This document shows, piece after piece, positions 1 to 64,000 of a stretch of 64,000 nt of DNA. Each line of letters starts with the position of its first letter. Position 1 is the first letter of the stretch. Position numbers and translations under genes: made by a program. The notes below the pieces were generated by a model that searched no databases, was not told where the DNA came from, and saw only the letters and a program-made list of their open reading frames with translations. Source of the DNA: Armatimonadia bacterium (GTDB lineage Bacteria > Armatimonadota > Zipacnadia > Zipacnadales > JABUFB01); the NCBI GenBank assembly GCA_039679385.1, contig JBDKVB010000070.1, forward strand, positions 1-64,000. Reading direction: 5' to 3'.

Positions 1-3000
1 GACCTGCACTACCAGAAGACCGACGGCACCTCCGGCGGCTTCTACGCGAACGACTGGCGACCGAAGCCGGACATCCAGGGCGAGGGCCAGTGCACCTTCA
101 CGGTGCCCATCCGTCCGGTGGAGAACCTGGCCACCGTCACACTGATCCTCTTCACCGCGCCGGGAGGTGAGTGGGCCAAACAGACCCGCCTGGTCACCTC
201 CTCTCCTCTGCCGGTCGTTGATACAGACCCCGGCTACACGATCTGGTCGAAGCAGGTGCGCTGGAACAAGAGCTGGATCGCCTTCGACTGGACCAGCCTC
301 CAGAAGCCACTGACCGAAGGCGACAAGCTGCAAGTCACCCTCGAGTACTACCTCGATCCGGCCGACCACTACAAGCAGACGACGCTGAACCTGGAGGCCC
401 TGGGACCCCGTGTGCCCAAGCCGGGAGTGCCGGAGCCGATCAGCTTCGCCAACACCCAGCATCTGTGGTATGGCGCGCAGAAGGCCGTCATCCAGCCTGG
501 ACGCGGTAGCCACACCTTCACCCTCACGATCCCCAAGACGCAGCCGCAGAACTCCCTCCTGATGCTGGCGCTCTTCAACGAGTCCCGCGGGAAGCGCTGG
601 CCCTGGGATGTGCGGGCCTCGGTCGGATACCAGCGCAAGGGCGGCTTCTTCGAACTGGAGACGACAAAGCCCGCCAACCTCTTCACCTATGACGAGTCGG
701 TCCGCATCCTGGCCAGGCTCAAGCAGGCGGCCACGCCCGGTACGAGCAGGGTTCTGCGCTACACCGTCCATGACGCAGAGCGCAATCAGGTCGCCAGTGG
801 CGAGGTTCCCTTCACCGTCGAGCGTGAGGGTCAGACCATCCCCGTTGACGTGCAGCTCACCCGGCGCGGCACCTTCCTGTTCCACGCTGAGGTCGACGGC
901 TGGGAGTCCCGCGAGACCACCTTCTGCCGCATCCCCGACGTGATGAAGCTGACCGGTGGTGCGCCCACGCCCTTCGGAATGACGGTGCACTGCGCTCCGT
1001 CGCTGGAGCCTCGCACCCGACGCACCTTCGAGGCAGCCCGTCTCCTGGGCCTCACCAACTGCCGCTCCTTCACCGAGTGGACTACGCTTCAGCCCGGCCC
1101 GGATACCTACGCCTTCCCCTACTGGGAAAGCTTCTTCAACACGGTCCAGGAGCTTGGGATCGACACCACGCTGTGCATCTACAACCCACCAGCCTGGGTG
1201 ATGCCGCAAGGCCAGATGATCGGCTACCGCATGTTCGACTGTGACCTGCCGGCCTTCGGCAAGATGGTCAAGACGGTCAGCGAGCGCTACAAGGGCAAGT
1301 TCGGCGGCTGGGAGTGGCTCAACGAGATCTGCCCCGGCGGTACGGCGGACTCCGTCGGCGACTATGTCAAGCTTTGCCGCGCGGGAGTCGAGGCGGCTCG
1401 CAGTGTAGACCCGAAACTGCGCTCCGTGATGGCCGGTGGACTGTGGCCACGCAACTTCCGCCTCGACGTGCTCAACGCCGGTGCGGGCAAGTACATCGAC
1501 ACGCTGCCGATCCACTACGGGAACGGCAGCGGCATCCAGGAGGCCCGCGACGACCTGACCTCCTTCGGCCTCGATCAGGTCGCCGTCTGGGACAACGAGT
1601 CCGCGGGCGAGATGATCCAGTGGGACAAGCCCGGACTTGACGTGGTCTCCGAGACCACCAAGTCGAACTGGGTGCTGAACCAGTGGACCGATGAGCTCTG
1701 CGCCGGGGCGCAGAAGCTGATCTACTTCGGCGGCCAGGGGAATGCCATCGGCGACTTCGACTACCTCCTCGCCGACCACTCCCCGCTGCCGGTCGCTGCG
1801 ACGCTGGCCGTGTTCTCCAGCAAGCTGTGGGACGCCAAGCCCCTCGGCCTGTTCACCTCGGAAGGCAAGGCTGGAGTGTTCCACGTCTTCGAGCACCAGG
1901 GCAAGCCGGTGATCGTGGCCTCCACTAACGAACCTGCCGGGGAGGAAGTCGCCCTCGCTGTCGGAACGCCGGAAGTGGTGCTCACCGACCACCAGGGCAA
2001 CGAGACCCGCATCGCCACTCGCGACGGAGTTGCAGCACTGCCCCTCAAGCCCCTGCGCTGCTTTGTCGAGGGCGCGGATCTGGACGTCGTCAAGGCCTAC
2101 CTGGCACCGGCGATCCAGGTCCCGAATGCAGGCGGGAAGCGCGAGGTGATCGGCTCACGCCCCACGGTCAGCGTGCTCAGTGGCCAACCTTCGAGCATCC
2201 CCGTGCGGCTCTGGAACCCTTACTCGCAGCAGCTTGAGGGCACCTTGACGCTTGACCTCCCGGCGGGCTGGACTGCTCAGCGCGAGCTTGCGTTCTCGGT
2301 CGCACCAGGGCAGACGCAGGTCGTGAACTTCCCGGTGACGGTGCCCACGGAGGTGCAGCCCGGAGCCTTCCCACAGCGCCTCACTGTGCGCTATGCCTGG
2401 GCCAAGCTGCCCGTGGTGCAAAAGCCGATGGTTCTCTCGGTCTTCAGCCGAGAGAGCGTGGGGAACCTGCTCAAGAACGGGGACTTCGAGGCGGTGGAGG
2501 CCGATGGCGTCACTCCGCAGGTCTGGCGGGGCACCAACGCAAGGGCCTTCCCGGCCAAGGACCTTGGCCTCGGTCTCGGACGCAAGGTCCTGCGCTTCGA
2601 GAACGCGCCGACCTGGGCGCACCAGTCCCAACAGCTCAAGCTCCAGGGCGGCCTCACCTATCTGTACACAGCCTGGGTCTGGAATCAGGGCATGCAGGGC
2701 GGCTCCAACATCAGCCAGACCATGACCGACGGTTCGCGTCGCGACCTGTACGACAAGCAGGTGCTCGACATCGGCGACAGCACGCCCTACTGGCAGGTCT
2801 TCACCTGTCGGTACAAGGCTCCGGTCGATCTCGCGACCGTGGGCTTCGTACCGGTGACTCAGGGCTCCGGCTGGGCGGCCTACGACAACCTGCGGGTGAC
2901 GGTCTTCGAGGGCACCGACTACGCCGCCGAGGCGTGGCGCGTTGCCAAGCCTCCGACGATCGACGGCAAGCTGGACGACTGGGACCTGAAGTGCCCGGTC

Positions 3001-3579
3001 CCGCTCATCGGTCGCAACCAACTCCAGGTCCACGACGCGGGCTATCAGTGGACGCCGCAGAACCTCAACGGTGTGGCCTATCTGGCCTGGGACACGAAGA
3101 ACCTGTACCTCGCCGTGCAGGTCCTCGACGACCAGCACCGAACCGCCGGCGAGGGCGAGACCGTCACCGACGGCGACAGCCTGATCCTGGCCTTCGACCC
3201 CTCGGCGGGTGGCACGACCGGTTCCCGTGAGGCGGCTGCGTACTATGTCTCTTCGCAGTCACCCACGGGTGGCAGCGGCACCGTCACGCTCTGGCGCTCA
3301 CGCCAGCACAGCGGAGGGAGACCCTCGGGGCATCTGGCGCGCGACTCCTCGGTGTACGAAATTGTCGTCAAGCCCGGTGACGGAGGCTGCGTCTACGAGA
3401 TGCGGCTTCCCCTGAGCGAGCTGGGCGGCATCTCCGGCGCCTTCGCCACCAAGCTCGGGGGCTCGATCCAGCTCAACGACAACGACGGGAAGGGCCTCGC
3501 GGCGCAGATGAACTGGGGTGGAGGTCTGAGCCCGACCTGGGCGCCAGCCTCCTTCGGACGCATCACCCTGGTGGAGTAG
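1..3579 (+). CDS. Large clan GH-A glycoside hydrolase-like protein with C-terminal carbohydrate-binding modules (5' partial)
   Basis: The reading frame is open from base 1, so the N terminus lies outside the window; 1,192 residues are visible. The centre (about in-window residues 320-640) looks like a clan GH-A TIM barrel of the GH39/GH42 kind. The motif WEWLNE places a likely acid/base Glu at residue 442, and VWDNESAGE places a likely nucleophile Glu at 533. After the barrel come an immunoglobulin-like region (about 700-800), a jelly-roll module beginning NLLKNGDFEA, and a C-terminal CBM9-like module beginning TIDGKLDDWD. The protein is probably secreted, but its signal peptide is outside the window. 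The substrate cannot be read from the sequence. It is followed by a hairpin terminator and faces a small convergent gene. Family assignment rests on motif spacing only; the residues are directly visible. Confidence 0.75.
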   Translation, partial: DLHYQKTDGTSGGFYANDWRPKPDIQGEGQCTFTVPIRPVENLATVTLILFTAPGGEWAKQTRLVTSSPLPVVDTDPGYTIWSKQVRWNKSWIAFDWTSLQKPLTEGDKLQVTLEYYLDPADHYKQTTLNLEALGPRVPKPGVPEPISFANTQHLWYGAQKAVIQPGRGSHTFTLTIPKTQPQNSLLMLALFNESRGKRWPWDVRASVGYQRKGGFFELETTKPANLFTYDESVRILARLKQAATPGTSRVLRYTVHDAERNQVASGEVPFTVEREGQTIPVDVQLTRRGTFLFHAEVDGWESRETTFCRIPDVMKLTGGAPTPFGMTVHCAPSLEPRTRRTFEAARLLGLTNCRSFTEWTTLQPGPDTYAFPYWESFFNTVQELGIDTTLCIYNPPAWVMPQGQMIGYRMFDCDLPAFGKMVKTVSERYKGKFGGWEWLNEICPGGTADSVGDYVKLCRAGVEAARSVDPKLRSVMAGGLWPRNFRLDVLNAGAGKYIDTLPIHYGNGSGIQEARDDLTSFGLDQVAVWDNESAGEMIQWDKPGLDVVSETTKSNWVLNQWTDELCAGAQKLIYFGGQGNAIGDFDYLLADHSPLPVAATLAVFSSKLWDAKPLGLFTSEGKAGVFHVFEHQGKPVIVASTNEPAGEEVALAVGTPEVVLTDHQGNETRIATRDGVAALPLKPLRCFVEGADLDVVKAYLAPAIQVPNAGGKREVIGSRPTVSVLSGQPSSIPVRLWNPYSQQLEGTLTLDLPAGWTAQRELAFSVAPGQTQVVNFPVTVPTEVQPGAFPQRLTVRYAWAKLPVVQKPMVLSVFSRESVGNLLKNGDFEAVEADGVTPQVWRGTNARAFPAKDLGLGLGRKVLRFENAPTWAHQSQQLKLQGGLTYLYTAWVWNQGMQGGSNISQTMTDGSRRDLYDKQVLDIGDSTPYWQVFTCRYKAPVDLATVGFVPVTQGSGWAAYDNLRVTVFEGTDYAAEAWRVAKPPTIDGKLDDWDLKCPVPLIGRNQLQVHDAGYQWTPQNLNGVAYLAWDTKNLYLAVQVLDDQHRTAGEGETVTDGDSLILAFDPSAGGTTGSREAAAYYVSSQSPTGGSGTVTLWRSRQHSGGRPSGHLARDSSVYEIVVKPGDGGCVYEMRLPLSELGGISGAFATKLGGSIQLNDNDGKGLAAQMNWGGGLSPTWAPASFGRITLVE

Positions 3580-3611
3580 CCGAAGGGCCAGGCGCCAACA
3601 GCAAGCGACAT

Positions 3612-3647
3612 CGGCCGGCTGCTCTTGTCACGGGCAGCCGGTCGTTT
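3612..3647 (+). terminator. Intrinsic terminator after the first glycoside hydrolase gene
   Basis: Arms 3612-3622 (CGGCCGGCTGC) and 3634-3644 (GCAGCCGGTCG) pair over 11 bp with one G-T wobble, and TTT follows. It lies 33 bases after the stop at 3579 and right beside the stop of the convergent small gene. Confidence 0.6.
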
Positions 3648-3914
3648 CTATGCCTCGTCGAAGGACAGCACTGCCACGTCTCCGGGCTTCAGCCGAACCC
3701 CTTCTGCGAAGCCCAGGAACCGGTGCTCGTGCCAGCCCGTTCCGCGGCAATTGCAGGGCTCGGAGTGGACGGTGACGCGCAGCTCTTCCTTCCCTACCCG
3801 GACCGTCGTTTCCTCACCCGGAGCGGCGACCTTCTGCCAGTGGGTCTTGGGCAAGCAGACACAGAGACCGAAGTCCTCTCTGCAGAGCACCTTCCGTCGG
3901 ATCGGAGCAGACAT
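3648..3914 (-). CDS. Small Cys/His-containing protein of unknown function
   Basis: This 88-residue protein has no family I recognise. It contains LCVCLP near residue 17 and PCNCRGTGWHEH near residue 53, so two CxC pairs and nearby His residues could bind a metal. The remainder reads like a small beta-barrel (VRVGKEELRVTV, then LKPGDVAVLSF). There is no signal peptide, so it is probably cytoplasmic. A purine-rich GGGGAGG lies about 13 bases before the ATG, which is a long spacing for a ribosome binding site. The gene is convergent with the upstream hydrolase and divergent from the next. Codon use resembles the neighbours, and no longer frame competes on either strand, which favours a real gene. 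Confidence 0.55.
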   Translation of the reverse strand: MSAPIRRKVLCREDFGLCVCLPKTHWQKVAAPGEETTVRVGKEELRVTVHSEPCNCRGTGWHEHRFLGFAEGVRLKPGDVAVLSFDEA

Positions 3915-4115
3915 GCGCTGTAGCGGCCTCCCCTGAGCTGCCTTCGCAAGTGACTGTCACATCCTCGTTGCTGCGCACTTCGCGCCGGATCGCCGAACAC
4001 CTCTCCTCCCGGCAGAGGTATCTGGCAACGCGGGCCGGAAGTAGACTCTCGTGCGAACTCGGCCCATGCCACCGCAGCCCAGGCCCTCAGTCGTCGCGCC
4101 AAGGGAGTGACCCCG

Positions 4116-6923
4116 ATGACCCGCAGCATCCTGGTGAAGGGCGCCGTGCTCCTTGCGATCCTGCTGACCGCTACCTGCCTGGCCCAGCAACCGACGACGA
4201 TGGCGGTGCCCAATGCCGGACTCGAGGAGGGTGTTGAGGGGCCGACGGGATGGACAGCCTCGGCCGGTGAGGGCGGAGAAGGGGCCTTCGCCTGGGACAC
4301 CGAGCACAAGCACTCGGGGAACCGGTCCTACCGCGTCACCAAGCTCGGCAGTGGCGGCCACACACTTCTCTCCGGCCCGATGGTCAGCGTCGAGCCCGGC
4401 AAGACTGTTCGCGTCACCGCCTGGGTCTACCCTCTCAAGAACCTCCGCCGCGGCGTCTACTTCATGATCAGCCAGTACCCCACCGGCAAGGATCAGTGGG
4501 ACCTGCCCAACACCTTCGGCGACACCAGCCAGCCGCTTGTAGCCGGTGAATGGCAGCAACTCTCGGTGCTGGTCCAGGTCAGGCCCGGCAACGACCGCCT
4601 GCGCATCCAGTGCGTTCAGGCCTTTGCACCCTCCGACCTGTGCTGGGATGACTTCGCCGTCACCGACGCCGCGGCAATCCCTGAGACTAAGCCGCGCTAC
4701 GAACCGCCGGTCAAGGAGATGGTCCCAGACCTGGAAGCTGCGAAGGCGGTCGTCGCTCGTCGTGCGCGTGCGCAGGTCCGTGTCGAGCAGATCGCCGGTC
4801 GACCGCGGCTGTTCGTCGACGGTAAGGCGACCCCCTGGGCCTGGTATGTGAGCCCCTTCTGGAACCCGCAGGACGCCCAGGTTGGCGACTTCCTGCGGGC
4901 CGGAGTCCGCGTGTACCTGGTCCCGCTCGTTCTCGGCTCGGGAGTGTATGGCGAACGCGGCCCCTGGAAGGGTCCCGGGCGCTATGACTTCGCCGAGGTC
5001 GATGACCTGCTGTGGCGCATCCTGCGCGTTGACCCCGAGGGCTACGTGGTCTTCTACATGGCCTGCGACCCCTACCGCGACTGGGGCCGAGACAATCCCG
5101 ATGACGTCACCTGCGACCAGAACGGCCGCAAGGCGATTGTCGACATGCACCCGAAACGCTGGGGTGACGATCCGCAGGGGCGTGAACGCTTCGGGCCGTC
5201 GCTGGTCTCCCTGAAGCTGCGGGAAGACGTCTCGGGCTGCCTGCGAGCGTTGGTCAAGCACGTCGAGTCAAGCGAACCGGGGAAGGCCGTGATCGGTTAC
5301 CACGTAGCGGGGCTGAACGATGGCCAGTGGTTCCAGTGGGCCAGGTACGACCCCGCAGACCTGCACCTCGCCGACTACTGCCCTGGTGCCCAGGCCTCCT
5401 TCCGCTCGTGGCTCAGGAATCGCTACCACGGCGACGAGGCCGCCTTCCGCAAGGCCTGGAGGAACCCGAACCTGACCTTCGAGACCGCACGAGTTCCCGC
5501 GGGCGACCGCCTCTGGGCCGACGGCGACCTCCTCGACCCGGCAACCCACCAGGATGTGGCCGACCACACGCGCTTCTACAGCGAGGGCGTGGCCGAGAAC
5601 GTACTGGCCCTTGCGTCGCTCCTGAAGGCGGAGACGCCACGACGCGTCCTCTGCGGCACCTACTACGAGGACATCACCTGCAACTCCGCCAACCATGTCG
5701 CCCTGGGACGGCTGCTGGAGGGCGATGCCCTGGACTACCTTGCAGGGCCCGCTGCCTACGGCATCCGCATGGCCGGTTTCCAGGGCGCGGTTCGGTCGGT
5801 CTTCGGCTCCACGCTCCTGCACGGCAAGACCTACCTCACCGAGCAGGACTGGCGCTCCTGGCACTCGGTGCCGGACAGTCCCGCCAACAACCTCGCCTGG
5901 GGACGCGCCGAGACGGCCGAAATCCACAACGCCATGGTGCGTCGCGAGTGCGGGATGATGCTGGCCTTCGGCACCGGCACCTGGTGGTATGACATGAGCG
6001 GCGGCTGGTTCCGCGACGACCAGATCATGGCCGGAATCGCCGAAGCCCTGCGAGCCTTCGGTCGCGACCTCTCCCTCACCGAGCCTCCTCGCGCAGACCT
6101 CGCTGTGATCGTCAGTGAGGAGAGCGACAGCTATGTCACGCCCAAGATGGGAGGCGCATACCGCTATGGCGGCGTGCTTCAGCAGATTCAGGAACTCAAC
6201 ACCGCCGGAGTACCGTACCGTCTCTACCTGCAGTCAGACCTGGGGGCCATGAAGCTCCCTGAGCACCGCGCCTACCTGTTCCTGAACCCCTACCTGCTTA
6301 CGGACACGGAGCGTCGCGCCGTCGAGAGTCTCAAGCGCGACGGCAAGCTGCTCCTCTTCGTCCACGCCCCCGGTGTAGTGGGTGCGGCCGACCCGGCGCA
6401 GGCGATCACGACGCTCTCGGGAATCACTGTACGCAGCGCTCCCGAGATCACCACACTGTCTGCCGTAGCCGATAGCGGTGACCACCCGCTTTTGAAGGCG
6501 ATGAACGGAGACCTGACCTTCTCCGGTGGACTCAAGGGACCGGCCTTCGAGGTCACCGACCCGAAGGCCGTCTCCTTGGGCCACTACCAGGGCACTGCGA
6601 AGGTCGCCTGCGCTGCTCGGGACTTCGGCGACTGGAAGGCCGTGTTCGCCGGCTGCCCCGGGCTGAGCGCGAGCTTCCTGCACGCTCTGGCGCAGTGGTC
6701 GGGCTGCTGGACGGCCTCGGAGCCGGGCGATGCGGTGTATGCCAACCAGCGCATTCTCACGGTCCACGCGCTCTACCCGGGTGAGAAGGTCCTTCGGCCG
6801 CTGGTCCGCTCCAAGGTCACCGACCTGACCTCCGGCCAGGTCCTCAGTGAGTCTGCCACCGAGATTCGCCTGAACCTGCGCCGTGGTGAGACGCGCTGGT
6901 TCTGGCTGGACCCGGCGCAGTAG
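4116..6923 (+). CDS. Secreted GH42-like (beta-galactosidase-type) protein with N-terminal carbohydrate-binding module
   Basis: This 935-residue protein starts with a Sec signal peptide (SILVKGAVLLAILLTATCLAQ). A CBM4/9-like jelly roll follows (about residues 30-190, beginning NAGLEEGVEG and ending CWDDFAVTD). A TIM barrel of the GH42 type spans about 220-640, and a domain resembling the GH42 trimerisation (glutaminase-like) region spans about 650-800. The expected Asn-Glu acid/base position reads LNDG (Asn401-Asp402), while Glu576 in YLTEQDW could be the nucleophile, so catalysis may be altered. An in-frame GTG lies nine bases upstream of the chosen ATG. The ATG at 4116 is preferred because AAGGGAG sits at normal distance from it but touches the GTG. 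The 200 bases upstream show no convincing promoter. Confidence 0.75.
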   Translation: MTRSILVKGAVLLAILLTATCLAQQPTTMAVPNAGLEEGVEGPTGWTASAGEGGEGAFAWDTEHKHSGNRSYRVTKLGSGGHTLLSGPMVSVEPGKTVRVTAWVYPLKNLRRGVYFMISQYPTGKDQWDLPNTFGDTSQPLVAGEWQQLSVLVQVRPGNDRLRIQCVQAFAPSDLCWDDFAVTDAAAIPETKPRYEPPVKEMVPDLEAAKAVVARRARAQVRVEQIAGRPRLFVDGKATPWAWYVSPFWNPQDAQVGDFLRAGVRVYLVPLVLGSGVYGERGPWKGPGRYDFAEVDDLLWRILRVDPEGYVVFYMACDPYRDWGRDNPDDVTCDQNGRKAIVDMHPKRWGDDPQGRERFGPSLVSLKLREDVSGCLRALVKHVESSEPGKAVIGYHVAGLNDGQWFQWARYDPADLHLADYCPGAQASFRSWLRNRYHGDEAAFRKAWRNPNLTFETARVPAGDRLWADGDLLDPATHQDVADHTRFYSEGVAENVLALASLLKAETPRRVLCGTYYEDITCNSANHVALGRLLEGDALDYLAGPAAYGIRMAGFQGAVRSVFGSTLLHGKTYLTEQDWRSWHSVPDSPANNLAWGRAETAEIHNAMVRRECGMMLAFGTGTWWYDMSGGWFRDDQIMAGIAEALRAFGRDLSLTEPPRADLAVIVSEESDSYVTPKMGGAYRYGGVLQQIQELNTAGVPYRLYLQSDLGAMKLPEHRAYLFLNPYLLTDTERRAVESLKRDGKLLLFVHAPGVVGAADPAQAITTLSGITVRSAPEITTLSAVADSGDHPLLKAMNGDLTFSGGLKGPAFEVTDPKAVSLGHYQGTAKVACAARDFGDWKAVFAGCPGLSASFLHALAQWSGCWTASEPGDAVYANQRILTVHALYPGEKVLRPLVRSKVTDLTSGQVLSESATEIRLNLRRGETRWFWLDPAQ

Positions 6924-7062
6924 AAAGGGCCGATCGCTGCCGCTTGCCCGAGGAGGACCCCTGGCGCCAAAGGAGAAGTCCGCGCTCTGCCCTGGCGCAC
7001 ACGACTGCGTTCCGAGCCGACGCCCCCAATCACGAGTAGTCTCTGCGAAGGAGTGCTGCCCG

Positions 7063-10000
7063 ATGCGTTACGTACTGCTCGCCGCTGTGCTGGTTCTCTG
7101 CCTTCCCTGTTCCTGGTCCCAGACGGAAGCGCCGGTTACCCTCGGCGGCGTAACCTACGACCGAGTAGACCCTGGCGAGCCCTTCACCGAGGCCGCCAAG
7201 CCGGTACAGGACTGGGCACCACCTGCTCCCACGGCCACTGAGGCGGCGGCCGGGATGCTCGCCTACGTCGCACCCGATCCCGGGGAGTACCGTCCGTACC
7301 GGATCCCCCGGCCACAGGAGCGAACCGATCGGCTGCAGGTGTTCCTCTCCCCTGGTGAGGACGAGCCGGTCACCTTCGCCGTCTACAGTCTCGCCGAGCT
7401 CAAGGGCCTGACCATCACCGCGGATCTCAAGAACGCCCCGGTGACGATCGACCTCCGTCAGGAGCACTGCTGGCCGCAGCGCACCGGCTGGCGCTCGCGG
7501 CAGTGGTACACCACGCCCGAGTTGCTGTTGCCCTGTGCCGACGGCAAAAAGACGGTTCCCTACCAGCGCGGCGTCCTCAAGGAAGTCCCCTTCGACCTTG
7601 CTGCCGGGGAGAGCCAGGGGTTCTGGCTGACCCTCAGTGCTTCGGCAGAGGCCAAGCCGGGACGCTACGAGGCTCTCGTCTCTGTGGCAGCCGCCGGCAA
7701 GCCGGCGCTGCGGCTTCCCCTCACGATCGAGGTCCTTCCCATCAAGCTGCAGCGTCCGGCTGACCGCTCCTGGCTGATCTACGCCGACTCTTCCCGCTGG
7801 GACCGGATGAGCGAAGACCAGGCGCTGGCCGAACTCAGGGACTTCCGTCGCCACGGGATGGATGGTCTGGTCGAGGGGAACCTGGGCACGCCGGACGTCT
7901 CGGAGCTCCGCCAGGGCAAGGTCACTTACGATGCCTCGCGCTATCGCAAGTACACGGAGTTGTGCCGCAAGGCGGGCATGGACGGCCCGCACGTCATCAA
8001 CTCGGCCGGCCCCAACCTGGTGAAGAGCACTCTGGGAATCACGGCGGACCTGAACAAGGGCCAGTGGCCGCCGGAGGTGACGGCGGGCGTTCAGGCGATC
8101 GCGAAGGCCGCCGTGGCAGCCACGGCTGACATCCCTGCGAAGTGGTACTACTACGGCGTCGATGAGCCGACCGGCGACAACACCTACGCGATCCAGGACT
8201 ACCAGGCCTGGCATGACGGCGGCGCACAGACCTACGCCACCTTCTACGTCCCCAGTTTCCTTGAGAAGGCCAGTGCCTACCTGACCGCCCCCTGCTTCGT
8301 CGTCGGCCTCGTCAGCAACGAGAAGAGAGCCCAGGAGGCCCGCGAAGCCTGTGAGAAGACCGGCGCCGAGTTCTGGTGGTACGGGACAGGCTCCTACGTG
8401 AACCCCTTCCCGCAGGAGGGTTACCTGTGGCACAACCGCTATGGCGCCGGGCTGCTGTTCTGGAAGACCGGCGCACGGGCCGAGGTGACCTGGACCTTCT
8501 GCCGCCCGCACGAGGATGTGTTCAACGACTTCGACGGGAGCCGCGCGAACAGCGGCGAGCCCAAGGAGCAGTGCACGGCGTACCCGCACTTCCTCAAGCC
8601 GGAGGACTGGTTCACCTACCAGGGCGCGGTTCCGACCATCGCCTGGGAGGCCCTGCGCGAAGGCGTGGACGACTACCTGTACCTGTACACGCTCACCAGC
8701 CTGATCAAGCAGGCCCAGGCCAGCCCGATTGCAGCCGCACAGAAAGCGGCCGAGGAGGCTCAGGCCACGCTGCACGGCCTCGTCGACAGTGTGCCCTGGG
8801 CAAACCCCATGGGCCCGGTTGGCTTCGAGACCAAGCGGCTGCAGCAGGTCCGGCGCATGGTTGCGGATCGCATCCTCGGCCTCCAGGCAGCCCTTGCGGG
8901 ACAGGCCTACAATCCGCCCTCCTTGCGCGGGGAGCAGTTCAGCCTGCGAGTGAAGACCCGTCAGGTGCCGGCGGGCGCCTCGCTGCCGGTGATGTCGGCC
9001 GCCTCGACCACCACCGCGCCGACCATCGACGGCAAGCTGGACGATGACTGTTGGCAGAGCGCTGGTGTTGCGGGGAGCTTCGTGGACATCCGCGACGGTG
9101 AACCGGCGAAGCTGGCAACCACGGCCCGTCTTCTCGTTGACGACAAGGCCCTCTACGTAGGGTTCGATTGCCCCGAACCGCGCATGGGGGCGGTCGAGGC
9201 TAAGGAGAAGCAGCATGACGGAACGGTCTGGCTGGAGGACGAGGTGGAGCTATTCGTCGGCGGGGCTGCCCGCAGGCCCTATGCGCATCTGATCGTGACC
9301 ACCGCGAACGTGGTCCTCGATGAACGTAACCAGGACATGCAGGCCTGGAATCCGAAGCTTCAGACCGCCGTGCACAAGGGTGCCGACCGCTGGTCGGTGG
9401 AGATCGCTATCCCCTGGTCGGAGTTGGCCGCAGCGGGAGTGAACCGCGAACCGATCATGGCCTTCAACTTCGCCCGGGCTCGTCACACCGGCGCCGACCC
9501 GCAGACTCACACAGCCTGGTCCTGCACCTACAACGGTCTGCACATACCCGAGCGGTTCGGTCTGGCCCTGATGCAGCCCCAGACGGTGGCCCTGGAGGAG
9601 CTCCGGGCACCGGCGGCATGGGGCGCTCAGTCCCTGGGGATCACCCTCCGGAACACCTCGACCGCACCCGCGTCGGCTGAAGTCGCCGTGCGTGGAGCCG
9701 GTCGCCAGGTGGCCGGACTTGCGCCGGGTGAGAAGCGCAAGTTCGAGATCCCGGTCAACTTCCACCGCGCCGGGGATCGCCGGCTCAATGTCTCCTGGGG
9801 TGTTTGCGGCCAGTCCGCCTCCCATCTGCAGGTCCCGGCAACGATTCCGGAGCCCATGGCAGTGGCTCTGACCGGCGCCCTGGTCAGTCCGGGAGGTGCC
9901 GTTGACGCGTCGGTCAGTCTCGGCCTGTCTCCCTGTGAGCGCAAAGTGCACCAGCTCGTCGTCCGCGTGACCGACAGCAGAGGTACCCAGGAGTGCCGAC

Positions 10001-10140
10001 TGCCGGCCTGGCCGGGACTGGCCGTCAACCTCCCTGTGCGCGCCGCCGGTAGCGCCCAGGTGAAGGTGCTCCTGCTCGACAGCACAGGCAAGACGGTGGC
10101 GGAGAGCCCGGCCCACCGAGTCATGGTGCTTGCCGACTAA
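7063..10140 (+). CDS. Secreted GH123/DUF4091-like glycosidase with C-terminal CBM9-like module
   Basis: The protein has 1,025 residues. The ATG at 7063 is preceded by GAAGGAG with eight to ten bases of spacing, and the product begins with the signal peptide MRYVLLAAVLVLCLPCSWSQ. The frame stays open upstream to 6883, but that stretch has no signal peptide. Residues about 230-610 resemble the DUF4091/GH123 catalytic barrel; YYYGVDEP carries the Asp367-Glu368 pair that GH123 enzymes use in substrate-assisted hydrolysis of N-acetylhexosamines. From about 650, TIDGKLDDDCW and LYVGFDC mark a CBM9-like module, followed by a beta-rich tail. It lies 139 bases after the GH42-like gene and could share its transcript. 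The substrate is not provable here: DUF4091 proteins are broader than characterised GH123. Confidence 0.75.
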   Translation: MRYVLLAAVLVLCLPCSWSQTEAPVTLGGVTYDRVDPGEPFTEAAKPVQDWAPPAPTATEAAAGMLAYVAPDPGEYRPYRIPRPQERTDRLQVFLSPGEDEPVTFAVYSLAELKGLTITADLKNAPVTIDLRQEHCWPQRTGWRSRQWYTTPELLLPCADGKKTVPYQRGVLKEVPFDLAAGESQGFWLTLSASAEAKPGRYEALVSVAAAGKPALRLPLTIEVLPIKLQRPADRSWLIYADSSRWDRMSEDQALAELRDFRRHGMDGLVEGNLGTPDVSELRQGKVTYDASRYRKYTELCRKAGMDGPHVINSAGPNLVKSTLGITADLNKGQWPPEVTAGVQAIAKAAVAATADIPAKWYYYGVDEPTGDNTYAIQDYQAWHDGGAQTYATFYVPSFLEKASAYLTAPCFVVGLVSNEKRAQEAREACEKTGAEFWWYGTGSYVNPFPQEGYLWHNRYGAGLLFWKTGARAEVTWTFCRPHEDVFNDFDGSRANSGEPKEQCTAYPHFLKPEDWFTYQGAVPTIAWEALREGVDDYLYLYTLTSLIKQAQASPIAAAQKAAEEAQATLHGLVDSVPWANPMGPVGFETKRLQQVRRMVADRILGLQAALAGQAYNPPSLRGEQFSLRVKTRQVPAGASLPVMSAASTTTAPTIDGKLDDDCWQSAGVAGSFVDIRDGEPAKLATTARLLVDDKALYVGFDCPEPRMGAVEAKEKQHDGTVWLEDEVELFVGGAARRPYAHLIVTTANVVLDERNQDMQAWNPKLQTAVHKGADRWSVEIAIPWSELAAAGVNREPIMAFNFARARHTGADPQTHTAWSCTYNGLHIPERFGLALMQPQTVALEELRAPAAWGAQSLGITLRNTSTAPASAEVAVRGAGRQVAGLAPGEKRKFEIPVNFHRAGDRRLNVSWGVCGQSASHLQVPATIPEPMAVALTGALVSPGGAVDASVSLGLSPCERKVHQLVVRVTDSRGTQECRLPAWPGLAVNLPVRAAGSAQVKVLLLDSTGKTVAESPAHRVMVLAD

Positions 10141-10159
10141 CCCCATCCCAGAACTAAAG

Positions 10160-10205
10160 GTGCGGACTCCGCTCCTGAAGGCCTGGCCTTCGGCGGAGTC
10201 CGCAC
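10160..10205. terminator. Long perfect hairpin between convergent genes
   Basis: Arms 10160-10172 (GTGCGGACTCCGC) and 10193-10205 are perfectly complementary over 13 bp. An inner 7-bp stem (GAAGGCC, 10177-10183, with 10185-10191) extends it. On the - strand it is followed by CCTTTAGTTCT. It probably ends transcription from both the + strand hydrolase and hydG. Confidence 0.7.
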
Positions 10206-10269
10206 GCATGAAACAGCTTAGGGCTCGTGGTCCTCTCGGGGCCGCGATACCAACTCGGACTGACCAGTA

Positions 10270-11691
10270 CTAGAAGCGGAAATCGCGCTCCCCTGCCCGG
10301 ATGCGGGTCAGGTACTCCCTCGCCTTGATCCGCCGCTGCTCGTTCGGGATGCTCTTGAGCTCGCGCTCGATGGCCTCGGCGCCGATGGTGCGTAACTCCT
10401 CGTCCGCGTAGTCCTCGAGGTACTCCTGGAAGGTGAGGATCGCGTTTGCCTGACACACGTTGCCGATCTGCCCCGCCTTCGCGAGCTTCATGAAGCGGTC
10501 GCCGGTGCGCCCCTCACGGTAGCAGGCGGTGCAGTAGCTTGGGATGTAGCCCTCGCGGACCAGGCCTTTCAGCACCTCGTCCGGTGAGCGGTGATCCTCC
10601 GGCTCGAACTGCGGCGCACTTCCCTCTAAGCCAAGCTTACCCACGTGCGCATAGCCGCCGACGCCGGTGCAGGACCCGGCGCTGACCTGCGAGATGCCGA
10701 CGGCAACGACCTCCTCGCGGTAACCCTGGGGCTCGCGAGTCGAGAGGATCATGCCGGTGTAGGGCACGGCCAGACGCAGCACAGCGACGAGCTTCTTGAA
10801 GTCGGGGTCCGACACGAGATGCGGGAACCTCGCGGCGTCGATCCCCTCGGCCGAGCGGATGCGTGGGACAGAGAGTGTGTGCGGGCCGACGCCATGCACG
10901 GCCTCCATGTGTTCGGCGTGCATGAGCATCGCGACCGTCTCATAGCGCCAGTCGTACAGGCCGTAGAGGACGCCGAAGCCCACGTCATCGATGCCGCCTT
11001 CCATCGCGCGGTCATGCGCCTCCGTGTGCCAGGCGTAGTCGCGCTTCGGACCGGAGGGATGTACCTCGGCATAGGTGGGCTGGTGATAGGTCTCCTGGAA
11101 CAGGATGTAGGTGCCGATGCCCGCATCCTTCAGCCGCCGGTAGTTCTCTACCGTCGTGGCAGCGATGTTCACGTTCACGCGGCGGATGGCGCCGTTGTCG
11201 AACTTGAGCGAGTAGATGGTCTTGATGCACTCGAGCACGTACTCGATCGGGCAGTTGACGGGGTCCTCGCCGGTCTCGAGCGCGAGACGCTTGTGCCCCA
11301 TCCGCTCCAGCTCACGCACCTCCTCGGCGAGTTCCTCCTGCGTGAGCTTGTGCCGGGTGATGCAGTGGTCATGGTTGTAGCCGCAGTAGCTGCAGCGGTT
11401 GACGCAGTAGTCCGACATGTACAGCGGCGCGAACAAGACGATGCGTCGCCCGTAGATGTGCTCTTTGATCTTGCGAGCCAGCTTGTACACGGCCTCGAGG
11501 GTGTCCGGGGCCTCGACCTGCATGAGCACAGCCGCCTCGCGGTGTGTGAGACCATGGAAGTCGGCGGCCTTGTCGAGGATTGCCTGGACGCGTGCCGGGT
11601 CAGCGGCCTCTGTCTTGGCCTGAGCCAGCGACGCCTCGATCTCCTCATGGTCGATGAACTCTGCAGCTTTGGACGATTTCGGATCGTACAT
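10270..11691 (-). CDS. hydG: [FeFe]-hydrogenase H-cluster maturase HydG (radical SAM tyrosine lyase)
   Basis: HydG cleaves tyrosine with a radical SAM [4Fe-4S] cluster and uses a second cluster to build the Fe(CO)(CN) unit of the [FeFe]-hydrogenase active site. The 473-residue protein has the radical SAM motif CX3CX2C at Cys96, Cys100 and Cys103 (CVNRCSYC). It also has the HydG-specific C-terminal CX2CX22C at Cys387, Cys390 and Cys413, which separates it from ThiH. Length and cysteine positions match characterised HydG closely. AGGAG lies seven bases before the ATG at 11691. It is 41 bases downstream of a TM1266-type regulator gene on the same strand, the usual companion in hydrogenase operons. 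No hydE, hydF or hydrogenase gene is in the window. It is cytoplasmic. Confidence 0.95.
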   Translation of the reverse strand: MYDPKSSKAAEFIDHEEIEASLAQAKTEAADPARVQAILDKAADFHGLTHREAAVLMQVEAPDTLEAVYKLARKIKEHIYGRRIVLFAPLYMSDYCVNRCSYCGYNHDHCITRHKLTQEELAEEVRELERMGHKRLALETGEDPVNCPIEYVLECIKTIYSLKFDNGAIRRVNVNIAATTVENYRRLKDAGIGTYILFQETYHQPTYAEVHPSGPKRDYAWHTEAHDRAMEGGIDDVGFGVLYGLYDWRYETVAMLMHAEHMEAVHGVGPHTLSVPRIRSAEGIDAARFPHLVSDPDFKKLVAVLRLAVPYTGMILSTREPQGYREEVVAVGISQVSAGSCTGVGGYAHVGKLGLEGSAPQFEPEDHRSPDEVLKGLVREGYIPSYCTACYREGRTGDRFMKLAKAGQIGNVCQANAILTFQEYLEDYADEELRTIGAEAIERELKSIPNEQRRIKAREYLTRIRAGERDFRF

Positions 11692-11732
11692 GGTGCTGCT
11701 CCTCTCTGTGCCGGTCACGGCGTCGATAGCGC

Positions 11733-11978
11733 CTACTCCTTGGTGAGCGCCGTCTTGACGGCAACATGACGAAGGCGACCCAGCCGGCCCGTCAGCGCGC
11801 TGATCTCGTCGGTCTCTCCGTCCACGATGATGGAGATGACCGAGACGCCACGCTCGCGGTACGGGACCCCCATGCGGCCGATCACGAGAGGTGCATACTC
11901 GTGCAGGACCGCATTCACTTCCTCTGCGGCGGAAAGGTCTTCCACCACAATGCCGACAACACCCAGGCGCTTGCCCAT
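11733..11978 (-). CDS. TM1266-type iron-only hydrogenase system regulator (ACT-like)
   Basis: This 81-residue protein begins GKRLGVVGIVVED and contains VISIIVDGETDEISALTGRLG, matching the small ACT/NikR-C-like family (TM1266) found with [FeFe]-hydrogenase maturation genes and named a putative iron-only hydrogenase system regulator. It has no DNA-binding domain of its own, so the regulatory role comes from family annotation. The ATG at 11978 is preferred over an in-frame start at 12020 because that extension would be encoded by the terminator hairpin of the leader. AGGGGG precedes the ATG. It is the first gene of the unit with hydG and sits directly after the attenuator-like hairpin. Confidence 0.88.
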   Translation of the reverse strand: MGKRLGVVGIVVEDLSAAEEVNAVLHEYAPLVIGRMGVPYRERGVSVISIIVDGETDEISALTGRLGRLRHVAVKTALTKE

Positions 11979-11990
11979 TGCTAGCCCCCT

Positions 11991-12028
11991 GGAAAACAAA
12001 ACACCCTCTCGCGTACGCAAGAGGGTGT
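11991..12028 (-). terminator. Terminator hairpin inside the leader of the hydG unit (candidate attenuator)
   Basis: Arms 12001-12009 and 12020-12028 (ACACCCTCT/AGAGGGTGT) are perfectly complementary, and the loop contains the self-complementary GCGTACGC. On the - strand the stem is followed by TTTTGTTTT, the layout of an intrinsic terminator. It lies between the promoter at 12147-12175 and the ATG at 11978. No - strand gene ends upstream, so it must act on the unit's own leader transcript. Just upstream, GGTGT-TTTCACT-ACACC could capture the first arm as an alternative hairpin. Confidence 0.7.
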
Positions 12029-12140
12029 AGTGAAAACACCGGTCCTAGGCCCACGCAAAGCGCGCCTTCCCGCTTGGGTGATAAGCCGCACGGTCAGGTC
12101 TCGATTCGTACCGACAGGGGAATCAATCCCCCTGCCCGTA
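12029..12140 (-). promoter_or_regulatory. Structured leader RNA of the hydG unit, class unknown
   Basis: About 110 bases lie between the inferred transcription start near 12140 and the terminator hairpin. A 9-bp hairpin near the 5' end (CAGGGGGA-TTGA-TTCCCCTG) and several short G/C stems suggest a fold. I compared it by eye with TPP, SAM-I, cobalamin, c-di-GMP and c-di-AMP riboswitch consensus elements and found no convincing match. A riboswitch or protein-binding leader is inferred only from the layout. Confidence 0.45.
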
Positions 12141-12146
12141 TAACCA

Positions 12147-12175
12147 AGTTTAGCGTTTCGAGCCGGCCTCGTCAA
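12147..12175 (-). promoter_or_regulatory. Sigma-70-type promoter of the hydG unit
   Basis: On the - strand a TTGACG -35 box (12170-12175) and a TAAACT -10 box (12147-12152) are separated by exactly 17 bases. Transcription would start near 12140, giving a leader of about 160 bases before the TM1266-type gene. Confidence 0.6.
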
Positions 12176-12224
12176 CGGGAAGGGCAATCGGCTTTTGCAC
12201 ACAGGCAGCAAACAGAGGACCGTG

Positions 12225-12233
12225 TGCTACAAT
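12225..12233 (+). promoter_or_regulatory. Extended -10 promoter element for the aldolase gene
   Basis: TGCTACAAT is an extended -10 element (TGN followed by TACAAT). No good -35 box is found at normal distance, as extended -10 promoters allow. It lies about 110 bases upstream of the aldolase ATG and is divergent from the hydG promoter. Confidence 0.45.
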
Positions 12234-12341
12234 GGCAGACTGTCTACCACAGAACCCACGGGGAAGCAGCTCCGTCGCCGACGAGGCTTGCGGAAGACCG
12301 CGGCTTTCCCTGACTGCTTGCTGCTGCTCAAGGAGGACACC

Positions 12342-13166
12342 ATGCCCCTGACACCACCCTATCCGCCGCTCTCCGATTTCCTCGCCGCCATCGGCGAAGC
12401 CGGACGTCGACTGTCCGAGATCTCTGCCAGTGAGGGCGCTGCCGGCAACATCTCCGCCTACTTCGGTTGGGACGTCCCCGTCGCCGAGATCTTCCCTCAG
12501 ACCGAGCCCTTCGAGCTGACCAAGGCTGCCCCGGAGCTCCGCGGCGGCACGATCATCGTCACCGGCTCCGGGCGACGCTTGCGTGAAGTGTTCCAGGCTC
12601 CCGAGGCCAACCTGGCCGCCGTCAGGATCTCCGACGACGGCTCCTCGGCAGTCATGTACACCTCGCCGAAGAGGCTGTTCGAGCGCGTGACCAGTGAGTT
12701 CAACTCGCACCTCGCCGTCCACTGCGACCAGGTCGGACGCGAGCGCACTGCCTTCCACACCCTTGTTCACGCCCAGCCCCTGCACCTCACCTATCTGAGC
12801 CACATCACGCGCTACCAGGACGACGCATACCTGAACCAGCACATCCTGCGCTGGGAGCCCGAGGGGATCTGCCAACTCCCGGCCGGCGTCGGCTTCCTGC
12901 CCTTCGCGGTACCAGGCTCCGACGAACTCATGCGGGCCAACATCGCGAAGCTGCGCTCACACCGCATCGTCCTGTGGGCGAAGCATGGCGTGATGGCACG
13001 CTCCGACATGTCCGTCAAGAAGGCCTGCGACCTGATCGAGTACGCCGAAACCGGGGCACAGTACGAGTACCTCAACCTGTGCAACCACGGACTGGCCGAG
13101 GGTCTCTCGCGCGAGGAGATCCTGCGGGTGTGCGCGGCCTTCGGAGTGGAACAGAGCATCTTCTGA
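12342..13166 (+). CDS. rhaD: Class II aldolase of the rhamnulose-1-phosphate aldolase (RhaD) type
   Basis: The 274-residue protein matches RhaD in length (274 in E. coli) and layout: IIVTGSGRRLREV near residue 70, GVGFLPFAVPGSDE near 185 and IVLWAKHGVMA near 210 correspond to conserved RhaD blocks. RhaD splits L-rhamnulose-1-phosphate into dihydroxyacetone phosphate and L-lactaldehyde with a zinc ion held by three His. Here the HCH region of E. coli RhaD reads VHAQPLH, so one ligand may differ. AGGAGG lies eight bases before the ATG. It is monocistronic and ends in a strong hairpin. Rhamnose use fits the rhamnogalacturonan-type enzymes elsewhere in the window. A related class II aldolase with another sugar phosphate substrate cannot be excluded. 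Confidence 0.8.
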   Translation: MPLTPPYPPLSDFLAAIGEAGRRLSEISASEGAAGNISAYFGWDVPVAEIFPQTEPFELTKAAPELRGGTIIVTGSGRRLREVFQAPEANLAAVRISDDGSSAVMYTSPKRLFERVTSEFNSHLAVHCDQVGRERTAFHTLVHAQPLHLTYLSHITRYQDDAYLNQHILRWEPEGICQLPAGVGFLPFAVPGSDELMRANIAKLRSHRIVLWAKHGVMARSDMSVKKACDLIEYAETGAQYEYLNLCNHGLAEGLSREEILRVCAAFGVEQSIF

Positions 13167-13183
13167 GATGGATCGAGGTGTTG

Positions 13184-13217
13184 CCGATACGCCCGGCAGG
13201 TCTGCCGGGCGTATCGG
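13184..13217. terminator. 16-bp perfect hairpin between convergent genes
   Basis: Arms 13184-13199 (CCGATACGCCCGGCAG) and 13202-13217 are perfectly complementary with a two-base loop. There is no T run on either side, but it stands between the stops of two convergent genes, so a bidirectional terminator is likely. Confidence 0.6.
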
Positions 13218-13241
13218 TGATGAGGTCAACAGCAACTGGCG

Positions 13242-14237
13242 CTAGAGGTCGACCCGCTCGTGGCTCTGACCCGCCTTGAGCACCGCGAGGGCAATCTCAA
13301 GGGCCTTCAGCGCACGGTCGCCGTCGGCGAAGGGCTCGGTCCCCGTCTGGACGCACTCGATGAAACGCACCATCTGACGGTCGAACCAGTCCTGCCCGGT
13401 CGTCGGCTCGTAGGGCACGGCTTCCTCTTCGTTGTTCTCGTTGATGATGAACAGGTTCCCGCTTTCGCCGGCCTTCGGGAAACGAAGCGCTCCGCCCGGT
13501 CCGATCACATCTGCCGCGGCGGGCGAGTTGCAGTTCGGCGCCGGCAATCCCCAGGACCAACTCCGCACGAGCTCGTCGCCAGACCTGAAGTGGATGATAG
13601 CGCTCCCGGTGTCCAGCGCAGTCGAGTGCTCGCTGAACCGCATGAGGCTGCCCATCACCCACTCAGCCTCGCCGAAGATCAAGCGGGCGAAGTCGTAGTC
13701 GTGGACGCAACCATCCAGGAAGGGGCCGCCGCCCTTCACCCCATCGACAAACCACCGCAGCGGCGGGACGCGGATCCCAACAAGGTTCCGCCAGAGCACC
13801 GGCCGTCCGAGGCGTCCCTCGGAGATGATCTCGCGAAGCTTCTGCCACTCCGTCGAGTAGTGGCGCACGAAGCCGATCATGAAGCGTACCCCGGCGGCCT
13901 TGCAGGCCTCGGTCATCCGCAGGCCGTCCTCCATCGTCATCGCCAGGGGCTTCTCGCACAGAACGTGCTTGCCTGCTGCGGCTGCAGCGCAGACGACCTC
14001 GGCGTGCAGGAAAGTCGGCACGCAGACGACAACGGCCTCCACCTCGGGCACAGCCAGCAACTGATGGTAGTCCGTCACCCACTGCGCCGCCCCGTGCTTC
14101 TCGGCTTTGCTCTGCGCTGCCTCCGGGTTGACATCGGCCACGCATACGATCTTCACCTCCGGCAGCTTCGCGAGAGCCTGGAAATGGTTCTCGCTGATCC
14201 GACCACAACCGATGACGCCGATTCCTACCTGGCTCAT
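13242..14237 (-). CDS. Gfo/Idh/MocA family oxidoreductase
   Basis: The 331-residue protein has an N-terminal Rossmann fold (GIGVIGCGRISENHF, a GxGxxG nucleotide-binding loop) and the family signature CEKPLAM near residue 95. A C-terminal alpha/beta domain follows, with GGGPFLDGCVHDYD near 170. Such enzymes oxidise or reduce sugars, inositols or sugar acids with NAD(P). AGGAGGAG lies at good distance before the ATG at 14237; the upstream extension of the frame lacks these features. It has no signal peptide. It is the last of six same-strand genes and lies 80 bases after a secreted hydrolase-like gene, so a role in processing released sugars is plausible but not shown. Confidence 0.88.
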   Translation of the reverse strand: MSQVGIGVIGCGRISENHFQALAKLPEVKIVCVADVNPEAAQSKAEKHGAAQWVTDYHQLLAVPEVEAVVVCVPTFLHAEVVCAAAAAGKHVLCEKPLAMTMEDGLRMTEACKAAGVRFMIGFVRHYSTEWQKLREIISEGRLGRPVLWRNLVGIRVPPLRWFVDGVKGGGPFLDGCVHDYDFARLIFGEAEWVMGSLMRFSEHSTALDTGSAIIHFRSGDELVRSWSWGLPAPNCNSPAAADVIGPGGALRFPKAGESGNLFIINENNEEEAVPYEPTTGQDWFDRQMVRFIECVQTGTEPFADGDRALKALEIALAVLKAGQSHERVDL

Positions 14238-14317
14238 ACGACTCCTCCTGCTTGGGTCTCCTCCCCGGCAGAGGCGTGGTACCATGGCCTGCCGAGGTCC
14301 TGGTATGACAGCAATCG

Positions 14318-16624
14318 CTATCTGAGCACTACTGCGGCAACCTCGCCGGGCGGCAAGGTCAGTACGGACTTGCCCTGCTCAACCGTCAGGGCCGGGCCGA
14401 AGAGCGACTGTGCCTTCGGCGCCTCGATCTTCCGGGCGCTGGTCTCGTCGTAGTTCACGAGGAGTACCAGACGACCCTGAGGCGATTGCCACGCCCACTG
14501 ACGCAGGCTGCCGTTTCCCGTGTTGACCGGCGAGACCTCCAACACTTCGTCCCCGACCTTCACCTTGCGAGCGCCTTCGGGTGCGATGTCGAGTGACAGA
14601 CCTTCGCATCGCGTGCCGCTCTGCACGAAGGGCTCCATCAGCGCAATCTCCTGCAGGCTCCGGCGCAGGGCGTTCAGGTACTCACCATCCAGCGACTCGA
14701 TCCCTACCCACAGGACCGCGCCTTTGCCGCCACTCGCAGCGGTCACTAACAGGTTGGTCCGCAGCTCCTGAGCCGAAGGGAAGGTGCCGGGAACGGCCAG
14801 GTCGGAGGCGAGGACGAAGGGGATCACGGCCGCCTTCGTGTTCTCGCAGGTCGAGCGAACGTCGTCAGCATACCGCAGGCCGACCTCATAGATCATCGGC
14901 GCATGGAAGGCAACGTCGGGCTCGAACTGCCGGATGTCCATCCCGCGTCGCGCGGTCCAGTCGGTATAGGCCGGCCCGCACAGGCCAACCTGCACCGTGG
15001 GGTTCGCCGCATGGATCGCCGCGCAGTGGTTCTTGACGATCTGCCCGTTCTGCCCGGCTCGGAAGCGTCCCCAGGCGTCGTCAGGCAGTTGCTGGATCTC
15101 CAGGGGCGAGAGCGCCATCACCCGCTCCAGCGGAATCTTGGCTGCCGCAGCAAAAGCCCTGCGACACCGCTCGCAGAAGCAGCAGTTGAACACCGGCGGC
15201 TCGAAGTTGATGATGAGGCGCGTCGACTCCTTGTAGAGCTTGCTGCGGTAGGCAGCGCAGAGGTTCGACCACCAGGGCTCGAGGCGCTCAGCCTGGGCCT
15301 GCGGGCACATCAGGCCGGTCCGGCCGCCGGGCTTGTCGTAGACCAGTGGGAAGCCCGTGCCACCCGACTGATTGTAGCCGTCCCACAGCCAGTCCCAGGT
15401 GTGGAAGCCCTTGCGCTCCAGCTCCAGGTCGATGGGGTGGCAGTCCGGCTGGTGGCTACTCAGGGCCAGACCGCCCTCGATGCCCGCGTAGGCCAGGTAG
15501 TCCAGGACTGCCTGCCGCTGCTGTTCGGTGGGCACGCGCAGGGCGTCCGTGTGCTGAGCGTAGAGCGGGAAGGAGGACACGCGGGCGGCCTGCCCCTCGG
15601 ACCGCGGTTCGAGTTGCGCCGGAATCTCATGCATCGGTCCGAGCTTGCTTGCGCACTCCGTCTGCCAGCGCCAGGTGAAGGTCCTTGGGCAGCCGGGACC
15701 GGGCTCCACATAGATGAAGTGGTAGGCGGTCCACTCGGGGCCGTTCGGCTTCAGCCGTGCCGTGAGCTGTTCGGCGCGAAGCGGCAGACGCCAGCGCAAG
15801 GCCTCCTGTCCGTCACGGGTGACCCTCTCGGGCTTGATCTCAGCCGCCTGCGGAATCGTCTCGCGACTGCAGACCACCAGCCCTTGCACCGTCATCTGGG
15901 GCGGAGTCTCGACGATCAGGTAGGGCTCGCGGACCTCCTCCTTGCGGCCGAAGAAGAACAGGGCGACCGGGTTCACGCCGGTGGGCTGAAGGTGGAGGGT
16001 GTTGTCCGGACGCCGCTGCGCGGGGTACCACATCACCTGCAGCGGCGACCCGTCATCGGGCGGAGTAGGACGCTGTCTCTGGAAGGCCTCGGTCACTGCC
16101 TCGGGCCCGACTTCCTCCAGGGACAGGTCATCAAACCAGGCGTAGCCCGGAGCTTCCCACAGCTTGCACTGCAGGCGGCCCCAGCTCGCATCGGCATGGG
16201 TCTGGAAGGTGATCGTGTAGGTCTGCCAGTCCTGCGTGCCGCTCAGGTAGGGCGAGACGTGCCAGGAAGCCGGTGCCTCGACCCCGTTCTCGTACAGGAT
16301 CACGTAAGCCCGTCCGCCGGGCTGGATCTTCGCACGCAGGAGCTTGAAGTGCAGCCGGTAGTTCGTCGAAGGCTTGATAGCGAGTCGCTGTGCGTAGGTC
16401 CAGGTCGCGCGGCCGCCCGCCTCTTTCACTTCCAGTCGGATCGAGTGTCCGCCGGCTGGTTCAGAAGCGTCCCAGGTACCACTGACCGCGCCTCGGGTAG
16501 CGCCGAAGCTCCAGCCGACCGGCCGGCCATCCCTGCCCTGCTCAAACCCCTCCTGCCAGACTGTTTGAGCTGCGGCCAAGGGCAAGGTGCAAAGAAAGCC
16601 TAGTATGCTGAGCTTGCGCCACAT
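14318..16624 (-). CDS. Secreted protein with jelly-roll module and hydrolase-like barrel containing a Cys cluster
   Basis: The 768-residue protein starts with the signal peptide MWRKLSILGFLCTLPLAAAQ. Residues about 20-195 look like a carbohydrate-binding jelly roll (ending GYAWFDDLSLEEV). Residues about 370-680 look like a TIM barrel of the glycosidase superfamily, with LIINFEPPVFNC around 500. Directly after it, CCFCERC is a Cys-rich knuckle that could bind zinc; similar Cys motifs occur in uncharacterised glycosidase-like barrels. No CAZy family is recognisable. It follows the GH28 gene on the same strand, separated by a hairpin that overlaps its ribosome binding site, and precedes the Gfo/Idh/MocA gene. 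A glycan-active role is inferred from fold impression and context. Confidence 0.65.
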   Translation of the reverse strand: MWRKLSILGFLCTLPLAAAQTVWQEGFEQGRDGRPVGWSFGATRGAVSGTWDASEPAGGHSIRLEVKEAGGRATWTYAQRLAIKPSTNYRLHFKLLRAKIQPGGRAYVILYENGVEAPASWHVSPYLSGTQDWQTYTITFQTHADASWGRLQCKLWEAPGYAWFDDLSLEEVGPEAVTEAFQRQRPTPPDDGSPLQVMWYPAQRRPDNTLHLQPTGVNPVALFFFGRKEEVREPYLIVETPPQMTVQGLVVCSRETIPQAAEIKPERVTRDGQEALRWRLPLRAEQLTARLKPNGPEWTAYHFIYVEPGPGCPRTFTWRWQTECASKLGPMHEIPAQLEPRSEGQAARVSSFPLYAQHTDALRVPTEQQRQAVLDYLAYAGIEGGLALSSHQPDCHPIDLELERKGFHTWDWLWDGYNQSGGTGFPLVYDKPGGRTGLMCPQAQAERLEPWWSNLCAAYRSKLYKESTRLIINFEPPVFNCCFCERCRRAFAAAAKIPLERVMALSPLEIQQLPDDAWGRFRAGQNGQIVKNHCAAIHAANPTVQVGLCGPAYTDWTARRGMDIRQFEPDVAFHAPMIYEVGLRYADDVRSTCENTKAAVIPFVLASDLAVPGTFPSAQELRTNLLVTAASGGKGAVLWVGIESLDGEYLNALRRSLQEIALMEPFVQSGTRCEGLSLDIAPEGARKVKVGDEVLEVSPVNTGNGSLRQWAWQSPQGRLVLLVNYDETSARKIEAPKAQSLFGPALTVEQGKSVLTLPPGEVAAVVLR

Positions 16625-16634
16625 GACATATGAC

Positions 16635-16677
16635 CCCCTGGAGTCGGTAGCGGCGATGCCGCCGCCTACTCCAGGGG
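16635..16677 (-). promoter_or_regulatory. Hairpin enclosing the ribosome binding site of the next gene
   Basis: Arms 16635-16644 (CCCCTGGAGT) and 16668-16677 are perfectly complementary over 10 bp, with further G/C pairing inside. On the - strand the 3' arm ends in AGGGG, about ten bases before the ATG at 16624, so the likely ribosome binding site is in the stem. No T run follows. It may be a terminator of the GH28 gene, a translational control element, or both. Confidence 0.45.
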
Positions 16678-16727
16678 AGTTCACGATTGAGGCTCCGAAG
16701 ACCTCCAGACCGGCGTGCCGGTGCCGA

Positions 16728-18155
16728 CTACTCGCTCTGCGTTCCAGGGACCGGTCGCACCCGCAGGTCCGAGACTCGTGTGCAGTGAACGACCTCGTTG
16801 TCCGGCGCAGTCGGTGGCGCTGTGGCCTCCAGGTCTGCGATCACCACGTTCTGACTGTCCTCGATCATCACCGCGTGCTGCCAGCCGCCGCCAACCTCCT
16901 CCCACTCGACCTCCATACCCGATACCCGCAGGTGCTCCGCATGACGCACGAAGAGCCCCGCTGGAACGCCGCCGCCACCATGAACCGGCGGCGTCTTCTG
17001 GGCATACTCCGCGTCGACGGCGGAACCTGTCAGCCGCAGGTGAACATCGTGCAAGCGAACGCCGGACAGCGGCAGCCCCGGATTCCCGGCGAAGTACATG
17101 CCCTCGCGACCGAGCGCGCGCATATGCGAGAAGGACACATTGCGGATTGCTGCGGGAAGCTTCGCGGTGCGTCCCAGAGCTAGCTTGATCAGGTTCACGC
17201 TGTCCATCAGCACGTTCTCGAAGTGGAGGTTCTCAAGCGTCGTGCCATGGGCCGAGCGCTCCGAGTAGGCGCAGATGAGGTTGATGCCGGTGCGGGACTC
17301 TTTGATGATGAGGTTCGAGAGCAGGCAGTCGCGCACGATCCCATCGCCAACTCCGACCCGCACAGCATTGCAGGGCGTGCTGAGTACGCAGTTGCTCACA
17401 GTGACCTGCTCGCAGGGCTGAGCGTTCTCGCCCAGGAGCGCGCTGTGGCCTCGCAGCGTAATCGAGTCATCGCCTGAGCAGATGATGCAGTCACTGATGG
17501 TCACGTCGCGGCAGCAGTCGATGTCGATGCCGTCGCCGTTGGCCGTCTGGGGCGGATTGGTGATGCGCAGGCCGCGGACCTGCACCTTCTCGCACCCGAG
17601 CAGGAACAGCGTCCAGTAGGGCGAGTCGACCAGGGAGACGTCTCGGACGGAGACCTTGGTGCAGCGGCAGAAGTAGACCATCATCCCCGGGCGCCACTCG
17701 CCGATCGGGAAGTTGCGGGTCTTGCTCCGGTAGGTGGTGGTGACTTCCTCCGGCGGAAGCGGCTCGAAGAAGGCGGAGCTGTTGCCATCGATCGTACCTT
17801 CACCCGTGATGGCCACGTCCTCGGCCTGGTAGGCAAGGATCAGATGCGCGCCGGTCACGTTCTCAACGGTGAAGACCGGGTTCTCCGGGAAGACGTCGTC
17901 GGCGTTGTAGTCCTCGCGCCTGGGACTGCCGAGAAGTGTCGCTCCGGCTGAGAGGTGCAAGGTGACATGGCTCTTGAGGTAGAGGGTTCCGGTGAGGTAG
18001 GTGCCCGCCGGAACGAGCACGGTCCCTCCACCGGCCTCGTGGCAGCAGTCGATGGCCTGCTGCAGGGCAGCAGTGTCGAGGGTCACACCGTCACCGGTCG
18101 CGCCGAAACGCCGGAGGTCATAGAAGCAAGCGAAGTCGGAGTCAGAGCACTTCAT
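16728..18155 (-). CDS. GH28 polygalacturonase-family protein (right-handed beta-helix)
   Basis: The 475-residue protein opens with FYDLRRFGATGDGVTLDTAALQQAI-type sequence, the start of GH28 and pectate-lyase-like beta-helices, and continues with parallel beta-helix coils. The GH28 catalytic aspartates are visible in GDGIDID near residue 205 and CSGDDSI near 227. GH28 enzymes hydrolyse galacturonic-acid linkages in homogalacturonan or rhamnogalacturonan by inversion. There is no signal peptide, so the enzyme probably acts in the cytoplasm on imported oligosaccharides. The usual NTD motif is replaced by ADG/GDG, so exo- or rhamnogalacturonan specificity is possible. It lies in a six-gene same-strand run between a beta-propeller gene and a secreted hydrolase-like gene. 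Confidence 0.85.
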   Translation of the reverse strand: MKCSDSDFACFYDLRRFGATGDGVTLDTAALQQAIDCCHEAGGGTVLVPAGTYLTGTLYLKSHVTLHLSAGATLLGSPRREDYNADDVFPENPVFTVENVTGAHLILAYQAEDVAITGEGTIDGNSSAFFEPLPPEEVTTTYRSKTRNFPIGEWRPGMMVYFCRCTKVSVRDVSLVDSPYWTLFLLGCEKVQVRGLRITNPPQTANGDGIDIDCCRDVTISDCIICSGDDSITLRGHSALLGENAQPCEQVTVSNCVLSTPCNAVRVGVGDGIVRDCLLSNLIIKESRTGINLICAYSERSAHGTTLENLHFENVLMDSVNLIKLALGRTAKLPAAIRNVSFSHMRALGREGMYFAGNPGLPLSGVRLHDVHLRLTGSAVDAEYAQKTPPVHGGGGVPAGLFVRHAEHLRVSGMEVEWEEVGGGWQHAVMIEDSQNVVIADLEATAPPTAPDNEVVHCTRVSDLRVRPVPGTQSE

Positions 18156-18224
18156 GTGAGCGGTCTCTCTTTCCGTGGTGGCCTTCGACCTGCCACCAGA
18201 GGAGTAGGCACAAGGGCACGGAGC

Positions 18225-18240
18225 CCACGGTTCGCCGTGG
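18225..18240 (-). terminator. Short hairpin between the beta-propeller and GH28 genes
   Basis: CCACGG (18225-18230) and CCGTGG (18235-18240) form a 6-bp stem with a four-base loop in the 121-base gap. There is no T run, so it is a weak terminator candidate. Nothing else was seen in the gap. Confidence 0.25.
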
Positions 18241-18276
18241 CGGTCCTCTTCACCTCACGGTCTGGGACGCGGCGAG

Positions 18277-20427
18277 CTACTGCCTCCAGCTTGGCATATG
18301 GCTGAGGCCATCGTCGGTCAGTCGCACGACGCGGCCCGAGGACAACCCGACGGCGAAGAGATTGCCGCACCGTGGCGGGCACCATTCCTTGCTGTAGTAG
18401 GAGTTCACGCCGGGGCGCAGCTCGCGGCCGACGCTGCAGAAGACCAGGTAGCGGCCATCAGGGGAGAAGTCCAGGTCGGTGAGGTACGAGTCCGCTTCGG
18501 GGAAGCTGGTGATGGTTCGGATCTGCCGCGTCTGCAGATCATAGAGGGTGATCTGCCCCCATTTGGAGCCTGAGAAGGACATATTGAGCGCGGCAGCGCC
18601 GACCTCCAGAAGTCGGGCGGCAAGGTCTCCCCCACCTTGTGCTGCGGCGGCCGGTTGGTGCTGCTCGGGCCTTCCGAAGGCCACAAAGGCGACGTACCGG
18701 CCGTCAGGCGAAAGGGCCAGACCGCCGGAGCGCTCGGCCAGTACAGGCAGAAGGTCCATCGGCGACTGTCCCGAGGCCAGGTTCTGCACGGCGATTCTCG
18801 CGTTGCCCTGGAAGGCGAAGGGGCCGTCGGTCCCCGCCTGCTCCGCCTGGAAGGGCCACCCTTTGAAGAGAACCTTGTTCCCCTCCGGCGTCGGCGTGGG
18901 ATACATGCCATCGCTGAACAACACCGGCCCGAGCGTGGTCATGCCGCGGCCGTCGGCGCCGATGCTGCAGAGCTGTGACCGCCACAACTCGATCATGACG
19001 CCGCCCTTCCACTCACTCACCGGCAGCCACGGGTTGCGCTTCTCAGGCTCAGTGTAGCCCCGTGTGCGAATCCACTCGGGATCGTTGAGCACCATGAGTT
19101 GCGGATTGCCGGAGCGCGCCACGTAGGAGGAGCGACGCGTGAAGAGCAGTTGCTTGCCGTCGGGAGTCCAGGCGGGCTCCGTGAGGCAAGTGCGTGACAG
19201 GTAAGTGCCGGGCGTGTTCACCAGGCGCACGACGCCCAGATCGTTGACTCTGCCAGCCTCAAGCTTCGGCCACAGGAGCAGACTTGGGTTCTCTCCGTCA
19301 GGCCCCCAGGTTTCCTTCATGGTGGGAGCCCACAGACGCACCCAGTTCTCACCCGGCCGCACCCCCTCAAGACGGAAGCGACCGTTGCGATCCGTTTTCG
19401 TAGTCGCGCGAGTGCCACCGGCGGAGACCGTCACGCCCTCCAGGTCGACGCCGCGTATGCCGAAGTCTACCTTCCCCGTGATGGTCGCGGTCGGGCCACC
19501 GACGTCCAGCTGCTGGTCCTCCGGCCGGAGCGTGATCTGGCGCAGGTCGGAGCCGTCGGCAGCGATGGTGAAGAGGTTGACCGGGTACGCACTGTGCTCG
19601 GCCCCGAGGTTCGAGGCGAAGGCGATGCGGGTGCGGTCGGGCGACCAGGCCGGGTACTCCACGAAGATCGGCTCGGCGCCGGTCGCCTGCTCCCTGAGGT
19701 GTGTGAGCTGTCGAGTTTGCCCACTGCCGGGGTCGAGCAGCCACAGTTCTGAGCCGTTCGGCTTGCGGTTGAGGTCACCCGGCGGGGCGTTTGAGGGGTT
19801 CTCGCGCACGAAGACGATGCCTGCTTCACGGGCTGTCGTGGCCACGGTTGCGGCGTTCTCGGTGAGGGTGACGCTGTCGCGCATACGCGCCAGATCGGCA
19901 GGCATCTCGCCTGTGGGCCACACGAAGGCTGCCACGGTGACCCACCTGGGTGTGAAGGCGATCAGGACTTGCGTCTGGCCCTTCCCGGCCTCCGTGACCA
20001 CACTGCCACGGCTTGAGCGTGCCCGTCCGCCGGCCCAGTCGACGGTCTGCGAAGTCGTCCAGGTGGCACCCGGCGCGTTGGCCTGCGCTGGCGCGAAGAC
20101 TTCGTCGCGCAGCATGTCGCCGACCGGATCCAGCCTGGCCGGGTCGTAGATCTCCGGATGAGTGTTCGGCATCAAGATCAGGAGGAGACCGGTATCGGCG
20201 TCATCGGTGACCTTCTGGATCGCCTTCTGAGACACAACGAGAAGGTAGCGATCAGGTGACGAGTCATCGGTGCGGAGAGTCCACGCGCCGGGGTACTTGA
20301 GCTCAAAGCGGCCCGCGGGGTCCTTGTAGGCGGTCCAGTCCTGGCCCCAGGCGGGCAGTCCCCCGAGCAGGCAACCAACCACCACGACTGCGATGCTATC
20401 CAGAACGCGCTTCAGGGCTGGGCTCAT
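18277..20427 (-). CDS. Secreted TolB-like WD40/PD40 beta-propeller protein with carboxypeptidase-regulatory-like insert
   Basis: The 716-residue protein has a signal peptide (RVLDSIAVVVVGCLLGGLPAWG). Residues about 25-190 (FELKYPGAWTLRTD) resemble the PsbP-like domain of surface proteins. PD40 propeller repeats follow (YPAWSPDRTRIAFASN, EPAWTPDGKQLLFTRR, LALSPDGRYVAFVAF, LDFSPDGRYLVFC), interrupted near residues 310-400 by a carboxypeptidase-regulatory-like beta-sandwich (GVTVSAGGTRATTKTDRNG). Such proteins usually bind other proteins or ligands and have no known enzyme activity. Of two in-frame ATGs, 20427 is chosen because GGAGG lies six bases before it but touches the one at 20433. It lies 82 bases after the antiporter gene on the same strand. 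Its role here is unknown. Confidence 0.75.
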   Translation of the reverse strand: MSPALKRVLDSIAVVVVGCLLGGLPAWGQDWTAYKDPAGRFELKYPGAWTLRTDDSSPDRYLLVVSQKAIQKVTDDADTGLLLILMPNTHPEIYDPARLDPVGDMLRDEVFAPAQANAPGATWTTSQTVDWAGGRARSSRGSVVTEAGKGQTQVLIAFTPRWVTVAAFVWPTGEMPADLARMRDSVTLTENAATVATTAREAGIVFVRENPSNAPPGDLNRKPNGSELWLLDPGSGQTRQLTHLREQATGAEPIFVEYPAWSPDRTRIAFASNLGAEHSAYPVNLFTIAADGSDLRQITLRPEDQQLDVGGPTATITGKVDFGIRGVDLEGVTVSAGGTRATTKTDRNGRFRLEGVRPGENWVRLWAPTMKETWGPDGENPSLLLWPKLEAGRVNDLGVVRLVNTPGTYLSRTCLTEPAWTPDGKQLLFTRRSSYVARSGNPQLMVLNDPEWIRTRGYTEPEKRNPWLPVSEWKGGVMIELWRSQLCSIGADGRGMTTLGPVLFSDGMYPTPTPEGNKVLFKGWPFQAEQAGTDGPFAFQGNARIAVQNLASGQSPMDLLPVLAERSGGLALSPDGRYVAFVAFGRPEQHQPAAAAQGGGDLAARLLEVGAAALNMSFSGSKWGQITLYDLQTRQIRTITSFPEADSYLTDLDFSPDGRYLVFCSVGRELRPGVNSYYSKEWCPPRCGNLFAVGLSSGRVVRLTDDGLSHMPSWRQ

Positions 20428-20509
20428 CTTCATCCTCCCGGCTATTCGGCGGACTCACGACGAGAGCCTTGCCAAGCGCAGACCGCTGCGGGTAGGCCTG
20501 CTGCCGAAC

Positions 20510-22513
20510 TCAGAGGATCGCCTCAGGCGGCGGACCAAGGAGCAGGTCCTGGGCCTCGCGGATTCCGGCGTCCTCACCGAAGAGTACGAGGGTGTCGCCC
20601 GGGGCCAGGGCAAGATCGGGATCCGGACTCGTGTAGAGCTGTGGCTCCCGGTACAGGGCCACTACCAGCACGCCGGCCCGCCCGCGCAGGTCCAGTGCAC
20701 GCAGCGTCTGCCCGATCACGGGTGCGGTCTCGCCGAGTTCGATCTCCTCCATCCCGGCGGCCGAGAGGATTCGGGACAGTCGCTTCGCCTTCGCCGCCTG
20801 GCCCTCTCGCAGCAACGCATAGTTCTCTTCGCGAATGCGATCCAGCTCTCGCAGGATCGTTCCATGGGCCGCTCCGTAGGCTTCCATCACAAGGCCCACC
20901 AGTCGCAGGGCCGTCTCAAACTCCTCGGGCACCACGACGTTCGCGCCCTGCTTTCTGAGCGTCTCGACCTCGGCCACAAACCGCGTGCGTACGATGATGT
21001 CGAGCCGGGGGTTGAAGCTCCGTGCGATCGCCGTGATGCAGCGCGTGGCTACCGGGTCGGCGATCGACACGACCATGGCTCGCGCGGTGGCAAGGGAAGC
21101 CTGCTCCAGTAGGCTCTCCTGGCAGGCGTCACCGTAGATCACCCGCCGGCCCTGGGTACGCAGTTCCTCAGCGTTGGCCGGGTTCAACTCCAGAACGACA
21201 CAGGCGACCCCGAGCCGGTCCATCGCCTGAGCGACCTGTCGACCGTTGACGCCGTAGCCTACGAGGACCACGTGGTCGTGCAGTTCTTCTTCCTCCGCCG
21301 GGGCCTCCGTGCCGCCGCTCAGCACCCCTCGCAGTCGCGACTGCATGCGGTCAAGGGCGCTGGACCGACGACTGAGCCGTCGCCCGAGTGAGACCAGCAG
21401 CGGCGTCACCGCCATCGTCAGCACCGAGATACTCAGGAAGGTCTGGTAGGTCTCCTGGTCGAGGAGTTGATGCGTCATTCCGGCCTGAGCAAGGACGAAG
21501 GAGAACTCGCCGATCTGTGCCAGTGACAATCCCGCAGCAACGGAAGCGCGGCCCCCGGCACGGAAGAACATGCCCACCGCAGTGATGACAAGGGCCTTCA
21601 GGAGGAGGATGCCCAACATCAGCCCGAAGGTCTCGAGGGGTTTCTGCACCCACAGGCGCGGTTCGACGAGCATCCCGATCGAGACGAAGAACAGGCTGCT
21701 GAAGGCGTCACGCAGCGGCATGATCTGCGCAGTGACGTGATGCGAGTAGGGCGTCCCACCCAGCACGACACCGGCCAGAAAGGCACCAAGGGCCAGGGAC
21801 AGACCGGCCTGCCCGGCGACCATGGCGGTGCCCAGGGCAATCAGGATGATGGTCAGAGTGAAGATCTCGGGGCTGCGCGTGCGGACAACGGCCTCGATGA
21901 GGCGAGGCAGAACGACAGCCGTGGCAAGCAGAATGGCCGCGACGATCAGAAGCGACCGCCCCAGGGCGAGGACGACCTTCAGCCAGTCGCTGTCCGGCTG
22001 GCCGAGCATGGGCACCAGCAGCAGCAAGGGCACGACGGCGAGGTCCTGCAGGATCAGGATACTCAGGCTGAGGCGACCGTAGGGAGTGCCGCTCTCCCCG
22101 GCCTGCTCCTGAAGTTTGAGGACTATGGCCGTGGAACTCAGGGCGACCAGGAAGCCGAAGAAGACGCCGGTGGCCGCCGGCAACTCAATCCAACGGGCCA
22201 CCAGCATGACTGCGCCAAGGGTCAGCATCACCTGGGCCGTACCTGCGCCGAAGACCCATACTTTCAGCCGGGCGATCTCCTGCAGCGAGAACTTGAGGCC
22301 GATCGTGAACAGTAGCAGGACGACGCCGACATCGGCCAGAGCACTGATGCCTTCGCGGTCGTGAGCGATTCCCAGCCCACCCGGACCGACCACAGCCCCG
22401 GCGAGAAGAAAGCCCACGACAGGCGGCACGCGGAACCTGCGCAGGAGACACACGACCGCAAGCGACACGGCCAGGACGACCATCAGCTCTCGTGGGAGAG
22501 GCAGATCGTGCAT
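20510..22513 (-). CDS. CPA2-family cation:proton antiporter with TrkA-N and TrkA-C domains
   Basis: The 667-residue protein has about twelve membrane segments in residues 1-390, including the conserved stretches VVGFLLAGAVVGP and LLLFTIGLKFSL. A cytoplasmic NAD-binding TrkA-N (RCK) domain follows (HVVLVGYGVNGRQVAQAMD near 410), then a TrkA-C domain (about 590-665). This is the KefB/KefC/YbaL arrangement: potassium or sodium exchange for protons across the inner membrane, gated by a nucleotide bound to the RCK domain. The ATG at 22513 has no obvious ribosome binding site. It lies inside a run of polysaccharide-related genes without an evident functional link. Confidence 0.92.
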   Translation of the reverse strand: MHDLPLPRELMVVLAVSLAVVCLLRRFRVPPVVGFLLAGAVVGPGGLGIAHDREGISALADVGVVLLLFTIGLKFSLQEIARLKVWVFGAGTAQVMLTLGAVMLVARWIELPAATGVFFGFLVALSSTAIVLKLQEQAGESGTPYGRLSLSILILQDLAVVPLLLLVPMLGQPDSDWLKVVLALGRSLLIVAAILLATAVVLPRLIEAVVRTRSPEIFTLTIILIALGTAMVAGQAGLSLALGAFLAGVVLGGTPYSHHVTAQIMPLRDAFSSLFFVSIGMLVEPRLWVQKPLETFGLMLGILLLKALVITAVGMFFRAGGRASVAAGLSLAQIGEFSFVLAQAGMTHQLLDQETYQTFLSISVLTMAVTPLLVSLGRRLSRRSSALDRMQSRLRGVLSGGTEAPAEEEELHDHVVLVGYGVNGRQVAQAMDRLGVACVVLELNPANAEELRTQGRRVIYGDACQESLLEQASLATARAMVVSIADPVATRCITAIARSFNPRLDIIVRTRFVAEVETLRKQGANVVVPEEFETALRLVGLVMEAYGAAHGTILRELDRIREENYALLREGQAAKAKRLSRILSAAGMEEIELGETAPVIGQTLRALDLRGRAGVLVVALYREPQLYTSPDPDLALAPGDTLVLFGEDAGIREAQDLLLGPPPEAIL

Positions 22514-22598
22514 GAGTGTTCGGTTCGCCGTCCCTGGCCCTGTGTCCTTGCCGCGCCGAATCGGGCCACAGCTCTCCGACGGCTCCAGGACTCACCAC

Positions 22599-22638
22599 AG
22601 GGCCCACCGCAAGCGACTGTCTGCCTGCGACGGGCCCT
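22599..22638 (-). terminator. 15-bp hairpin downstream of the heparinase-like gene
   Basis: On the - strand AGGGCCCGTCGCAGG pairs with CTTGCGGTGGGCCCT over 15 positions, three of them G-U wobbles, with a ten-base loop. It starts 24 bases after the stop at 22663. There is no T run, so the terminator call is moderate. Confidence 0.5.
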
Positions 22639-22662
22639 GGATAGGCCGTGCTGATGTGTTCC

Positions 22663-25467
22663 TCAGGCGCCCGGCTCGACGCGCACACCGTCCTCAGAAG
22701 GAACCAGACGTGCCGGACGACCGTTGAGCGTGGCCTCGCGAGCAGAAAGGCCCACTGTCACGGTAGCCTGGTCGGCGAGGGGTGCATGGGGTGTCACGTC
22801 TTGCGTCACCTGCACCCGCAGGCTATCGCCGCTGAGCAGCGCCTCGGCAGTGCCCGGCTTCTGCAGAGACAGCAGCCGTGAGCCGCCATACTGCACGTAG
22901 CTGCCGCCCTTGAGGAAGACCCGTGCGGCCTTGCCCTGAGCGTCGAGTTGCACCACTGCCAACTCGCCGTCGGTGGTGACGTCGCCGGCGCTGGTCACCT
23001 TGCCGGGATCGCCGAAGACCACCAGGCTGCGTCGACCCTCAAGGAGCACGCTGAGACCGTTGCTGCCCAGGGAACTGGTCTCGATCTTCGGCGTCGGCTT
23101 CACGGGCACGTCGGCCTCGACCTGTGCTGCGTCGAACCAGGTGGTGCCCGGTCCGGAGAAGGTCAGCGCCAGGCAGATGTCCTCGGTGCCCTCTGGAACC
23201 GTCGTTGTGAGGATGTGCTCCTGCCAGTCAGGGTGTGCGAAGGGGCCGACGCTCTTGCTGGCAAAGGCTGTCCCGGCGCGCCAGAAGTAGAGGGTCATCA
23301 TCGCACCCCTGCCTTCCGGCAGTTGAGTGGTGCGAATCCTGGCCCGAGCCGTGATCTTTGTCCCCACAGGCAAGGAGAAGCGGGAGCTGTAGTAATACCC
23401 GCTCTTCTCAAGCTGGGCGCACTGACTGCCCTCAGCGGGGTTGTCCGTCACGATCTTGTGGTTCGGCCCGTCCTCGCCGCTGCGTATGATCCAGCCAGAC
23501 AGCCCGCGCTCGAAGCCACCGTTGCGCAGGATGGTGGGACTGGAGTAGGGGTGTGGCCACAGCAGCGCCGTGAAGGTCGCGGTGGTGGCAGGCTCCGTCT
23601 CGACCCGCAGGAAGGGGCCATAGTCCTCGGCGCCCGGATAGGTCTGGACGAAGGACTGCGTCTTCGTCGAGGCGGCGATCTGTGCGAAGACCTCCGACTG
23701 CGACCGTGTCACGTTGAAGGCGTCACCCTTCGGCGTGATCTCGGCCAGACCATCGGTGTGAAGCAGGAAGCTGTATCGGTGAGGCTTGGGCGCCGCGAGT
23801 TGGTCGCGGACTACGAAGAAGTCGGGCTTCACATACACGATTCCGCGGTCGAACTGCTCCAGCACCTTGAGGTCGTCGGTGTTGTAGGCATCGGCCGCGC
23901 GGCCCTTCACCCAGTCAAAGCCTTCTCCCGCGAAGAACTCGCTGATCTGGCCGCCGTAGCGCTTGACCTGATCGTGGCCCGCCGAAGGCACCTTGTTGTC
24001 GTGGAAGTAGGCGTCATCGAGATCGAGGACGACGGTGCAGTGGCCGATGCTGCCGAGGCTGAACTTGGTGCGCGGCGGCACGTAGAAGTCGTGGTAGCCA
24101 CGGTCGCAGATGACCCACTCGCCGGCCTCGCTGATGACGAAGGCGTTGTGGTCGAAGTGGTTGTGGCCGATGTTGTTGGTGAGCGGCCCGGACTTGAAGA
24201 ACAGGCTCGGCGCCTTCGCGTTGTACCCATCACGCAGAGAGGCGTAGCCAATGTCGACGAACACGCTGGAGGGATTCCAGGAGGGCCGCACCGGGTTCAG
24301 CCTGGCTTCGTCGAAGCGGACCAGGTCGTAGATGCCGCTGACCTTGAGGCCGCCGGCCTGCTCGAGGTAGTAGGCGGCCTCGGTGCTACCGCGCTGCGCC
24401 AGGACCTGCATCAACCGCAGGAAACCCACACCTGGCGAGCCGTCGCTGAAGTTGGGAATCTGATGCGTGTCGGGCGACAGGAGACCAAGGCAGTAGCGCG
24501 ACATCGTGGCAAGGTAGGGATGCTCGAAGAGGGTATGCTCGACCCGTGCCGAAGTCAGGGCATCGAAGGCGATGGCAAAGGAATCCAGCAGATAGGTTCC
24601 GTACATGGGGCCTTCGAAGGCGCCGCCGTCCTTGCCGCCACGGTCCAGCGAGGTCCGAATCTTCTCGACGCAAGTGGCCAGGGCCGCGCCAGCGCTGGGC
24701 TCCTCCGGTCGCACCGCGATCGCCGCCACCGCCGCACCGGTTGTCAGGACTGCATAGCCGTTCGTGTCGGGCGGGTACTTGTCGACCTCGCTGAGAATAG
24801 GATCGATGCCCTTGGTCAGGAGGGCGTCGCGGACTTGCTGCCGCTCCTGGGCGGAGAGGCGGTCGTAGCACCAGTCATAGAACATGCCCATCGCGTAGGT
24901 GCAATGGCCGGTGTCGAGGCAAGCCTTGATGCGCCCCGCGGTGTAGCTGGGATCGGTCCACTGGGACCAGTGCGTAAGGTGCAGGGCGATCTCGCGAGCC
25001 TTCTCGAAGTACTTGGTCTCGCCCGTCACCAGGTACGCAAAGCTGAAGTTGACGAGACGGGTTGTGATGGAGTCGCTGCGCTCCTGGAACATGGCGGTCC
25101 AGGGCGGATACGCCGGGCTCTTGTCATGGTTCGGGGGCGTCTGGTCGGAGAGCGTGTAGGACCAGTCTTCGAGGAACCCGACGGCAACACCGGGGATTCT
25201 GACCGAGTAGCTATAGGTCGGCTTCGCGGCAAGGGCGTCGGCCTGCTTCTTGATGTCGGCCCAGACGGAGGCGGTGTCGAAGCCGAACTTGTTCACCCGG
25301 CTGTCGGCACACTTGGCCCGCAGTGCGGCGAGACCGTCAGCACTCACCAGCACACAGGGGTGGGACTTGAGGCCTGTCATGTTGCCACTCTCCTGGGCCT
25401 TCGCCGTGGGGATCACGCAGAGGGCGGAGCCGGCAAGTAGCAGGGCAGTGACCAGTGGGACCCGCAT
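22663..25467 (-). CDS. Secreted heparinase II/III-family polysaccharide lyase-like protein
   Basis: The 934-residue protein has a signal peptide (MRVPLVTALLLAGSALCVIPTAKAQ). An alpha-barrel typical of alginate-lyase/heparinase N-terminal domains covers about residues 60-380. A beta-sandwich with the Heparinase_II_III signature follows: NNIGHNHFDHNAFV near 430, then WVICDRGYHDFYV. A jelly-roll module (about 650-800, NGGFERGLSGW) and a short tail complete it. The family cleaves uronic-acid polysaccharides such as heparin, heparan sulfate or alginate by beta-elimination (PL12, PL15, PL21 and relatives); the substrate here is not determinable. GAGGTG precedes the ATG at 25467. It is the first gene of the six-gene - strand run. 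Confidence 0.85.
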   Translation of the reverse strand: MRVPLVTALLLAGSALCVIPTAKAQESGNMTGLKSHPCVLVSADGLAALRAKCADSRVNKFGFDTASVWADIKKQADALAAKPTYSYSVRIPGVAVGFLEDWSYTLSDQTPPNHDKSPAYPPWTAMFQERSDSITTRLVNFSFAYLVTGETKYFEKAREIALHLTHWSQWTDPSYTAGRIKACLDTGHCTYAMGMFYDWCYDRLSAQERQQVRDALLTKGIDPILSEVDKYPPDTNGYAVLTTGAAVAAIAVRPEEPSAGAALATCVEKIRTSLDRGGKDGGAFEGPMYGTYLLDSFAIAFDALTSARVEHTLFEHPYLATMSRYCLGLLSPDTHQIPNFSDGSPGVGFLRLMQVLAQRGSTEAAYYLEQAGGLKVSGIYDLVRFDEARLNPVRPSWNPSSVFVDIGYASLRDGYNAKAPSLFFKSGPLTNNIGHNHFDHNAFVISEAGEWVICDRGYHDFYVPPRTKFSLGSIGHCTVVLDLDDAYFHDNKVPSAGHDQVKRYGGQISEFFAGEGFDWVKGRAADAYNTDDLKVLEQFDRGIVYVKPDFFVVRDQLAAPKPHRYSFLLHTDGLAEITPKGDAFNVTRSQSEVFAQIAASTKTQSFVQTYPGAEDYGPFLRVETEPATTATFTALLWPHPYSSPTILRNGGFERGLSGWIIRSGEDGPNHKIVTDNPAEGSQCAQLEKSGYYYSSRFSLPVGTKITARARIRTTQLPEGRGAMMTLYFWRAGTAFASKSVGPFAHPDWQEHILTTTVPEGTEDICLALTFSGPGTTWFDAAQVEADVPVKPTPKIETSSLGSNGLSVLLEGRRSLVVFGDPGKVTSAGDVTTDGELAVVQLDAQGKAARVFLKGGSYVQYGGSRLLSLQKPGTAEALLSGDSLRVQVTQDVTPHAPLADQATVTVGLSAREATLNGRPARLVPSEDGVRVEPGA

Positions 25468-25704
25468 GAGACACCTCAGCTTGTGAGTCGGATGGCACAC
25501 CTTCCGGAGGAGCCCTTCGTCGGGGTTCCTCCGGCGACCTGCCGAACTGGGCCCTGAGGTGCCACCTCGGTGGATTCGCCTGTGGCCAAGGAACCTTGCC
25601 GCGGGCGTGGAACCTTCTCCTAGTCATACGGACAAACAAACCTGAGAGGGCGGCGTTCCGGGTATCTGTATGCCCCGGAGGTGTCGCCCCAAGGAGCCTA
25701 CGGG

Positions 25705-26370
25705 ATGAAGCTGATTGCGATCATGGGAAGTCCCCGCGGGATGAAGGGCAGCACGGGCAAACTGCTGGACGCTCTCCTGAAGTCTGCCGAGGCAGCCGGC
25801 GCCGAGACAACGACCTTCGCACTGGGCAAGCTGAAGGTCGCCCCCTGCGTATCCTGCGACGCCTGCCACAAGGTCGGTCGGTGCGTAGTCAAGGACGACT
25901 TCCAGCAGGTGCTCGACGCGCTGCTTGAGGCAGACGGCTTCGTGCTGGCGAGTCCGAACTACATCTACAGCGTCAGTGCACAGATGAAGGCGCTCTTCGA
26001 CCGCTGCTGCGGACCGATCCACACGCAGGCCCTGGAGGGCAAGTACGGTGCTGCGGTGGTTAGCTCCGGCGGACCTGGCAACGAGGAAGTTGAGAAGTAC
26101 ATGCTCCGGTTCACCAACTCCCTCGGCGCCTGGGCAGTGGGGAGCACGGGTACCGATCTGGCGCACATCTTCAACCCCGAGAAGTTGCCGCAGGCCCTGC
26201 AGGCGGCTGCTGACCTGGGTACAAGTCTCGTCGAGGCTATTCGCACAGGCAAGACCTACCCCGAGCAAGAGCCGGGGCTGCAAGGCTTCCGCGAGTACAT
26301 GCGGAGCTGGCTCGTCACCCAGGGCGAGCGCTGGCCCTTCGAGGCACAGTACTGGAAGGACCGGAGCTAG
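25705..26370 (+). CDS. NAD(P)H-dependent FMN reductase / flavodoxin-fold protein
   Basis: The 221-residue protein begins KLIAIMGSPRG, the phosphate-binding loop of the FMN-reductase flavodoxin fold, and has SPNYIYSVSAQMKALFDR near residue 90, a conserved FMN-site block. CVSCDACHKVGRC (residues about 50-62) has a CxxCxxC arrangement like that of iron-sulfur flavoproteins, so it may also carry an iron-sulfur cluster. It probably reduces quinones, metals or an unidentified partner in the cytoplasm. AAGGAG lies eight bases before the ATG at 25705, which rules against the upstream in-frame GTG. It is divergent from the heparinase-like gene and convergent with the NPCBM-PDZ gene. Confidence 0.85.
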   Translation: MKLIAIMGSPRGMKGSTGKLLDALLKSAEAAGAETTTFALGKLKVAPCVSCDACHKVGRCVVKDDFQQVLDALLEADGFVLASPNYIYSVSAQMKALFDRCCGPIHTQALEGKYGAAVVSSGGPGNEEVEKYMLRFTNSLGAWAVGSTGTDLAHIFNPEKLPQALQAAADLGTSLVEAIRTGKTYPEQEPGLQGFREYMRSWLVTQGERWPFEAQYWKDRS

Positions 26371-26399
26371 GTCCATCTGCCGAGCTGTCGCCGACCAGG

Positions 26400-28223
26400 T
26401 CACCGGATGCGGAAGGTGCGGGCCACAGGAGGACGGTCGGCGCACTGGATGGAGACGTGGTAAGTGCCGGGCTGGAAGGGTCCCGTTGACGGTGCGAGCA
26501 GCAGCGCCGTGATCCGCCCGGTTCCCTCGATCAGACCTACGGCAAGACCACAACTGGCCGTCTCCCGGTACCACGTGACCAGCACCCGGGAGGCGGCCGG
26601 TGCGTTTTCGTACCACAGACAACAGGCAATCTGCTTCGCGTCGGTTCCGAACTCGCTGCCCGTCGCGACGGGTTGCGCCTGGTCATCAAGCCCCGTGCAG
26701 AGCACCACGTCGGTGAAGGGCGCCGTCACGTTCTCCGAGCCACCTGTCCAGTCTGAGGGCTTACGGTTCATGAGGCTGGGCAGGTCGAGGATGGACAGGT
26801 TCAGGGAGAGGGACTTGCCCCCTCTCATCAGGGCCAGCTTCGGCGTCGTGCGATCCTTGAAGGTTCCCACCACCTTGGCCAGAGTCGTGTCCGCGAGCGA
26901 CTTACCGCCGAGGGTCAGCAGTACATCGCCGGCCTGTAACCCCCACCAGGCCGCAAATCCACCAGACTGGAGGTCGTCCACCTGGATGGCCTTCTGGTCG
27001 AGCAACTCCCCGACGACCTTGCCGGTCAGGTCGCGCAGGATCTCGCGACCAAGTGACTTCAGCAGGTTGTCATCACCACCCGGGAGCAGGTCGTGGGGAA
27101 CTGTGCAGGCGCTCGTCTTGAGGGCCAGGAAGGTGCTGCCGCCGACGGGAATCCAGATGCGCGTGTCCTTGGACGGACGCGTGAGTAGTCTGGCGGGGAG
27201 ACTGGTGGCCACGACCTCGGGGACCGTCGGCGGGTTGTTGGAGAGCTTCGCCTCGGCCCAGTTGGCCTGGTCGTAGTAGATTCCGTCGCCCGCGTCGGTG
27301 GTCACCAGCTTGAGCTCGCGGGCTCCCAGGATCTCGACCTGCACCGGGAAAGGAGCGTCGCCGCTCCGGAGCGTTCCGCTGTTGAACACCCGGCGTCCGT
27401 CCAGGTAGACCTCGAACCCGCAACTGCCATAGGGCTTCACGGCAGCCTGGTCAACGCCCACCAGCGCAGTGAAGTACCGACGTCGCAGGCCGGTGAGGTC
27501 GTACACGATCTCCGAACTGGCGTGGGTGCCAAGGCCTCGGTCGAAGGTCGCAGTACCGATCCCCAGGCGACCGCCGGTGACGCTCTTGTCGGTGGCGGTT
27601 CTCCCCCATCCCCCTTCGCGCAGACTGGTAGGCTTGAGGCCGCCCAGGTAGATGTCAGGGCCCTCGTCATAGGTAGGGACCGTCGGCGGCTGCGGTGCCG
27701 GAGTCACCACGGGCGGCACAGAGACGGTCGGAGCCGACGGAGGTGGTGTGGTGACGGTTGGCGCTGTAGGCGGCGGAGTGACAGCAGGTGTCGGCGCGGC
27801 AACAGGTGGTACCGGGCTGACGGTGGCAGTCTCAAACCGGACCTTGCCGTCATCGTAGAAGACGTTGATGCCGGCCCCACCATGGTTGGCGGCAGAGCGG
27901 TCCTGTAGGAGTGGTCGCGGATGGGCCGCTGAGGCCGGCGAGAGGACGTAACCCGACCGCGCATCGAGTAGCTCGCGTCCAACAGAAGTGCTCGGGTCGC
28001 CCGGGCAGGCGAAGACTTCGAGATCCTCCACATAGGCCCGGTAGTACAGGAGCGAGAGCTGCCCGGGAGGCTGGCCCTGATTCTCGGCCATGAACATCTG
28101 ACAGGCGGTCCCCAGGCGCACCAGTCGCTCCGCACAGTCCTGCCGGTCATCTGCGCGGAGACCGGGAGCACAAGTTGCGACAAGGGCCACAAGCAGCACC
28201 GCATACGGTCGCTGACGCTTCAT
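26400..28223 (-). CDS. Exported protein combining a pilin-like display motif, NPCBM domain and PDZ domain
   Basis: The 607-residue protein has a signal peptide (RPYAVLLVALVATCAPGLRA). Residues about 25-125 resemble the body of H-X9-DG pilin-like proteins without the pilin helix (LGTACQMFMAENQGQ; NHGGAGINVFYDDG, one residue longer than the usual spacing). A Pro/Thr-rich linker (about 130-180) follows. An NPCBM carbohydrate-binding domain covers about 190-340 (YFTALVGVDQ and THASSEIVYDL are typical). A PDZ-like domain sits near 430-520 (FAAWWGLQAGDVLLTLGGKSL). No protease catalytic domain is present. GGAGGG lies six bases before the ATG at 28223. It starts 31 bases after the stop of the giant HEAT/kinase gene, so the two are probably co-transcribed. 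Confidence 0.7.
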   Translation of the reverse strand: MKRQRPYAVLLVALVATCAPGLRADDRQDCAERLVRLGTACQMFMAENQGQPPGQLSLLYYRAYVEDLEVFACPGDPSTSVGRELLDARSGYVLSPASAAHPRPLLQDRSAANHGGAGINVFYDDGKVRFETATVSPVPPVAAPTPAVTPPPTAPTVTTPPPSAPTVSVPPVVTPAPQPPTVPTYDEGPDIYLGGLKPTSLREGGWGRTATDKSVTGGRLGIGTATFDRGLGTHASSEIVYDLTGLRRRYFTALVGVDQAAVKPYGSCGFEVYLDGRRVFNSGTLRSGDAPFPVQVEILGARELKLVTTDAGDGIYYDQANWAEAKLSNNPPTVPEVVATSLPARLLTRPSKDTRIWIPVGGSTFLALKTSACTVPHDLLPGGDDNLLKSLGREILRDLTGKVVGELLDQKAIQVDDLQSGGFAAWWGLQAGDVLLTLGGKSLADTTLAKVVGTFKDRTTPKLALMRGGKSLSLNLSILDLPSLMNRKPSDWTGGSENVTAPFTDVVLCTGLDDQAQPVATGSEFGTDAKQIACCLWYENAPAASRVLVTWYRETASCGLAVGLIEGTGRITALLLAPSTGPFQPGTYHVSIQCADRPPVARTFRIR

Positions 28224-28254
28224 GCTCATCCCTCCACTCCGCAGGCGCACGCGG

Positions 28255-31200
28255 TCAGGCTGCACGCAGCAAGGGCCAGGCGATCGGCAGGTCGAACACC
28301 GCAGCGTCGGCAGCGGGCGTCGGCACGGGTACGACCAGCGGATCGTCCGCGGACCCGAAGCAGTCGCGCATCACGTCCCGCAGGACCCCGGCACGCTTGC
28401 GGACCACCTCCACCGCGTTGTCCAACTCGGCGCCGGAAAGGTGGCGGCCGAGAAGCGCCCGGAGCTTCTTCTCGTCTTTGCACAGGGCCTCGACCTGCTT
28501 GATCATCGGCTCCATGTCCTCGAAGGTAATGTGGTTGTCCAGCCACCCGAGCCCCCAGTGGTAGCGCGTCCCATCGAGGATCCTCGTACGCATGTACCCG
28601 GCGACCTCGTCAGCATCGACAAGTAGGCTGTACTCGCGGAAGTTCCGACCGGCGACGTCGGCCATGCCGTGGTCGATGCTCCAGATCCGGCCGTCGGCCG
28701 TGATGAGGTAGTTACCCAGGTGGCGGTCATGGTCGCCCAGCAGGGCAGCGAGGACCTTGTCGCGGGCGATCTGCTCCTTGAAGGCGATAGCCACCTCCTG
28801 GGGCAGGTCCTTGAGCTGGGTCCCGGGGACATAGCGCACTACGAGGCACTCCTTCTCGACGGTCTTCAGGACCCCGTTCGGGTCGAGTTCCTTGAGGCCC
28901 ATCTTGCCGACGGCACACTCCGGGACGTTCACCCCGCAGACTTCCTTGCCCAGTTCGTCCACCAGCTGCACCTCTTTGGCGAAGTCCGCGTAGACCTGTT
29001 CGCCACGCAGGTCGTAGTGGTCCGGGAAGTCCTTGCCCGAACCCTTGGCGACGGCAAGGGTCTCCTCGACACCCTTGGCGTCCCGGTACTTGACCCAGTG
29101 GGGGTCTGAATAGGTGGGGACTTCACCAGGCTTCGCCTGGCGTTCGAGGTATGTGTTGGCGTCGGAGTCGAGGGCGGAGATACCCTTGCGGGCCTCCTCT
29201 GGATCGGAACTGAGGGCAGCCTGCATACGGCGGGCTGCTGTCTCGTTCTGCGGTCCCTCGGGTACGGGGGCGCCAGAGGAGTAGTGCGCCCGGGCAACTG
29301 CGACGCCCTCGATGCGCTTGACCTCCTGGGCCATCCTCTGCACGGGCGGCGCGTCCGCCGTACCCAACTGACGCAGCACGGCGAGGCGCTGGTCGTACCC
29401 GGCGACTGCATCGCCCCACTCACCCTGGAGGACCATGCGCCTCAGGTCGCCGGCAAGGTTGTCCTTCACATGGAAGTCCAGGAGCGCGACCGTCCCAGGT
29501 TTCGCCCCCGGTACCGCCGCAGACCCAGCCTGGCGCAGACGATTCGCCAGAGCAGCGCTGCTCTCGGTGCAGCCGCCCCAGTAGCGAACGCGCTTCTCAA
29601 GCAGCTCCTGCCAGGCTCTGGCCTCGGGGATCGCCCCCGCCTCGACAGCGGCGCAAGCCTGCCGAGCAATCTGCAACTCCTCAAGTCTGCGCCAGGCGGC
29701 ACCAGCCTCTCCCTTGCGGAACTGTTCGCTGGCCTCGTCGAGCATGCGCTTGACCTGACCGCTCGTGGACTCCAGCGCCAGGCGAGCCTCCCCGGGGAGC
29801 GCGCCGTTCTCAGGCACGGCGTCCAGGACCTGTCGCAGCGCCTGGGAATGGCCGGTCCCCAGTTCAGCGGCCTCCTTCGCCGCAGTTGATGTCTGCTCAG
29901 AGGCCTCGATGAGCGCCCGCAGGTTTTCCGGAGTGATGCCGTGCTTCTCCATGCACGCCTTCATCACGTCTACGTCGCCCGCGCCCCAGGCGGTGAAGAG
30001 CTCAGCAAGCATTCGTCCCGCTTCGGCCTCCGTGCGCCCGTTGGAGCCTCTGAGAACGCCGATGGTGCCACCGGCTGCCTCACCCACCTTACCGGCGGCA
30101 AGCTGGATGCTCATATCCAGCGCACGGTCCTCCAGCCACGTGCTTTTGGCGAAGAACTGGGAGAACTGCTGAAGCACCTTCTGGCCGGCCGGGCTCTGGG
30201 CCAGCAACTGTGGGAGCTTGTTGAGGCCGACGGCCGCGGAGAAGGCCTCCTTGGCGGTCACGATGGCCTCGCCGACCGGCCGCGCCTCGCCGATCCAGCC
30301 CCAGCGAGGGAACCAGGCCACTTTGCCGCCTACTGTGTAGGTGCTCATCGGGGCCAGCATGGTGGCGACGTTCCACACGTTGATGGCATCGCCCAACCAC
30401 TGCAGTCTCGTCTCTTGATAGTCGCTCGTGTCGAAGTAGGGGGTGCCGGTGTCCACGTCCAGCATCTGCTTGGGTACAGTGAGGAGGCGCTTGACGTCGG
30501 GGTTGTTGTAGGCGGCCTTGATCGCCGCCCGCATCCGCAGCGCACCGTCGGTGTCTACCTTCGCACCGGCTCCGGGGTAGAGCTCGCGCACGAGGCCCAG
30601 GAAGTCGTCGTTGCTCAGAGCGTCGAGGTGGTCGATGCGGACCCCGCGCTCGTGGAGGCTCTTGAGCAAGAGGACCCCGCAGTGCTGCTTCGCCACGTCG
30701 TTTTGGAAGGAGGACGCAAGGGTCTCGAGGGCATTCTCCTTGCCCACGATTACGGCGCCGTCCTCCCTCATCACGATCGCTTCCGTGGAGCTGACCACGC
30801 CCATCTTGAGGTGAGCGATGAGGCTGGACAGCCAGCCCTCATCGCCGCCCTTGGCGAGCTTGTCGTCCAGCTCCGTGCGCAGGGAGGCTGCCTCGCCCTC
30901 GGCCTTCTGGTCAATGCGGTCAAGATAGGCGTGCTCGAGCATCCAGGCCATGCCCCGGGCGCGGTCACCAAGAGCCGACTTCTGGGAGGTCAGGCTCTCG
31001 CCCTCCTTGACCGTCCGAGAAGCCATGCGCTGCGCCTCGGGCAGCGTCAGCGCCTCCTCGGCGCTGCCCTCCGGCAAGGTGAGTTCCATGACTTTGCGGT
31101 AGCCGTGGAGGGCGTGCCGAAGATCGCCCTTGCTGTGGAAGTAGACCGCTTCCAGGTACCGTACCTGGGCCTCGTCCACGCCGGTGGCGAGAGCCTCACG

Positions 31201-34101
31201 TGCGGCTTCCCGGAACTCCTCGCCCTGTCCGGAAGCGATGTAGAGCTGGGCCTTCGCCAGAGCCCTCGCACGCTGCGCGTCGGCATAGGCTTTCTCGCAG
31301 CACTTCCGCGTCTGCTCCCAGGAGGACTTTGGGCCCTTCGCCTCGATCTCCAGCAGGATTCCGTCGTAGTAGGTGCCCAGGAGGTCGTTGACCATGCGGT
31401 CCTGCTCGCGCAGGATCTCCTCGTGTCGCACGGTAAGGCGGCGGATCTGCTCGCGGATGGCCTCGCGACCCATGTCCTCCACTCGGGGCCGCGGTCCCCA
31501 GCCGTCCTCCCAGGTGTCCATCGCCAGCCGGAAGGCGGCCTCCCAGTAGTTGGCGGATTCCGGGTCGGGCTGCTTGGCGAGGTAGTTGCGCAGGTACCCA
31601 AGGCGCTGACGGATCCGATCCGCCAACTCCGCCTGGGCACGGAGCAGGCTCAGCGCTTCCGCCTTCTTCTGCTCCGCGGTCACGAGCGCGTCCCACAGGT
31701 TGCCGATCCAGCGCTCCTCCAGTGAGCGCGAGTCGGAGAGGCGGTCCAGCGTGTCCCTCAGTTGCGCCAGCAGATCATCACGTTCTGCGGCGCCGCCCGC
31801 TACCTGCTCGGGAGTCTCCTCCTTCGGCAGCTCGGGATTCTCGGGCTCCGGTGGCAGAATGTCGTTCCACTCCGACCGCCACCATCCCGGCTGCGGCCAC
31901 TCATCATGGTTGCGGGGCTCGTTGAACTCCAGGGGACGCCCGGTCGCGTCGATCAGCGACGCCGCCTGTGCCAGCCAGCGGTCCTCGAAGGCCCAGAACC
32001 GGGCCACGTCGTTGCGGTAGGTGATGGAAGCCCCGGCGAGGGAGTGCCAGGCTGCCGCCCAGCCTGCCCAGCGCTGACGGTCCCAGAAGTCCTTGGAGGG
32101 TATAGGAACCTGGCGCAGCGCATCCTCGTAGTAGGCCATGCTCTCCAGCGCCATGGGCCACAGTCGCCCGTCGTTGATGACACCCACGGTGTAGCCAATT
32201 CCGCTGATCGTGGCGTTGTTGGCCGCACCCGGCGCATAGAGGCTGTGCGAGGTACGCAGGGCCGCAGCTGCGTCCTGCAGGTAGGGCATCACGTCGTCGC
32301 AGTCACGATCCGCCCAGCCGACAAGATTCAGCGCCGCGTCCCACAGCACACCGGCCAGACTCGCCCAGCGGGCAGCTCGCTCTTTCCGATACTCGCCGAG
32401 GCCAGGGTCGGGCGGCTGCTTGGAGTCAATGGATAGGATGGCCGACTCCGCGGCTCTGGCCACACCCCAGTTGGTGTCTTTGGTTAGCGGCTCAAGGGCG
32501 CTGCGGGCCGAAGCAGCCTGCACGCCATACCGGTCGAGCTTCTGTGCCGCCTTTGAGCGCGTCTCGGCCGCCGGAGCGTTGAGATCCGCGATCCAGGCAC
32601 TGATCGGCTTGTCCTCCTCCTCAAGCTCGCGGAGGAGCTGGCGGTCCGGGACACCAACATCAGCAGGTCCGCGGTACGCCGCCAGATGTGCCGGGATGTT
32701 GCCTTCGCGCTCGAACTTGAGCTCGTAGTCGAACTTCAGCCGGAAGCCCTCACAGGTGAAGACCTGGACCTGCACCTTGTAAGGCCCGTTGGTCAGCCGG
32801 TAGTGGGCACCGCCTCCCCACTTGTGCAGGCTCCCGGCGGCGTCATAGCGCAGGTGCTGGAACCGCGTCTGCCCGTTGCAGGTGACGGCGATCACGTGGT
32901 CCTTGAGGTAGGTCTTGTAGAAGGGGAACTTCGGCGCGATCTTCTCCCAGTCGGGGTCCTCGGAGCAGAGCTCGGCCAAGGGCGCGTTCCAGCGTAGGCC
33001 CCGCTTGCGGGCATCCTCACGGTAGCGCTTGAGCTCGGCCAGATCGAGGTAGCTGAGGGTAGCGAACTTGAACAGGTCTGCGGTGCTTCCGTTGCCGGTG
33101 CAACTGAGGTCGTCCTGCACTTCCGGGCCGTTCTCATCGCAGCCCTGGACGATATCGCTCAGGAAGAAGACTCGCCCCTCAGGTGGCGCAAGGGGCGGCT
33201 GGTCACTGGTGGCCTTTGCCGGTCGCCAGATCTGCGCAATAGCCCACTCGGCCTTCTGGCGAACCCTTACGTCGGCATCGGCACGAGCTCGTTCCAGGGC
33301 AGGGAGTGCCGGAATCGCCCTGGTGCCCATCTCGCCGAGGGACTGGGCAGCCCGGAGGCGCACCTCCGGGTTTGGGTCAGTGAGTGCGGCGATCAGCGCC
33401 GGGACTGAGGTCGCTTCCGGAGCCTCCGCAGAGGTCGTCCCCGGCGTTGCTGCAGGGGTCGTCGCAGTGCCCGCGCGAGGCTGCCTTCCTGTGGCTGCAG
33501 CAGTCCCCTGAGCCGGTCCCGTCGCACCGCCCTGAGCCGGTCCGCTGGGCTGTGCAGCGCCTTCGACGCCGCCCGTCCGCACGCCCTGCGTTCCCGAGCC
33601 GACCCCTTCGAGTTGCTTGAGGCCGGCCGAAGCCAGCCCTCGCACTGTCGCATCAGGGTCCTGCGAGGCAGTCTTGAGCAACCCGGCGGACACGCCGGAG
33701 GTGTCATGGAGGCAACTGGCCGCACGCACGGCGAACTGCCGGACAAGCGGGCTCGCATCCTGCAAGGCCGTGGCAGCAGTGCGGGCAGCCTCCGGGACCG
33801 CCGCCTTCACTCCAGCCAGCGCTGCAGCCGCGGTAAGCCGGACAGCCTCATCCTCGTCCTTCAGCCCTGCCGACAGCAAGGGCAGTGCAGACGCCGGCAC
33901 GGCTTTCAGACCGGCAAGCTGACGGAAGCCGCTGAGGCGCTCATAGTGGAGGCTGGACTGCAGCGACCGCGTCAGCGTAGGATCCAGCGGCTCGTCGCCG
34001 GGAGGTGCTGTCGGGGCTTGTGCGAAGGCAGGTAGGAGCCAGAGCAGAAGAGGCAGGAGCGTGGCAAGGACCAGGAGCAGGCATCGGTGAAGGCGGGCCA
34101 T
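28255..34101 (-). CDS. Giant exported protein: HEAT repeats, TPR-like region and C-terminal kinase-like domain
   Basis: The 1,948-residue protein has a signal peptide (LLLVLATLLPLLLWLLPAFAQA) and AGGAGGT before the ATG at 34101. HEAT repeats occur at about residues 40-150 (LPLLSAGLKDEDEAVRLTAA), 235-300 (ALTDPNPEVRLRAAQSLGE) and 510-560. A unique beta-rich region lies at 310-490 and a TPR-like helical region near 950-1010. The C-terminal 250 residues carry kinase-like motifs: a Lys in LAVAKGSGK, a catalytic loop GDHDRHLGN (residues 1789-1797) and a metal-binding SIDHG with Asp1810. This pattern is seen in PI3/4-kinase-like and HipA/Fam20-like atypical kinases. ATP-dependent action outside the cytoplasm would be unusual. 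It heads a unit with the NPCBM-PDZ gene. Target and activity are unknown; the kinase call is by motif. Confidence 0.7.
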   Translation of the reverse strand: MARLHRCLLLVLATLLPLLLWLLPAFAQAPTAPPGDEPLDPTLTRSLQSSLHYERLSGFRQLAGLKAVPASALPLLSAGLKDEDEAVRLTAAAALAGVKAAVPEAARTAATALQDASPLVRQFAVRAASCLHDTSGVSAGLLKTASQDPDATVRGLASAGLKQLEGVGSGTQGVRTGGVEGAAQPSGPAQGGATGPAQGTAAATGRQPRAGTATTPAATPGTTSAEAPEATSVPALIAALTDPNPEVRLRAAQSLGEMGTRAIPALPALERARADADVRVRQKAEWAIAQIWRPAKATSDQPPLAPPEGRVFFLSDIVQGCDENGPEVQDDLSCTGNGSTADLFKFATLSYLDLAELKRYREDARKRGLRWNAPLAELCSEDPDWEKIAPKFPFYKTYLKDHVIAVTCNGQTRFQHLRYDAAGSLHKWGGGAHYRLTNGPYKVQVQVFTCEGFRLKFDYELKFEREGNIPAHLAAYRGPADVGVPDRQLLRELEEEDKPISAWIADLNAPAAETRSKAAQKLDRYGVQAASARSALEPLTKDTNWGVARAAESAILSIDSKQPPDPGLGEYRKERAARWASLAGVLWDAALNLVGWADRDCDDVMPYLQDAAAALRTSHSLYAPGAANNATISGIGYTVGVINDGRLWPMALESMAYYEDALRQVPIPSKDFWDRQRWAGWAAAWHSLAGASITYRNDVARFWAFEDRWLAQAASLIDATGRPLEFNEPRNHDEWPQPGWWRSEWNDILPPEPENPELPKEETPEQVAGGAAERDDLLAQLRDTLDRLSDSRSLEERWIGNLWDALVTAEQKKAEALSLLRAQAELADRIRQRLGYLRNYLAKQPDPESANYWEAAFRLAMDTWEDGWGPRPRVEDMGREAIREQIRRLTVRHEEILREQDRMVNDLLGTYYDGILLEIEAKGPKSSWEQTRKCCEKAYADAQRARALAKAQLYIASGQGEEFREAAREALATGVDEAQVRYLEAVYFHSKGDLRHALHGYRKVMELTLPEGSAEEALTLPEAQRMASRTVKEGESLTSQKSALGDRARGMAWMLEHAYLDRIDQKAEGEAASLRTELDDKLAKGGDEGWLSSLIAHLKMGVVSSTEAIVMREDGAVIVGKENALETLASSFQNDVAKQHCGVLLLKSLHERGVRIDHLDALSNDDFLGLVRELYPGAGAKVDTDGALRMRAAIKAAYNNPDVKRLLTVPKQMLDVDTGTPYFDTSDYQETRLQWLGDAINVWNVATMLAPMSTYTVGGKVAWFPRWGWIGEARPVGEAIVTAKEAFSAAVGLNKLPQLLAQSPAGQKVLQQFSQFFAKSTWLEDRALDMSIQLAAGKVGEAAGGTIGVLRGSNGRTEAEAGRMLAELFTAWGAGDVDVMKACMEKHGITPENLRALIEASEQTSTAAKEAAELGTGHSQALRQVLDAVPENGALPGEARLALESTSGQVKRMLDEASEQFRKGEAGAAWRRLEELQIARQACAAVEAGAIPEARAWQELLEKRVRYWGGCTESSAALANRLRQAGSAAVPGAKPGTVALLDFHVKDNLAGDLRRMVLQGEWGDAVAGYDQRLAVLRQLGTADAPPVQRMAQEVKRIEGVAVARAHYSSGAPVPEGPQNETAARRMQAALSSDPEEARKGISALDSDANTYLERQAKPGEVPTYSDPHWVKYRDAKGVEETLAVAKGSGKDFPDHYDLRGEQVYADFAKEVQLVDELGKEVCGVNVPECAVGKMGLKELDPNGVLKTVEKECLVVRYVPGTQLKDLPQEVAIAFKEQIARDKVLAALLGDHDRHLGNYLITADGRIWSIDHGMADVAGRNFREYSLLVDADEVAGYMRTRILDGTRYHWGLGWLDNHITFEDMEPMIKQVEALCKDEKKLRALLGRHLSGAELDNAVEVVRKRAGVLRDVMRDCFGSADDPLVVPVPTPAADAAVFDLPIAWPLLRAA

Positions 34102-34483
34102 CGTGACCTCCTCCCGCCAAGCTCGGGGGCTCACCCCAATCGGAGTGTTCGGCCCGAACCTGGCTCACTCGCGCGGCCGGGTTACTCCCCGGAAAGCAAC
34201 CGGGCCCGTAGCGCCCTCCCTTGCTCAAGAGGTTCGCCGGTCGCGGGTCCCATCCTTTCGCCTGCCGGTATCTTAAGGCACAGCTAACACTCAGAGCCGC
34301 ACCTTTTGGCCCCTAGGATCGTCCAAGCGGAAGTGTAGGCCTCCCGGGGTGACCGCCCGAGCAGAGGGAGGCGTCGACCGCGGTGCGAGGGAATAGGTCT
34401 CTTGCAGGGTTCTCGAAGGGCCTCGTTGGCCCCCTGTTTCGGTGCGCCGCTCGTGAGCGCACGTGCTCGAAAGGAAGGATGTA
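34102..34483. other. 382-base divergent intergenic region, possibly with a structured leader
   Basis: No gene is seen here. The region must hold promoters for the giant HEAT/kinase gene (-) and the alkaline phosphatase gene (+), but I found no clear -35/-10 pair. Between about 34130 and 34290 the - strand contains several short complementary G/C segments, such as CCGGTTGC with GTAACCCGG and GGTTCGGGCCGAAC, so the leader of the giant gene may be folded. Comparison by eye with common riboswitches gave no match. Confidence 0.3.
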
Positions 34484-35866
34484 ATGTCTGGATCGCTACT
34501 GGGTTCTCGAAGACTGGGCCGCCGTGGTGCGGCGGCTGTGTGTGTGCTCCTCGGCCTGCTTGTTCTGTCGTCCTGCCAGGCGCAGGATCGTCCCGCTCCA
34601 AAGAACGTTATCGTGATGATCGCCGACGGGTGTGGGTTCCAGCACGTCAAGGCCGCCGGCTACTACCGATACGGTGACACAGGGAGGCTGTGCTATGAGA
34701 GCTTCCCCGTGCACCTTGCCATGAGCACCTTCCCCGCACAGAGCAAGGGCTATGACCCGGCAGCGGCCTGGCACAGCTTCGGCTATGTCATGCAGGGCCC
34801 CACGGATTCGGCGGCTGCTGCCACGGCCATGGCTACCGGCGTCAAGACACTGAACGGCCGGATTGGTGTAGGCCCGGACGACAAGGACCTGCCGAACTTC
34901 CTTGAGGGGGCGGCACAGACGGGGCGCTCAACGGGTGTGGTCACCACGGTGCCGCTGTGTCACGCCACACCGGCCGGCTTCTCCACGCATGACAAGGCAC
35001 GCGGCAACTATGCACAGCTCGCCAAGAGCATGCTGCTGTCCAGCTCGCTGGACGTGGTGATGGGCGCCGGCCATCCTCTCTTCGACAACAACGCACAGCC
35101 CCTGGAGCTGCCGAAGGAGGCCGACAAGCGTGAGGCCAGATTCCGCTACGTGGGCGGCGAGGAGACCTGGAAGGCACTGCTCGCCGGGACTGCCGGGAAG
35201 GATGTGGACGGCGACGGCAAGGGCGATCCGTGGAAGCTTGTGCAGACGCGGGCCGACTTCCAGGCTCTGGGTCAAGGAGCGACGCCGAGCCGGGTCCTCG
35301 GTGTAGCCCAGGTAGCTGAGACGCTGGAGCAGGGACGCACCGGCGACAAGAAGGCGGACCCGTATGTCGTGCCGATGAACGATGCGGTGCCAACGCTGGC
35401 CGAGATGACTCGCGCGGCCCTGAACGTACTGGATGACAACCCGAAGGGCCTCTCGATCATGATCGAGGGCGGAGCGGTAGACTCGGCCGCCCATGCCAAC
35501 CAGTCGGGACGGATGATCGAGGAACTGCTGGCCTTCGAGGATGCCGTCTCGGAGGTCGTGAAGTGGGTGGAGAGCCACGGTGGCTGGGACCAGACGCTGC
35601 TGATCGTCACCTGCGACCACGAGACAGGTTACCTGACCGGTCCGGGCTCAGACCCCGGCTGGGAGCCGCTGGTGAACAACGGGATCGGCAAGCTGCCGGG
35701 GATGGAATGGCACTACGTCAGCCACACCAACAGCCTCGTCCCGTTCTTCGCAAAGGGTAAGGGCGCGGAGCGCCTTGTGGCCTGTGCAACCGGTCAAGAC
35801 CCCATCCGGGGCGCCTACCTGGACAACACAGACATCGCCAAGACTATCTTCGCTCTGCTGAAGTAG
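34484..35866 (+). CDS. Alkaline phosphatase (PhoA superfamily), predicted lipoprotein
   Basis: The 460-residue protein has a lipoprotein-type signal with LVLSSC as lipobox, so it is probably anchored in the cell envelope. The alkaline phosphatase signatures are all present: a metal Asp in VIVMIADGCG, the nucleophile Ser109 in PTDSAAAATAMATG, HATPAGFSTHD, EGGAVDSAAHANQ with metal ligands, CDHETGYLTG and a late His in SHTNSLVPFF. It hydrolyses phosphate monoesters, or diesters in some relatives, with two zinc ions. AAGGAAGGA lies four to five bases before the ATG at 34484. It is monocistronic and ends in a strong terminator. Induction by phosphate starvation would be typical, but no Pho box was recognised. 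Confidence 0.92.
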   Translation: MSGSLLGSRRLGRRGAAAVCVLLGLLVLSSCQAQDRPAPKNVIVMIADGCGFQHVKAAGYYRYGDTGRLCYESFPVHLAMSTFPAQSKGYDPAAAWHSFGYVMQGPTDSAAAATAMATGVKTLNGRIGVGPDDKDLPNFLEGAAQTGRSTGVVTTVPLCHATPAGFSTHDKARGNYAQLAKSMLLSSSLDVVMGAGHPLFDNNAQPLELPKEADKREARFRYVGGEETWKALLAGTAGKDVDGDGKGDPWKLVQTRADFQALGQGATPSRVLGVAQVAETLEQGRTGDKKADPYVVPMNDAVPTLAEMTRAALNVLDDNPKGLSIMIEGGAVDSAAHANQSGRMIEELLAFEDAVSEVVKWVESHGGWDQTLLIVTCDHETGYLTGPGSDPGWEPLVNNGIGKLPGMEWHYVSHTNSLVPFFAKGKGAERLVACATGQDPIRGAYLDNTDIAKTIFALLK

Positions 35867-35908
35867 AACGGCGCTCCGGTTCTGCTTCGTACCTCCACGA
35901 GCTAAGAA

Positions 35909-35938
35909 GGCGGAGGCGGGCTAGGACCTGCCTCCGCC
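35909..35938. terminator. Bidirectional intrinsic terminator
   Basis: GGCGGAGGC (35909-35917) and GCCTCCGCC (35930-35938) pair perfectly. CTTTGTCT follows on the + strand and TTCTTAG on the - strand. It separates the convergent alkaline phosphatase and sulfatase genes. Confidence 0.8.
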
Positions 35939-35953
35939 CTTTGTCTGTCGCGG

Positions 35954-37279
35954 TCAGTCCTGGCGCGGCTTCTGCCAGGGCACCTCTCCGCCTTGCTGGA
36001 TATGGAGCATGAGGGCTACGAGGAGTTCCTTGAAGCGCTCTGGTTCGGTCTGGGCCAGATTCTGCGCTTCCAGCGGATCGGCCGACAGGTTGTACAGCTC
36101 CAGGGCCGCATAGGGGCTGTCGTGAAGGAGCTTCCAGTCGCCCCGACGCACCGCCTCGATGGTCAGCCCACAGTAGGGACGCCCGCCCTCGCGACGCACG
36201 AAGTAGAGCTCGCGGTCCGTCGGGCTCTGCTCACCCAGCATCGCAGGTAGCAGGCTGGCGCCGTCGATGCCCGGATTCGGCTCGACACCGGCGGCTGACA
36301 GGAGTGTCGCGTACAGGTCCATCGTCAGCGCGGGATCAAGGAGGCGACTGCCTGCCGGTATGTGTCCCGGCCAGCGTGCGGCACAGGGCACTCGCAGCCC
36401 GCCCTCATAAACATGCCCCTTCTCGCTGCGCCAGGGCCCGTTGTTGGCACCGTTGCGAAGCACTCCCCCGTTGTCCGAGTTGAAGACCACAAGGGTGTCC
36501 TGCGCAAGACCGAGTTCGTCGAGGGTACCCAGGACACGACCGATTCCGTGGTCGAGGTGCTCGATGAGGGCTATCAGGCGCTGCCGTTGGGGACCGATGT
36601 TCGGCTCGCGTTGCTGCACTCGGGCCAGCCAGTCCTCCGGCGGCTGGATGGGGTCGTGCGGCGCGTTGTAGGCCAGATACAGGAAGAAGGGCTCCTCCTG
36701 GCCGGCGCGTTCGTGGAGGTAGTCGCAGGCCCAGTCCGTGAACAGGTCGGTGGCATGGCCCTGCGGCTCGATCACCTCACAGTCACGCCGCAGGAAGTTC
36801 ACGCCGCCGCGCAGATGGGTGTAGTAGTCATCCATCATGTCGCCAAGGAAGCCGTGGAAGAACTCGAAACCCCTCTCGCCGGGCAGGTTCGGCGTCTCCA
36901 GGCCGAGGTGCCACTTGCCGACCAGGGCCGTGTGGTAACCCGCAGGGGCAAGTCTCTGGGGAAGCAGCACGGCGGAGGGAGAAAGGTATCCCCAGGAGTC
37001 CTCGGGCCACTGGCGGATTACCCCGGGCACTCCCACACGGTCGGGGTAGCAGCCGGTCATCAGCGACGCACGTGAGGGAGAGCACACCGGGCTGTTCGCG
37101 AAAAAGTTGACGAAGTCGACGCCCTCGTGGAAGACGCGGTCGATATTTGGGGTGCGCAGGTCGGGCGTGCCGAAGGCGCTGTAGTCGCCGCGCCCCAGGT
37201 CATCCACGAGGATCATGAGCAGATTGGGTCGCCGCGTCTGGGCCGGTGTCTCGGCGAGTGGGGTGTTCTGGGCGGGCAT
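35954..37279 (-). CDS. Type I (Cys-type) sulfatase without signal peptide
   Basis: The 441-residue protein has the sulfatase signature CSPSRASLMTG with Cys66, the residue converted to formylglycine. Metal-binding ILVDDLGRGDYS lies near residue 20, YHTALVGKWHLG near 115 and VVFNSDNGG near 270. It belongs to the arylsulfatase A-like family and would remove sulfate esters from glycans or small molecules. GGAGG lies six bases before the ATG at 37279. An in-frame upstream extension to 37372 would not add a signal peptide either. A cytoplasmic sulfatase suggests action on imported sulfated sugars. No maturase (FGE or CX3CX2C anSME) is seen in the window. It is divergent from the sensor kinase cluster. 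Confidence 0.9.
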   Translation of the reverse strand: MPAQNTPLAETPAQTRRPNLLMILVDDLGRGDYSAFGTPDLRTPNIDRVFHEGVDFVNFFANSPVCSPSRASLMTGCYPDRVGVPGVIRQWPEDSWGYLSPSAVLLPQRLAPAGYHTALVGKWHLGLETPNLPGERGFEFFHGFLGDMMDDYYTHLRGGVNFLRRDCEVIEPQGHATDLFTDWACDYLHERAGQEEPFFLYLAYNAPHDPIQPPEDWLARVQQREPNIGPQRQRLIALIEHLDHGIGRVLGTLDELGLAQDTLVVFNSDNGGVLRNGANNGPWRSEKGHVYEGGLRVPCAARWPGHIPAGSRLLDPALTMDLYATLLSAAGVEPNPGIDGASLLPAMLGEQSPTDRELYFVRREGGRPYCGLTIEAVRRGDWKLLHDSPYAALELYNLSADPLEAQNLAQTEPERFKELLVALMLHIQQGGEVPWQKPRQD

Positions 37280-37492
37280 CGAGGGCCTCCAAGTTCGTAG
37301 GATGGCGCAACCGACCAGTCGGTGAAGGCCGGTCAGAGGCGCGAGGCTGTCGCAGCTATTCGCAGGCTGCACGTCCAGGACCTTCGCCTCCGACGGCAGG
37401 AGTTGGGCTCACGCCGGCGAAGTCAAGCCCGTACTGGGAAGGGCCGCAGCACGGGCCGGTGCCCGGGTAGACTATCACCGGCGAGAGGCGGT

Positions 37493-39589
37493 GTGGCGGC
37501 CGTGGTTGCGCTTCAGGCTGTCTCGGTCGTGCTCCAACTGGTGGCTGCGGTGCTGGCCCTGCGTCTCACACGGAAGACGGGCCGGACCCTCCCGTGGCTG
37601 CTGGTCGCGGGTGCCTTCACCATCATGGCGATCCGGCGGGCTGTTCTCCTGGTGCCCTGGATCATGGGCGAAACACCCTCGGCAGCGAGTGTGACATCGG
37701 AGGTCCTCGCTCTGATCATCTCGGTGCTGCTGCTTGCCGGGATGATCGGCATATCCCCTCTGTTCGAAGACCTTCGCACGACCCAGACGCAACTGCAAGA
37801 GCGTCTCGAGCAGCAGCGGCAGACCGAGGCCAGGCTGCGCGTGCAGCGTGACTTCAATCAGGCGATTCTGTCGACTGCCGGCGTGCTCATCGTGGTGCTT
37901 GACCGCGACGGCGGCATCGTGCGCTTCAACCAGGCCTGCGAGGACACCACGCACTGGCGCTATGAGGAGGTTGTAGGCAAGCCCTTCTGGGACCTGTTCG
38001 TGCTGGACGAGGAACGGGAGGGTGTCATGGAGACCTGGCACAGCCTGCGCGCCGGCAGCTTCCCCTCGCGCCACGAGAACCACTGGCTGACCCGCGAGGG
38101 CGGACGACACCTCATCTCCTGGTCGAATACCTGTCTCCTCGACGAAGCCCACGAGGTCGAGTTCGTCATCGCCACCGGCATCGACGTCACGGAGCACCGG
38201 CAGGCGGAAGACCAGCACAGACTGGATGAGCAGCGGCTGCAGGCTCTTGTCAGCTTGAGTGAGAAGGCGCCTTTGGGGCTGCGCGAGGTGACCAACTACG
38301 CCCTTGAGGCGGCCGTGAGCCTGACCAAGAGCAAGATCGGCTACCTGGCCTTCGCAAATGAGGACGAGACCGTGCTGACGATGTACGCGTGGTCGCGCGA
38401 GGCCATGGCACAGTGTGCGATGCAGGACAAGCCGATCGTGTATCCGGTGGAGAAGACCGGTCTGTGGGGCGAGGCTGTGCGACGCCGCGAGCCGGTGATC
38501 ACCAATGACTACGCGGCGCCGGACCCGGCCAAGAAGGGGTACCCTGAAGGACACGTCGAGCTGCAGCGGCACATGAACATCCCGGTCTTCGACGACGGGC
38601 GGATCGTGGCTGTGGCCGGTGTTGGGAACAAGGAAGACCCCTACGACGCCTCGGACGTGCGGCAACTGCGTCTACTGATGGATGGCATGTGGCGTCTGGT
38701 CAGCCGCGAGACGGCTCGCGAGGAATTGCAGCGCGCGCATGACGAACTGGAAGTGCGCGTCCGGGAGCGGACCGCCGAGCTGCGCAACACCAACGAGCTT
38801 CTGACGCAGGAAGTTGCCGAGCGCCGACGAGCCGAAGAGAGCCTCGCCGCCACGGCCCGGGAACTCAGCCGCTCCAACACGGAGCTGGAGCAGTTCGCCT
38901 ACGCCGCCTCCCATGACCTGCAGGAGCCGCTGCGCAAGGTCATCGCCTTCGGTGACCGTCTCCGCGCGAAGGCGGCCGGGACGCTGCCGGAGGACGCCAC
39001 CGACTACCTGGCGCGAATGCAGAACGCCGCCGGACGCATGCAGACGCTCATCAGTGACCTGCTCAGCTACTCGCGTGTGACGACGCGCGCACAGCCCTTT
39101 GGGGAGCTCGATCTGAACCGGGTAGTCGCCGAGGTGCTGGCCGATCTGGAGGTTGCGGTGGAGCGCTCCAGGGCGCAGGTGGAGGTGGCACAGCTTCCGA
39201 CGATCTGGGCCGATGAGACGCAGATCCGCCAGCTACTGCAGAACCTGATAGCGAACGCACTCAAATTCCAGCCGGAGGGTCGGCAACCGCTGGTGAACCT
39301 TGATAGTGAGCTGCTGCCGGCGGAGGACGGCCTACCGGAGAGGGTGCGGCTGACGGTGCGGGATAACGGGATTGGGTTCGAGGACCGGTTCGCTGACCGC
39401 ATCTTTGGGGTATTCCAGCGTCTCCACAGTCGGGGCGAGTACGACGGCACCGGCATCGGCCTGGCGATCTGTCGCAAGATCGCCGAGAGGCATCAGGGCC
39501 AGATCACAGCCCACGGGAAGCCGGGAGAAGGGGCTGAGTTCACCGTGACGCTGCCTCTGCGTCCGGTGCAGAAAGAGGGGGTTCCATGA
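37493..39589 (+). CDS. Membrane sensor histidine kinase with PAS and GAF domains
   Basis: The 698-residue form begins at a GTG (37493) with AGAGG four bases upstream; the frame extends to 37322 but that part looks non-coding. Three membrane segments occupy residues 1-85. A PAS domain (about 115-235, ILSTAGVLIVVLDRDGG), a GAF-like domain (about 255-390, KSKIGYLAFANED) and a coiled coil (about 400-460) follow. The HisKA box AASHDLQEPLRK has the phosphorylated His474, and an HATPase domain carries DNGIGFE and GTGIGLAICRK. The kinase probably senses a small ligand or redox state. Its stop overlaps the next gene's start by four bases (ATGA), so kinase and response regulator are translationally coupled. 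Confidence 0.88.
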   Translation: MAAVVALQAVSVVLQLVAAVLALRLTRKTGRTLPWLLVAGAFTIMAIRRAVLLVPWIMGETPSAASVTSEVLALIISVLLLAGMIGISPLFEDLRTTQTQLQERLEQQRQTEARLRVQRDFNQAILSTAGVLIVVLDRDGGIVRFNQACEDTTHWRYEEVVGKPFWDLFVLDEEREGVMETWHSLRAGSFPSRHENHWLTREGGRHLISWSNTCLLDEAHEVEFVIATGIDVTEHRQAEDQHRLDEQRLQALVSLSEKAPLGLREVTNYALEAAVSLTKSKIGYLAFANEDETVLTMYAWSREAMAQCAMQDKPIVYPVEKTGLWGEAVRRREPVITNDYAAPDPAKKGYPEGHVELQRHMNIPVFDDGRIVAVAGVGNKEDPYDASDVRQLRLLMDGMWRLVSRETAREELQRAHDELEVRVRERTAELRNTNELLTQEVAERRRAEESLAATARELSRSNTELEQFAYAASHDLQEPLRKVIAFGDRLRAKAAGTLPEDATDYLARMQNAAGRMQTLISDLLSYSRVTTRAQPFGELDLNRVVAEVLADLEVAVERSRAQVEVAQLPTIWADETQIRQLLQNLIANALKFQPEGRQPLVNLDSELLPAEDGLPERVRLTVRDNGIGFEDRFADRIFGVFQRLHSRGEYDGTGIGLAICRKIAERHQGQITAHGKPGEGAEFTVTLPLRPVQKEGVP

Positions 39590-40041
39590 GCAAGGACAGC
39601 CACCCGATCACGATCCTCATGGCCGATGACGACGAGGAGGACTGCATGCTGGTGCAGGAGGCGCTGGCCGAGGCACGGCTGGCGAATGACCTGCGCTTCG
39701 TGCATGACGGCGAGGAGTTGATCGCCTACCTCAGACGAGAGGGGCGGTATGCCGATCCTGCCCTCTCGCCCCGTCCCGGCCTGATTCTGCTGGACCTGAA
39801 TATGCCACGGGTCGACGGTCGCGAAGCGCTCGAACACATCAAGGGCGACCCCGACTTACACCGCATTCCCGTGGTCGTCCTGACGACCTCCAAGGCCGAG
39901 GAGGACATCTACCGATCCTACGACCTGGGGGTGAACTCGTATATCACGAAGCCCGTCACCTTCGACGGTCTGGTCGAGGCGATGCAGGTACTGAAGCGCT
40001 ACTGGTTTGAGATCGTGGAGCTGCCCAGGGCCGCGCCGTGA
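39586..40041 (+). CDS. Single-domain response regulator
   Basis: This 151-residue protein is a stand-alone receiver domain. The acidic pocket ADDDEED is near residue 14, the phosphorylated Asp70 is in LLDLNMPRVDG, the switch Thr is in VVLTTSKAE, and the Lys is in YITKPV. It has no output domain, like the Rcp1/CheY-type partners of phytochrome-like kinases, so it passes phosphate on or binds a partner protein. It overlaps the end of the upstream histidine kinase gene and lies 73 bases before the receiver-kinase gene, giving a three-gene signalling operon. Confidence 0.92.
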   Translation: MSKDSHPITILMADDDEEDCMLVQEALAEARLANDLRFVHDGEELIAYLRREGRYADPALSPRPGLILLDLNMPRVDGREALEHIKGDPDLHRIPVVVLTTSKAEEDIYRSYDLGVNSYITKPVTFDGLVEAMQVLKRYWFEIVELPRAAP

Positions 40042-40114
40042 GCCAGGGCAGTCCGGGCTGCCGGGTACTCGGGAAGGTACCGATCACCGAGGGATCGCTG
40101 CAGGGGGCAGAGAC

Positions 40115-41572
40115 ATGGAGCGCGACCGCGCCTTACGGGTGCTGATCGTTGAGGACGACGAGGAAGACGCGCTGCTCCTGCGCGAGGTGCTCGCGGAAAC
40201 GCCGCCTCCGCGCCCTCAGCTTACGGTGGCAGGGCGCCTGGGAGAGGCAATGGAGCGAGTGGGTGAGGAACGCTTCGATGCGGTGCTCCTCGACCTGAAG
40301 CTGCCCGATAGCCAGGGCCTGGACACCTTCGCCGACCTACACCACCTGATACCGGAAGTGCCGGTTGTGGTGCTGACGGGACTTGATGACAGCGACATGG
40401 CCCGGCGTGCCGTTCAGGCTGGAGCACAGGACTACCTGGTCAAGGGCCAGGTGAACGGACCGGCGCTGCTGCGTTCGGTACTGTACGCCATCGAACGGCA
40501 ACGCACCGTGCGCTACCGTGCTCTCCTGCTGGAGCGAGAGCGGTTCGACACGGCTGTCTCGCAGATGAGTGACGCCATCGTGGTGACGGACGAGGCAGGG
40601 GAAGTCACGATGGCAAATCACGCTGCCTGCCTGCTTCTGAACCTCCCGGAGGGCCGCTGGAAGGGTCTCCCACTGTGGGCGATTCTCGGGTCCTTCGAGA
40701 CGAGCGTTCCGCTGGTCGAACTGCGCACCGAGACCGAGCGTGTGAGCGCCTTCGAGATCTCACGGCCCAACACCCACCCGCCGCTGTACCTGGATGCCCG
40801 TCTCACGCGCCTGTCGACCTCGCCGGGAGTGCCCGAGAGCATGGTCCTGACGCTGCGTGATGTGACCGACGAGCGCCACCGCCGCAACATCCAGGCGAAC
40901 TTCATCGTGACCGTATCGCACAAGCTGCGTACTCCCTTGACCATCATCTCTGGGTGGCTGCAGATCTGTGAGCGGATGCCGCCCGAGCGTATGGCGGAGG
41001 AGTGGCACCGGGTTCGGGGTATCCTGTCGGACGAACTCCAGGAGCTCTCCGACGCAGTGCACCGGCTGCTGGAGTTCAAGGAGATGACGACCCAGGAGCT
41101 CGCGGCGGACGTGACCGACCTGCGGCTGGACGAGGTTGCCTGGGAGGTCGCGGAGGAGGTCAAGAAGCTGTACCCAGCCAAGGAGGTGCAGGTGCAGGTT
41201 CGTGTGACGGGCGACCCAACTGTGCAGGTGTCGCGGGAGAATGCCGGCTTCGTGCTGGAGCAACTGATCGAGAATGCGGTGAAGTTCGGGGAGAAGACGC
41301 CGGTGGAGGTGACCGTGGAGATCGAGCCGTTGGACGCAGCCTGGTGCCGGTGCACCGTCCGGGACAACGGTCCCGGTATCCCTCACGAGTACTACGACCG
41401 GATCTTTGACGGGTTCTTCCAGGTGGAGGACCACGTGACCGGGCAGGTTCCCGGAATGGGAGTGGGGCTGCACATGGCGCGGCAGGTGGTGGCGGCCTAT
41501 GGTGGGCAGATCAGTGTGGAGTCGCAGATTGGCCTTGGCAGCGCTTTTTCGTTCACGCTGCCACGGACGTAA
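40115..41572 (+). CDS. Receiver-PAS-histidine kinase
   Basis: The 485-residue protein begins with a receiver domain (VLIVEDDEEDALLL; phosphorylated Asp60 in LLDLKLPD). A PAS-like domain follows at about 145-255 (QMSDAIVVTDEAGEVTMANHAA), then a HisKA box (TVSHKLRTPL, His269) and an HATPase domain (DNGPGIP and GMGVGLHMARQ). There are no membrane segments. An N-terminal receiver on a kinase suggests control by phosphate arriving from the upstream kinase and regulator. The ATG at 40115 has AGGGGG at about eight bases; the longer frame from 40007 lacks family similarity. Its own downstream regulator is not in the window. Confidence 0.88.
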   Translation: MERDRALRVLIVEDDEEDALLLREVLAETPPPRPQLTVAGRLGEAMERVGEERFDAVLLDLKLPDSQGLDTFADLHHLIPEVPVVVLTGLDDSDMARRAVQAGAQDYLVKGQVNGPALLRSVLYAIERQRTVRYRALLLERERFDTAVSQMSDAIVVTDEAGEVTMANHAACLLLNLPEGRWKGLPLWAILGSFETSVPLVELRTETERVSAFEISRPNTHPPLYLDARLTRLSTSPGVPESMVLTLRDVTDERHRRNIQANFIVTVSHKLRTPLTIISGWLQICERMPPERMAEEWHRVRGILSDELQELSDAVHRLLEFKEMTTQELAADVTDLRLDEVAWEVAEEVKKLYPAKEVQVQVRVTGDPTVQVSRENAGFVLEQLIENAVKFGEKTPVEVTVEIEPLDAAWCRCTVRDNGPGIPHEYYDRIFDGFFQVEDHVTGQVPGMGVGLHMARQVVAAYGGQISVESQIGLGSAFSFTLPRT

Positions 41573-41648
41573 GGGCCCGGAAGGCCTGGGAAATCGGGCG
41601 ATTCGGGCAAAAGGGGGGTCTGGGAGAGACCTGAGCAGGGGCGACAGG

Positions 41649-44312
41649 CTACTCCCAGACAGGGCTTAGGACCTCTGTACGGCGCGCTAACAACCTGACA
41701 GTATATGTCAGGTTGTTTTGGTGTTCGGTAACGGAAATGAGACTCTTGCTCAATTTCGACTCGAAGGCCACCAGCCGCCTGGGGGCTGACTGTCTCCCCC
41801 ACCAGTCTGCATCCAGTGAGAGTGTGACCTCCAGGTCCTTGCCGGTCGGGTTGTAGACGGTCAGGAGGGTCTCGGGGCCCTGGCCGAAGCGCTCGACGGC
41901 GATGGAGGTGTCACTGGCGCGGACGTGAGGGACCGGCTCCCAACCTGCCCGGTTGAGGGCGTCGAAGAGGGGCAGGTAGCGAGCGAAGAGCGGCTTGTCC
42001 CGGGTGAGCAACTCGGGGGCCTGGAGGTAGCGGTGCATCCCCGCGTAGTCCTCAGCGGTGCCTCCTCCGGCGGTACTGATGCCCGGCCAGAAGCCATAGC
42101 TGAGTTGGTTGGCGAGGTAGTCCTCCATCTCGGCGGAGGTCATGGCCGGTACACGCTGGAGTACCGCCCAGCGCCACTGGAGCAGGTTCGATACGGGGCG
42201 ATGATAGGCCGCAAGGCGCTGCTGGAGGGCCGAGTCACGGTCCTGCAGGCCGCCGAGTTCGCAGCCCGCCACGTCGGCGAGGTGACCATAGAGACGGGTG
42301 ACCGGTGCGAACAGGTTCATCATGAGGAGCTTGCCGCGACGGTGGAGGTCGTCGGCCAGGTTGCGCATGAAGGCATAGTGGGCCATGCCGCTGAGGACCA
42401 CCGGCCGACCGGTGACCAACGAGAAGGAGAGCGGCAGCTCGGAGACTGCTAGATGGGTCGGTGCGTAGTCCTCAAGGTCCGACATGGCCGCAACCACGCT
42501 GTCCAGGTAGATGCCGTCGGCCCACTGCACCGCGGGCTCGATCTCGTACTTCAGGCAGATCGAAGCGCCGCTCGGCTCGGGAAGCTTCGGATCGGTGCTT
42601 AGCTGCCACCACTGCGCCCAGTCGCTGTAGAGATCGACGAAGTGGGCGCCAAGGCCGTCGGGCCCTGTGATCATGGAGTTGAGGACCGCCTGGGCGACCT
42701 CAGAGCGCGGCGCCGGACCCCAGCGGGTCGGGTCGCCGGCCTGCTGAGCCCACTGCTGGACGGCGGCCAGACGCTCAGCATAGGGAGGCATGTCGGCGCG
42801 AGAGGCCAGGCCACGGAACACCTGGCGACGGCCCCAGGGCTCAGCGTAGACGAAGGTGGCGATGCCGTGGTCGCGGCAGAACTGGCGGGTCTGTGGAGCA
42901 AGAGCGCCGCACTCGTAGAAGCGGAGGCCGAAGTCCTCGGGCTTCGCGGCACCGGGATCGACCATGCGGAGAGTCCAGGCACCACCGAGGTCGGTGTGGC
43001 CCTGAGTGAGCTGCGGGAAGAGCTTGTAGTAGCGCTCCAGGGCCGAACGGAAGGTCCAGGCGGGGTCGCAGCGGTACAGGCAGAGGGTGAACCGGGCGAG
43101 AGCATGTGGGGCCTGGGGCGAAAGGCCGAAGTCAGCCAGGGTAGAGAAGCCCGCGGCGTCGGCCCGGAAGCTCTGAAGCGCCGGCACGTCCGTGGGCGTT
43201 GCGAGAGCCAGGGCTGCCGTGCCGTGGCTTACGCAGGCAAGGGGATAGCGGCTGAGAGGATGCCCGGCCAGGCCCACGGAGTCCTCGTAGCGGTGTCCTG
43301 CCTCCACAAGGCCGTCGCCTAGAGGGTTCGCCGACCACGTCCAGCCGTGCAGGTCGAGGGGCAGACGGTAGTGGAGTCGCAGGCAGCGCGGCCGTGGGGA
43401 ATCACCGAGAGCAGAGACCTCCACGGTGGCGCTGAGGCGGTCGGAACCGCCCTGGAAGCGGGTGGTGAACCGAAGACCTGCGGAGGGCAACTGGGCGTCC
43501 TGCACCAGGCCTTCCGGCGTGACCTGCACCGGCCCGCGGACGGGGACTTCGGCACTCCATCCACTAGGGCGTGCCGTCAGGGTCAGGTCGTCGAGGTCGG
43601 CGCGTAGGCTGCCGCCACGGTACACTCGCAAGGACACCCGAAGGGCCGAGACCCCTTCCGGGACCTCGAAGTCTGTGGAGAACCGCTCCCAGGTGTCGGG
43701 CTTCGTGTTGGTGAGGTCGGAGCGATAGAGGGCCTGGGAGTAGGGGCTGTAGGTCCACCCCTTCGAGGTCGGGGCGTTCGCGCTGACATCCTTGCCATCC
43801 GCATCGAGGTAGCGCAGGCAGAGGATGTAGCTGAGACCGGTATCGTGGGTGCGCGCCGACCAGGAGAGGGTGCAGAGGTCGCCGGGCGTGAGCTTGACCG
43901 CATCGCGGGTAGCCATGCCGACGCCGACGGAAGTCCCGTCGCCAATCTGGAGGTACGCGTCGCCCTGGGCCGCTGTTCCTGTTGCACGGCGGACGAAGTC
44001 GCCCGTTGCCTGCCAGTCAGCGAAGGAGGCCGAAGACCAGGTGGTCTCGTCGCCCTCGGCATCGACCTTGAGCAAGAGACGCCGGGGAGCCGCCGGATCG
44101 ACGGTGTACTCCTGGTAGGAGAGACCGCCGGAGACGCCGGGAGCCAGAGACAGGCTCTCGCCGCCAAGGGCGAGGCGAGTGACCTGGCCTGAGCTGTCAG
44201 CGAGAGTGACTGCAAGCCCGTCTTCGGTCTGCCACAGGGCCGCTGCTGCGAGAGAGTGCAGGGCAAGAGCTGCGAGGACAGCCAGTCCCCGGGTGCAGGC
44301 TGCGGATCTCAT
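41649..44312 (-). CDS. Large secreted protein of unknown, possibly glycosidase-like, function
   Basis: The 887-residue protein starts with a signal peptide (GLAVLAALALHSLAAAALW). Residues about 80-250 include a jelly-roll-like module (ADLDDLTLTARPSGW at its end). The following beta-rich region and barrel-like centre (about 440-760) contain FVYAEPWG, GAHFVDLYSDW, DGIYLDSV and PVVLSGMAHYAF, which read like strand ends of a TIM barrel. I recognise no specific family. GGGAG lies eight bases before the ATG at 44312; the upstream ATG and TTG are too close to it. A perfect palindrome lies in the last 25 codons. It follows the HAD phosphatase gene by 45 bases on the same strand, so the two are probably co-transcribed. 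Confidence 0.65.
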   Translation of the reverse strand: MRSAACTRGLAVLAALALHSLAAAALWQTEDGLAVTLADSSGQVTRLALGGESLSLAPGVSGGLSYQEYTVDPAAPRRLLLKVDAEGDETTWSSASFADWQATGDFVRRATGTAAQGDAYLQIGDGTSVGVGMATRDAVKLTPGDLCTLSWSARTHDTGLSYILCLRYLDADGKDVSANAPTSKGWTYSPYSQALYRSDLTNTKPDTWERFSTDFEVPEGVSALRVSLRVYRGGSLRADLDDLTLTARPSGWSAEVPVRGPVQVTPEGLVQDAQLPSAGLRFTTRFQGGSDRLSATVEVSALGDSPRPRCLRLHYRLPLDLHGWTWSANPLGDGLVEAGHRYEDSVGLAGHPLSRYPLACVSHGTAALALATPTDVPALQSFRADAAGFSTLADFGLSPQAPHALARFTLCLYRCDPAWTFRSALERYYKLFPQLTQGHTDLGGAWTLRMVDPGAAKPEDFGLRFYECGALAPQTRQFCRDHGIATFVYAEPWGRRQVFRGLASRADMPPYAERLAAVQQWAQQAGDPTRWGPAPRSEVAQAVLNSMITGPDGLGAHFVDLYSDWAQWWQLSTDPKLPEPSGASICLKYEIEPAVQWADGIYLDSVVAAMSDLEDYAPTHLAVSELPLSFSLVTGRPVVLSGMAHYAFMRNLADDLHRRGKLLMMNLFAPVTRLYGHLADVAGCELGGLQDRDSALQQRLAAYHRPVSNLLQWRWAVLQRVPAMTSAEMEDYLANQLSYGFWPGISTAGGGTAEDYAGMHRYLQAPELLTRDKPLFARYLPLFDALNRAGWEPVPHVRASDTSIAVERFGQGPETLLTVYNPTGKDLEVTLSLDADWWGRQSAPRRLVAFESKLSKSLISVTEHQNNLTYTVRLLARRTEVLSPVWE
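41689..41717. terminator. Perfect 12-bp palindrome in the 3' end of a gene, possible + strand terminator
   Basis: AACAACCTGACA (41689-41700) and TGTCAGGTTGTT (41706-41717) are perfect complements around a five-base AT-rich loop. TTTGG follows on the + strand. It lies within the last codons of the - strand gene and about 115 bases after the stop of the receiver-kinase gene, so it may terminate that operon. A protein-binding site is the alternative. Confidence 0.45.
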
Positions 44313-44357
44313 CTCCATCACTCCCAAGAAGACAGAAGGCGACGAACCGGACGTCGG

Positions 44358-45077
44358 CTAGAGCCTGGCAAGGACCTGCTGCAGGATATCCTGGGCGCCT
44401 GGATGGCCGCTCTGAGGCGAGACGTAGCCGCGCCGGTGCTGGACGAGTTCGCGGACCTGCGGGTCACAGTTGCCCGGGGCCAGCGGGAAGTTGACAACGG
44501 TGAGCATCCCCATATCGTTGGGGTTGTCGCCCAGGCCGAAGGTCTGGGAGACCGGGGTCCCCAGGTCATGGCAGACACGGTGAACGGCCTGATCCTTGCC
44601 GGCTTCGATGGGGAAGACTTCGAGATAGGTGCCCGCAGTGTTGCGGCTGAACTCAAGCCGCAGCCCCTCCGGCACTTCGGCCTCGACGCGGTCAACGTCC
44701 TCCTGCGTCTTGCCGCTCTGGGTGACGCTGGAGGAGAAGGCCCTCTGCTTGTAGTGGATCCTCCACCCTTCGGCTCTGAGGCGGTCGCGGAACCCCACCA
44801 GCGTGTCATAGCGGCGAGCCATCACCGCGTCCCATTCTGCGTCGACGACATCGCGGCCGTCGGAACGGAGGTAGACGACGGCACCGTTCTCGGTGACCAG
44901 CCCGTCGTTGGGGATGGAGGAGAGGGGCTGATACTCCTCGTAGCTGCGGGCGGTGACAACGATGAAGTAGGCCTGTTTGCGGATCTCCTCGATCAGCTCG
45001 CGGGTACGATCGGCCAGCACGCTATCGAAGATCACAGTGTAGTCGAGGTCTGAGAGGACAATCGGCCGGAACGTCAT
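44358..45077 (-). CDS. HAD-IIB (Cof/MPGP-type) phosphatase
   Basis: The 239-residue protein has the HAD motif I LSDLDYT with nucleophile Asp10 and general acid Asp12, motif II VVTARSYEEY, and motif IV GLGDNPNDMGML. The cap and spacing fit the HAD-IIB group, which includes sugar phosphatases, sucrose-phosphatase and mannosyl-3-phosphoglycerate phosphatase. The last of these is the closest impression (ENGAVVYLRSDG), but the substrate cannot be fixed. The start at 45077 has a weak AAGGGAG at long spacing; an in-frame TTG at 45086 is an alternative. It is cytoplasmic and precedes the large secreted protein gene on the same strand. Confidence 0.82.
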   Translation of the reverse strand: MTFRPIVLSDLDYTVIFDSVLADRTRELIEEIRKQAYFIVVTARSYEEYQPLSSIPNDGLVTENGAVVYLRSDGRDVVDAEWDAVMARRYDTLVGFRDRLRAEGWRIHYKQRAFSSSVTQSGKTQEDVDRVEAEVPEGLRLEFSRNTAGTYLEVFPIEAGKDQAVHRVCHDLGTPVSQTFGLGDNPNDMGMLTVVNFPLAPGNCDPQVRELVQHRRGYVSPQSGHPGAQDILQQVLARL

Positions 45078-45204
45078 TGCGGGCAAGTCTCCCTTGTGGC
45101 AAGTGAAAGGCGCTCAGGGCGCCAGGACAGATGAACAGTACCAGAGGAGGGGTGGCGGCGTCCAGTCGAAGGTGATGCGGACCGACTCTGGATGCTGGAA
45201 GACG

Positions 45205-45312
45205 AAGGCACCTCACCTCCGACTTCTGACGCACGGCAACGGCACCTCACCCCGGCCCTCTCCCGGTGGGAGAGGGAGCAGAGAGCAACGGCGGAAGGGC
45301 AAAGGCACCCTA
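45205..45312. repeat. Intergenic repeat cluster A (hairpin family)
   Basis: The segment holds GGCACCTCACC twice and AAAGGCACCC once. A perfect 9-bp hairpin CCCTCTCCC-GGT-GGGAGAGGG sits at 45256-45276. It lies between the HAD phosphatase start and the stop of the BNR-4 gene. The same words recur in three other gaps up to 55 kb. The rest of the 270-base gap shows nothing. Confidence 0.75.
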
Positions 45313-45347
45313 CGCCACTGCCACCTCTGCACGCGGCTTCCGGGTCC

Positions 45348-46676
45348 TCACGGCAGCGGGAAGTCCACGCGGCGAGGTGCGGCCATGCCCTCACCGAAGC
45401 AGAAGAGGTCGACATCGCGGGTCTGCGGCGGGAAGTTGGAGTCGCCGTAGCTCCACAGTATCCGCAGATCGCCAGGGCCGAACTCGTGACCATGCACGGT
45501 CTTCACGCAGTTGTGCGAGAGGACGGACCCACTGGTGAGGTGCCGCGAGTTCGTCCAGGTATCGCCACCGTCAGGCGAGATCCACTCCTCGATCTCACCG
45601 CCGTCCTCAAGGGGCTGAACCGCAGTGGTCGGTGCGTAGATACGCAGGTCGTTACCGGGAAGGGCCACCACGGCCCCATCGTCGTACATATGGTCGCTGA
45701 CCGCCACCTGGGAGACATGCCAGGCGCTCCCATCGTGGCGCAGGAGCTTCAGGGCGCTTTCGTAGGTTGCGGTGTCGGCGTCGCAGAAGAGGATCAGCGG
45801 ATGCCCGGCGGAGTCGAGCTGTATGTCCTTGAGCCAGACGCCGTGCTCACCGCTGTCATAGAGCTTCTCGGCAGTCTCCTCGGTGATCGGCAGGTCATAG
45901 GGCGTGCCGTCGGATCGCTGCCAGGTGTGGCCGCCGTCTTCCGAGCAGGCATAGTAGACGTTGTAGCGGCGGGCCCAGAGGTGCTTGGTGGCGATCTCCT
46001 GCGGCGTTCCGCCGCCGAGTCGGGACCAGGTGAAATGCACCTTGCGCGGATAGGGCCCTGTCGCGGCGACGCTGATTCCGTAGACGCTCATGGAGGGGAA
46101 GGCGGGATCCTGGGGATGGCAGACGATGTCGAGCGGCTCCTCCCAGGTCTGGCCGCGGTCGTGGGAACGTCGGCAACGCCAACCGGGAGCATGGCGGTAG
46201 GTGACGAAGAGCTCGCCGGGCAGCAGTTGCCAGGGCTGCGGGTAGGTGCCCTTCGGGTCAGCGAGATCGGGAAGGCTGATCCACTTCGTGAGGTCATGCG
46301 GTCGAGCTGACCGCAGGACTCGTGAAGGGTCGCCATGGGCGCCATAGAAGACGTAGAGGAGGCCGTCCTCATCGACGAGCAGCGTCGGGTTGCGGTGAGC
46401 GTCTCCGTCGCGGTTCGAGCCGAGGACTACCGGCGATGCGAAGGAGGCCTGAGCATGGTCGTAGTAGCTGATGGTGGGAGAATTGTCGGCGTTGCCGAAG
46501 ACGAAGTAGGTGCGGTTGAGGGCGGCAGAGTAGACGGCCATGGGTCGGTGCCACACGCAGTAGGTTGCCATCGGCCCGGAGTAGACGTAGGGGTGTCCCG
46601 GGAGGGTGTTGGCCTGGCCACAGGCGTACCAGACGCCACGGTGAGAAGCAGGTTTGGGATTGGCGGGCGTAGTCAT
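45348..46676 (-). CDS. BNR-4 family beta-propeller protein (sialidase/ulvan-lyase-like fold)
   Basis: The 442-residue protein has the BNR-4 layout. RDGDAHRNPTLLVDEDGLLYVFYGAHG near residue 110 is the family hallmark (His-rich followed by Asp-x-Asp-Gly; shown in pieces as DAHRNPTL and LYVFYGAHG). Sialidase-like Asp boxes follow (SHDRGQTWEE, SEDGGHTWQR, SPDGGDTWT). Families with this propeller include ulvan lyases (PL24/PL25) and GH145. No signal peptide is visible from the ATG at 46676, and the longer frame to 46841 runs through repeat sequence, so the start is uncertain and no ribosome binding site was found. Repeat clusters flank it on both sides. An activity on uronic-acid glycans is inferred, not shown. 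Confidence 0.75.
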   Translation of the reverse strand: MTTPANPKPASHRGVWYACGQANTLPGHPYVYSGPMATYCVWHRPMAVYSAALNRTYFVFGNADNSPTISYYDHAQASFASPVVLGSNRDGDAHRNPTLLVDEDGLLYVFYGAHGDPSRVLRSARPHDLTKWISLPDLADPKGTYPQPWQLLPGELFVTYRHAPGWRCRRSHDRGQTWEEPLDIVCHPQDPAFPSMSVYGISVAATGPYPRKVHFTWSRLGGGTPQEIATKHLWARRYNVYYACSEDGGHTWQRSDGTPYDLPITEETAEKLYDSGEHGVWLKDIQLDSAGHPLILFCDADTATYESALKLLRHDGSAWHVSQVAVSDHMYDDGAVVALPGNDLRIYAPTTAVQPLEDGGEIEEWISPDGGDTWTNSRHLTSGSVLSHNCVKTVHGHEFGPGDLRILWSYGDSNFPPQTRDVDLFCFGEGMAAPRRVDFPLP

Positions 46677-46724
46677 GGCGGGTGTGTTCGCGTCCCTGGG
46701 TGAGGTGACCTGCCCGCCTCTCTC

Positions 46725-46800
46725 CGCGCACGGCAAGGGCACCTCCCCCCCTGCCTTCGGCATCCACACACGGCAAAGGCCCCTCACCCCGGCCTGCGCG
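46725..46800. repeat. Intergenic repeat cluster B
   Basis: The segment contains CACGGCAAGGGCACCTCCCC and ACGGCAAAGGCCCCTCACCC with CCTGCCTTCGGCA between them, the same words as in clusters A, C and D. It lies between the divergent BNR-4 genes. Confidence 0.65.
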
Positions 46801-46905
46801 CTACGGGCGGAGGGCAGGTAACGGGGTGCGACGAAAGCCACAAGCGAGAGATGATAGGGACACGGGAGTGCCTGCGTCCCGGCTGTGGAAGGGAGAGTCG
46901 AGGGA

Positions 46906-49308
46906 ATGAGACTGCACCTGATCTGGCTGGTGCTGCTCGGTATGGTGGTGAGCGCCCCTTGCGCGGTGCTGCCGCCGGTCGTGCGAGGTTCGGCGATTGT
47001 CTACCTGCAGGCCCCCGGTGGCGTGCTGGACCTGACGCTGCAGAAGCGCGACCTGAACATCTACGATGGGCCCGATGTGCTCGAGGCGCGGCTGTTCAGT
47101 ACAGATGGGCAGGAACTGATGTCGGTGACGATTCCCGACGATGGGCAGGTTAGCCGCGGGAAGGCAGGAGCGCTGCAGGAGGTCTCGCAACAGGTGACCT
47201 TGCCCGGCCCCGGCGGCTACCGACTTCAGGTGGGCAGTCCGACCGGCGGTGACCTTGTGTTCGGTATGGTGACCTCCGCGCCACGGTACGTGCTACGCGG
47301 GAATCTGCTGCTCAACGACGGAACGGTCGCCGGGAAGGTGTACTTCAGGCCGCTGGGAGAGGCGATGACGGTGACGGCGCAAGCGCTCCATGATCCGGGG
47401 CGGCAACAAATGGTGCTGCGAGACGGCGCCGGGGCGACGCTGAAGACCTTTGATCTCTTGAAGGCCGGGCAGGACGAGACCTTCGCGATGGCTCCCGACC
47501 TGGGCGACCGCACGGGGCTGTGGAGCCTGGACCTGCAACATACGGACGTGAAGATCCAGTGGGACAAGCCGGTGTACTGGACGATGGATCCCGGCGCGTA
47601 CTTCGAGGCGGAGAGGTCGCGCTGGCTGCTTCTCCCCTACCGCCAGACTCGGTACCTGTCTCCCGGCGGGCGAGCGGTGCTGGAGTTCCAGCTTCGCAAC
47701 AGCTTCAACCCGGCGACGGAGTTCAAGCTGGAGACCCAGGGCGGCACGGGGCTCAAGTGCAAGGTGCTGGAGCCCGCCTCGCCGGTGACGGTAGCGAACA
47801 AGGGCATGGTGACGGTGAAGGTGGAGGTGCGGGATGACCCCGGCATGGCTCCCGGAAACAGCATGCAAGGTGCGCTGACGGCCACGGCGGTTGGCGACCC
47901 GAGTCTGACGCAGAGCGTGTCCTTTGAGGTGAGAATCGGAGACAGCCCAGCCGACAAGCCGCTGAAGATGCCGATCTTGCTGCGGCGCTATGAGCATGAG
48001 AACGTGCAGTTTGGGTACGCGCCGGAGTACACGCCGAATGAGGTGTACTTCGATCTTGCGAACCGGCCCTGGATGCGTCACCGGACAGAGAGCATGTATG
48101 GGTCGGAGGGGATTCAGGTTCTGCAGGAGGGGCAGTGGCAACCGCGGGGCTTCACCGACCTGTTCCGGCGGACCTACCCGGGGTACAAGACGAACTACGG
48201 TGGCGGGTTCCTTGGCGCCAAGGTGGCCTTCGATGATCGCGGCGGAGCCTACTCACCGATTCGGCTGGCAATCAGCGGGCAGCCGTCGCAGTGCGTGCTG
48301 GTGTACACAGCCGACGGCGGGCTGACCTATCAGATGAGCCCCTTCGTGGGCGAGGCCTTCGACATCGAGCAGTTCGTGGGCCACAACCGTCTGGCGATGG
48401 TACCGCCGGTGCTGGCCTACGTGTTCCGCAAGGCCCATCCTGCTCCCTTTGCGGCGTACGAGGACCTGTTCCTGTACCTGCCGCAGGTGCGTGAGGGGAA
48501 GCTTGAGATGGGCGAGCCGGTGAAGGTGGCGGAGAACTGCGTCGGGTCCTGCCAGCACTCAGGTGCCCCGGCCTCGACGGCGACGCGAGACGGCAAGACT
48601 CATGTTGTGTGGGGCGAGATCGCGCCGGAGGACGCGCCCGGTGTGCCGACGTACATCGCGACCTATGACCACAGGACGGGCAAGGTCGGCGAGAAGGTCC
48701 TGCTGGGGTACGCGCCGCCGGTGAACGATGTGCACAACGTGCCGGCCGTCTGTCAGGACAGCGAGGGTTATGTCCATGTGGTGCTGGGGTCTCACGGGCA
48801 GGCCTTCCAGTACACGCGGTCACTGAAGCCCAACGACGCCTACAGCGGCTGGACGAAGATCGTGCCGGTGTTGAGCACCGGGTACATCGACGAGAAGACG
48901 GGACCTACAGGCAGTGGCAGGCAGACCTACATCTCGCTGGTCTGTGGGCCAGACGATACGCTGCACATCGCCTACCGGCAATGGCGAAGGAACGTGGATG
49001 CGGTGCACCCGAACCAGATGTTCGCGGCACTATCGGTGCAGAGCAAACCGAAGACCGGCGAATGGGGTCCGGCGCAACCGATCGTGCTTCCGCCGGTGGC
49101 CGGGTACTCGATCTACTACCACAAGCTGACGATCGACCGGCACGGGTGGCTGTACCTGTCCTACAGCTACTGGACCTCGGATACGACCTACCAGGACGAC
49201 TTCCCGGACCGGTATCACAACCGGGCGGTCGTGGTATCCAAGGACGGCGGGAAGACCTGGAAGCTCGCGACGACGCAGGACTTCGTGGAGGGGATGGCGG
49301 CGAAGTAG
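46906..49308 (+). CDS. Secreted BNR-4 family propeller protein with N-terminal beta domains
   Basis: The 800-residue protein has a signal peptide (MRLHLIWLVLLGMVVSAPCA). Residues about 25-360 form beta-sandwich regions of unknown family. Residues about 380-800 are a BNR-4 propeller: DVHNVPAVCQDSEGYVHVV near 600 is the hallmark, and Asp-box-like SKDGGKTWKL closes it. AAGGGAG and GAGGGA precede the ATG at 46906; the in-frame ATG at 46885 would lengthen the n-region and is less likely. It is divergent from the other BNR-4 gene. The propeller suggests lyase or glycosidase action on an acidic polysaccharide; catalytic residues could not be assigned by eye. Confidence 0.75.
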   Translation: MRLHLIWLVLLGMVVSAPCAVLPPVVRGSAIVYLQAPGGVLDLTLQKRDLNIYDGPDVLEARLFSTDGQELMSVTIPDDGQVSRGKAGALQEVSQQVTLPGPGGYRLQVGSPTGGDLVFGMVTSAPRYVLRGNLLLNDGTVAGKVYFRPLGEAMTVTAQALHDPGRQQMVLRDGAGATLKTFDLLKAGQDETFAMAPDLGDRTGLWSLDLQHTDVKIQWDKPVYWTMDPGAYFEAERSRWLLLPYRQTRYLSPGGRAVLEFQLRNSFNPATEFKLETQGGTGLKCKVLEPASPVTVANKGMVTVKVEVRDDPGMAPGNSMQGALTATAVGDPSLTQSVSFEVRIGDSPADKPLKMPILLRRYEHENVQFGYAPEYTPNEVYFDLANRPWMRHRTESMYGSEGIQVLQEGQWQPRGFTDLFRRTYPGYKTNYGGGFLGAKVAFDDRGGAYSPIRLAISGQPSQCVLVYTADGGLTYQMSPFVGEAFDIEQFVGHNRLAMVPPVLAYVFRKAHPAPFAAYEDLFLYLPQVREGKLEMGEPVKVAENCVGSCQHSGAPASTATRDGKTHVVWGEIAPEDAPGVPTYIATYDHRTGKVGEKVLLGYAPPVNDVHNVPAVCQDSEGYVHVVLGSHGQAFQYTRSLKPNDAYSGWTKIVPVLSTGYIDEKTGPTGSGRQTYISLVCGPDDTLHIAYRQWRRNVDAVHPNQMFAALSVQSKPKTGEWGPAQPIVLPPVAGYSIYYHKLTIDRHGWLYLSYSYWTSDTTYQDDFPDRYHNRAVVVSKDGGKTWKLATTQDFVEGMAAK

Positions 49309-49334
49309 GCGGACACCGGACTGCGAAGGCCAAC

Positions 49335-49375
49335 AAGGGGAGGGTTACTGCACGAAGCAGCGACGCTCCCCTTTT
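49335..49375 (+). terminator. Intrinsic terminator after the secreted BNR-4 gene
   Basis: AAGGGGAG (49335-49342) pairs with CTCCCCTT (49366-49373); the loop holds a second small stem (CTGC-ACGAA-GCAG). TTTTG follows on the + strand. It lies 27 bases after the stop. Confidence 0.75.
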
Positions 49376-49399
49376 GTGTGCCCCAGGGTCTGGCCTGCG

Positions 49400-50599
49400 T
49401 CAGAAGTAGACGACCTCGGAGGGGCAGTCGCCGTAGTCGGGCACTTCCAGGAGCTCGCCGCCGCGGACTGCGGATTCATGGGCGGTGAGACCCGGTAGGA
49501 CGTAGCGGGCTGCCTGGTAGACATTGTTCGGCGGCTGCACATGCTCCACGCAGGCCTTGACGAAGTCGTCGACCAGGAACTGATGAGAGCCCAGATGACC
49601 GTTGGGCAGGCCGACGAACTCCACCGGCAGGCGGTTGACGTCGTGAATCTTGGCCAGGCCGGCGTGGGTGAGCTCGTCGGTTACTTTGGACATGTCGCCC
49701 TCAAGCTTACGCGGGGCTCCGACCGGCGCCAGAAGGTCGCGAAGGTCGGTGACGTCACCGCGGTTCTTGGTGATCCAGCACTGGGCGTTGACCTGCTGCT
49801 CGAAGCTGCCCTCGGTGCCGTAGATGCTGATCTCCTCGGCGCCGGGGTGGCCGATGCGCCGGAACTCGTTGATGCGCATCATGCTCCCGTCGGACATCTT
49901 GAAGAGGCCGGTCTCGTTGGAGAAGGTGTTGCCCCACTGGTTCACCTCGGCGCGGAAGAGGCCGTCGGGATGGTTGTCGACGAAGCCGAAGGCCGAGACG
50001 TGGGTCGCATGGGCACCGATGACCGAGACGACCTGCCCGGTGGAGTGTGTCGGGTAGTGCATCGGCGGGCTCCCGGCGGTCCTCTTCCAGTTCTCTCCCC
50101 CACGCCACTTGAACACGTCGTAGAGGCCGTGGTCGAAGTCGTGGTAGTACTCGCCCTCAGAGTAGACGACGCGGCCGAAGTCACCGGCTGCGACACGCTG
50201 ACGACAGTAGATGGCGGAAGGGTAGTAGTAGCTGGTCTCGCCGATCATGTAGAGGCGGCCGGTCTCCTCGACGGCGTGGACGAGGTTGCCGATCTCCTCG
50301 GCGGTGATGCCGGCGGGGACTGCCGAGTAGACGTCCTTGCCCGCCTCGAGAGCCTGCACAGCCTGAGGCCCGTGCGCCCAGTTCTGGCTGAAGATGGCGA
50401 TTGCATCGACGTCGGTCCGGCAGAGCTCGTCGAGTGAGGAGCAGGTTTTCGGCAGGTTGAACTGCTCGGACTTCTGCCTGAGCTTGTCGGCGTCGAGGTC
50501 GCACAACAAGACCTCATCGACGAGCGGATGGGCTTTGAAGAGCGGGATGAAGCAGTTCGCGAAGGCGCCAACACCACAAATGCCGATGGAAAGACCCAT
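49400..50599 (-). CDS. Gfo/Idh/MocA family oxidoreductase (second copy)
   Basis: The 399-residue protein has a Rossmann N terminus (SIGICGVGAFANCF, GxGxxx-type loop) followed by VLLCDLDADKL. The usual EKP is replaced by SAVPAGITAEE, a variant seen in larger members of this family. The C-terminal domain has WGNTFSNETGLFKMSDGS and HLGSHQFLVDDFVKA near its end. It is probably an NAD(P)-dependent sugar or glycoside oxidoreductase. Because the EKP lysine is missing, it may instead work by a retaining NAD-assisted mechanism as in some GH109-like relatives. AAGGTG precedes the ATG at 50599; the longer frame is repeat sequence. It is divergent from the PL26-like gene, a plausible pathway partner. Confidence 0.82.
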   Translation of the reverse strand: MGLSIGICGVGAFANCFIPLFKAHPLVDEVLLCDLDADKLRQKSEQFNLPKTCSSLDELCRTDVDAIAIFSQNWAHGPQAVQALEAGKDVYSAVPAGITAEEIGNLVHAVEETGRLYMIGETSYYYPSAIYCRQRVAAGDFGRVVYSEGEYYHDFDHGLYDVFKWRGGENWKRTAGSPPMHYPTHSTGQVVSVIGAHATHVSAFGFVDNHPDGLFRAEVNQWGNTFSNETGLFKMSDGSMMRINEFRRIGHPGAEEISIYGTEGSFEQQVNAQCWITKNRGDVTDLRDLLAPVGAPRKLEGDMSKVTDELTHAGLAKIHDVNRLPVEFVGLPNGHLGSHQFLVDDFVKACVEHVQPPNNVYQAARYVLPGLTAHESAVRGGELLEVPDYGDCPSEVVYF

Positions 50600-50723
50600 G
50601 GGATCACCTTTGGAGAGCGATGGTTTGGGGTGTAGTTCCCCGCGCCCCGCTGGTGACCTCTCCGAGCGGCAGGAGAAGGGATCGCGGTCGGGGAAAGGCG
50701 ACTCACCGCCTGCGCGCGCTCCA

Positions 50724-50872
50724 CGCACGGCAAAGGCACCTCACCCCCTGTACACTCTCAGAGGGAGAAGGCAACGGCACCTCACCCCTGCCTTCGGCAC
50801 CCCCTCTCCACGCGGTGGCGAGGGGGAACGGCCAAAGGCCAAAGCAAAAGGCAAAGGCGAGAGGCAAAGGCT
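50724..50872. repeat. Intergenic repeat cluster C
   Basis: GCACGGCAAAGGCACCTCAC (starting near 50724), GGCAACGGCACCTCACCCC and CTGCCTTCGGCACC occur in tandem. They are followed by a two-part hairpin CCCCCTC-CCAC/GTGG-GAGGGGG at 50800-50826 and then AAAGGC-rich short repeats. The cluster fills most of the 319-base gap between the divergent Gfo/Idh/MocA and PL26-like genes. No clear promoter was found in the rest. Confidence 0.75.
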
Positions 50873-50918
50873 GCTGGGGCGCGTTGTGAAGGGCAAAACG
50901 AGTCTGCGAGAAGATGGG

Positions 50919-53900
50919 ATGATCCGGATGCGAACCAATCTGCCTTTGCTGGCGCTGGTCCTGCCACTATCCCTGCTGCTGACGGCTGGAGTGTGCCTTG
51001 CACAGGATGCAGACGGAGACGGAATGAGTGATGAGGTGGAGACGCGCCTGGGGCTGCCCGGGCAAGTGAAGCAGGAATGGGTGCCCGTCGCCACAAGTCC
51101 CGATGCACACTTCACCGACGAGCAGGCGCTGGTTGCGGCGCCGGACATCCTGTCGCTTGATGCCTGCCATGCAGGGGGCCAGCGAGTGGTGCTGCGCCTG
51201 AGGTTCGCGCGCCCGGTGGACTTCTCCGGCGCGACCTTCGTCATCTACATGGACGTCGACGGCGACCCCAAGACAGGCCGGGTGGATCAGTACCACGGCG
51301 GTGTCGACCTGATGGTCGTCTTCTCCGGAAGCACGATGTCGTACACGTTCTACGGAGCCTGCAACGCCAAGAACACCGGCGCACGTGCGGCGACGGAGGG
51401 CAACACGATGTATGTGGCCGTGGATGCGCCCTTCGTGAAGGCAGAGGGGAAGCTGCCCCTGGGTGTGCATCTGCTCAGTCAGCGCGGCGCAGGGGCCAGT
51501 GACTCGACAAAGAACGCGGTTGTGCAACTGCCCGTCAGCACGGCAGAGGTTCCCACGCTGCCTCTCGGAAAGGAGGGGCTCACACGGTCCATGTCCGACT
51601 ACCGCTACGTGAACGACAAGGTGGCCTATGAGAAGCTCTCCGACAAGGGGCTTCGTGCGGCACAGGTCATGCCCACAAAGCCCATCGAGTTCGGGCGTCC
51701 GCGACCGGAGGTGCCCTATTCGACAAGGGGACGCAAACCGGCTCAGGCAGGGAGCATCGCTCGGCGTCAGGTGACGGTGAACCTGCTGGAAGAGGCGAAC
51801 ACCGGTCGCAGCAGTAGCTGGCTGAGCTTCGGGTTCCCGCTGCCCCAGGGAGGCCTGTACGACCCGGCGCAGATCCGGCTGTTAGACGGCGGTGCGGAGG
51901 TACCGGCGCAGGTTCAGGCGACGGCCTTCTGGCCCGACGGGAGCCTGAAGTGGGTTCTGATCGACGCACAGGTGGCGCTGCGAGCGAAGGAAGAGCGGAA
52001 CCTGCAAGTCGAGTTCGGCACTCAAGTGAGGCGGGCCGAAGTCGCCTCGCCGCTGAAGGTCGCCGAGACGAAAGACCGGCTGACGGTGGTGACCGGTCCG
52101 CTGCAAGTGGCGATCGACAAGCAGCGCTTCAACCTGTTCAGCGCCGTGTGGTCGGATTCGAATCGCGACGGCGTGTTCTCAGAGGCGGAGCAGGTCAATG
52201 CGACGACGCCGCAAGGGGTAGTTCTGCGTGACGAGAACGGCAAGGTCTACAGCATGGCCGGCGCTCCTCCGGACAGCTTCAAGGTGGAGCTTCAGGGCCC
52301 GCAGCGTGTTGTAGTGCGGGTGGCTGGATCGTATGCGGCTGCCGACGGCAGCAAGTACCTGCGCTACCTGGCACGGCTGACCTTCCGAGCGGGGTCGTCG
52401 CGAGTCGAGGTCGCGATCACGCACCTGAATGACTACCTGAAGACGGAGTTCACGGACCTCACGTCGCTGCAGCTCGCCATGACCCCGACGGGCGGCCTGC
52501 GGGATGCCGGTGTGTACCTTGAGGATGGTGGGCTGAAGCCGGTGCAGGGGCTGCCGGTCGCACTGAAGCAGTGGGATGAGAACCGCAGCGAGGTGCAGAC
52601 GCAAGCCGGGACTAAGGCCGGCGGACGCGGCGCCGGAGTGGTGAGCTGGAAGGCCGGCGGCTCGCAGGGCCTGGCGGTCATGCAAGACTTCTGGCAACGA
52701 TGGCCGAAGGGGATTGAGGCGAAGGACGGGCAGGTGGTGTTCGACCTGCTGCCCCAGCAGCCGAGCGCGGAGTACGGCAAGGATCTCCCCTACTACCTGA
52801 TGTTCCCCTTCGTGGAGGGGCGGTACCGGATGAAGTGGGGCATGGCCTTCACCGAGCGTCTCAGCTTTGACTTCGGTGGCGGCATGAGCCCCGAAGAGCT
52901 GTGGGCTGAGGTGCAAGAGCCGGTCATCGCGGTGCTTCCTGCGGAGTGGTATGCGGAGACGAAGGGCCTTGGACCGATAGCGGCACCGAGGGGAGAGCAG
53001 TTCGCAACCTGGGACAAGTTCGTTGGGGACAGCTTCGCCAGCTTCCTGCAGAATCAGGAGCTGACCAGAGAGTACGGGTTCTTCAACTACGGCGACTGGT
53101 TCGGCGAGCGAGGTCGGAACTGGGGCAACAATGAGTATGACCTCGCCCATGGTCTGTACCTGCAATTCGCACGAACCGGCAACCGCGACCTGTGCCGCTG
53201 GGCCCAGAAGTCGGCGCAGCACCGGGCGGACGTCGACACCGTGAACTACTACCCGGACCCCTACTACGTGGGTGCGACTCACCAACACTCGATCGGCCAC
53301 TCGGGCACCTGGACCCAGACCGTGGAGCATGCGACCTGGAGTCACGCCTACGACATGCACACATCGGCTGAGGGCGGTCATGTGTGGGCCGACGGTATCA
53401 TGGATGACTGGTACCTGCAGGGCGAGCCGCGAGCAGTGGAGTCGGCACTGGCACTTGGTGAGCACATTGCCTGGGCCTTCGCCCCGTCCTTCCAGGCACT
53501 GGGGACTCATGAGCGGTCCGCCGGCTGGTCGCTGCGGGCGATCATGGCGATCTACCGCGGGACCTATGACCCAGTGTACCTGGAGGCAGCACGCAAGATC
53601 GCGGCTGTGGCTCTGCGGGAGCAGAAGCTCGACCAGGGAGGTGCGTGGCCCCACGTTCTCCCGGCGGACCATGCGGGAGACGAACCGGGCGCCGTGGGGA
53701 ACAACATGTTCCTGATGGGGATCCTGCTCGGCGGACTGCAGGCCTACCATGAGGAGTGCGACGATCCGGCGGTGCTCAAGTCGCTGGAGTCGGGTGCGAA
53801 GTGGGTGGCGAAGTCGTGGAACGAGTCGCTGGGCGGCTGGCCGTACTCGGCGAAGGTGGACGGGACTCCGCTGTTCCGGCCGAGCCCAGGGCTGAACCAG

Positions 53901-54863
53901 CTCGTGATCGGCGGGCTGAGTTACGTCGGGACGGTGACGAAGGACGAGGCGCTGATGCACATCGCCAGTGAGGCCCTGGCGGCGACCTGCGGCCAGGGCG
54001 CTGTGCCCAATGGCAAGGGGCTCGCGCAGCAGATCTTCTTCACCAGCACCGTCCTGGAGGAACTGCAGGATTGGTATGCCCGGACCATGCCGGACAAGGG
54101 TCTTTCGGTGCTGGACGGCAGCCCGGAGAGCATGGCGGCACTGCTCCTGCGCACCGCGACCAGTGATCGGCATGGAGTGCGCGCTCCGGACAAGAAGGTG
54201 TTCTACGTGCAGAGCACGGCGGCGCAGGCAGAGCTGACTGTGGAGAGAACTCCGCACGGAGCGATGCAGAAGCGGGCCGAAGTGGCGAGTGTGCAACTGA
54301 GTGACGCCGCCCGGAAGATCCTGCAGCAGACGAGATGCAGCACCGACGACAAGTACCGGGTGACCTGGCCGATTGCGGGGCAAGTCGGGCAAGTGCTGCA
54401 GGTGCTCATCGATGACGACCAACGCGGAGTGTGGACGCTCAAGGGCACGGGGCTGCGGATCGTGACGCAGACCTCGGCCGACTTCCGCATCGGCGGCGTG
54501 GGTCGCTCGCGGTACTACTTCCTGGTGCCTCCGGGGACGGCGGAGTTCCGGTTGAACCTGGTGGGCGTGCACACGGGGCCCTATGCGGCGGCGGTGATCG
54601 ACCCGGGGAATCAGGTGGCAGCGACCTTCCAGGGAACCAATCCGGGAACTGCGCTGATTGTGGGTGCGGCACCGACACCCGGTCCGGCTCCGAAGGGCAA
54701 TCCCGAGAAGGGACAGATGACGATCAGGCCGGCTGCCGGACAGACGGGCAAGGTGTGGAGCGTGATCCTGAGTGCGGCTGGCGACATCGGGGTGGAGCTG
54801 GTCGGCGTGCCGCCCTACCTGTCGCTGTCGCCGCAGGACTGGTTCGACCCGCAGGGACGGTAG
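50919..54863 (+). CDS. Secreted PL26-like exo-rhamnogalacturonan lyase (PcRGLX/YetA family)
   Basis: The 1,314-residue protein has a signal peptide (LLALVLPLSLLLTAGVCLAQ) followed by a calcium-type DADGDGMSDE motif and a DOMON/CBM9-like region (about 40-190). From about 285, VTVNLLEEANTGRSSSWLSF and GSLKWVLIDAQV mark the N-terminal RIFT-barrel domain of PcRGLX/YetA proteins. The central alpha/alpha-barrel (about 640-1060) includes NYGDWFGERGRNWGNNEYD and HQHSIGHSGTWTQTVEH. Beta domains close the protein. PL26 enzymes remove disaccharides from the end of rhamnogalacturonan I by beta-elimination. The ATG at 50919 or 50928 is used; the long upstream frame is repeat sequence. Repeat clusters flank the gene. 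Family by motif and order, fairly sure; activity inferred. Confidence 0.8.
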   Translation: MIRMRTNLPLLALVLPLSLLLTAGVCLAQDADGDGMSDEVETRLGLPGQVKQEWVPVATSPDAHFTDEQALVAAPDILSLDACHAGGQRVVLRLRFARPVDFSGATFVIYMDVDGDPKTGRVDQYHGGVDLMVVFSGSTMSYTFYGACNAKNTGARAATEGNTMYVAVDAPFVKAEGKLPLGVHLLSQRGAGASDSTKNAVVQLPVSTAEVPTLPLGKEGLTRSMSDYRYVNDKVAYEKLSDKGLRAAQVMPTKPIEFGRPRPEVPYSTRGRKPAQAGSIARRQVTVNLLEEANTGRSSSWLSFGFPLPQGGLYDPAQIRLLDGGAEVPAQVQATAFWPDGSLKWVLIDAQVALRAKEERNLQVEFGTQVRRAEVASPLKVAETKDRLTVVTGPLQVAIDKQRFNLFSAVWSDSNRDGVFSEAEQVNATTPQGVVLRDENGKVYSMAGAPPDSFKVELQGPQRVVVRVAGSYAAADGSKYLRYLARLTFRAGSSRVEVAITHLNDYLKTEFTDLTSLQLAMTPTGGLRDAGVYLEDGGLKPVQGLPVALKQWDENRSEVQTQAGTKAGGRGAGVVSWKAGGSQGLAVMQDFWQRWPKGIEAKDGQVVFDLLPQQPSAEYGKDLPYYLMFPFVEGRYRMKWGMAFTERLSFDFGGGMSPEELWAEVQEPVIAVLPAEWYAETKGLGPIAAPRGEQFATWDKFVGDSFASFLQNQELTREYGFFNYGDWFGERGRNWGNNEYDLAHGLYLQFARTGNRDLCRWAQKSAQHRADVDTVNYYPDPYYVGATHQHSIGHSGTWTQTVEHATWSHAYDMHTSAEGGHVWADGIMDDWYLQGEPRAVESALALGEHIAWAFAPSFQALGTHERSAGWSLRAIMAIYRGTYDPVYLEAARKIAAVALREQKLDQGGAWPHVLPADHAGDEPGAVGNNMFLMGILLGGLQAYHEECDDPAVLKSLESGAKWVAKSWNESLGGWPYSAKVDGTPLFRPSPGLNQLVIGGLSYVGTVTKDEALMHIASEALAATCGQGAVPNGKGLAQQIFFTSTVLEELQDWYARTMPDKGLSVLDGSPESMAALLLRTATSDRHGVRAPDKKVFYVQSTAAQAELTVERTPHGAMQKRAEVASVQLSDAARKILQQTRCSTDDKYRVTWPIAGQVGQVLQVLIDDDQRGVWTLKGTGLRIVTQTSADFRIGGVGRSRYYFLVPPGTAEFRLNLVGVHTGPYAAAVIDPGNQVAATFQGTNPGTALIVGAAPTPGPAPKGNPEKGQMTIRPAAGQTGKVWSVILSAAGDIGVELVGVPPYLSLSPQDWFDPQGR

Positions 54864-54866
54864 TGG

Positions 54867-54985
54867 AAGGCACCTCACCCCCTTTGTCCCCCTCCCCACG
54901 CGGTGGCGAGGGGAAACGGCAAAGGCAAAGGCCCTCACCCCTGCTCTCTCCCGGGGGGAGAGGGAGAACGGCAAGGGCGATGGCA
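54867..54985. repeat. Intergenic repeat cluster D
   Basis: GGAAGGCACCTCACCCCC is followed by a hairpin at 54889-54913 nearly identical to that of cluster C (CCACGCGGTGG core). Then come AACGGCAAAGGCAAAGGCCC and a second hairpin CTCTCCC/GGGAGAG at 54946-54962, like that of cluster A. The cluster lies between the convergent PL26-like and GyrI-like genes. Confidence 0.75.
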
Positions 54986-55047
54986 TCGCTGCGTGAGGGC
55001 GTGGATTAGGTCGTGTGGATGCCAGTGAGTGAGGCGACCGGTTCGGG

Positions 55048-55506
55048 TCAGGTTCTGGGCTTCACCGGAAGGCAGACTTCGAGTGGCGTCTCAGGGGCGG
55101 CGTCATCAGGAGGGAAGATCTCGAAGGCCGCCTTGCCCTCGTCGCTGACGTAGGCGGAAGTCGGCAGCCAGAGACTGAAGAGGGCCTCCCAGGTGGCCCC
55201 GATTTCGTGGAGGTGACAGGTGGTGACGGCGTAGGTTCCCGCCGGGACGTCGCGTGCCACCATTCCCTCGGGGACCGGGGCCTCGGCGGTCACGGCCATG
55301 CCGGCTACGATGTCGGAGACGCCCGGCTCGTCGGTCGGGAGATAGACGTTGTAGTAGGCACCACTGGTGCTGTGGGGCCTAATCTCGTCGAGCCTGGGGT
55401 CGACCTGGTCGTGCCACAATCTGGTGTAGTCGACCTGGTCGGGCTTCGCACGGACCTGCACGCCAAGAACGCGGAAGGCCTGGAAGTCCACCATCTTCGG
55501 TTCCAT
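55048..55506 (-). CDS. GyrI-like effector-binding domain protein
   Basis: The 152-residue protein matches the GyrI-like/AraC effector-binding fold (VDFQAFRVLGVQVRA at the N terminus; VARDVPAGTYAVTTCHLHE near 95; LEVCLPVK at the C terminus). It lacks a DNA-binding domain, so it is a stand-alone small-molecule-binding protein rather than a regulator by itself; relatives hydrolyse or bind toxic small molecules. GGGGAG lies seven bases before the ATG at 55506; the frame open to 55860 is antisense to the next gene. It is divergent from a radical SAM gene with only 189 bases between the starts, so the two may share regulation. Confidence 0.82.
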   Translation of the reverse strand: MEPKMVDFQAFRVLGVQVRAKPDQVDYTRLWHDQVDPRLDEIRPHSTSGAYYNVYLPTDEPGVSDIVAGMAVTAEAPVPEGMVARDVPAGTYAVTTCHLHEIGATWEALFSLWLPTSAYVSDEGKAAFEIFPPDDAAPETPLEVCLPVKPRT

Positions 55507-55695
55507 GGCTGATCTCCCCTCGCGACGAGCCGGACTGCGTCTCCACGCCTGTGTTCGACGGCAAAGGGCGGAGGTCCTGCTTGAGTGGAGAACGGGACAA
55601 GGAAGGCCTGCAAGGGGAACGAACACTGAGGCGTGTGCGGGTGTCTGACAAGTGAGCTTCGAGTCGCGCAAGCTGGCCTTACTGGAGGCGACAGG

Positions 55696-57138
55696 ATGCG
55701 TTTCGAGGGCTACCCCGACGACCACGCCAAGCATTTGCAGCGCGTCTTTGAGGGTGCACCGTGGGGTCGGGCTGTTGCACAGGGCATGGTGGAGGAGGCA
55801 CGGCGAAAGCTGCTGGTGCCTGCGCGCCCGGTGAACGTCTTCAAGCTTCCGGTCCAGCAACTGCAGAGGATGAACGAGGCCACGGTGCGTGGTCTGATTG
55901 CGGGCGGCGAGCGGGATGAAGAGCGGCTACTGGCGGTGCTGGGAACCTGGCCCGAACAGTGGCCGGAGGAGGTCCCCGTTGAGTTGTCCTTCCTCGGTGT
56001 GAACCTCGGCTTCGCCTGCGATATGCAGCCCCGCTGTGTGTACTGCAACCAACAGCCCGTGGCGCAGAGGATGTCCGTGAGGGACTGGTTGCGAGTGCTG
56101 CGAAGGGAGATTCCTGCAGGCCGAGAGGGGCCCTACGTCTTCCTTACCGGCGGGGAGCCGCTGATGCTGGGTGAGGCGCTCTGGGGTCGGGAAGGGTTGG
56201 TGCGGGGAATCACCGGCGCCGGGGCTGCCTGCAACCTGAACACGAATGGCCTTACGCTCACGCCGGAGGTTGCGCTCGGACTGGCGTCCTCGGGGCTCAG
56301 TCGGCTGCACCTGTCGCTGGATACACACCGGGCGTCGGTGCAGGACGAGATCTGCCAGCAACCGGGACGATGGGCGCAGATCCTGGAGGCGCTGCACAAC
56401 CTGCAGATCGCGAAGGCGCTGCTCGGTGTGGAGCACCCGGTGGTGCACATCAACTGCGTGCTGACGCGGGCGAATGCGGAGGACTTCCCGGCGTTCCTGC
56501 GGTTCCTGCTGGCAAGGAAGCCACTCGTGAAGGAGGCCGTGAGTCGGGACCTGGACGTGCACCTGATTCCGGTGGGTGGAGAGCAGAACGCACACCTGCG
56601 GCTCAGCGTCGAGGAGTATGAGAGGTTCTTCAGCGACACGTGGGCAGCGGCTGAGGAGGCCTGGCAAGAGTACCAGGAGGCACGCGAAGTGCCCGCAGAA
56701 AAACGGGGCCCGCTGGAGGCGAAGGTGCCCTACCTGAGCCCCTATCACCGGGTGCGGCAGTCCGGAAGTCTGCACACCTGGGCCGAGAAGGCTGCGGCGG
56801 GACTCCCGGCGGCGCTGTCACTGACGGGGCGCTGCTACGTGGCGCCGACACAGGCTTTTCTGCTGCCGGACGGCTCGCAGTACTGGTGTGGCGGCCATTC
56901 GACCTCTCGGCCCGAACCGGTGGGGAGTGTGCTGCAGGCGTCGGTGGCGGAGAACCTGCGGGCAGGGATCGGACAGCTTCGGCATCTGCCCGGTCCCTAT
57001 TGCCGATCCTGTGCCGGGGCGACGCAGGCCATCAACCAGTCGGTTGAGGCGTCCCTGCGCGACCTGATTCGCCAGTGGCTGAACCCGGCTGACACGGCGG
57101 CCGAAGAAGCCGAGATGCAGTCGCCGGCCTTTGAGTAG
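55696..57138 (+). CDS. Radical SAM protein with unusual CX5CX2C motif and SPASM-like C terminus
   Basis: The 480-residue protein has a central radical SAM barrel. The cluster cysteines are Cys108, Cys114 and Cys117 (FACDMQPRCVYCN), spaced CX5CX2C instead of the standard CX3CX2C. TGGEPLML near residue 155 is the GGE motif binding SAM, and NTNGL and LHLSLD mark later strands. The C-terminal part has CYVAPTQAFLLPDG, WCGG and CRSC, as in a SPASM or twitch auxiliary-cluster domain. GGAGG lies seven bases before the ATG at 55696. No precursor peptide or substrate gene is adjacent. It could modify a peptide, a protein or a small molecule. Radical SAM membership is firm; the reaction is unknown. Confidence 0.85.
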   Translation: MRFEGYPDDHAKHLQRVFEGAPWGRAVAQGMVEEARRKLLVPARPVNVFKLPVQQLQRMNEATVRGLIAGGERDEERLLAVLGTWPEQWPEEVPVELSFLGVNLGFACDMQPRCVYCNQQPVAQRMSVRDWLRVLRREIPAGREGPYVFLTGGEPLMLGEALWGREGLVRGITGAGAACNLNTNGLTLTPEVALGLASSGLSRLHLSLDTHRASVQDEICQQPGRWAQILEALHNLQIAKALLGVEHPVVHINCVLTRANAEDFPAFLRFLLARKPLVKEAVSRDLDVHLIPVGGEQNAHLRLSVEEYERFFSDTWAAAEEAWQEYQEAREVPAEKRGPLEAKVPYLSPYHRVRQSGSLHTWAEKAAAGLPAALSLTGRCYVAPTQAFLLPDGSQYWCGGHSTSRPEPVGSVLQASVAENLRAGIGQLRHLPGPYCRSCAGATQAINQSVEASLRDLIRQWLNPADTAAEEAEMQSPAFE

Positions 57139-57164
57139 CGAGTGGCCGCATAGCGCTGTCGCGG

Positions 57165-57190
57165 GCCCGATTGCTCAGGAGCGGTCGGGC
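57165..57190. terminator. 12-bp stem-loop between convergent genes
   Basis: GCCCGATTGCTC (57165-57176) pairs with GAGCGGTCGGGC (57179-57190) with two G-T wobbles and a two-base loop. There is no T run. Its position between two stops suggests a bidirectional terminator. Confidence 0.45.
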
Positions 57191-57191
57191 G

Positions 57192-58832
57192 CTACCACTT
57201 GAGTTGCTCGATCCCTGCCGCAGAGACGCGGATCTTCTGGGCACGGATCGAGGACCCCTCCCCCTCCTCGTAGTAGACGAAGAGCACGCTACCGTCCTTG
57301 AGGGTCACCATGCTCGGATAGGCCCCGCCGGTGACGTCCATCTGGAAGGGTTTGCTCCAGGTGGCGCCGTCGTCGAGGCTGTAGTTGAGGGCCGTCTGCG
57401 GGAGGCGATGGCCCAGGAGAAGGACGCCCTCTTGCGTTCGGAACAGGTAGGGAGCGTGGCCGGGGAAACCGGTCTTGCGGGACTTCGTCCAGGTCAAGCC
57501 AGCGTCGCTGGACCAGGAATACCACATGCTATCCGGGTTGTTGTTGCGCATGACGCAGAGGACACGGTGATCGGGCATCTCGATCAGCGAGGGCTCATCG
57601 TTGTCGTCGTTGTCGAGGTCGACCCAGTTGGGCTCACTCCAGGTCAGGCCCTTGTCCGTGGATCGCAAGACGGCGGACCAGTTGCGGAGCGGCTTCTGGT
57701 ACTCGCGGTACACGGGCCAGAGAAGGGTGCCGTCGTGGAGCTCGAGGATCGGCGAGGAGCAACCATAGTAGGCGCCGGCCAGGTGCTCTATCAGCCGGGG
57801 CTCTGACCAAGTGTGACCGTGGTCGGTGGAGACGGCAAGCCAGAGCTCCTTGTAGCGGAAGGTCTTGTCGCCTTCGGGAGCGCGGAAGTCGCCATAGTAG
57901 GTAAACCAGTTACATAGTAACGTGCCGTCGCTCAGGCAGCAGATTGAGGGGTCGCGGTCGTCCCAGGGCGTGTCGGCCAGTATCTGGGCAGGTCCCCAGG
58001 TCTTGCCTTCGTCGCTGGACCGAACTGCACAGACGCGGGCTCCCCTGGGCAGGTCCTCGCGGGGGAAGGACACGTGACCGTAGCCTGCGTAGAAGACGCA
58101 GAGCAAGTCTCCGTTGGCACATCGGCAGACGTCGGGGAAGGCCTCATAGCCGCCTGCACCGGCATCCCGGCAAAGGACCTTGTAGTCTGGCGCCACTGCT
58201 TTTCCTCCCAGATTGCGCCACGGGGGCGCGAGTTGTGCGGTCTCTCCAGAGACTTTGAGGTTGCGGAACTGGGCCGTGGTAGTGCTGGAGCCAAAGCCAA
58301 GGAGTCCGGCCTGCAGAGCCCGGTCGGTTGCTTCGAGCACACGGGTCCCGTCCACGGATACTGATAGGACCGAGTCGGAGGCGGAGACCTTCGCGGTGTG
58401 CCACTTCCCGCGGGGCATGGAGACGTTGTAGGCACGCTTGATATTGGCCCAGTGCGTCGCCGGGTCCTCACGCACCAGGAAGACCCCGGAAGCAGCAGCG
58501 CTGAACTGGATCAGGTAGTAGGTTCGGCTATCGGTGGCACGGAAGAGGAACTGGGCAGCACCGACGCCACTGCTGCCCGCGTCGACGCGGAACTCGAAGT
58601 CGGCGGTGAAGTCGGAGAAGGCGGGTTCGCCAAGGAAGCAATGAGCGGTCTGCTCCCAGGCGTTCTCGGAGTACCAGGGAGCCTCCTGATGCAGCACGCC
58701 CTGGTCAAGGGCCCACTGTCCGCCGCTGGGCGTCCAGGCGTCGAGAGCCGCCTCAGTGGTGGCCGAGGGCTGAAGCTGGACCTGGTCCTGAGCAGACGCG
58801 AGGGACGTGAGCAGCAGGAGGAGGATAGCCAT
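57192..58832 (-). CDS. Secreted sialidase-like (BNR/Asp-box) protein with concanavalin-like N-terminal domain
   Basis: The 546-residue protein starts MAILLLLLTSLASAQ, a signal peptide with an unusually short and uncharged n-region, and no ribosome binding site is seen. Residues about 20-200 form a lectin-like laminin-G/DUF1080-type domain (TADFEFRVDAGSSGVGAAQF; YYLIQFSAAASGVFLV). Residues about 215-540 form a six-bladed propeller with Asp boxes (SSDEGKTWGP, STDHGHTWSE, STDKGLTWSE, SSDAGLTWTK, SLDDGATWSK). This matches exo-alpha-sialidase (GH33-like) and related BNR proteins. The triple-Arg sialidase site was not verified, so another glycan or an inactive lectin role is possible. A terminator separates it from the pilin-like gene upstream. 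Confidence 0.78.
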   Translation of the reverse strand: MAILLLLLTSLASAQDQVQLQPSATTEAALDAWTPSGGQWALDQGVLHQEAPWYSENAWEQTAHCFLGEPAFSDFTADFEFRVDAGSSGVGAAQFLFRATDSRTYYLIQFSAAASGVFLVREDPATHWANIKRAYNVSMPRGKWHTAKVSASDSVLSVSVDGTRVLEATDRALQAGLLGFGSSTTTAQFRNLKVSGETAQLAPPWRNLGGKAVAPDYKVLCRDAGAGGYEAFPDVCRCANGDLLCVFYAGYGHVSFPREDLPRGARVCAVRSSDEGKTWGPAQILADTPWDDRDPSICCLSDGTLLCNWFTYYGDFRAPEGDKTFRYKELWLAVSTDHGHTWSEPRLIEHLAGAYYGCSSPILELHDGTLLWPVYREYQKPLRNWSAVLRSTDKGLTWSEPNWVDLDNDDNDEPSLIEMPDHRVLCVMRNNNPDSMWYSWSSDAGLTWTKSRKTGFPGHAPYLFRTQEGVLLLGHRLPQTALNYSLDDGATWSKPFQMDVTGGAYPSMVTLKDGSVLFVYYEEGEGSSIRAQKIRVSAAGIEQLKW

Positions 58833-58910
58833 GGGAGGGGAGTTCGGTTGCTTCGCGGCCGAGACCTTCCTGAGGTCGAGACTGAGAGGGTACGTACAGG
58901 CATGGCAGGG

Positions 58911-58941
58911 AAAGAACGGGAGCACCCAGAGGATGCTCCCG
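58911..58941 (-). terminator. Intrinsic terminator after the pilin-like gene
   Basis: CGGGAGCA (58917-58924) and TGCTCCCG (58934-58941) pair perfectly; on the - strand TTCTTT follows. It lies 63 bases after the stop of the pilin-like gene and before the sialidase-like start. Confidence 0.72.
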
Positions 58942-59003
58942 ACATGCGTGTTCGGACGGTTGTGCAGCCGTCGGCCGACCCCGACGGCCGGGTCTGAGTA
59001 CGT

Positions 59004-59708
59004 CTAGCGCGTGCCGTCAGCCTGCCACAACACACCTTTTGGGTTGAGGGTCAGGCGCGGGTTGCCGGTACCGGTATAGGCGGGGTCCTCCATGATGCGG
59101 ACCCACTTGGCGTGGCCGTCACAGAAGACGATGTTCGCGCCTTCGTTGTGGCGGGCGGGTATGAAACGGCTCACGTGAGGTACGCGGCGGAGCATCCAGC
59201 TATTGCTCCAGCCGTAGTCGACGGTGCTGTTCGTCCAGTCGGCCTCGCCGATGAAGATGGTCTCGGCCGGCTTCTGGATCTCGGCAAGGTTGCAGGCGTG
59301 TCCAACGCTGTTGGCATAGTGGTGGTAGTAGGCGATCTCGGCGTTGATGCCATAGTCGAAGTCGCCGGTGTAGGCGCCCTTCCAGGTTCGGCTGGTGGAG
59401 GGGCAGTCCATGATCTGGACGTTCCTGCAGTAGGGCATCAGTTCCATGTACCAGAGCATGTTGGGGTGGGTGTATCCCATGAAGGTGAAGCGTGCGCCGG
59501 GCATCTGGAGGTTAACGAGGTTCTCGTCGTAGTCCTGCGTGTACATCATGATGGCCGTGCCCAACTGGCGCGCATTGCTCAGGCAGGCCGTCTGGCGGGC
59601 TTTCTCTCGGGCTCTTGCAAAGACGGGGAACAAGATCGCTGCCAGGATCGCAATGATCGCGATCACGACCAGCAGCTCGATCAAGGTGAAGCCTTTCCTT
59701 CGAGTCAT
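59004..59708 (-). CDS. Type IV pilin-like / H-X9-DG (DUF1559-type) prepilin
   Basis: The 234-residue protein has the prepilin leader MTRRKG with cleavage before Phe7, then [15 protein letters not shown], the membrane and assembly helix with the conserved Glu5 of the mature pilin. [19 protein letters not shown] follows, a sequence typical of Armatimonadota. The C-terminal H-X9-DG motif is [12 protein letters not shown]. Such proteins are abundant in Armatimonadota, Planctomycetota and relatives, and are thought to be displayed by type II/IV secretion or pilus machinery; individual functions are unknown. AAGGAGG lies five bases before the ATG at 59708. A small perfect hairpin is in its leader. 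It is transcribed alone. Confidence 0.92.
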
Positions 59709-59751
59709 GCGGCCCTCCTTTGGACGGTGGATGCCGCCAGGCGCTGGTCGG

Positions 59752-59768
59752 GAACGCCAGCGGCGTTC
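59752..59768 (-). promoter_or_regulatory. Small perfect hairpin in the leader of the pilin-like gene
   Basis: GAACGCC (59752-59758) and GGCGTTC (59762-59768) are perfect complements with a three-base loop, about 45 bases before the ATG. The function is unknown; no T run follows. Confidence 0.3.
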
Positions 59769-59844
59769 GCAGATCAGGAAAAGCATTGACACGTTCGCCA
59801 TGTGGACAAGACTTCCCTGCCCGCGGGCAAAGCCAAAGTGGGTA

Positions 59845-59873
59845 TTGCCTCCGGGGCACGGAGGTGCTATTAT
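59845..59873 (+). promoter_or_regulatory. Sigma-70-type promoter of the marR-ABC exporter operon
   Basis: TTGCCT (59845-59850) and TATTAT (59868-59873) are exactly 17 bases apart. The palindrome GTTCGAAC at 59880-59887 overlaps the expected transcription start and could be the operator for the MarR protein encoded next. Confidence 0.6.
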
Positions 59874-59919
59874 TACGGCGTTCGAACTATTCAGAGAGCG
59901 AAGCTATCTGGTGGGTGAT

Positions 59920-60411
59920 ATGGCGATAGAGCGCGAGAAGACGATGGTTGAGATTGATGATCTCCTTCGAGGGATCTTCGGGTCCTACCTGAAGATGCAG
60001 CATCAGGCGTCGGACCTGGACATGACGCTTGGTCAGATGGAGTGCCTGCGAGCGATAAACCAACTCGGGGCGCCGTCGATGAGTGAGTTGTCGCGGCATC
60101 TGCACCTCCAGCCGAGTACGCTGACCGGGCTGGTGGACGGTCTGGTGCAGCGAGGTCGTGTGGTGCGGCGAGAGGACCCGTCGGATCGGCGTGTCGTGCG
60201 GGTGGAGTTGACGGAACACGGCCGCGTCGTGGGGCGCCATCACCATGAGCAGGTGAAGAAGCGGCTCTTGGAGCTGTTAGGCGAGCTTGAGGGTCCCGAT
60301 CTGGAGGCGCTGCACCGCGGTCTGGGGCTCCTGTACGAAGCGGCCCAGCGTCGCATGCGGGAGCAGGAGGAAGCGGGCACTTCACCCAGCTCTGGGGAGC
60401 AGTCGGCTTGA
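59920..60411 (+). CDS. MarR-family transcriptional regulator
   Basis: The 163-residue protein has the MarR winged-helix layout: LTLGQMECLRAI-type start (MTLGQMECLRAINQLG), SMSELSRHLHLQPSTLTGLVDGL as helix-turn-helix (key residues Ser-Thr-Leu-Thr in the recognition helix), and the wing RREDPSDRRVVRVELTEHG with the conserved Asp-Arg-Arg. It is most likely a repressor of its own operon, released by a toxic compound that the downstream ABC exporter removes. The ATG at 59920 is chosen from family length; the upstream GTG at 59911 is also possible. It lies 17 bases before the first exporter gene. A palindrome at the promoter may be its binding site. Confidence 0.9.
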   Translation: MAIEREKTMVEIDDLLRGIFGSYLKMQHQASDLDMTLGQMECLRAINQLGAPSMSELSRHLHLQPSTLTGLVDGLVQRGRVVRREDPSDRRVVRVELTEHGRVVGRHHHEQVKKRLLELLGELEGPDLEALHRGLGLLYEAAQRRMREQEEAGTSPSSGEQSA

Positions 60412-60427
60412 CGGAGGTACGCAATCA

Positions 60428-62176
60428 ATGAAGTCGTTCCGAGAACTGGCGCCATACATGGCGCCCTACTGGTTAGTGGCTGTGCTGGCCCCGCTAGCCA
60501 TGGCCCTCGAAGTGGCGATGGACCTCTCGCAGCCGCGCTTGATGCAGAGGATCGTCGACGAGGGCATCGCCAAGGGCAACCTCCCGCTAATCCACAGCAC
60601 CGGTCTGCTGATGATCGGTGCTGCGTTGGTTGGTGTGATCGGTGGCGTTGGCTGCACGATCTTCGCAACGATCGCGGCACAGCGGTTTGCTACGGACTTG
60701 CGGGCCGATCTGTTCGGCCGGGTGCAAAGGCTGTCTTTCGGCAACCTGGACCGCCTGGAGACGGGCCGGCTCATCACCCGCCTGACGAATGATGTTGACC
60801 AGATGCAGGAGGCCGCAGCGATGGTGTTGCGGATCCTGGTCCGGGCACCCCTGCTCGTGATCGGCAGCCTGATCATGGCCGTCGTCACGTGCCCCTCCCT
60901 CTCCCCCATTCTGGTGGCTATCTCGCCACTGCTGATCGTGGTGTTTGTGGCGATCATCCGGCCGGCGCACGTGCTGTTCGCGGCCATGCAAGAGCGTCTG
61001 GACCGCGTGAACGTGATCATGCTGGAGAACCTGTCCGGCGTGCGGCTCGTGAAGGCCTTCGTGCGAGGCGCCTATGAGATTGGCCGCTTCGGCAAGGCGA
61101 ACGACGAGTACATGGTGGACACGACCCGCGCCTCGTCACTGGTGGCCGGGGTGATGCCGAGCATGATGCTCCTGGTGAACCTCGGCGTGGTCGCCGTGAT
61201 CTGGTTCGGAGGCATCCAGGTGCAGGAGGGTCGCGTACATGTAGGACAGATTCTGGCCTTCATCAACTACCTCACGCAGATGCTGGGGTCGATGATGATG
61301 GTGGGGATGTTGATGATGCGCATTGCGCGGGCCGATGCCTCGGCGGAGAGAATCCTGCAGGTCGTTCACATGGAACCGGACGTGCAGGACGATCCGCAGG
61401 CAGTGAGCATCGAGCGCAGCCGTGGAGAGGTGCGGTTTGAGGACGTCGACTTCAGCTACGACGGCGAAATGGCAGAGCCGGTGCTGCGTGGGATCTCCTT
61501 CGTCGCGGAGCCGGGAGAGACGGTGGCGATCCTTGGGTCGACAGGGTCCGGGAAGTCGACGCTGGTGAACCTGATCCCGCGACTGTACGACGTGAAGGGC
61601 GGACGAATTCTGATCGACGGAATCGACATCCGCAAGATGCACCAGCAGGAACTCCGGGAGCAGATCGGGATGGTGCCGCAAGAGACGATCCTGTTCTCGG
61701 GGACGATCCGAGACAACCTTCGGTACGGGCGGCCTGAGGCAAGTGATGCCGAGGTGGAGGAGGTGGCACGCCTTGCCCATGCGCACGAGTTCATCTCGAG
61801 CTTCCCGGAAGGCTACGACACGGTTCTGGGCCAGCGTGGCGTGAACCTCTCGGGAGGACAGAAGCAACGACTGGCCATCGCGCGGGCCCTGGCGTGTCGG
61901 CCGCCGATTCTGATCATGGACGACTGCACGAGTGCCGTGGATGCGTCGACGGAGGCGGAGATCATCGAGGCCCTGGAGACCTGGCCGAGCTCAGGGACCC
62001 GCATCGTGGTAGCGCAAAGGATTGGCAGCGTGATTGGCGCTGACCGGATCCTGGTTCTGGACGAGGGCAAGGTGGTTGCCAGCGGGACGCACTCGGAACT
62101 CGTGGGGACGTGCCCGATCTACCAGGAGATTGTGCGCTCGCAACTGGGCGACGAGGGGGTGACCGCTCGTGGCTGA
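60428..62176 (+). CDS. ABC exporter half-transporter with degenerate ATPase site (TM287-like)
   Basis: The 582-residue protein has six membrane segments (about 1-320) and a nucleotide-binding domain. Walker A is GSTGSGKST near residue 370, the signature LSGGQKQR near 475 and Walker B LIMDDCTSAVD near 496. The catalytic Glu after Walker B is Asp, and the switch His is Gln (VVAQRIGS). These changes are typical of the degenerate member of heterodimeric exporters such as TM287/TM288. GGAGGT lies nine bases before the ATG at 60428. The last eight bases overlap the start of the second half-transporter. Together they probably export a drug, lipid or peptide across the inner membrane under MarR control. 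Confidence 0.92.
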   Translation: MKSFRELAPYMAPYWLVAVLAPLAMALEVAMDLSQPRLMQRIVDEGIAKGNLPLIHSTGLLMIGAALVGVIGGVGCTIFATIAAQRFATDLRADLFGRVQRLSFGNLDRLETGRLITRLTNDVDQMQEAAAMVLRILVRAPLLVIGSLIMAVVTCPSLSPILVAISPLLIVVFVAIIRPAHVLFAAMQERLDRVNVIMLENLSGVRLVKAFVRGAYEIGRFGKANDEYMVDTTRASSLVAGVMPSMMLLVNLGVVAVIWFGGIQVQEGRVHVGQILAFINYLTQMLGSMMMVGMLMMRIARADASAERILQVVHMEPDVQDDPQAVSIERSRGEVRFEDVDFSYDGEMAEPVLRGISFVAEPGETVAILGSTGSGKSTLVNLIPRLYDVKGGRILIDGIDIRKMHQQELREQIGMVPQETILFSGTIRDNLRYGRPEASDAEVEEVARLAHAHEFISSFPEGYDTVLGQRGVNLSGGQKQRLAIARALACRPPILIMDDCTSAVDASTEAEIIEALETWPSSGTRIVVAQRIGSVIGADRILVLDEGKVVASGTHSELVGTCPIYQEIVRSQLGDEGVTARG

Positions 62177-64000
62177 GAAGCGCTCTTCGTCGAGTCAGGT
62201 GCGCATGCCGGGACCCATGGGTGGGCCACCACGTCACCACATGATCGGTACTGTGGAGAAGGCGGAGGACGTTGGCGGTGTGGCTCGCCGGCTCTGGGGT
62301 TACCTGCGTCGCTACCGGGCGCAACTGATCCTGGTGTTCTGTCTGGTGGCAGGGACGACGGGGCTCACGCTGCTGAACCCGTACCTGATCAGCCTGGTGA
62401 TCGACCGCTGCATCCTACCCCGGAAGCTGGAGGGCCTGGCGCAGATGGCAGGCCTGATGGTGCTGGCGTACCTGCTGACCACGGCCACCACCTGGGGGCA
62501 GACGGTGGCCATGATCCATATCTCCCAGCGCACCGTGCGAGACCTGCGCCGGGACCTGTTCGGAGCGCTGCACCGGCTGTCGCTGCGGTTCTTCGACCAG
62601 AACCCACACGGCGAGCTGATGAGCCGGCTGACTAATGACACGGAGAATGTGAGCAACACGCTGTCGCAGACCGTTGCGCAGCTCATGACCAGCGTGCTGT
62701 CGATCCTTGGTACGACAGTGGTGATGATTGCGCTGAACTGGCGCCTGGCCCTGGTAAACCTGGTGACGGTTCCCTTCGCGCTGGTGATGACCCACTACAT
62801 TGCGAAGGCGACGCGACAAGGGTTCCGGGATCGGCAGCGGGACCTGGGTGTGCTGAACGGGGTGATCGAGGAGACGATCACCGGCGAGCGCGTCGTCAAG
62901 GTGTTCCGGGGCGAGGGAAGGGTCATTGAGCAGTTCGGTGTCGCGAATGACAACCTGCGCGTCACGGCAACCCGCGCGGGCATTCTGGTCGGCGTCATGG
63001 GTCCGTGTATGGGGCTGGTGCGGAACTCGGGGTTCGCGCTTCTGGCGGCGGTCGGTGGCTGGATGGTGGCGAAGGGGTGGGCAACGCTGGGCACCGTGGC
63101 GGCGTTCTTCACCTACGCCCAGCAGTTCTCGCGGCCGCTGTATGAGATTGCGAACCTGTATGGGACGGTGCAGTCTGCTGTGGCAGGTGCTGAGCGGGTC
63201 TTTGCGGTGATCGACGAGGAGCCGGACATGGCGGATGACGCGGACGCGGTACACCTGACCGACGTGAAGGGTGAGGTGCTGTTCGACGACGTGTGCTTCG
63301 GGTACGCGCCCGGTGTCCCTGTTCTGCAGCATGTGAGCCTGGAGGCGGCTCCCGGGCAGACGATCGCCCTGGTCGGGCCGACCGGCGCAGGCAAGACGAC
63401 GATCATCAACCTGCTGACGCGGTTCTATGATGTGGACAGTGGGCGGATTCTGGTCGACGGCCACGACATCCGCCATGTGCGACGGGATGACCTGAGACGG
63501 GCTCTCGGGGTGGTACTCCAGGACATGGTTCTGTTCGCGGCCACCGTGCGGGAGAACATCCGCTACGGGCGGCTGGACGCTACGGATGCAGAAGTGGAGG
63601 CGGCAGCGAAGATGGCGAACGCCGACGGGTTCATCCGGCGTCTACCGCAGGGATACGAGACGCCACTGTCCGAGGCGGGCAGCAGCCTTAGTCAGGGACA
63701 GCGGCAGTTGCTGGCGATTGCGAGAGCGGTGCTGGCGAATCCGTCGATCCTGATCCTGGATGAGGCTACCAGTAGTGTAGACACCCGCACAGAGATCCAC
63801 ATCCAGGAGGCCATGCTGCGGTTGATGGAGGGCCGCACGAGCTTCGTGATCGCGCACCGGCTAAGCACGATCCGGGAGGCCGACTGCATTCTGGTCATTG
63901 ACGGCGGGCGAGTGGTGGAGCGAGGGACCCATGAGGAGCTGATCGCGGCGCAGGGCGTGTACTACGATCTGCACCGCAGTCAGTTCGGGCTGGCGGCGCG
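62169..64000 (+). CDS. ABC exporter half-transporter with consensus ATPase site (TM288-like), 3' partial
   Basis: The frame from the GTG at 62169 stays open to the window edge; 610 residues are visible. An N-terminal extension of about 35 residues (MPGPMGGPPRHH) precedes six membrane segments. The nucleotide-binding domain has Walker A GPTGAGKTT near 403, signature LSQGQRQLLAIARA near 508, Walker B ILILDEATSSVD with catalytic Glu near 530, and H-loop IAHRLST. LSQGQ in place of LSGGQ is also found in TM288. It pairs with the upstream degenerate half, giving one canonical and one degenerate ATP site. GAGGGGG lies nine bases before the GTG, and the overlap suggests translational coupling. An ATG at 62205 is an alternative start. 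Confidence 0.92.
   Translation, partial: MAEKRSSSSQVRMPGPMGGPPRHHMIGTVEKAEDVGGVARRLWGYLRRYRAQLILVFCLVAGTTGLTLLNPYLISLVIDRCILPRKLEGLAQMAGLMVLAYLLTTATTWGQTVAMIHISQRTVRDLRRDLFGALHRLSLRFFDQNPHGELMSRLTNDTENVSNTLSQTVAQLMTSVLSILGTTVVMIALNWRLALVNLVTVPFALVMTHYIAKATRQGFRDRQRDLGVLNGVIEETITGERVVKVFRGEGRVIEQFGVANDNLRVTATRAGILVGVMGPCMGLVRNSGFALLAAVGGWMVAKGWATLGTVAAFFTYAQQFSRPLYEIANLYGTVQSAVAGAERVFAVIDEEPDMADDADAVHLTDVKGEVLFDDVCFGYAPGVPVLQHVSLEAAPGQTIALVGPTGAGKTTIINLLTRFYDVDSGRILVDGHDIRHVRRDDLRRALGVVLQDMVLFAATVRENIRYGRLDATDAEVEAAAKMANADGFIRRLPQGYETPLSEAGSSLSQGQRQLLAIARAVLANPSILILDEATSSVDTRTEIHIQEAMLRLMEGRTSFVIAHRLSTIREADCILVIDGGRVVERGTHEELIAAQGVYYDLHRSQFGLAA

Follow-up and report, generated by a model that had tools for sequence, protein, structure and literature searches.

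The window, by which we mean the whole stretch of 64,000 nucleotides analyzed, carries on its minus strand a gene at 28255..34101 (stop codon at 28257-28255) whose open frame translates into an exported-type protein of 1,948 residues with HEAT repeats, a helical region and a kinase domain. These are exactly the limits and the length given in an initial annotation made from the sequence alone, which had named no strand. A single-frame homologue of 1,848 residues, 51% identical to the window protein, is present in another genus (genome G002), so the frame does not arise by chance. The gene is single-copy in its own genome, a 5.6 Mb assembly of the phylum Armatimonadota in which one full-length match was found. 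From the N to the C terminus the protein has a Sec-type signal, HEAT repeats, a long helical middle that includes a TPR-like stretch, and a kinase domain.

Signal peptide, repeats and helical middle

The N terminus has the form of a classical Sec-type signal peptide covering residues 1-27 (34021..34101, minus strand as for all features of this gene) and reads MARLHRC-LLLVLATLLPLLLWLLPAFA|QA, with the likely cleavage at AFA|Q, an A-X-A site after residue 27. Hydropathy reached a peak of 2.51 at residue 8 and no other segment of the window protein exceeded 1.6; among the homologues the highest internal peak was 1.59, in G002. The signal peptide proposed in the initial annotation is kept by its relatives, all seven homologues with an intact N terminus having a signal-like start with charged, hydrophobic and small-residue parts. 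Export was judged here from hydropathy and the cleavage motif and not by a trained predictor, and hydropathy by itself cannot prove it; the conserved N-terminal signal places the protein among the putative Sec-exported proteins. If this is right, the kinase domain would be extracytoplasmic, and how it obtains ATP becomes the main difficulty of the model. We know of no ATP source outside the cytoplasm of such a cell, where ATP is not expected.

HEAT repeats, also claimed initially, are real, with Pfam E-values of 4.3e-19 for HEAT_2, in three stretches, and 3.2e-14 for HEAT. The first block (residues about 50-165, 33607..33954, limits set by eye) is covered by several HEAT and HEAT_2 stretches and includes sub-threshold Pfam matches to Cnd1 and Adaptin_N at residues 73-131. 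The second block (residues 227-289, 33235..33423) holds the best HEAT_2 stretch and is kept in G002. A possible third block (residues about 500-558, 32428..32604) was read by eye and falls into an alignment gap in the G002 homologue. The conserved and mostly helical middle, residues 780-1500 (29602..31764), was delimited from alignments and is common to homologues with and without HEAT repeats. It matched no Pfam or NCBIfam family over cut-off and contains no known domain; its predicted model was all-helical at low confidence (pLDDT 57) and gave no structure match with E<=0.001. Within it, the TPR-like part of the initial annotation is retained as a weak PilW match (E 0.16, residues 945-1008, 31078..31269) in a stretch that is helical in this low-confidence model. 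PDB profile matches to 'Pizza' propellers and to LexA were rejected as chance matches of short motifs.

At the extreme C terminus (28258-28272, minus strand) the protein ends in LLRAA, and similar endings are seen in the L007, L008, L009, L010 and L022 open reading frames. Altogether six copies from both families described below end alike, in LLRAA, ALRAA, ALRAA, LREAA, RLKAA and WRQAA, after variable residues. Judged by sequence, this ending could serve in sorting or processing, or the likeness could be fortuitous.

Predicted fold and active site of the kinase domain

An atypical kinase domain was located at residues about 1650-1905 (28387..29154) by an AlphaFold2 model, Foldseek and sub-threshold family matches. 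Residues 1618-1948 were modeled from a six-sequence alignment with a pLDDT of 73 and a pTM of 0.76. Foldseek returned 274 PDB matches with E<=0.001, of which the catalytic domain of PI4KII-alpha was the first (E 1.6e-6, probability 1.00, TM 0.50); the next matches included Vps34 and the HipA-like kinase CtkA (E 8.3e-5, TMt 0.50). A TM of 0.50 with an rmsd near 7 corresponds to agreement at the level of the fold, not of the subfamily. Against viral models the best fold match was a halovirus PI3K/PI4K-like protein. The predicted domain thus has the two-lobed kinase fold of the protein kinase-like (PKL) superfamily, as had been anticipated from its motifs.

Sequence searches alone were suggestive of a kinase, and it is the predicted structure that decides the fold. 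In Pfam the kinase region gave ABC1 (E 0.0015) and PI3_PI4_kinase (E 0.0023), both below cut-off. The latter, PF00454, scored 18.3 bits against a gathering cut-off of 27.1 (19.1 bits for G002) and matched over ~40 residues, the remainder being unrelated. The best NCBIfam match, to the uncharacterized kinase-like TIGR03843/SCO1664 (E 0.0011, residues 1767-1814), reached 18.4 bits against a cut-off of 172.4, with a model of 253 positions that has no counterpart of the signal peptide or scaffold. HipA_C was absent from the window protein at E<=1; two homologues gave it scores of 13.4 and 16.5 bits, where the cut-off is 30.5. The cut-offs of PF00454, HipA_C and TIGR03843 are all missed, and the kinase can therefore be filed in none of them, nor can its specificity be read from them. 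HMMER detected no sequence match to PI4KII. A sequence search of the PDB returned Vps34-type PI3-kinases at E 0.12-0.3 with the catalytic loop and the DFG motif in register, LLGDHDRHLGNYLITADGRIWSIDHG aligning directly with a 26-letter stretch of Vps34. The initial annotation had left open a PI3/4K-, HipA- or Fam20-like kinase. The first two readings hold up, and Fam20 is less close: neither Fam20C nor CotH appeared in the Pfam scan at E<=1 or among the best 50 Foldseek matches. CotH and Fam20 kinases are likewise kinase folds tied to secreted products.

The active-site residues could be placed individually. The catalytic loop GDHDRHLGN spans residues 1789-1797 (28711..28737), with Asp1792 and Asn1797, and aligns to DRHLDN of Vps34. 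The motif SIDHG at residues 1808-1812 (28666..28680) aligns to HIDFG of Vps34, Asp1810 being the metal-binding, DFG-equivalent residue. This numbering agrees with the initial annotation, and Asp1792, Asn1797 and Asp1810 proved invariant among the homologues aligned, as did Gly1812. Two further invariant residues, which had not been placed before, are the beta3 lysine Lys1686 (29044..29046), at the end of strand 62-69 of the model, and the alphaC glutamate Glu1701 (28999..29001), within helix 79-93. In the six-row alignment, made up of the window protein, G001, the shorter G003 copy and three members of a second family, invariance is limited to 21 of 331 positions, all six of these residues being among them. 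Under random placement the chance of this is ~3e-8, a figure that ignores the commoner conservation of some residue types. The G002 homologue and the long G003 homologue retain the six residues too. Outside the Asp and Asn the loop varies, G001 having DHDRRPAN instead of DHDRHxGN.

By sequence, the full catalytic set of Lys, Glu, Asp, Asn and Asp expected of the PKL superfamily is present, and since these residues and Gly1812 are invariant the domain is probably an enzyme and not a pseudokinase. Of the two alternatives given in the initial annotation the pseudokinase is thereby disfavored, and export, activity and substrate keep the conditional standing they had. Neither outcome that this annotation had named as refuting it, a model lacking the two-lobed kinase fold or homologues lacking the Asp and Asn residues, was observed.

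Relatives and neighboring genes

Two profiles run against 291 Armatimonadota genomes found the domain in seven only, namely all four of the window's own family and three of a distant family. The long form with HEAT repeats (1,848-1,948 residues) is intact in the window's genome (G000) and in G002; in G003 it lies on a short contig, broken into two frames, and in G001 the contig end truncates it. A short form without HEAT repeats (1,141-1,240 residues) is represented by a second copy in G003 and by the three copies of the distant family. Long and short forms share the helical middle and the kinase domain, about 20-50% identical, so that these two parts have been conserved as a pair in both Armatimonadota families. 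The scattered occurrence is suggestive of loss or of lateral transfer. A search of the named-genome collection returned the same organisms only. It used a single middle-region pattern, and for this reason kinases of this type may occur on other scaffolds and in other phyla. No match was obtained in a scan of viral contigs with a single kinase domain or in a search of plasmid proteins.

The nearest outside sequences, phrog_37179 (E 0.00077) and tblastn matches of 29-36% identity, are PI3/4K-like and located in the head modules of tailed viruses. On the IMG/VR contig L036 (3489-5435, plus strand) a PI3/4K-like domain, with PF00454 over cut-off at 3.1e-6, is fused behind a head-morphogenesis part (phrog_241), and in haloviruses such as Haloarcula virus HCTV-6 (gp16, L045:2422-3894) such a domain is encoded between head-completion and tail genes. 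Both phrog_37179 and the halovirus 'phosphatidylinositol kinase' proteins belong to virion head/tail modules, and no HEAT scaffold was seen in them.

About 25 bases downstream of the kinase gene and co-oriented with it lies a gene (26400..28229, minus strand, start placed at MSMKRQ) for an exported-type protein with a pilin-like start and NPCBM/NEW2 and PDZ domains (Pfam NPCBM 6.4e-38, PDZ 0.0011). A PDZ gene is also found 3' of the kinase gene in G001 and of the second copy in G003, and the NPCBM/PDZ protein is a likely partner of the exported kinase, with which it would form a complex. In G002 and G003 the long copy instead has a BamB-like propeller gene immediately upstream. In all three genomes of the distant family the short-form kinase gene is directly preceded by a gene for a 780-residue protein. 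This protein, of exported type and conserved (L020:1271-3673, L021:4136-6472 and L022:4023-6371, plus strand), contains internal repeats DW[VI].Y.T...WLHIGTR; one member was scanned and gave no Pfam match. No partner gene is constant across all kinase copies. A 332-residue open reading frame (25624-26622, minus strand) was rejected as a third operon gene, as it lacks a signal and matched no family over cut-off. Divergent from the kinase gene is an alkaline phosphatase gene (34463-35866, plus strand), followed by a sulfatase gene (35954-37372, minus strand). A phosphatase adjoining an exported kinase is suggestive of a possible relation; the phosphatase gene does not adjoin the kinase genes of those relatives whose surroundings were read.

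The window's own genome also encodes a second exported kinase-like protein (L037:580-1971, plus strand, corresponding to contig C136, about 24091-25482), in which a signal peptide and TPR repeats precede a Fam20-like domain (GNMDRFSGGN...FIDNSEAFG). Its matches were Pfam Fam20C at E 0.19 and, as the best in the PDB, C. elegans H03A11.1 at E 0.44. A homologue in G016 (L042:1489-2382, minus strand) has 297 residues and a signal peptide, lacks the TPR repeats and is 62% identical over the domain.

Place among known kinases, proposed function and alternatives

Eukaryotic PIKKs of the ATM and mTOR type consist of an N-terminal HEAT solenoid, a helical TPR-like middle and a C-terminal PI3K-like kinase. 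The window protein follows this plan, according to the Pfam HEAT matches and the fold search, in that a HEAT solenoid precedes a C-terminal PI3K-like kinase. Membership of the PIKKs was nevertheless rejected, as FAT and FATC were both absent in the Pfam scan at E<=1 and the fold is closest to PI4KII. Since FAT and FATC are missing and the short-form homologues have no HEAT repeats, the likeness is probably convergent rather than due to descent. PI4KII itself is cytoplasmic and palmitoylated and has neither a HEAT/TPR scaffold nor a signal peptide. A difference from HipA is that no HipB-type antitoxin gene was found beside the window gene, whose neighbors encode the NPCBM/PDZ protein and the alkaline phosphatase. 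The window kinase has a Sec signal, whereas the activity of CtkA of H. pylori depends on a type IV secretion system (PMC5536186).

Secretory-pathway kinases, Fam20C among others, are well known in animals. To our knowledge few bacterial kinases lie outside the cytoplasm, and Sec-exported ones whose active site is intact have hardly been described. A literature search of incomplete coverage turned up none, neither of the present type nor of another. In a survey of the Legionella kinome, a kinase-methyltransferase was proposed as possibly decorating secreted factors, and the modification by a NoeA homologue was placed in the cytoplasm before secretion (PMC9758233).

We read the protein as a member of a family of exported scaffold-kinases, which would be a novel form of the known PI3/4K-HipA kind of kinase and for which we infer export, an extracytoplasmic ATP supply and a substrate. 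It would leave the cytoplasm via the Sec pathway and reside in the envelope or extracellularly, where the HEAT repeats and the long helical, TPR-like middle would form a docking solenoid. The PI4KII/HipA-like domain would hold ATP, or whichever nucleotide is used, through Lys1686 and Glu1701 and a metal on Asp1810, and would use Asp1792 for phosphate transfer to a substrate in the envelope that the scaffold or a partner protein holds in place. Candidate substrates are glycans, lipids and proteins, the last perhaps including the co-encoded NPCBM/PDZ protein. Taking the sequence, predicted fold, active-site residues, signal, conservation and neighboring genes into consideration, we favor such an exported scaffold-kinase, with a docking solenoid and phosphotransfer activity, with reasonable though far from full confidence. 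Its export is supported by the neighbors, which are of exported type too (the NPCBM/PDZ protein, the BamB-like propeller and the 780-residue protein).

The alternative that survives best, while distinctly less probable, is an exported pseudokinase, in which the fold would bind a nucleotide or another ligand solely for structural or sensing purposes, leaving the work to the scaffold. ATP is not expected where such a protein would reside, no glycine-rich loop is recognizable, and the residues around the Asp and Asn vary between copies. Pseudokinases, however, usually lose one of Lys, Glu, Asp, Asn, Asp and Gly, and here all of them stand among the few invariant positions of an otherwise variable domain. 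A less probable alternative, to which we give little weight, is a secreted effector, in which an exported carrier would bring a C-terminal kinase of the HipA/CtkA type into neighboring or host cells to act there. Target cells contain ATP, which would remove the difficulty over its source; polymorphic toxins likewise have their toxin domain at the C terminus, and the fold matches include CtkA, itself a delivered kinase. Hydrophobic stretches rich in Gly frequently precede the toxin part of polymorphic toxins, and the middle region here has such stretches. Against this, kinase and carrier are conserved together without a swap of the C-terminal domain among the eight copies, the next gene encodes the exported-type NPCBM/PDZ protein and not a small immunity-like protein, and PADLOC gave nothing beyond a weak HEAT match. 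The polymorphic-toxin class was demoted on the same grounds, with the same kinase in 8 of 8 copies and no immunity-like gene after the window copy, and a defense role was dropped because of the PADLOC result.

It is improbable that the domain transfers AMP or glutamate instead of phosphate to an envelope target. SelO and SidJ are kinase folds that do so and specificity is not predictable from the sequence here, but each of the closest folds (PI4KII, Vps34 and CtkA) is that of a phosphotransferase and shares the D..N..D arrangement. Least probable of all is that the N-terminal hydrophobic stretch does not export the rest and that the protein stays in the cytoplasm or tethered to the membrane. 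The kinase would then have ATP, and hydropathy alone is no proof of export, but every homologue with an intact start has a signal-like N terminus with a cleavage motif, the large remainder has no second clear membrane span, and the neighbors are of exported type.

In its boldest form, and only tentatively, the exported scaffold-kinase can be pictured as a bacterial PIKK-like machine outside the cytoplasm, whose HEAT/TPR solenoid would gather envelope proteins or glycans and phosphorylate them there with ATP or another donor. The protein also shows that the combination of a HEAT scaffold with a PI3/4K-like kinase, familiar from the ATM/mTOR-type kinases of eukaryotes, occurs in a bacterium. If the kinase is active, bacteria would modify envelope or extracellular molecules by phosphorylation, and a source of ATP must exist there; the defined domain with its mutable residues allows this question of extracytoplasmic ATP and phosphorylation to be tested. 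The PIKK-like machine, if true, would be a new extracytoplasmic phosphorylation route in bacteria, with a parallel within Armatimonadota in the second exported kinase, the Fam20-like one.
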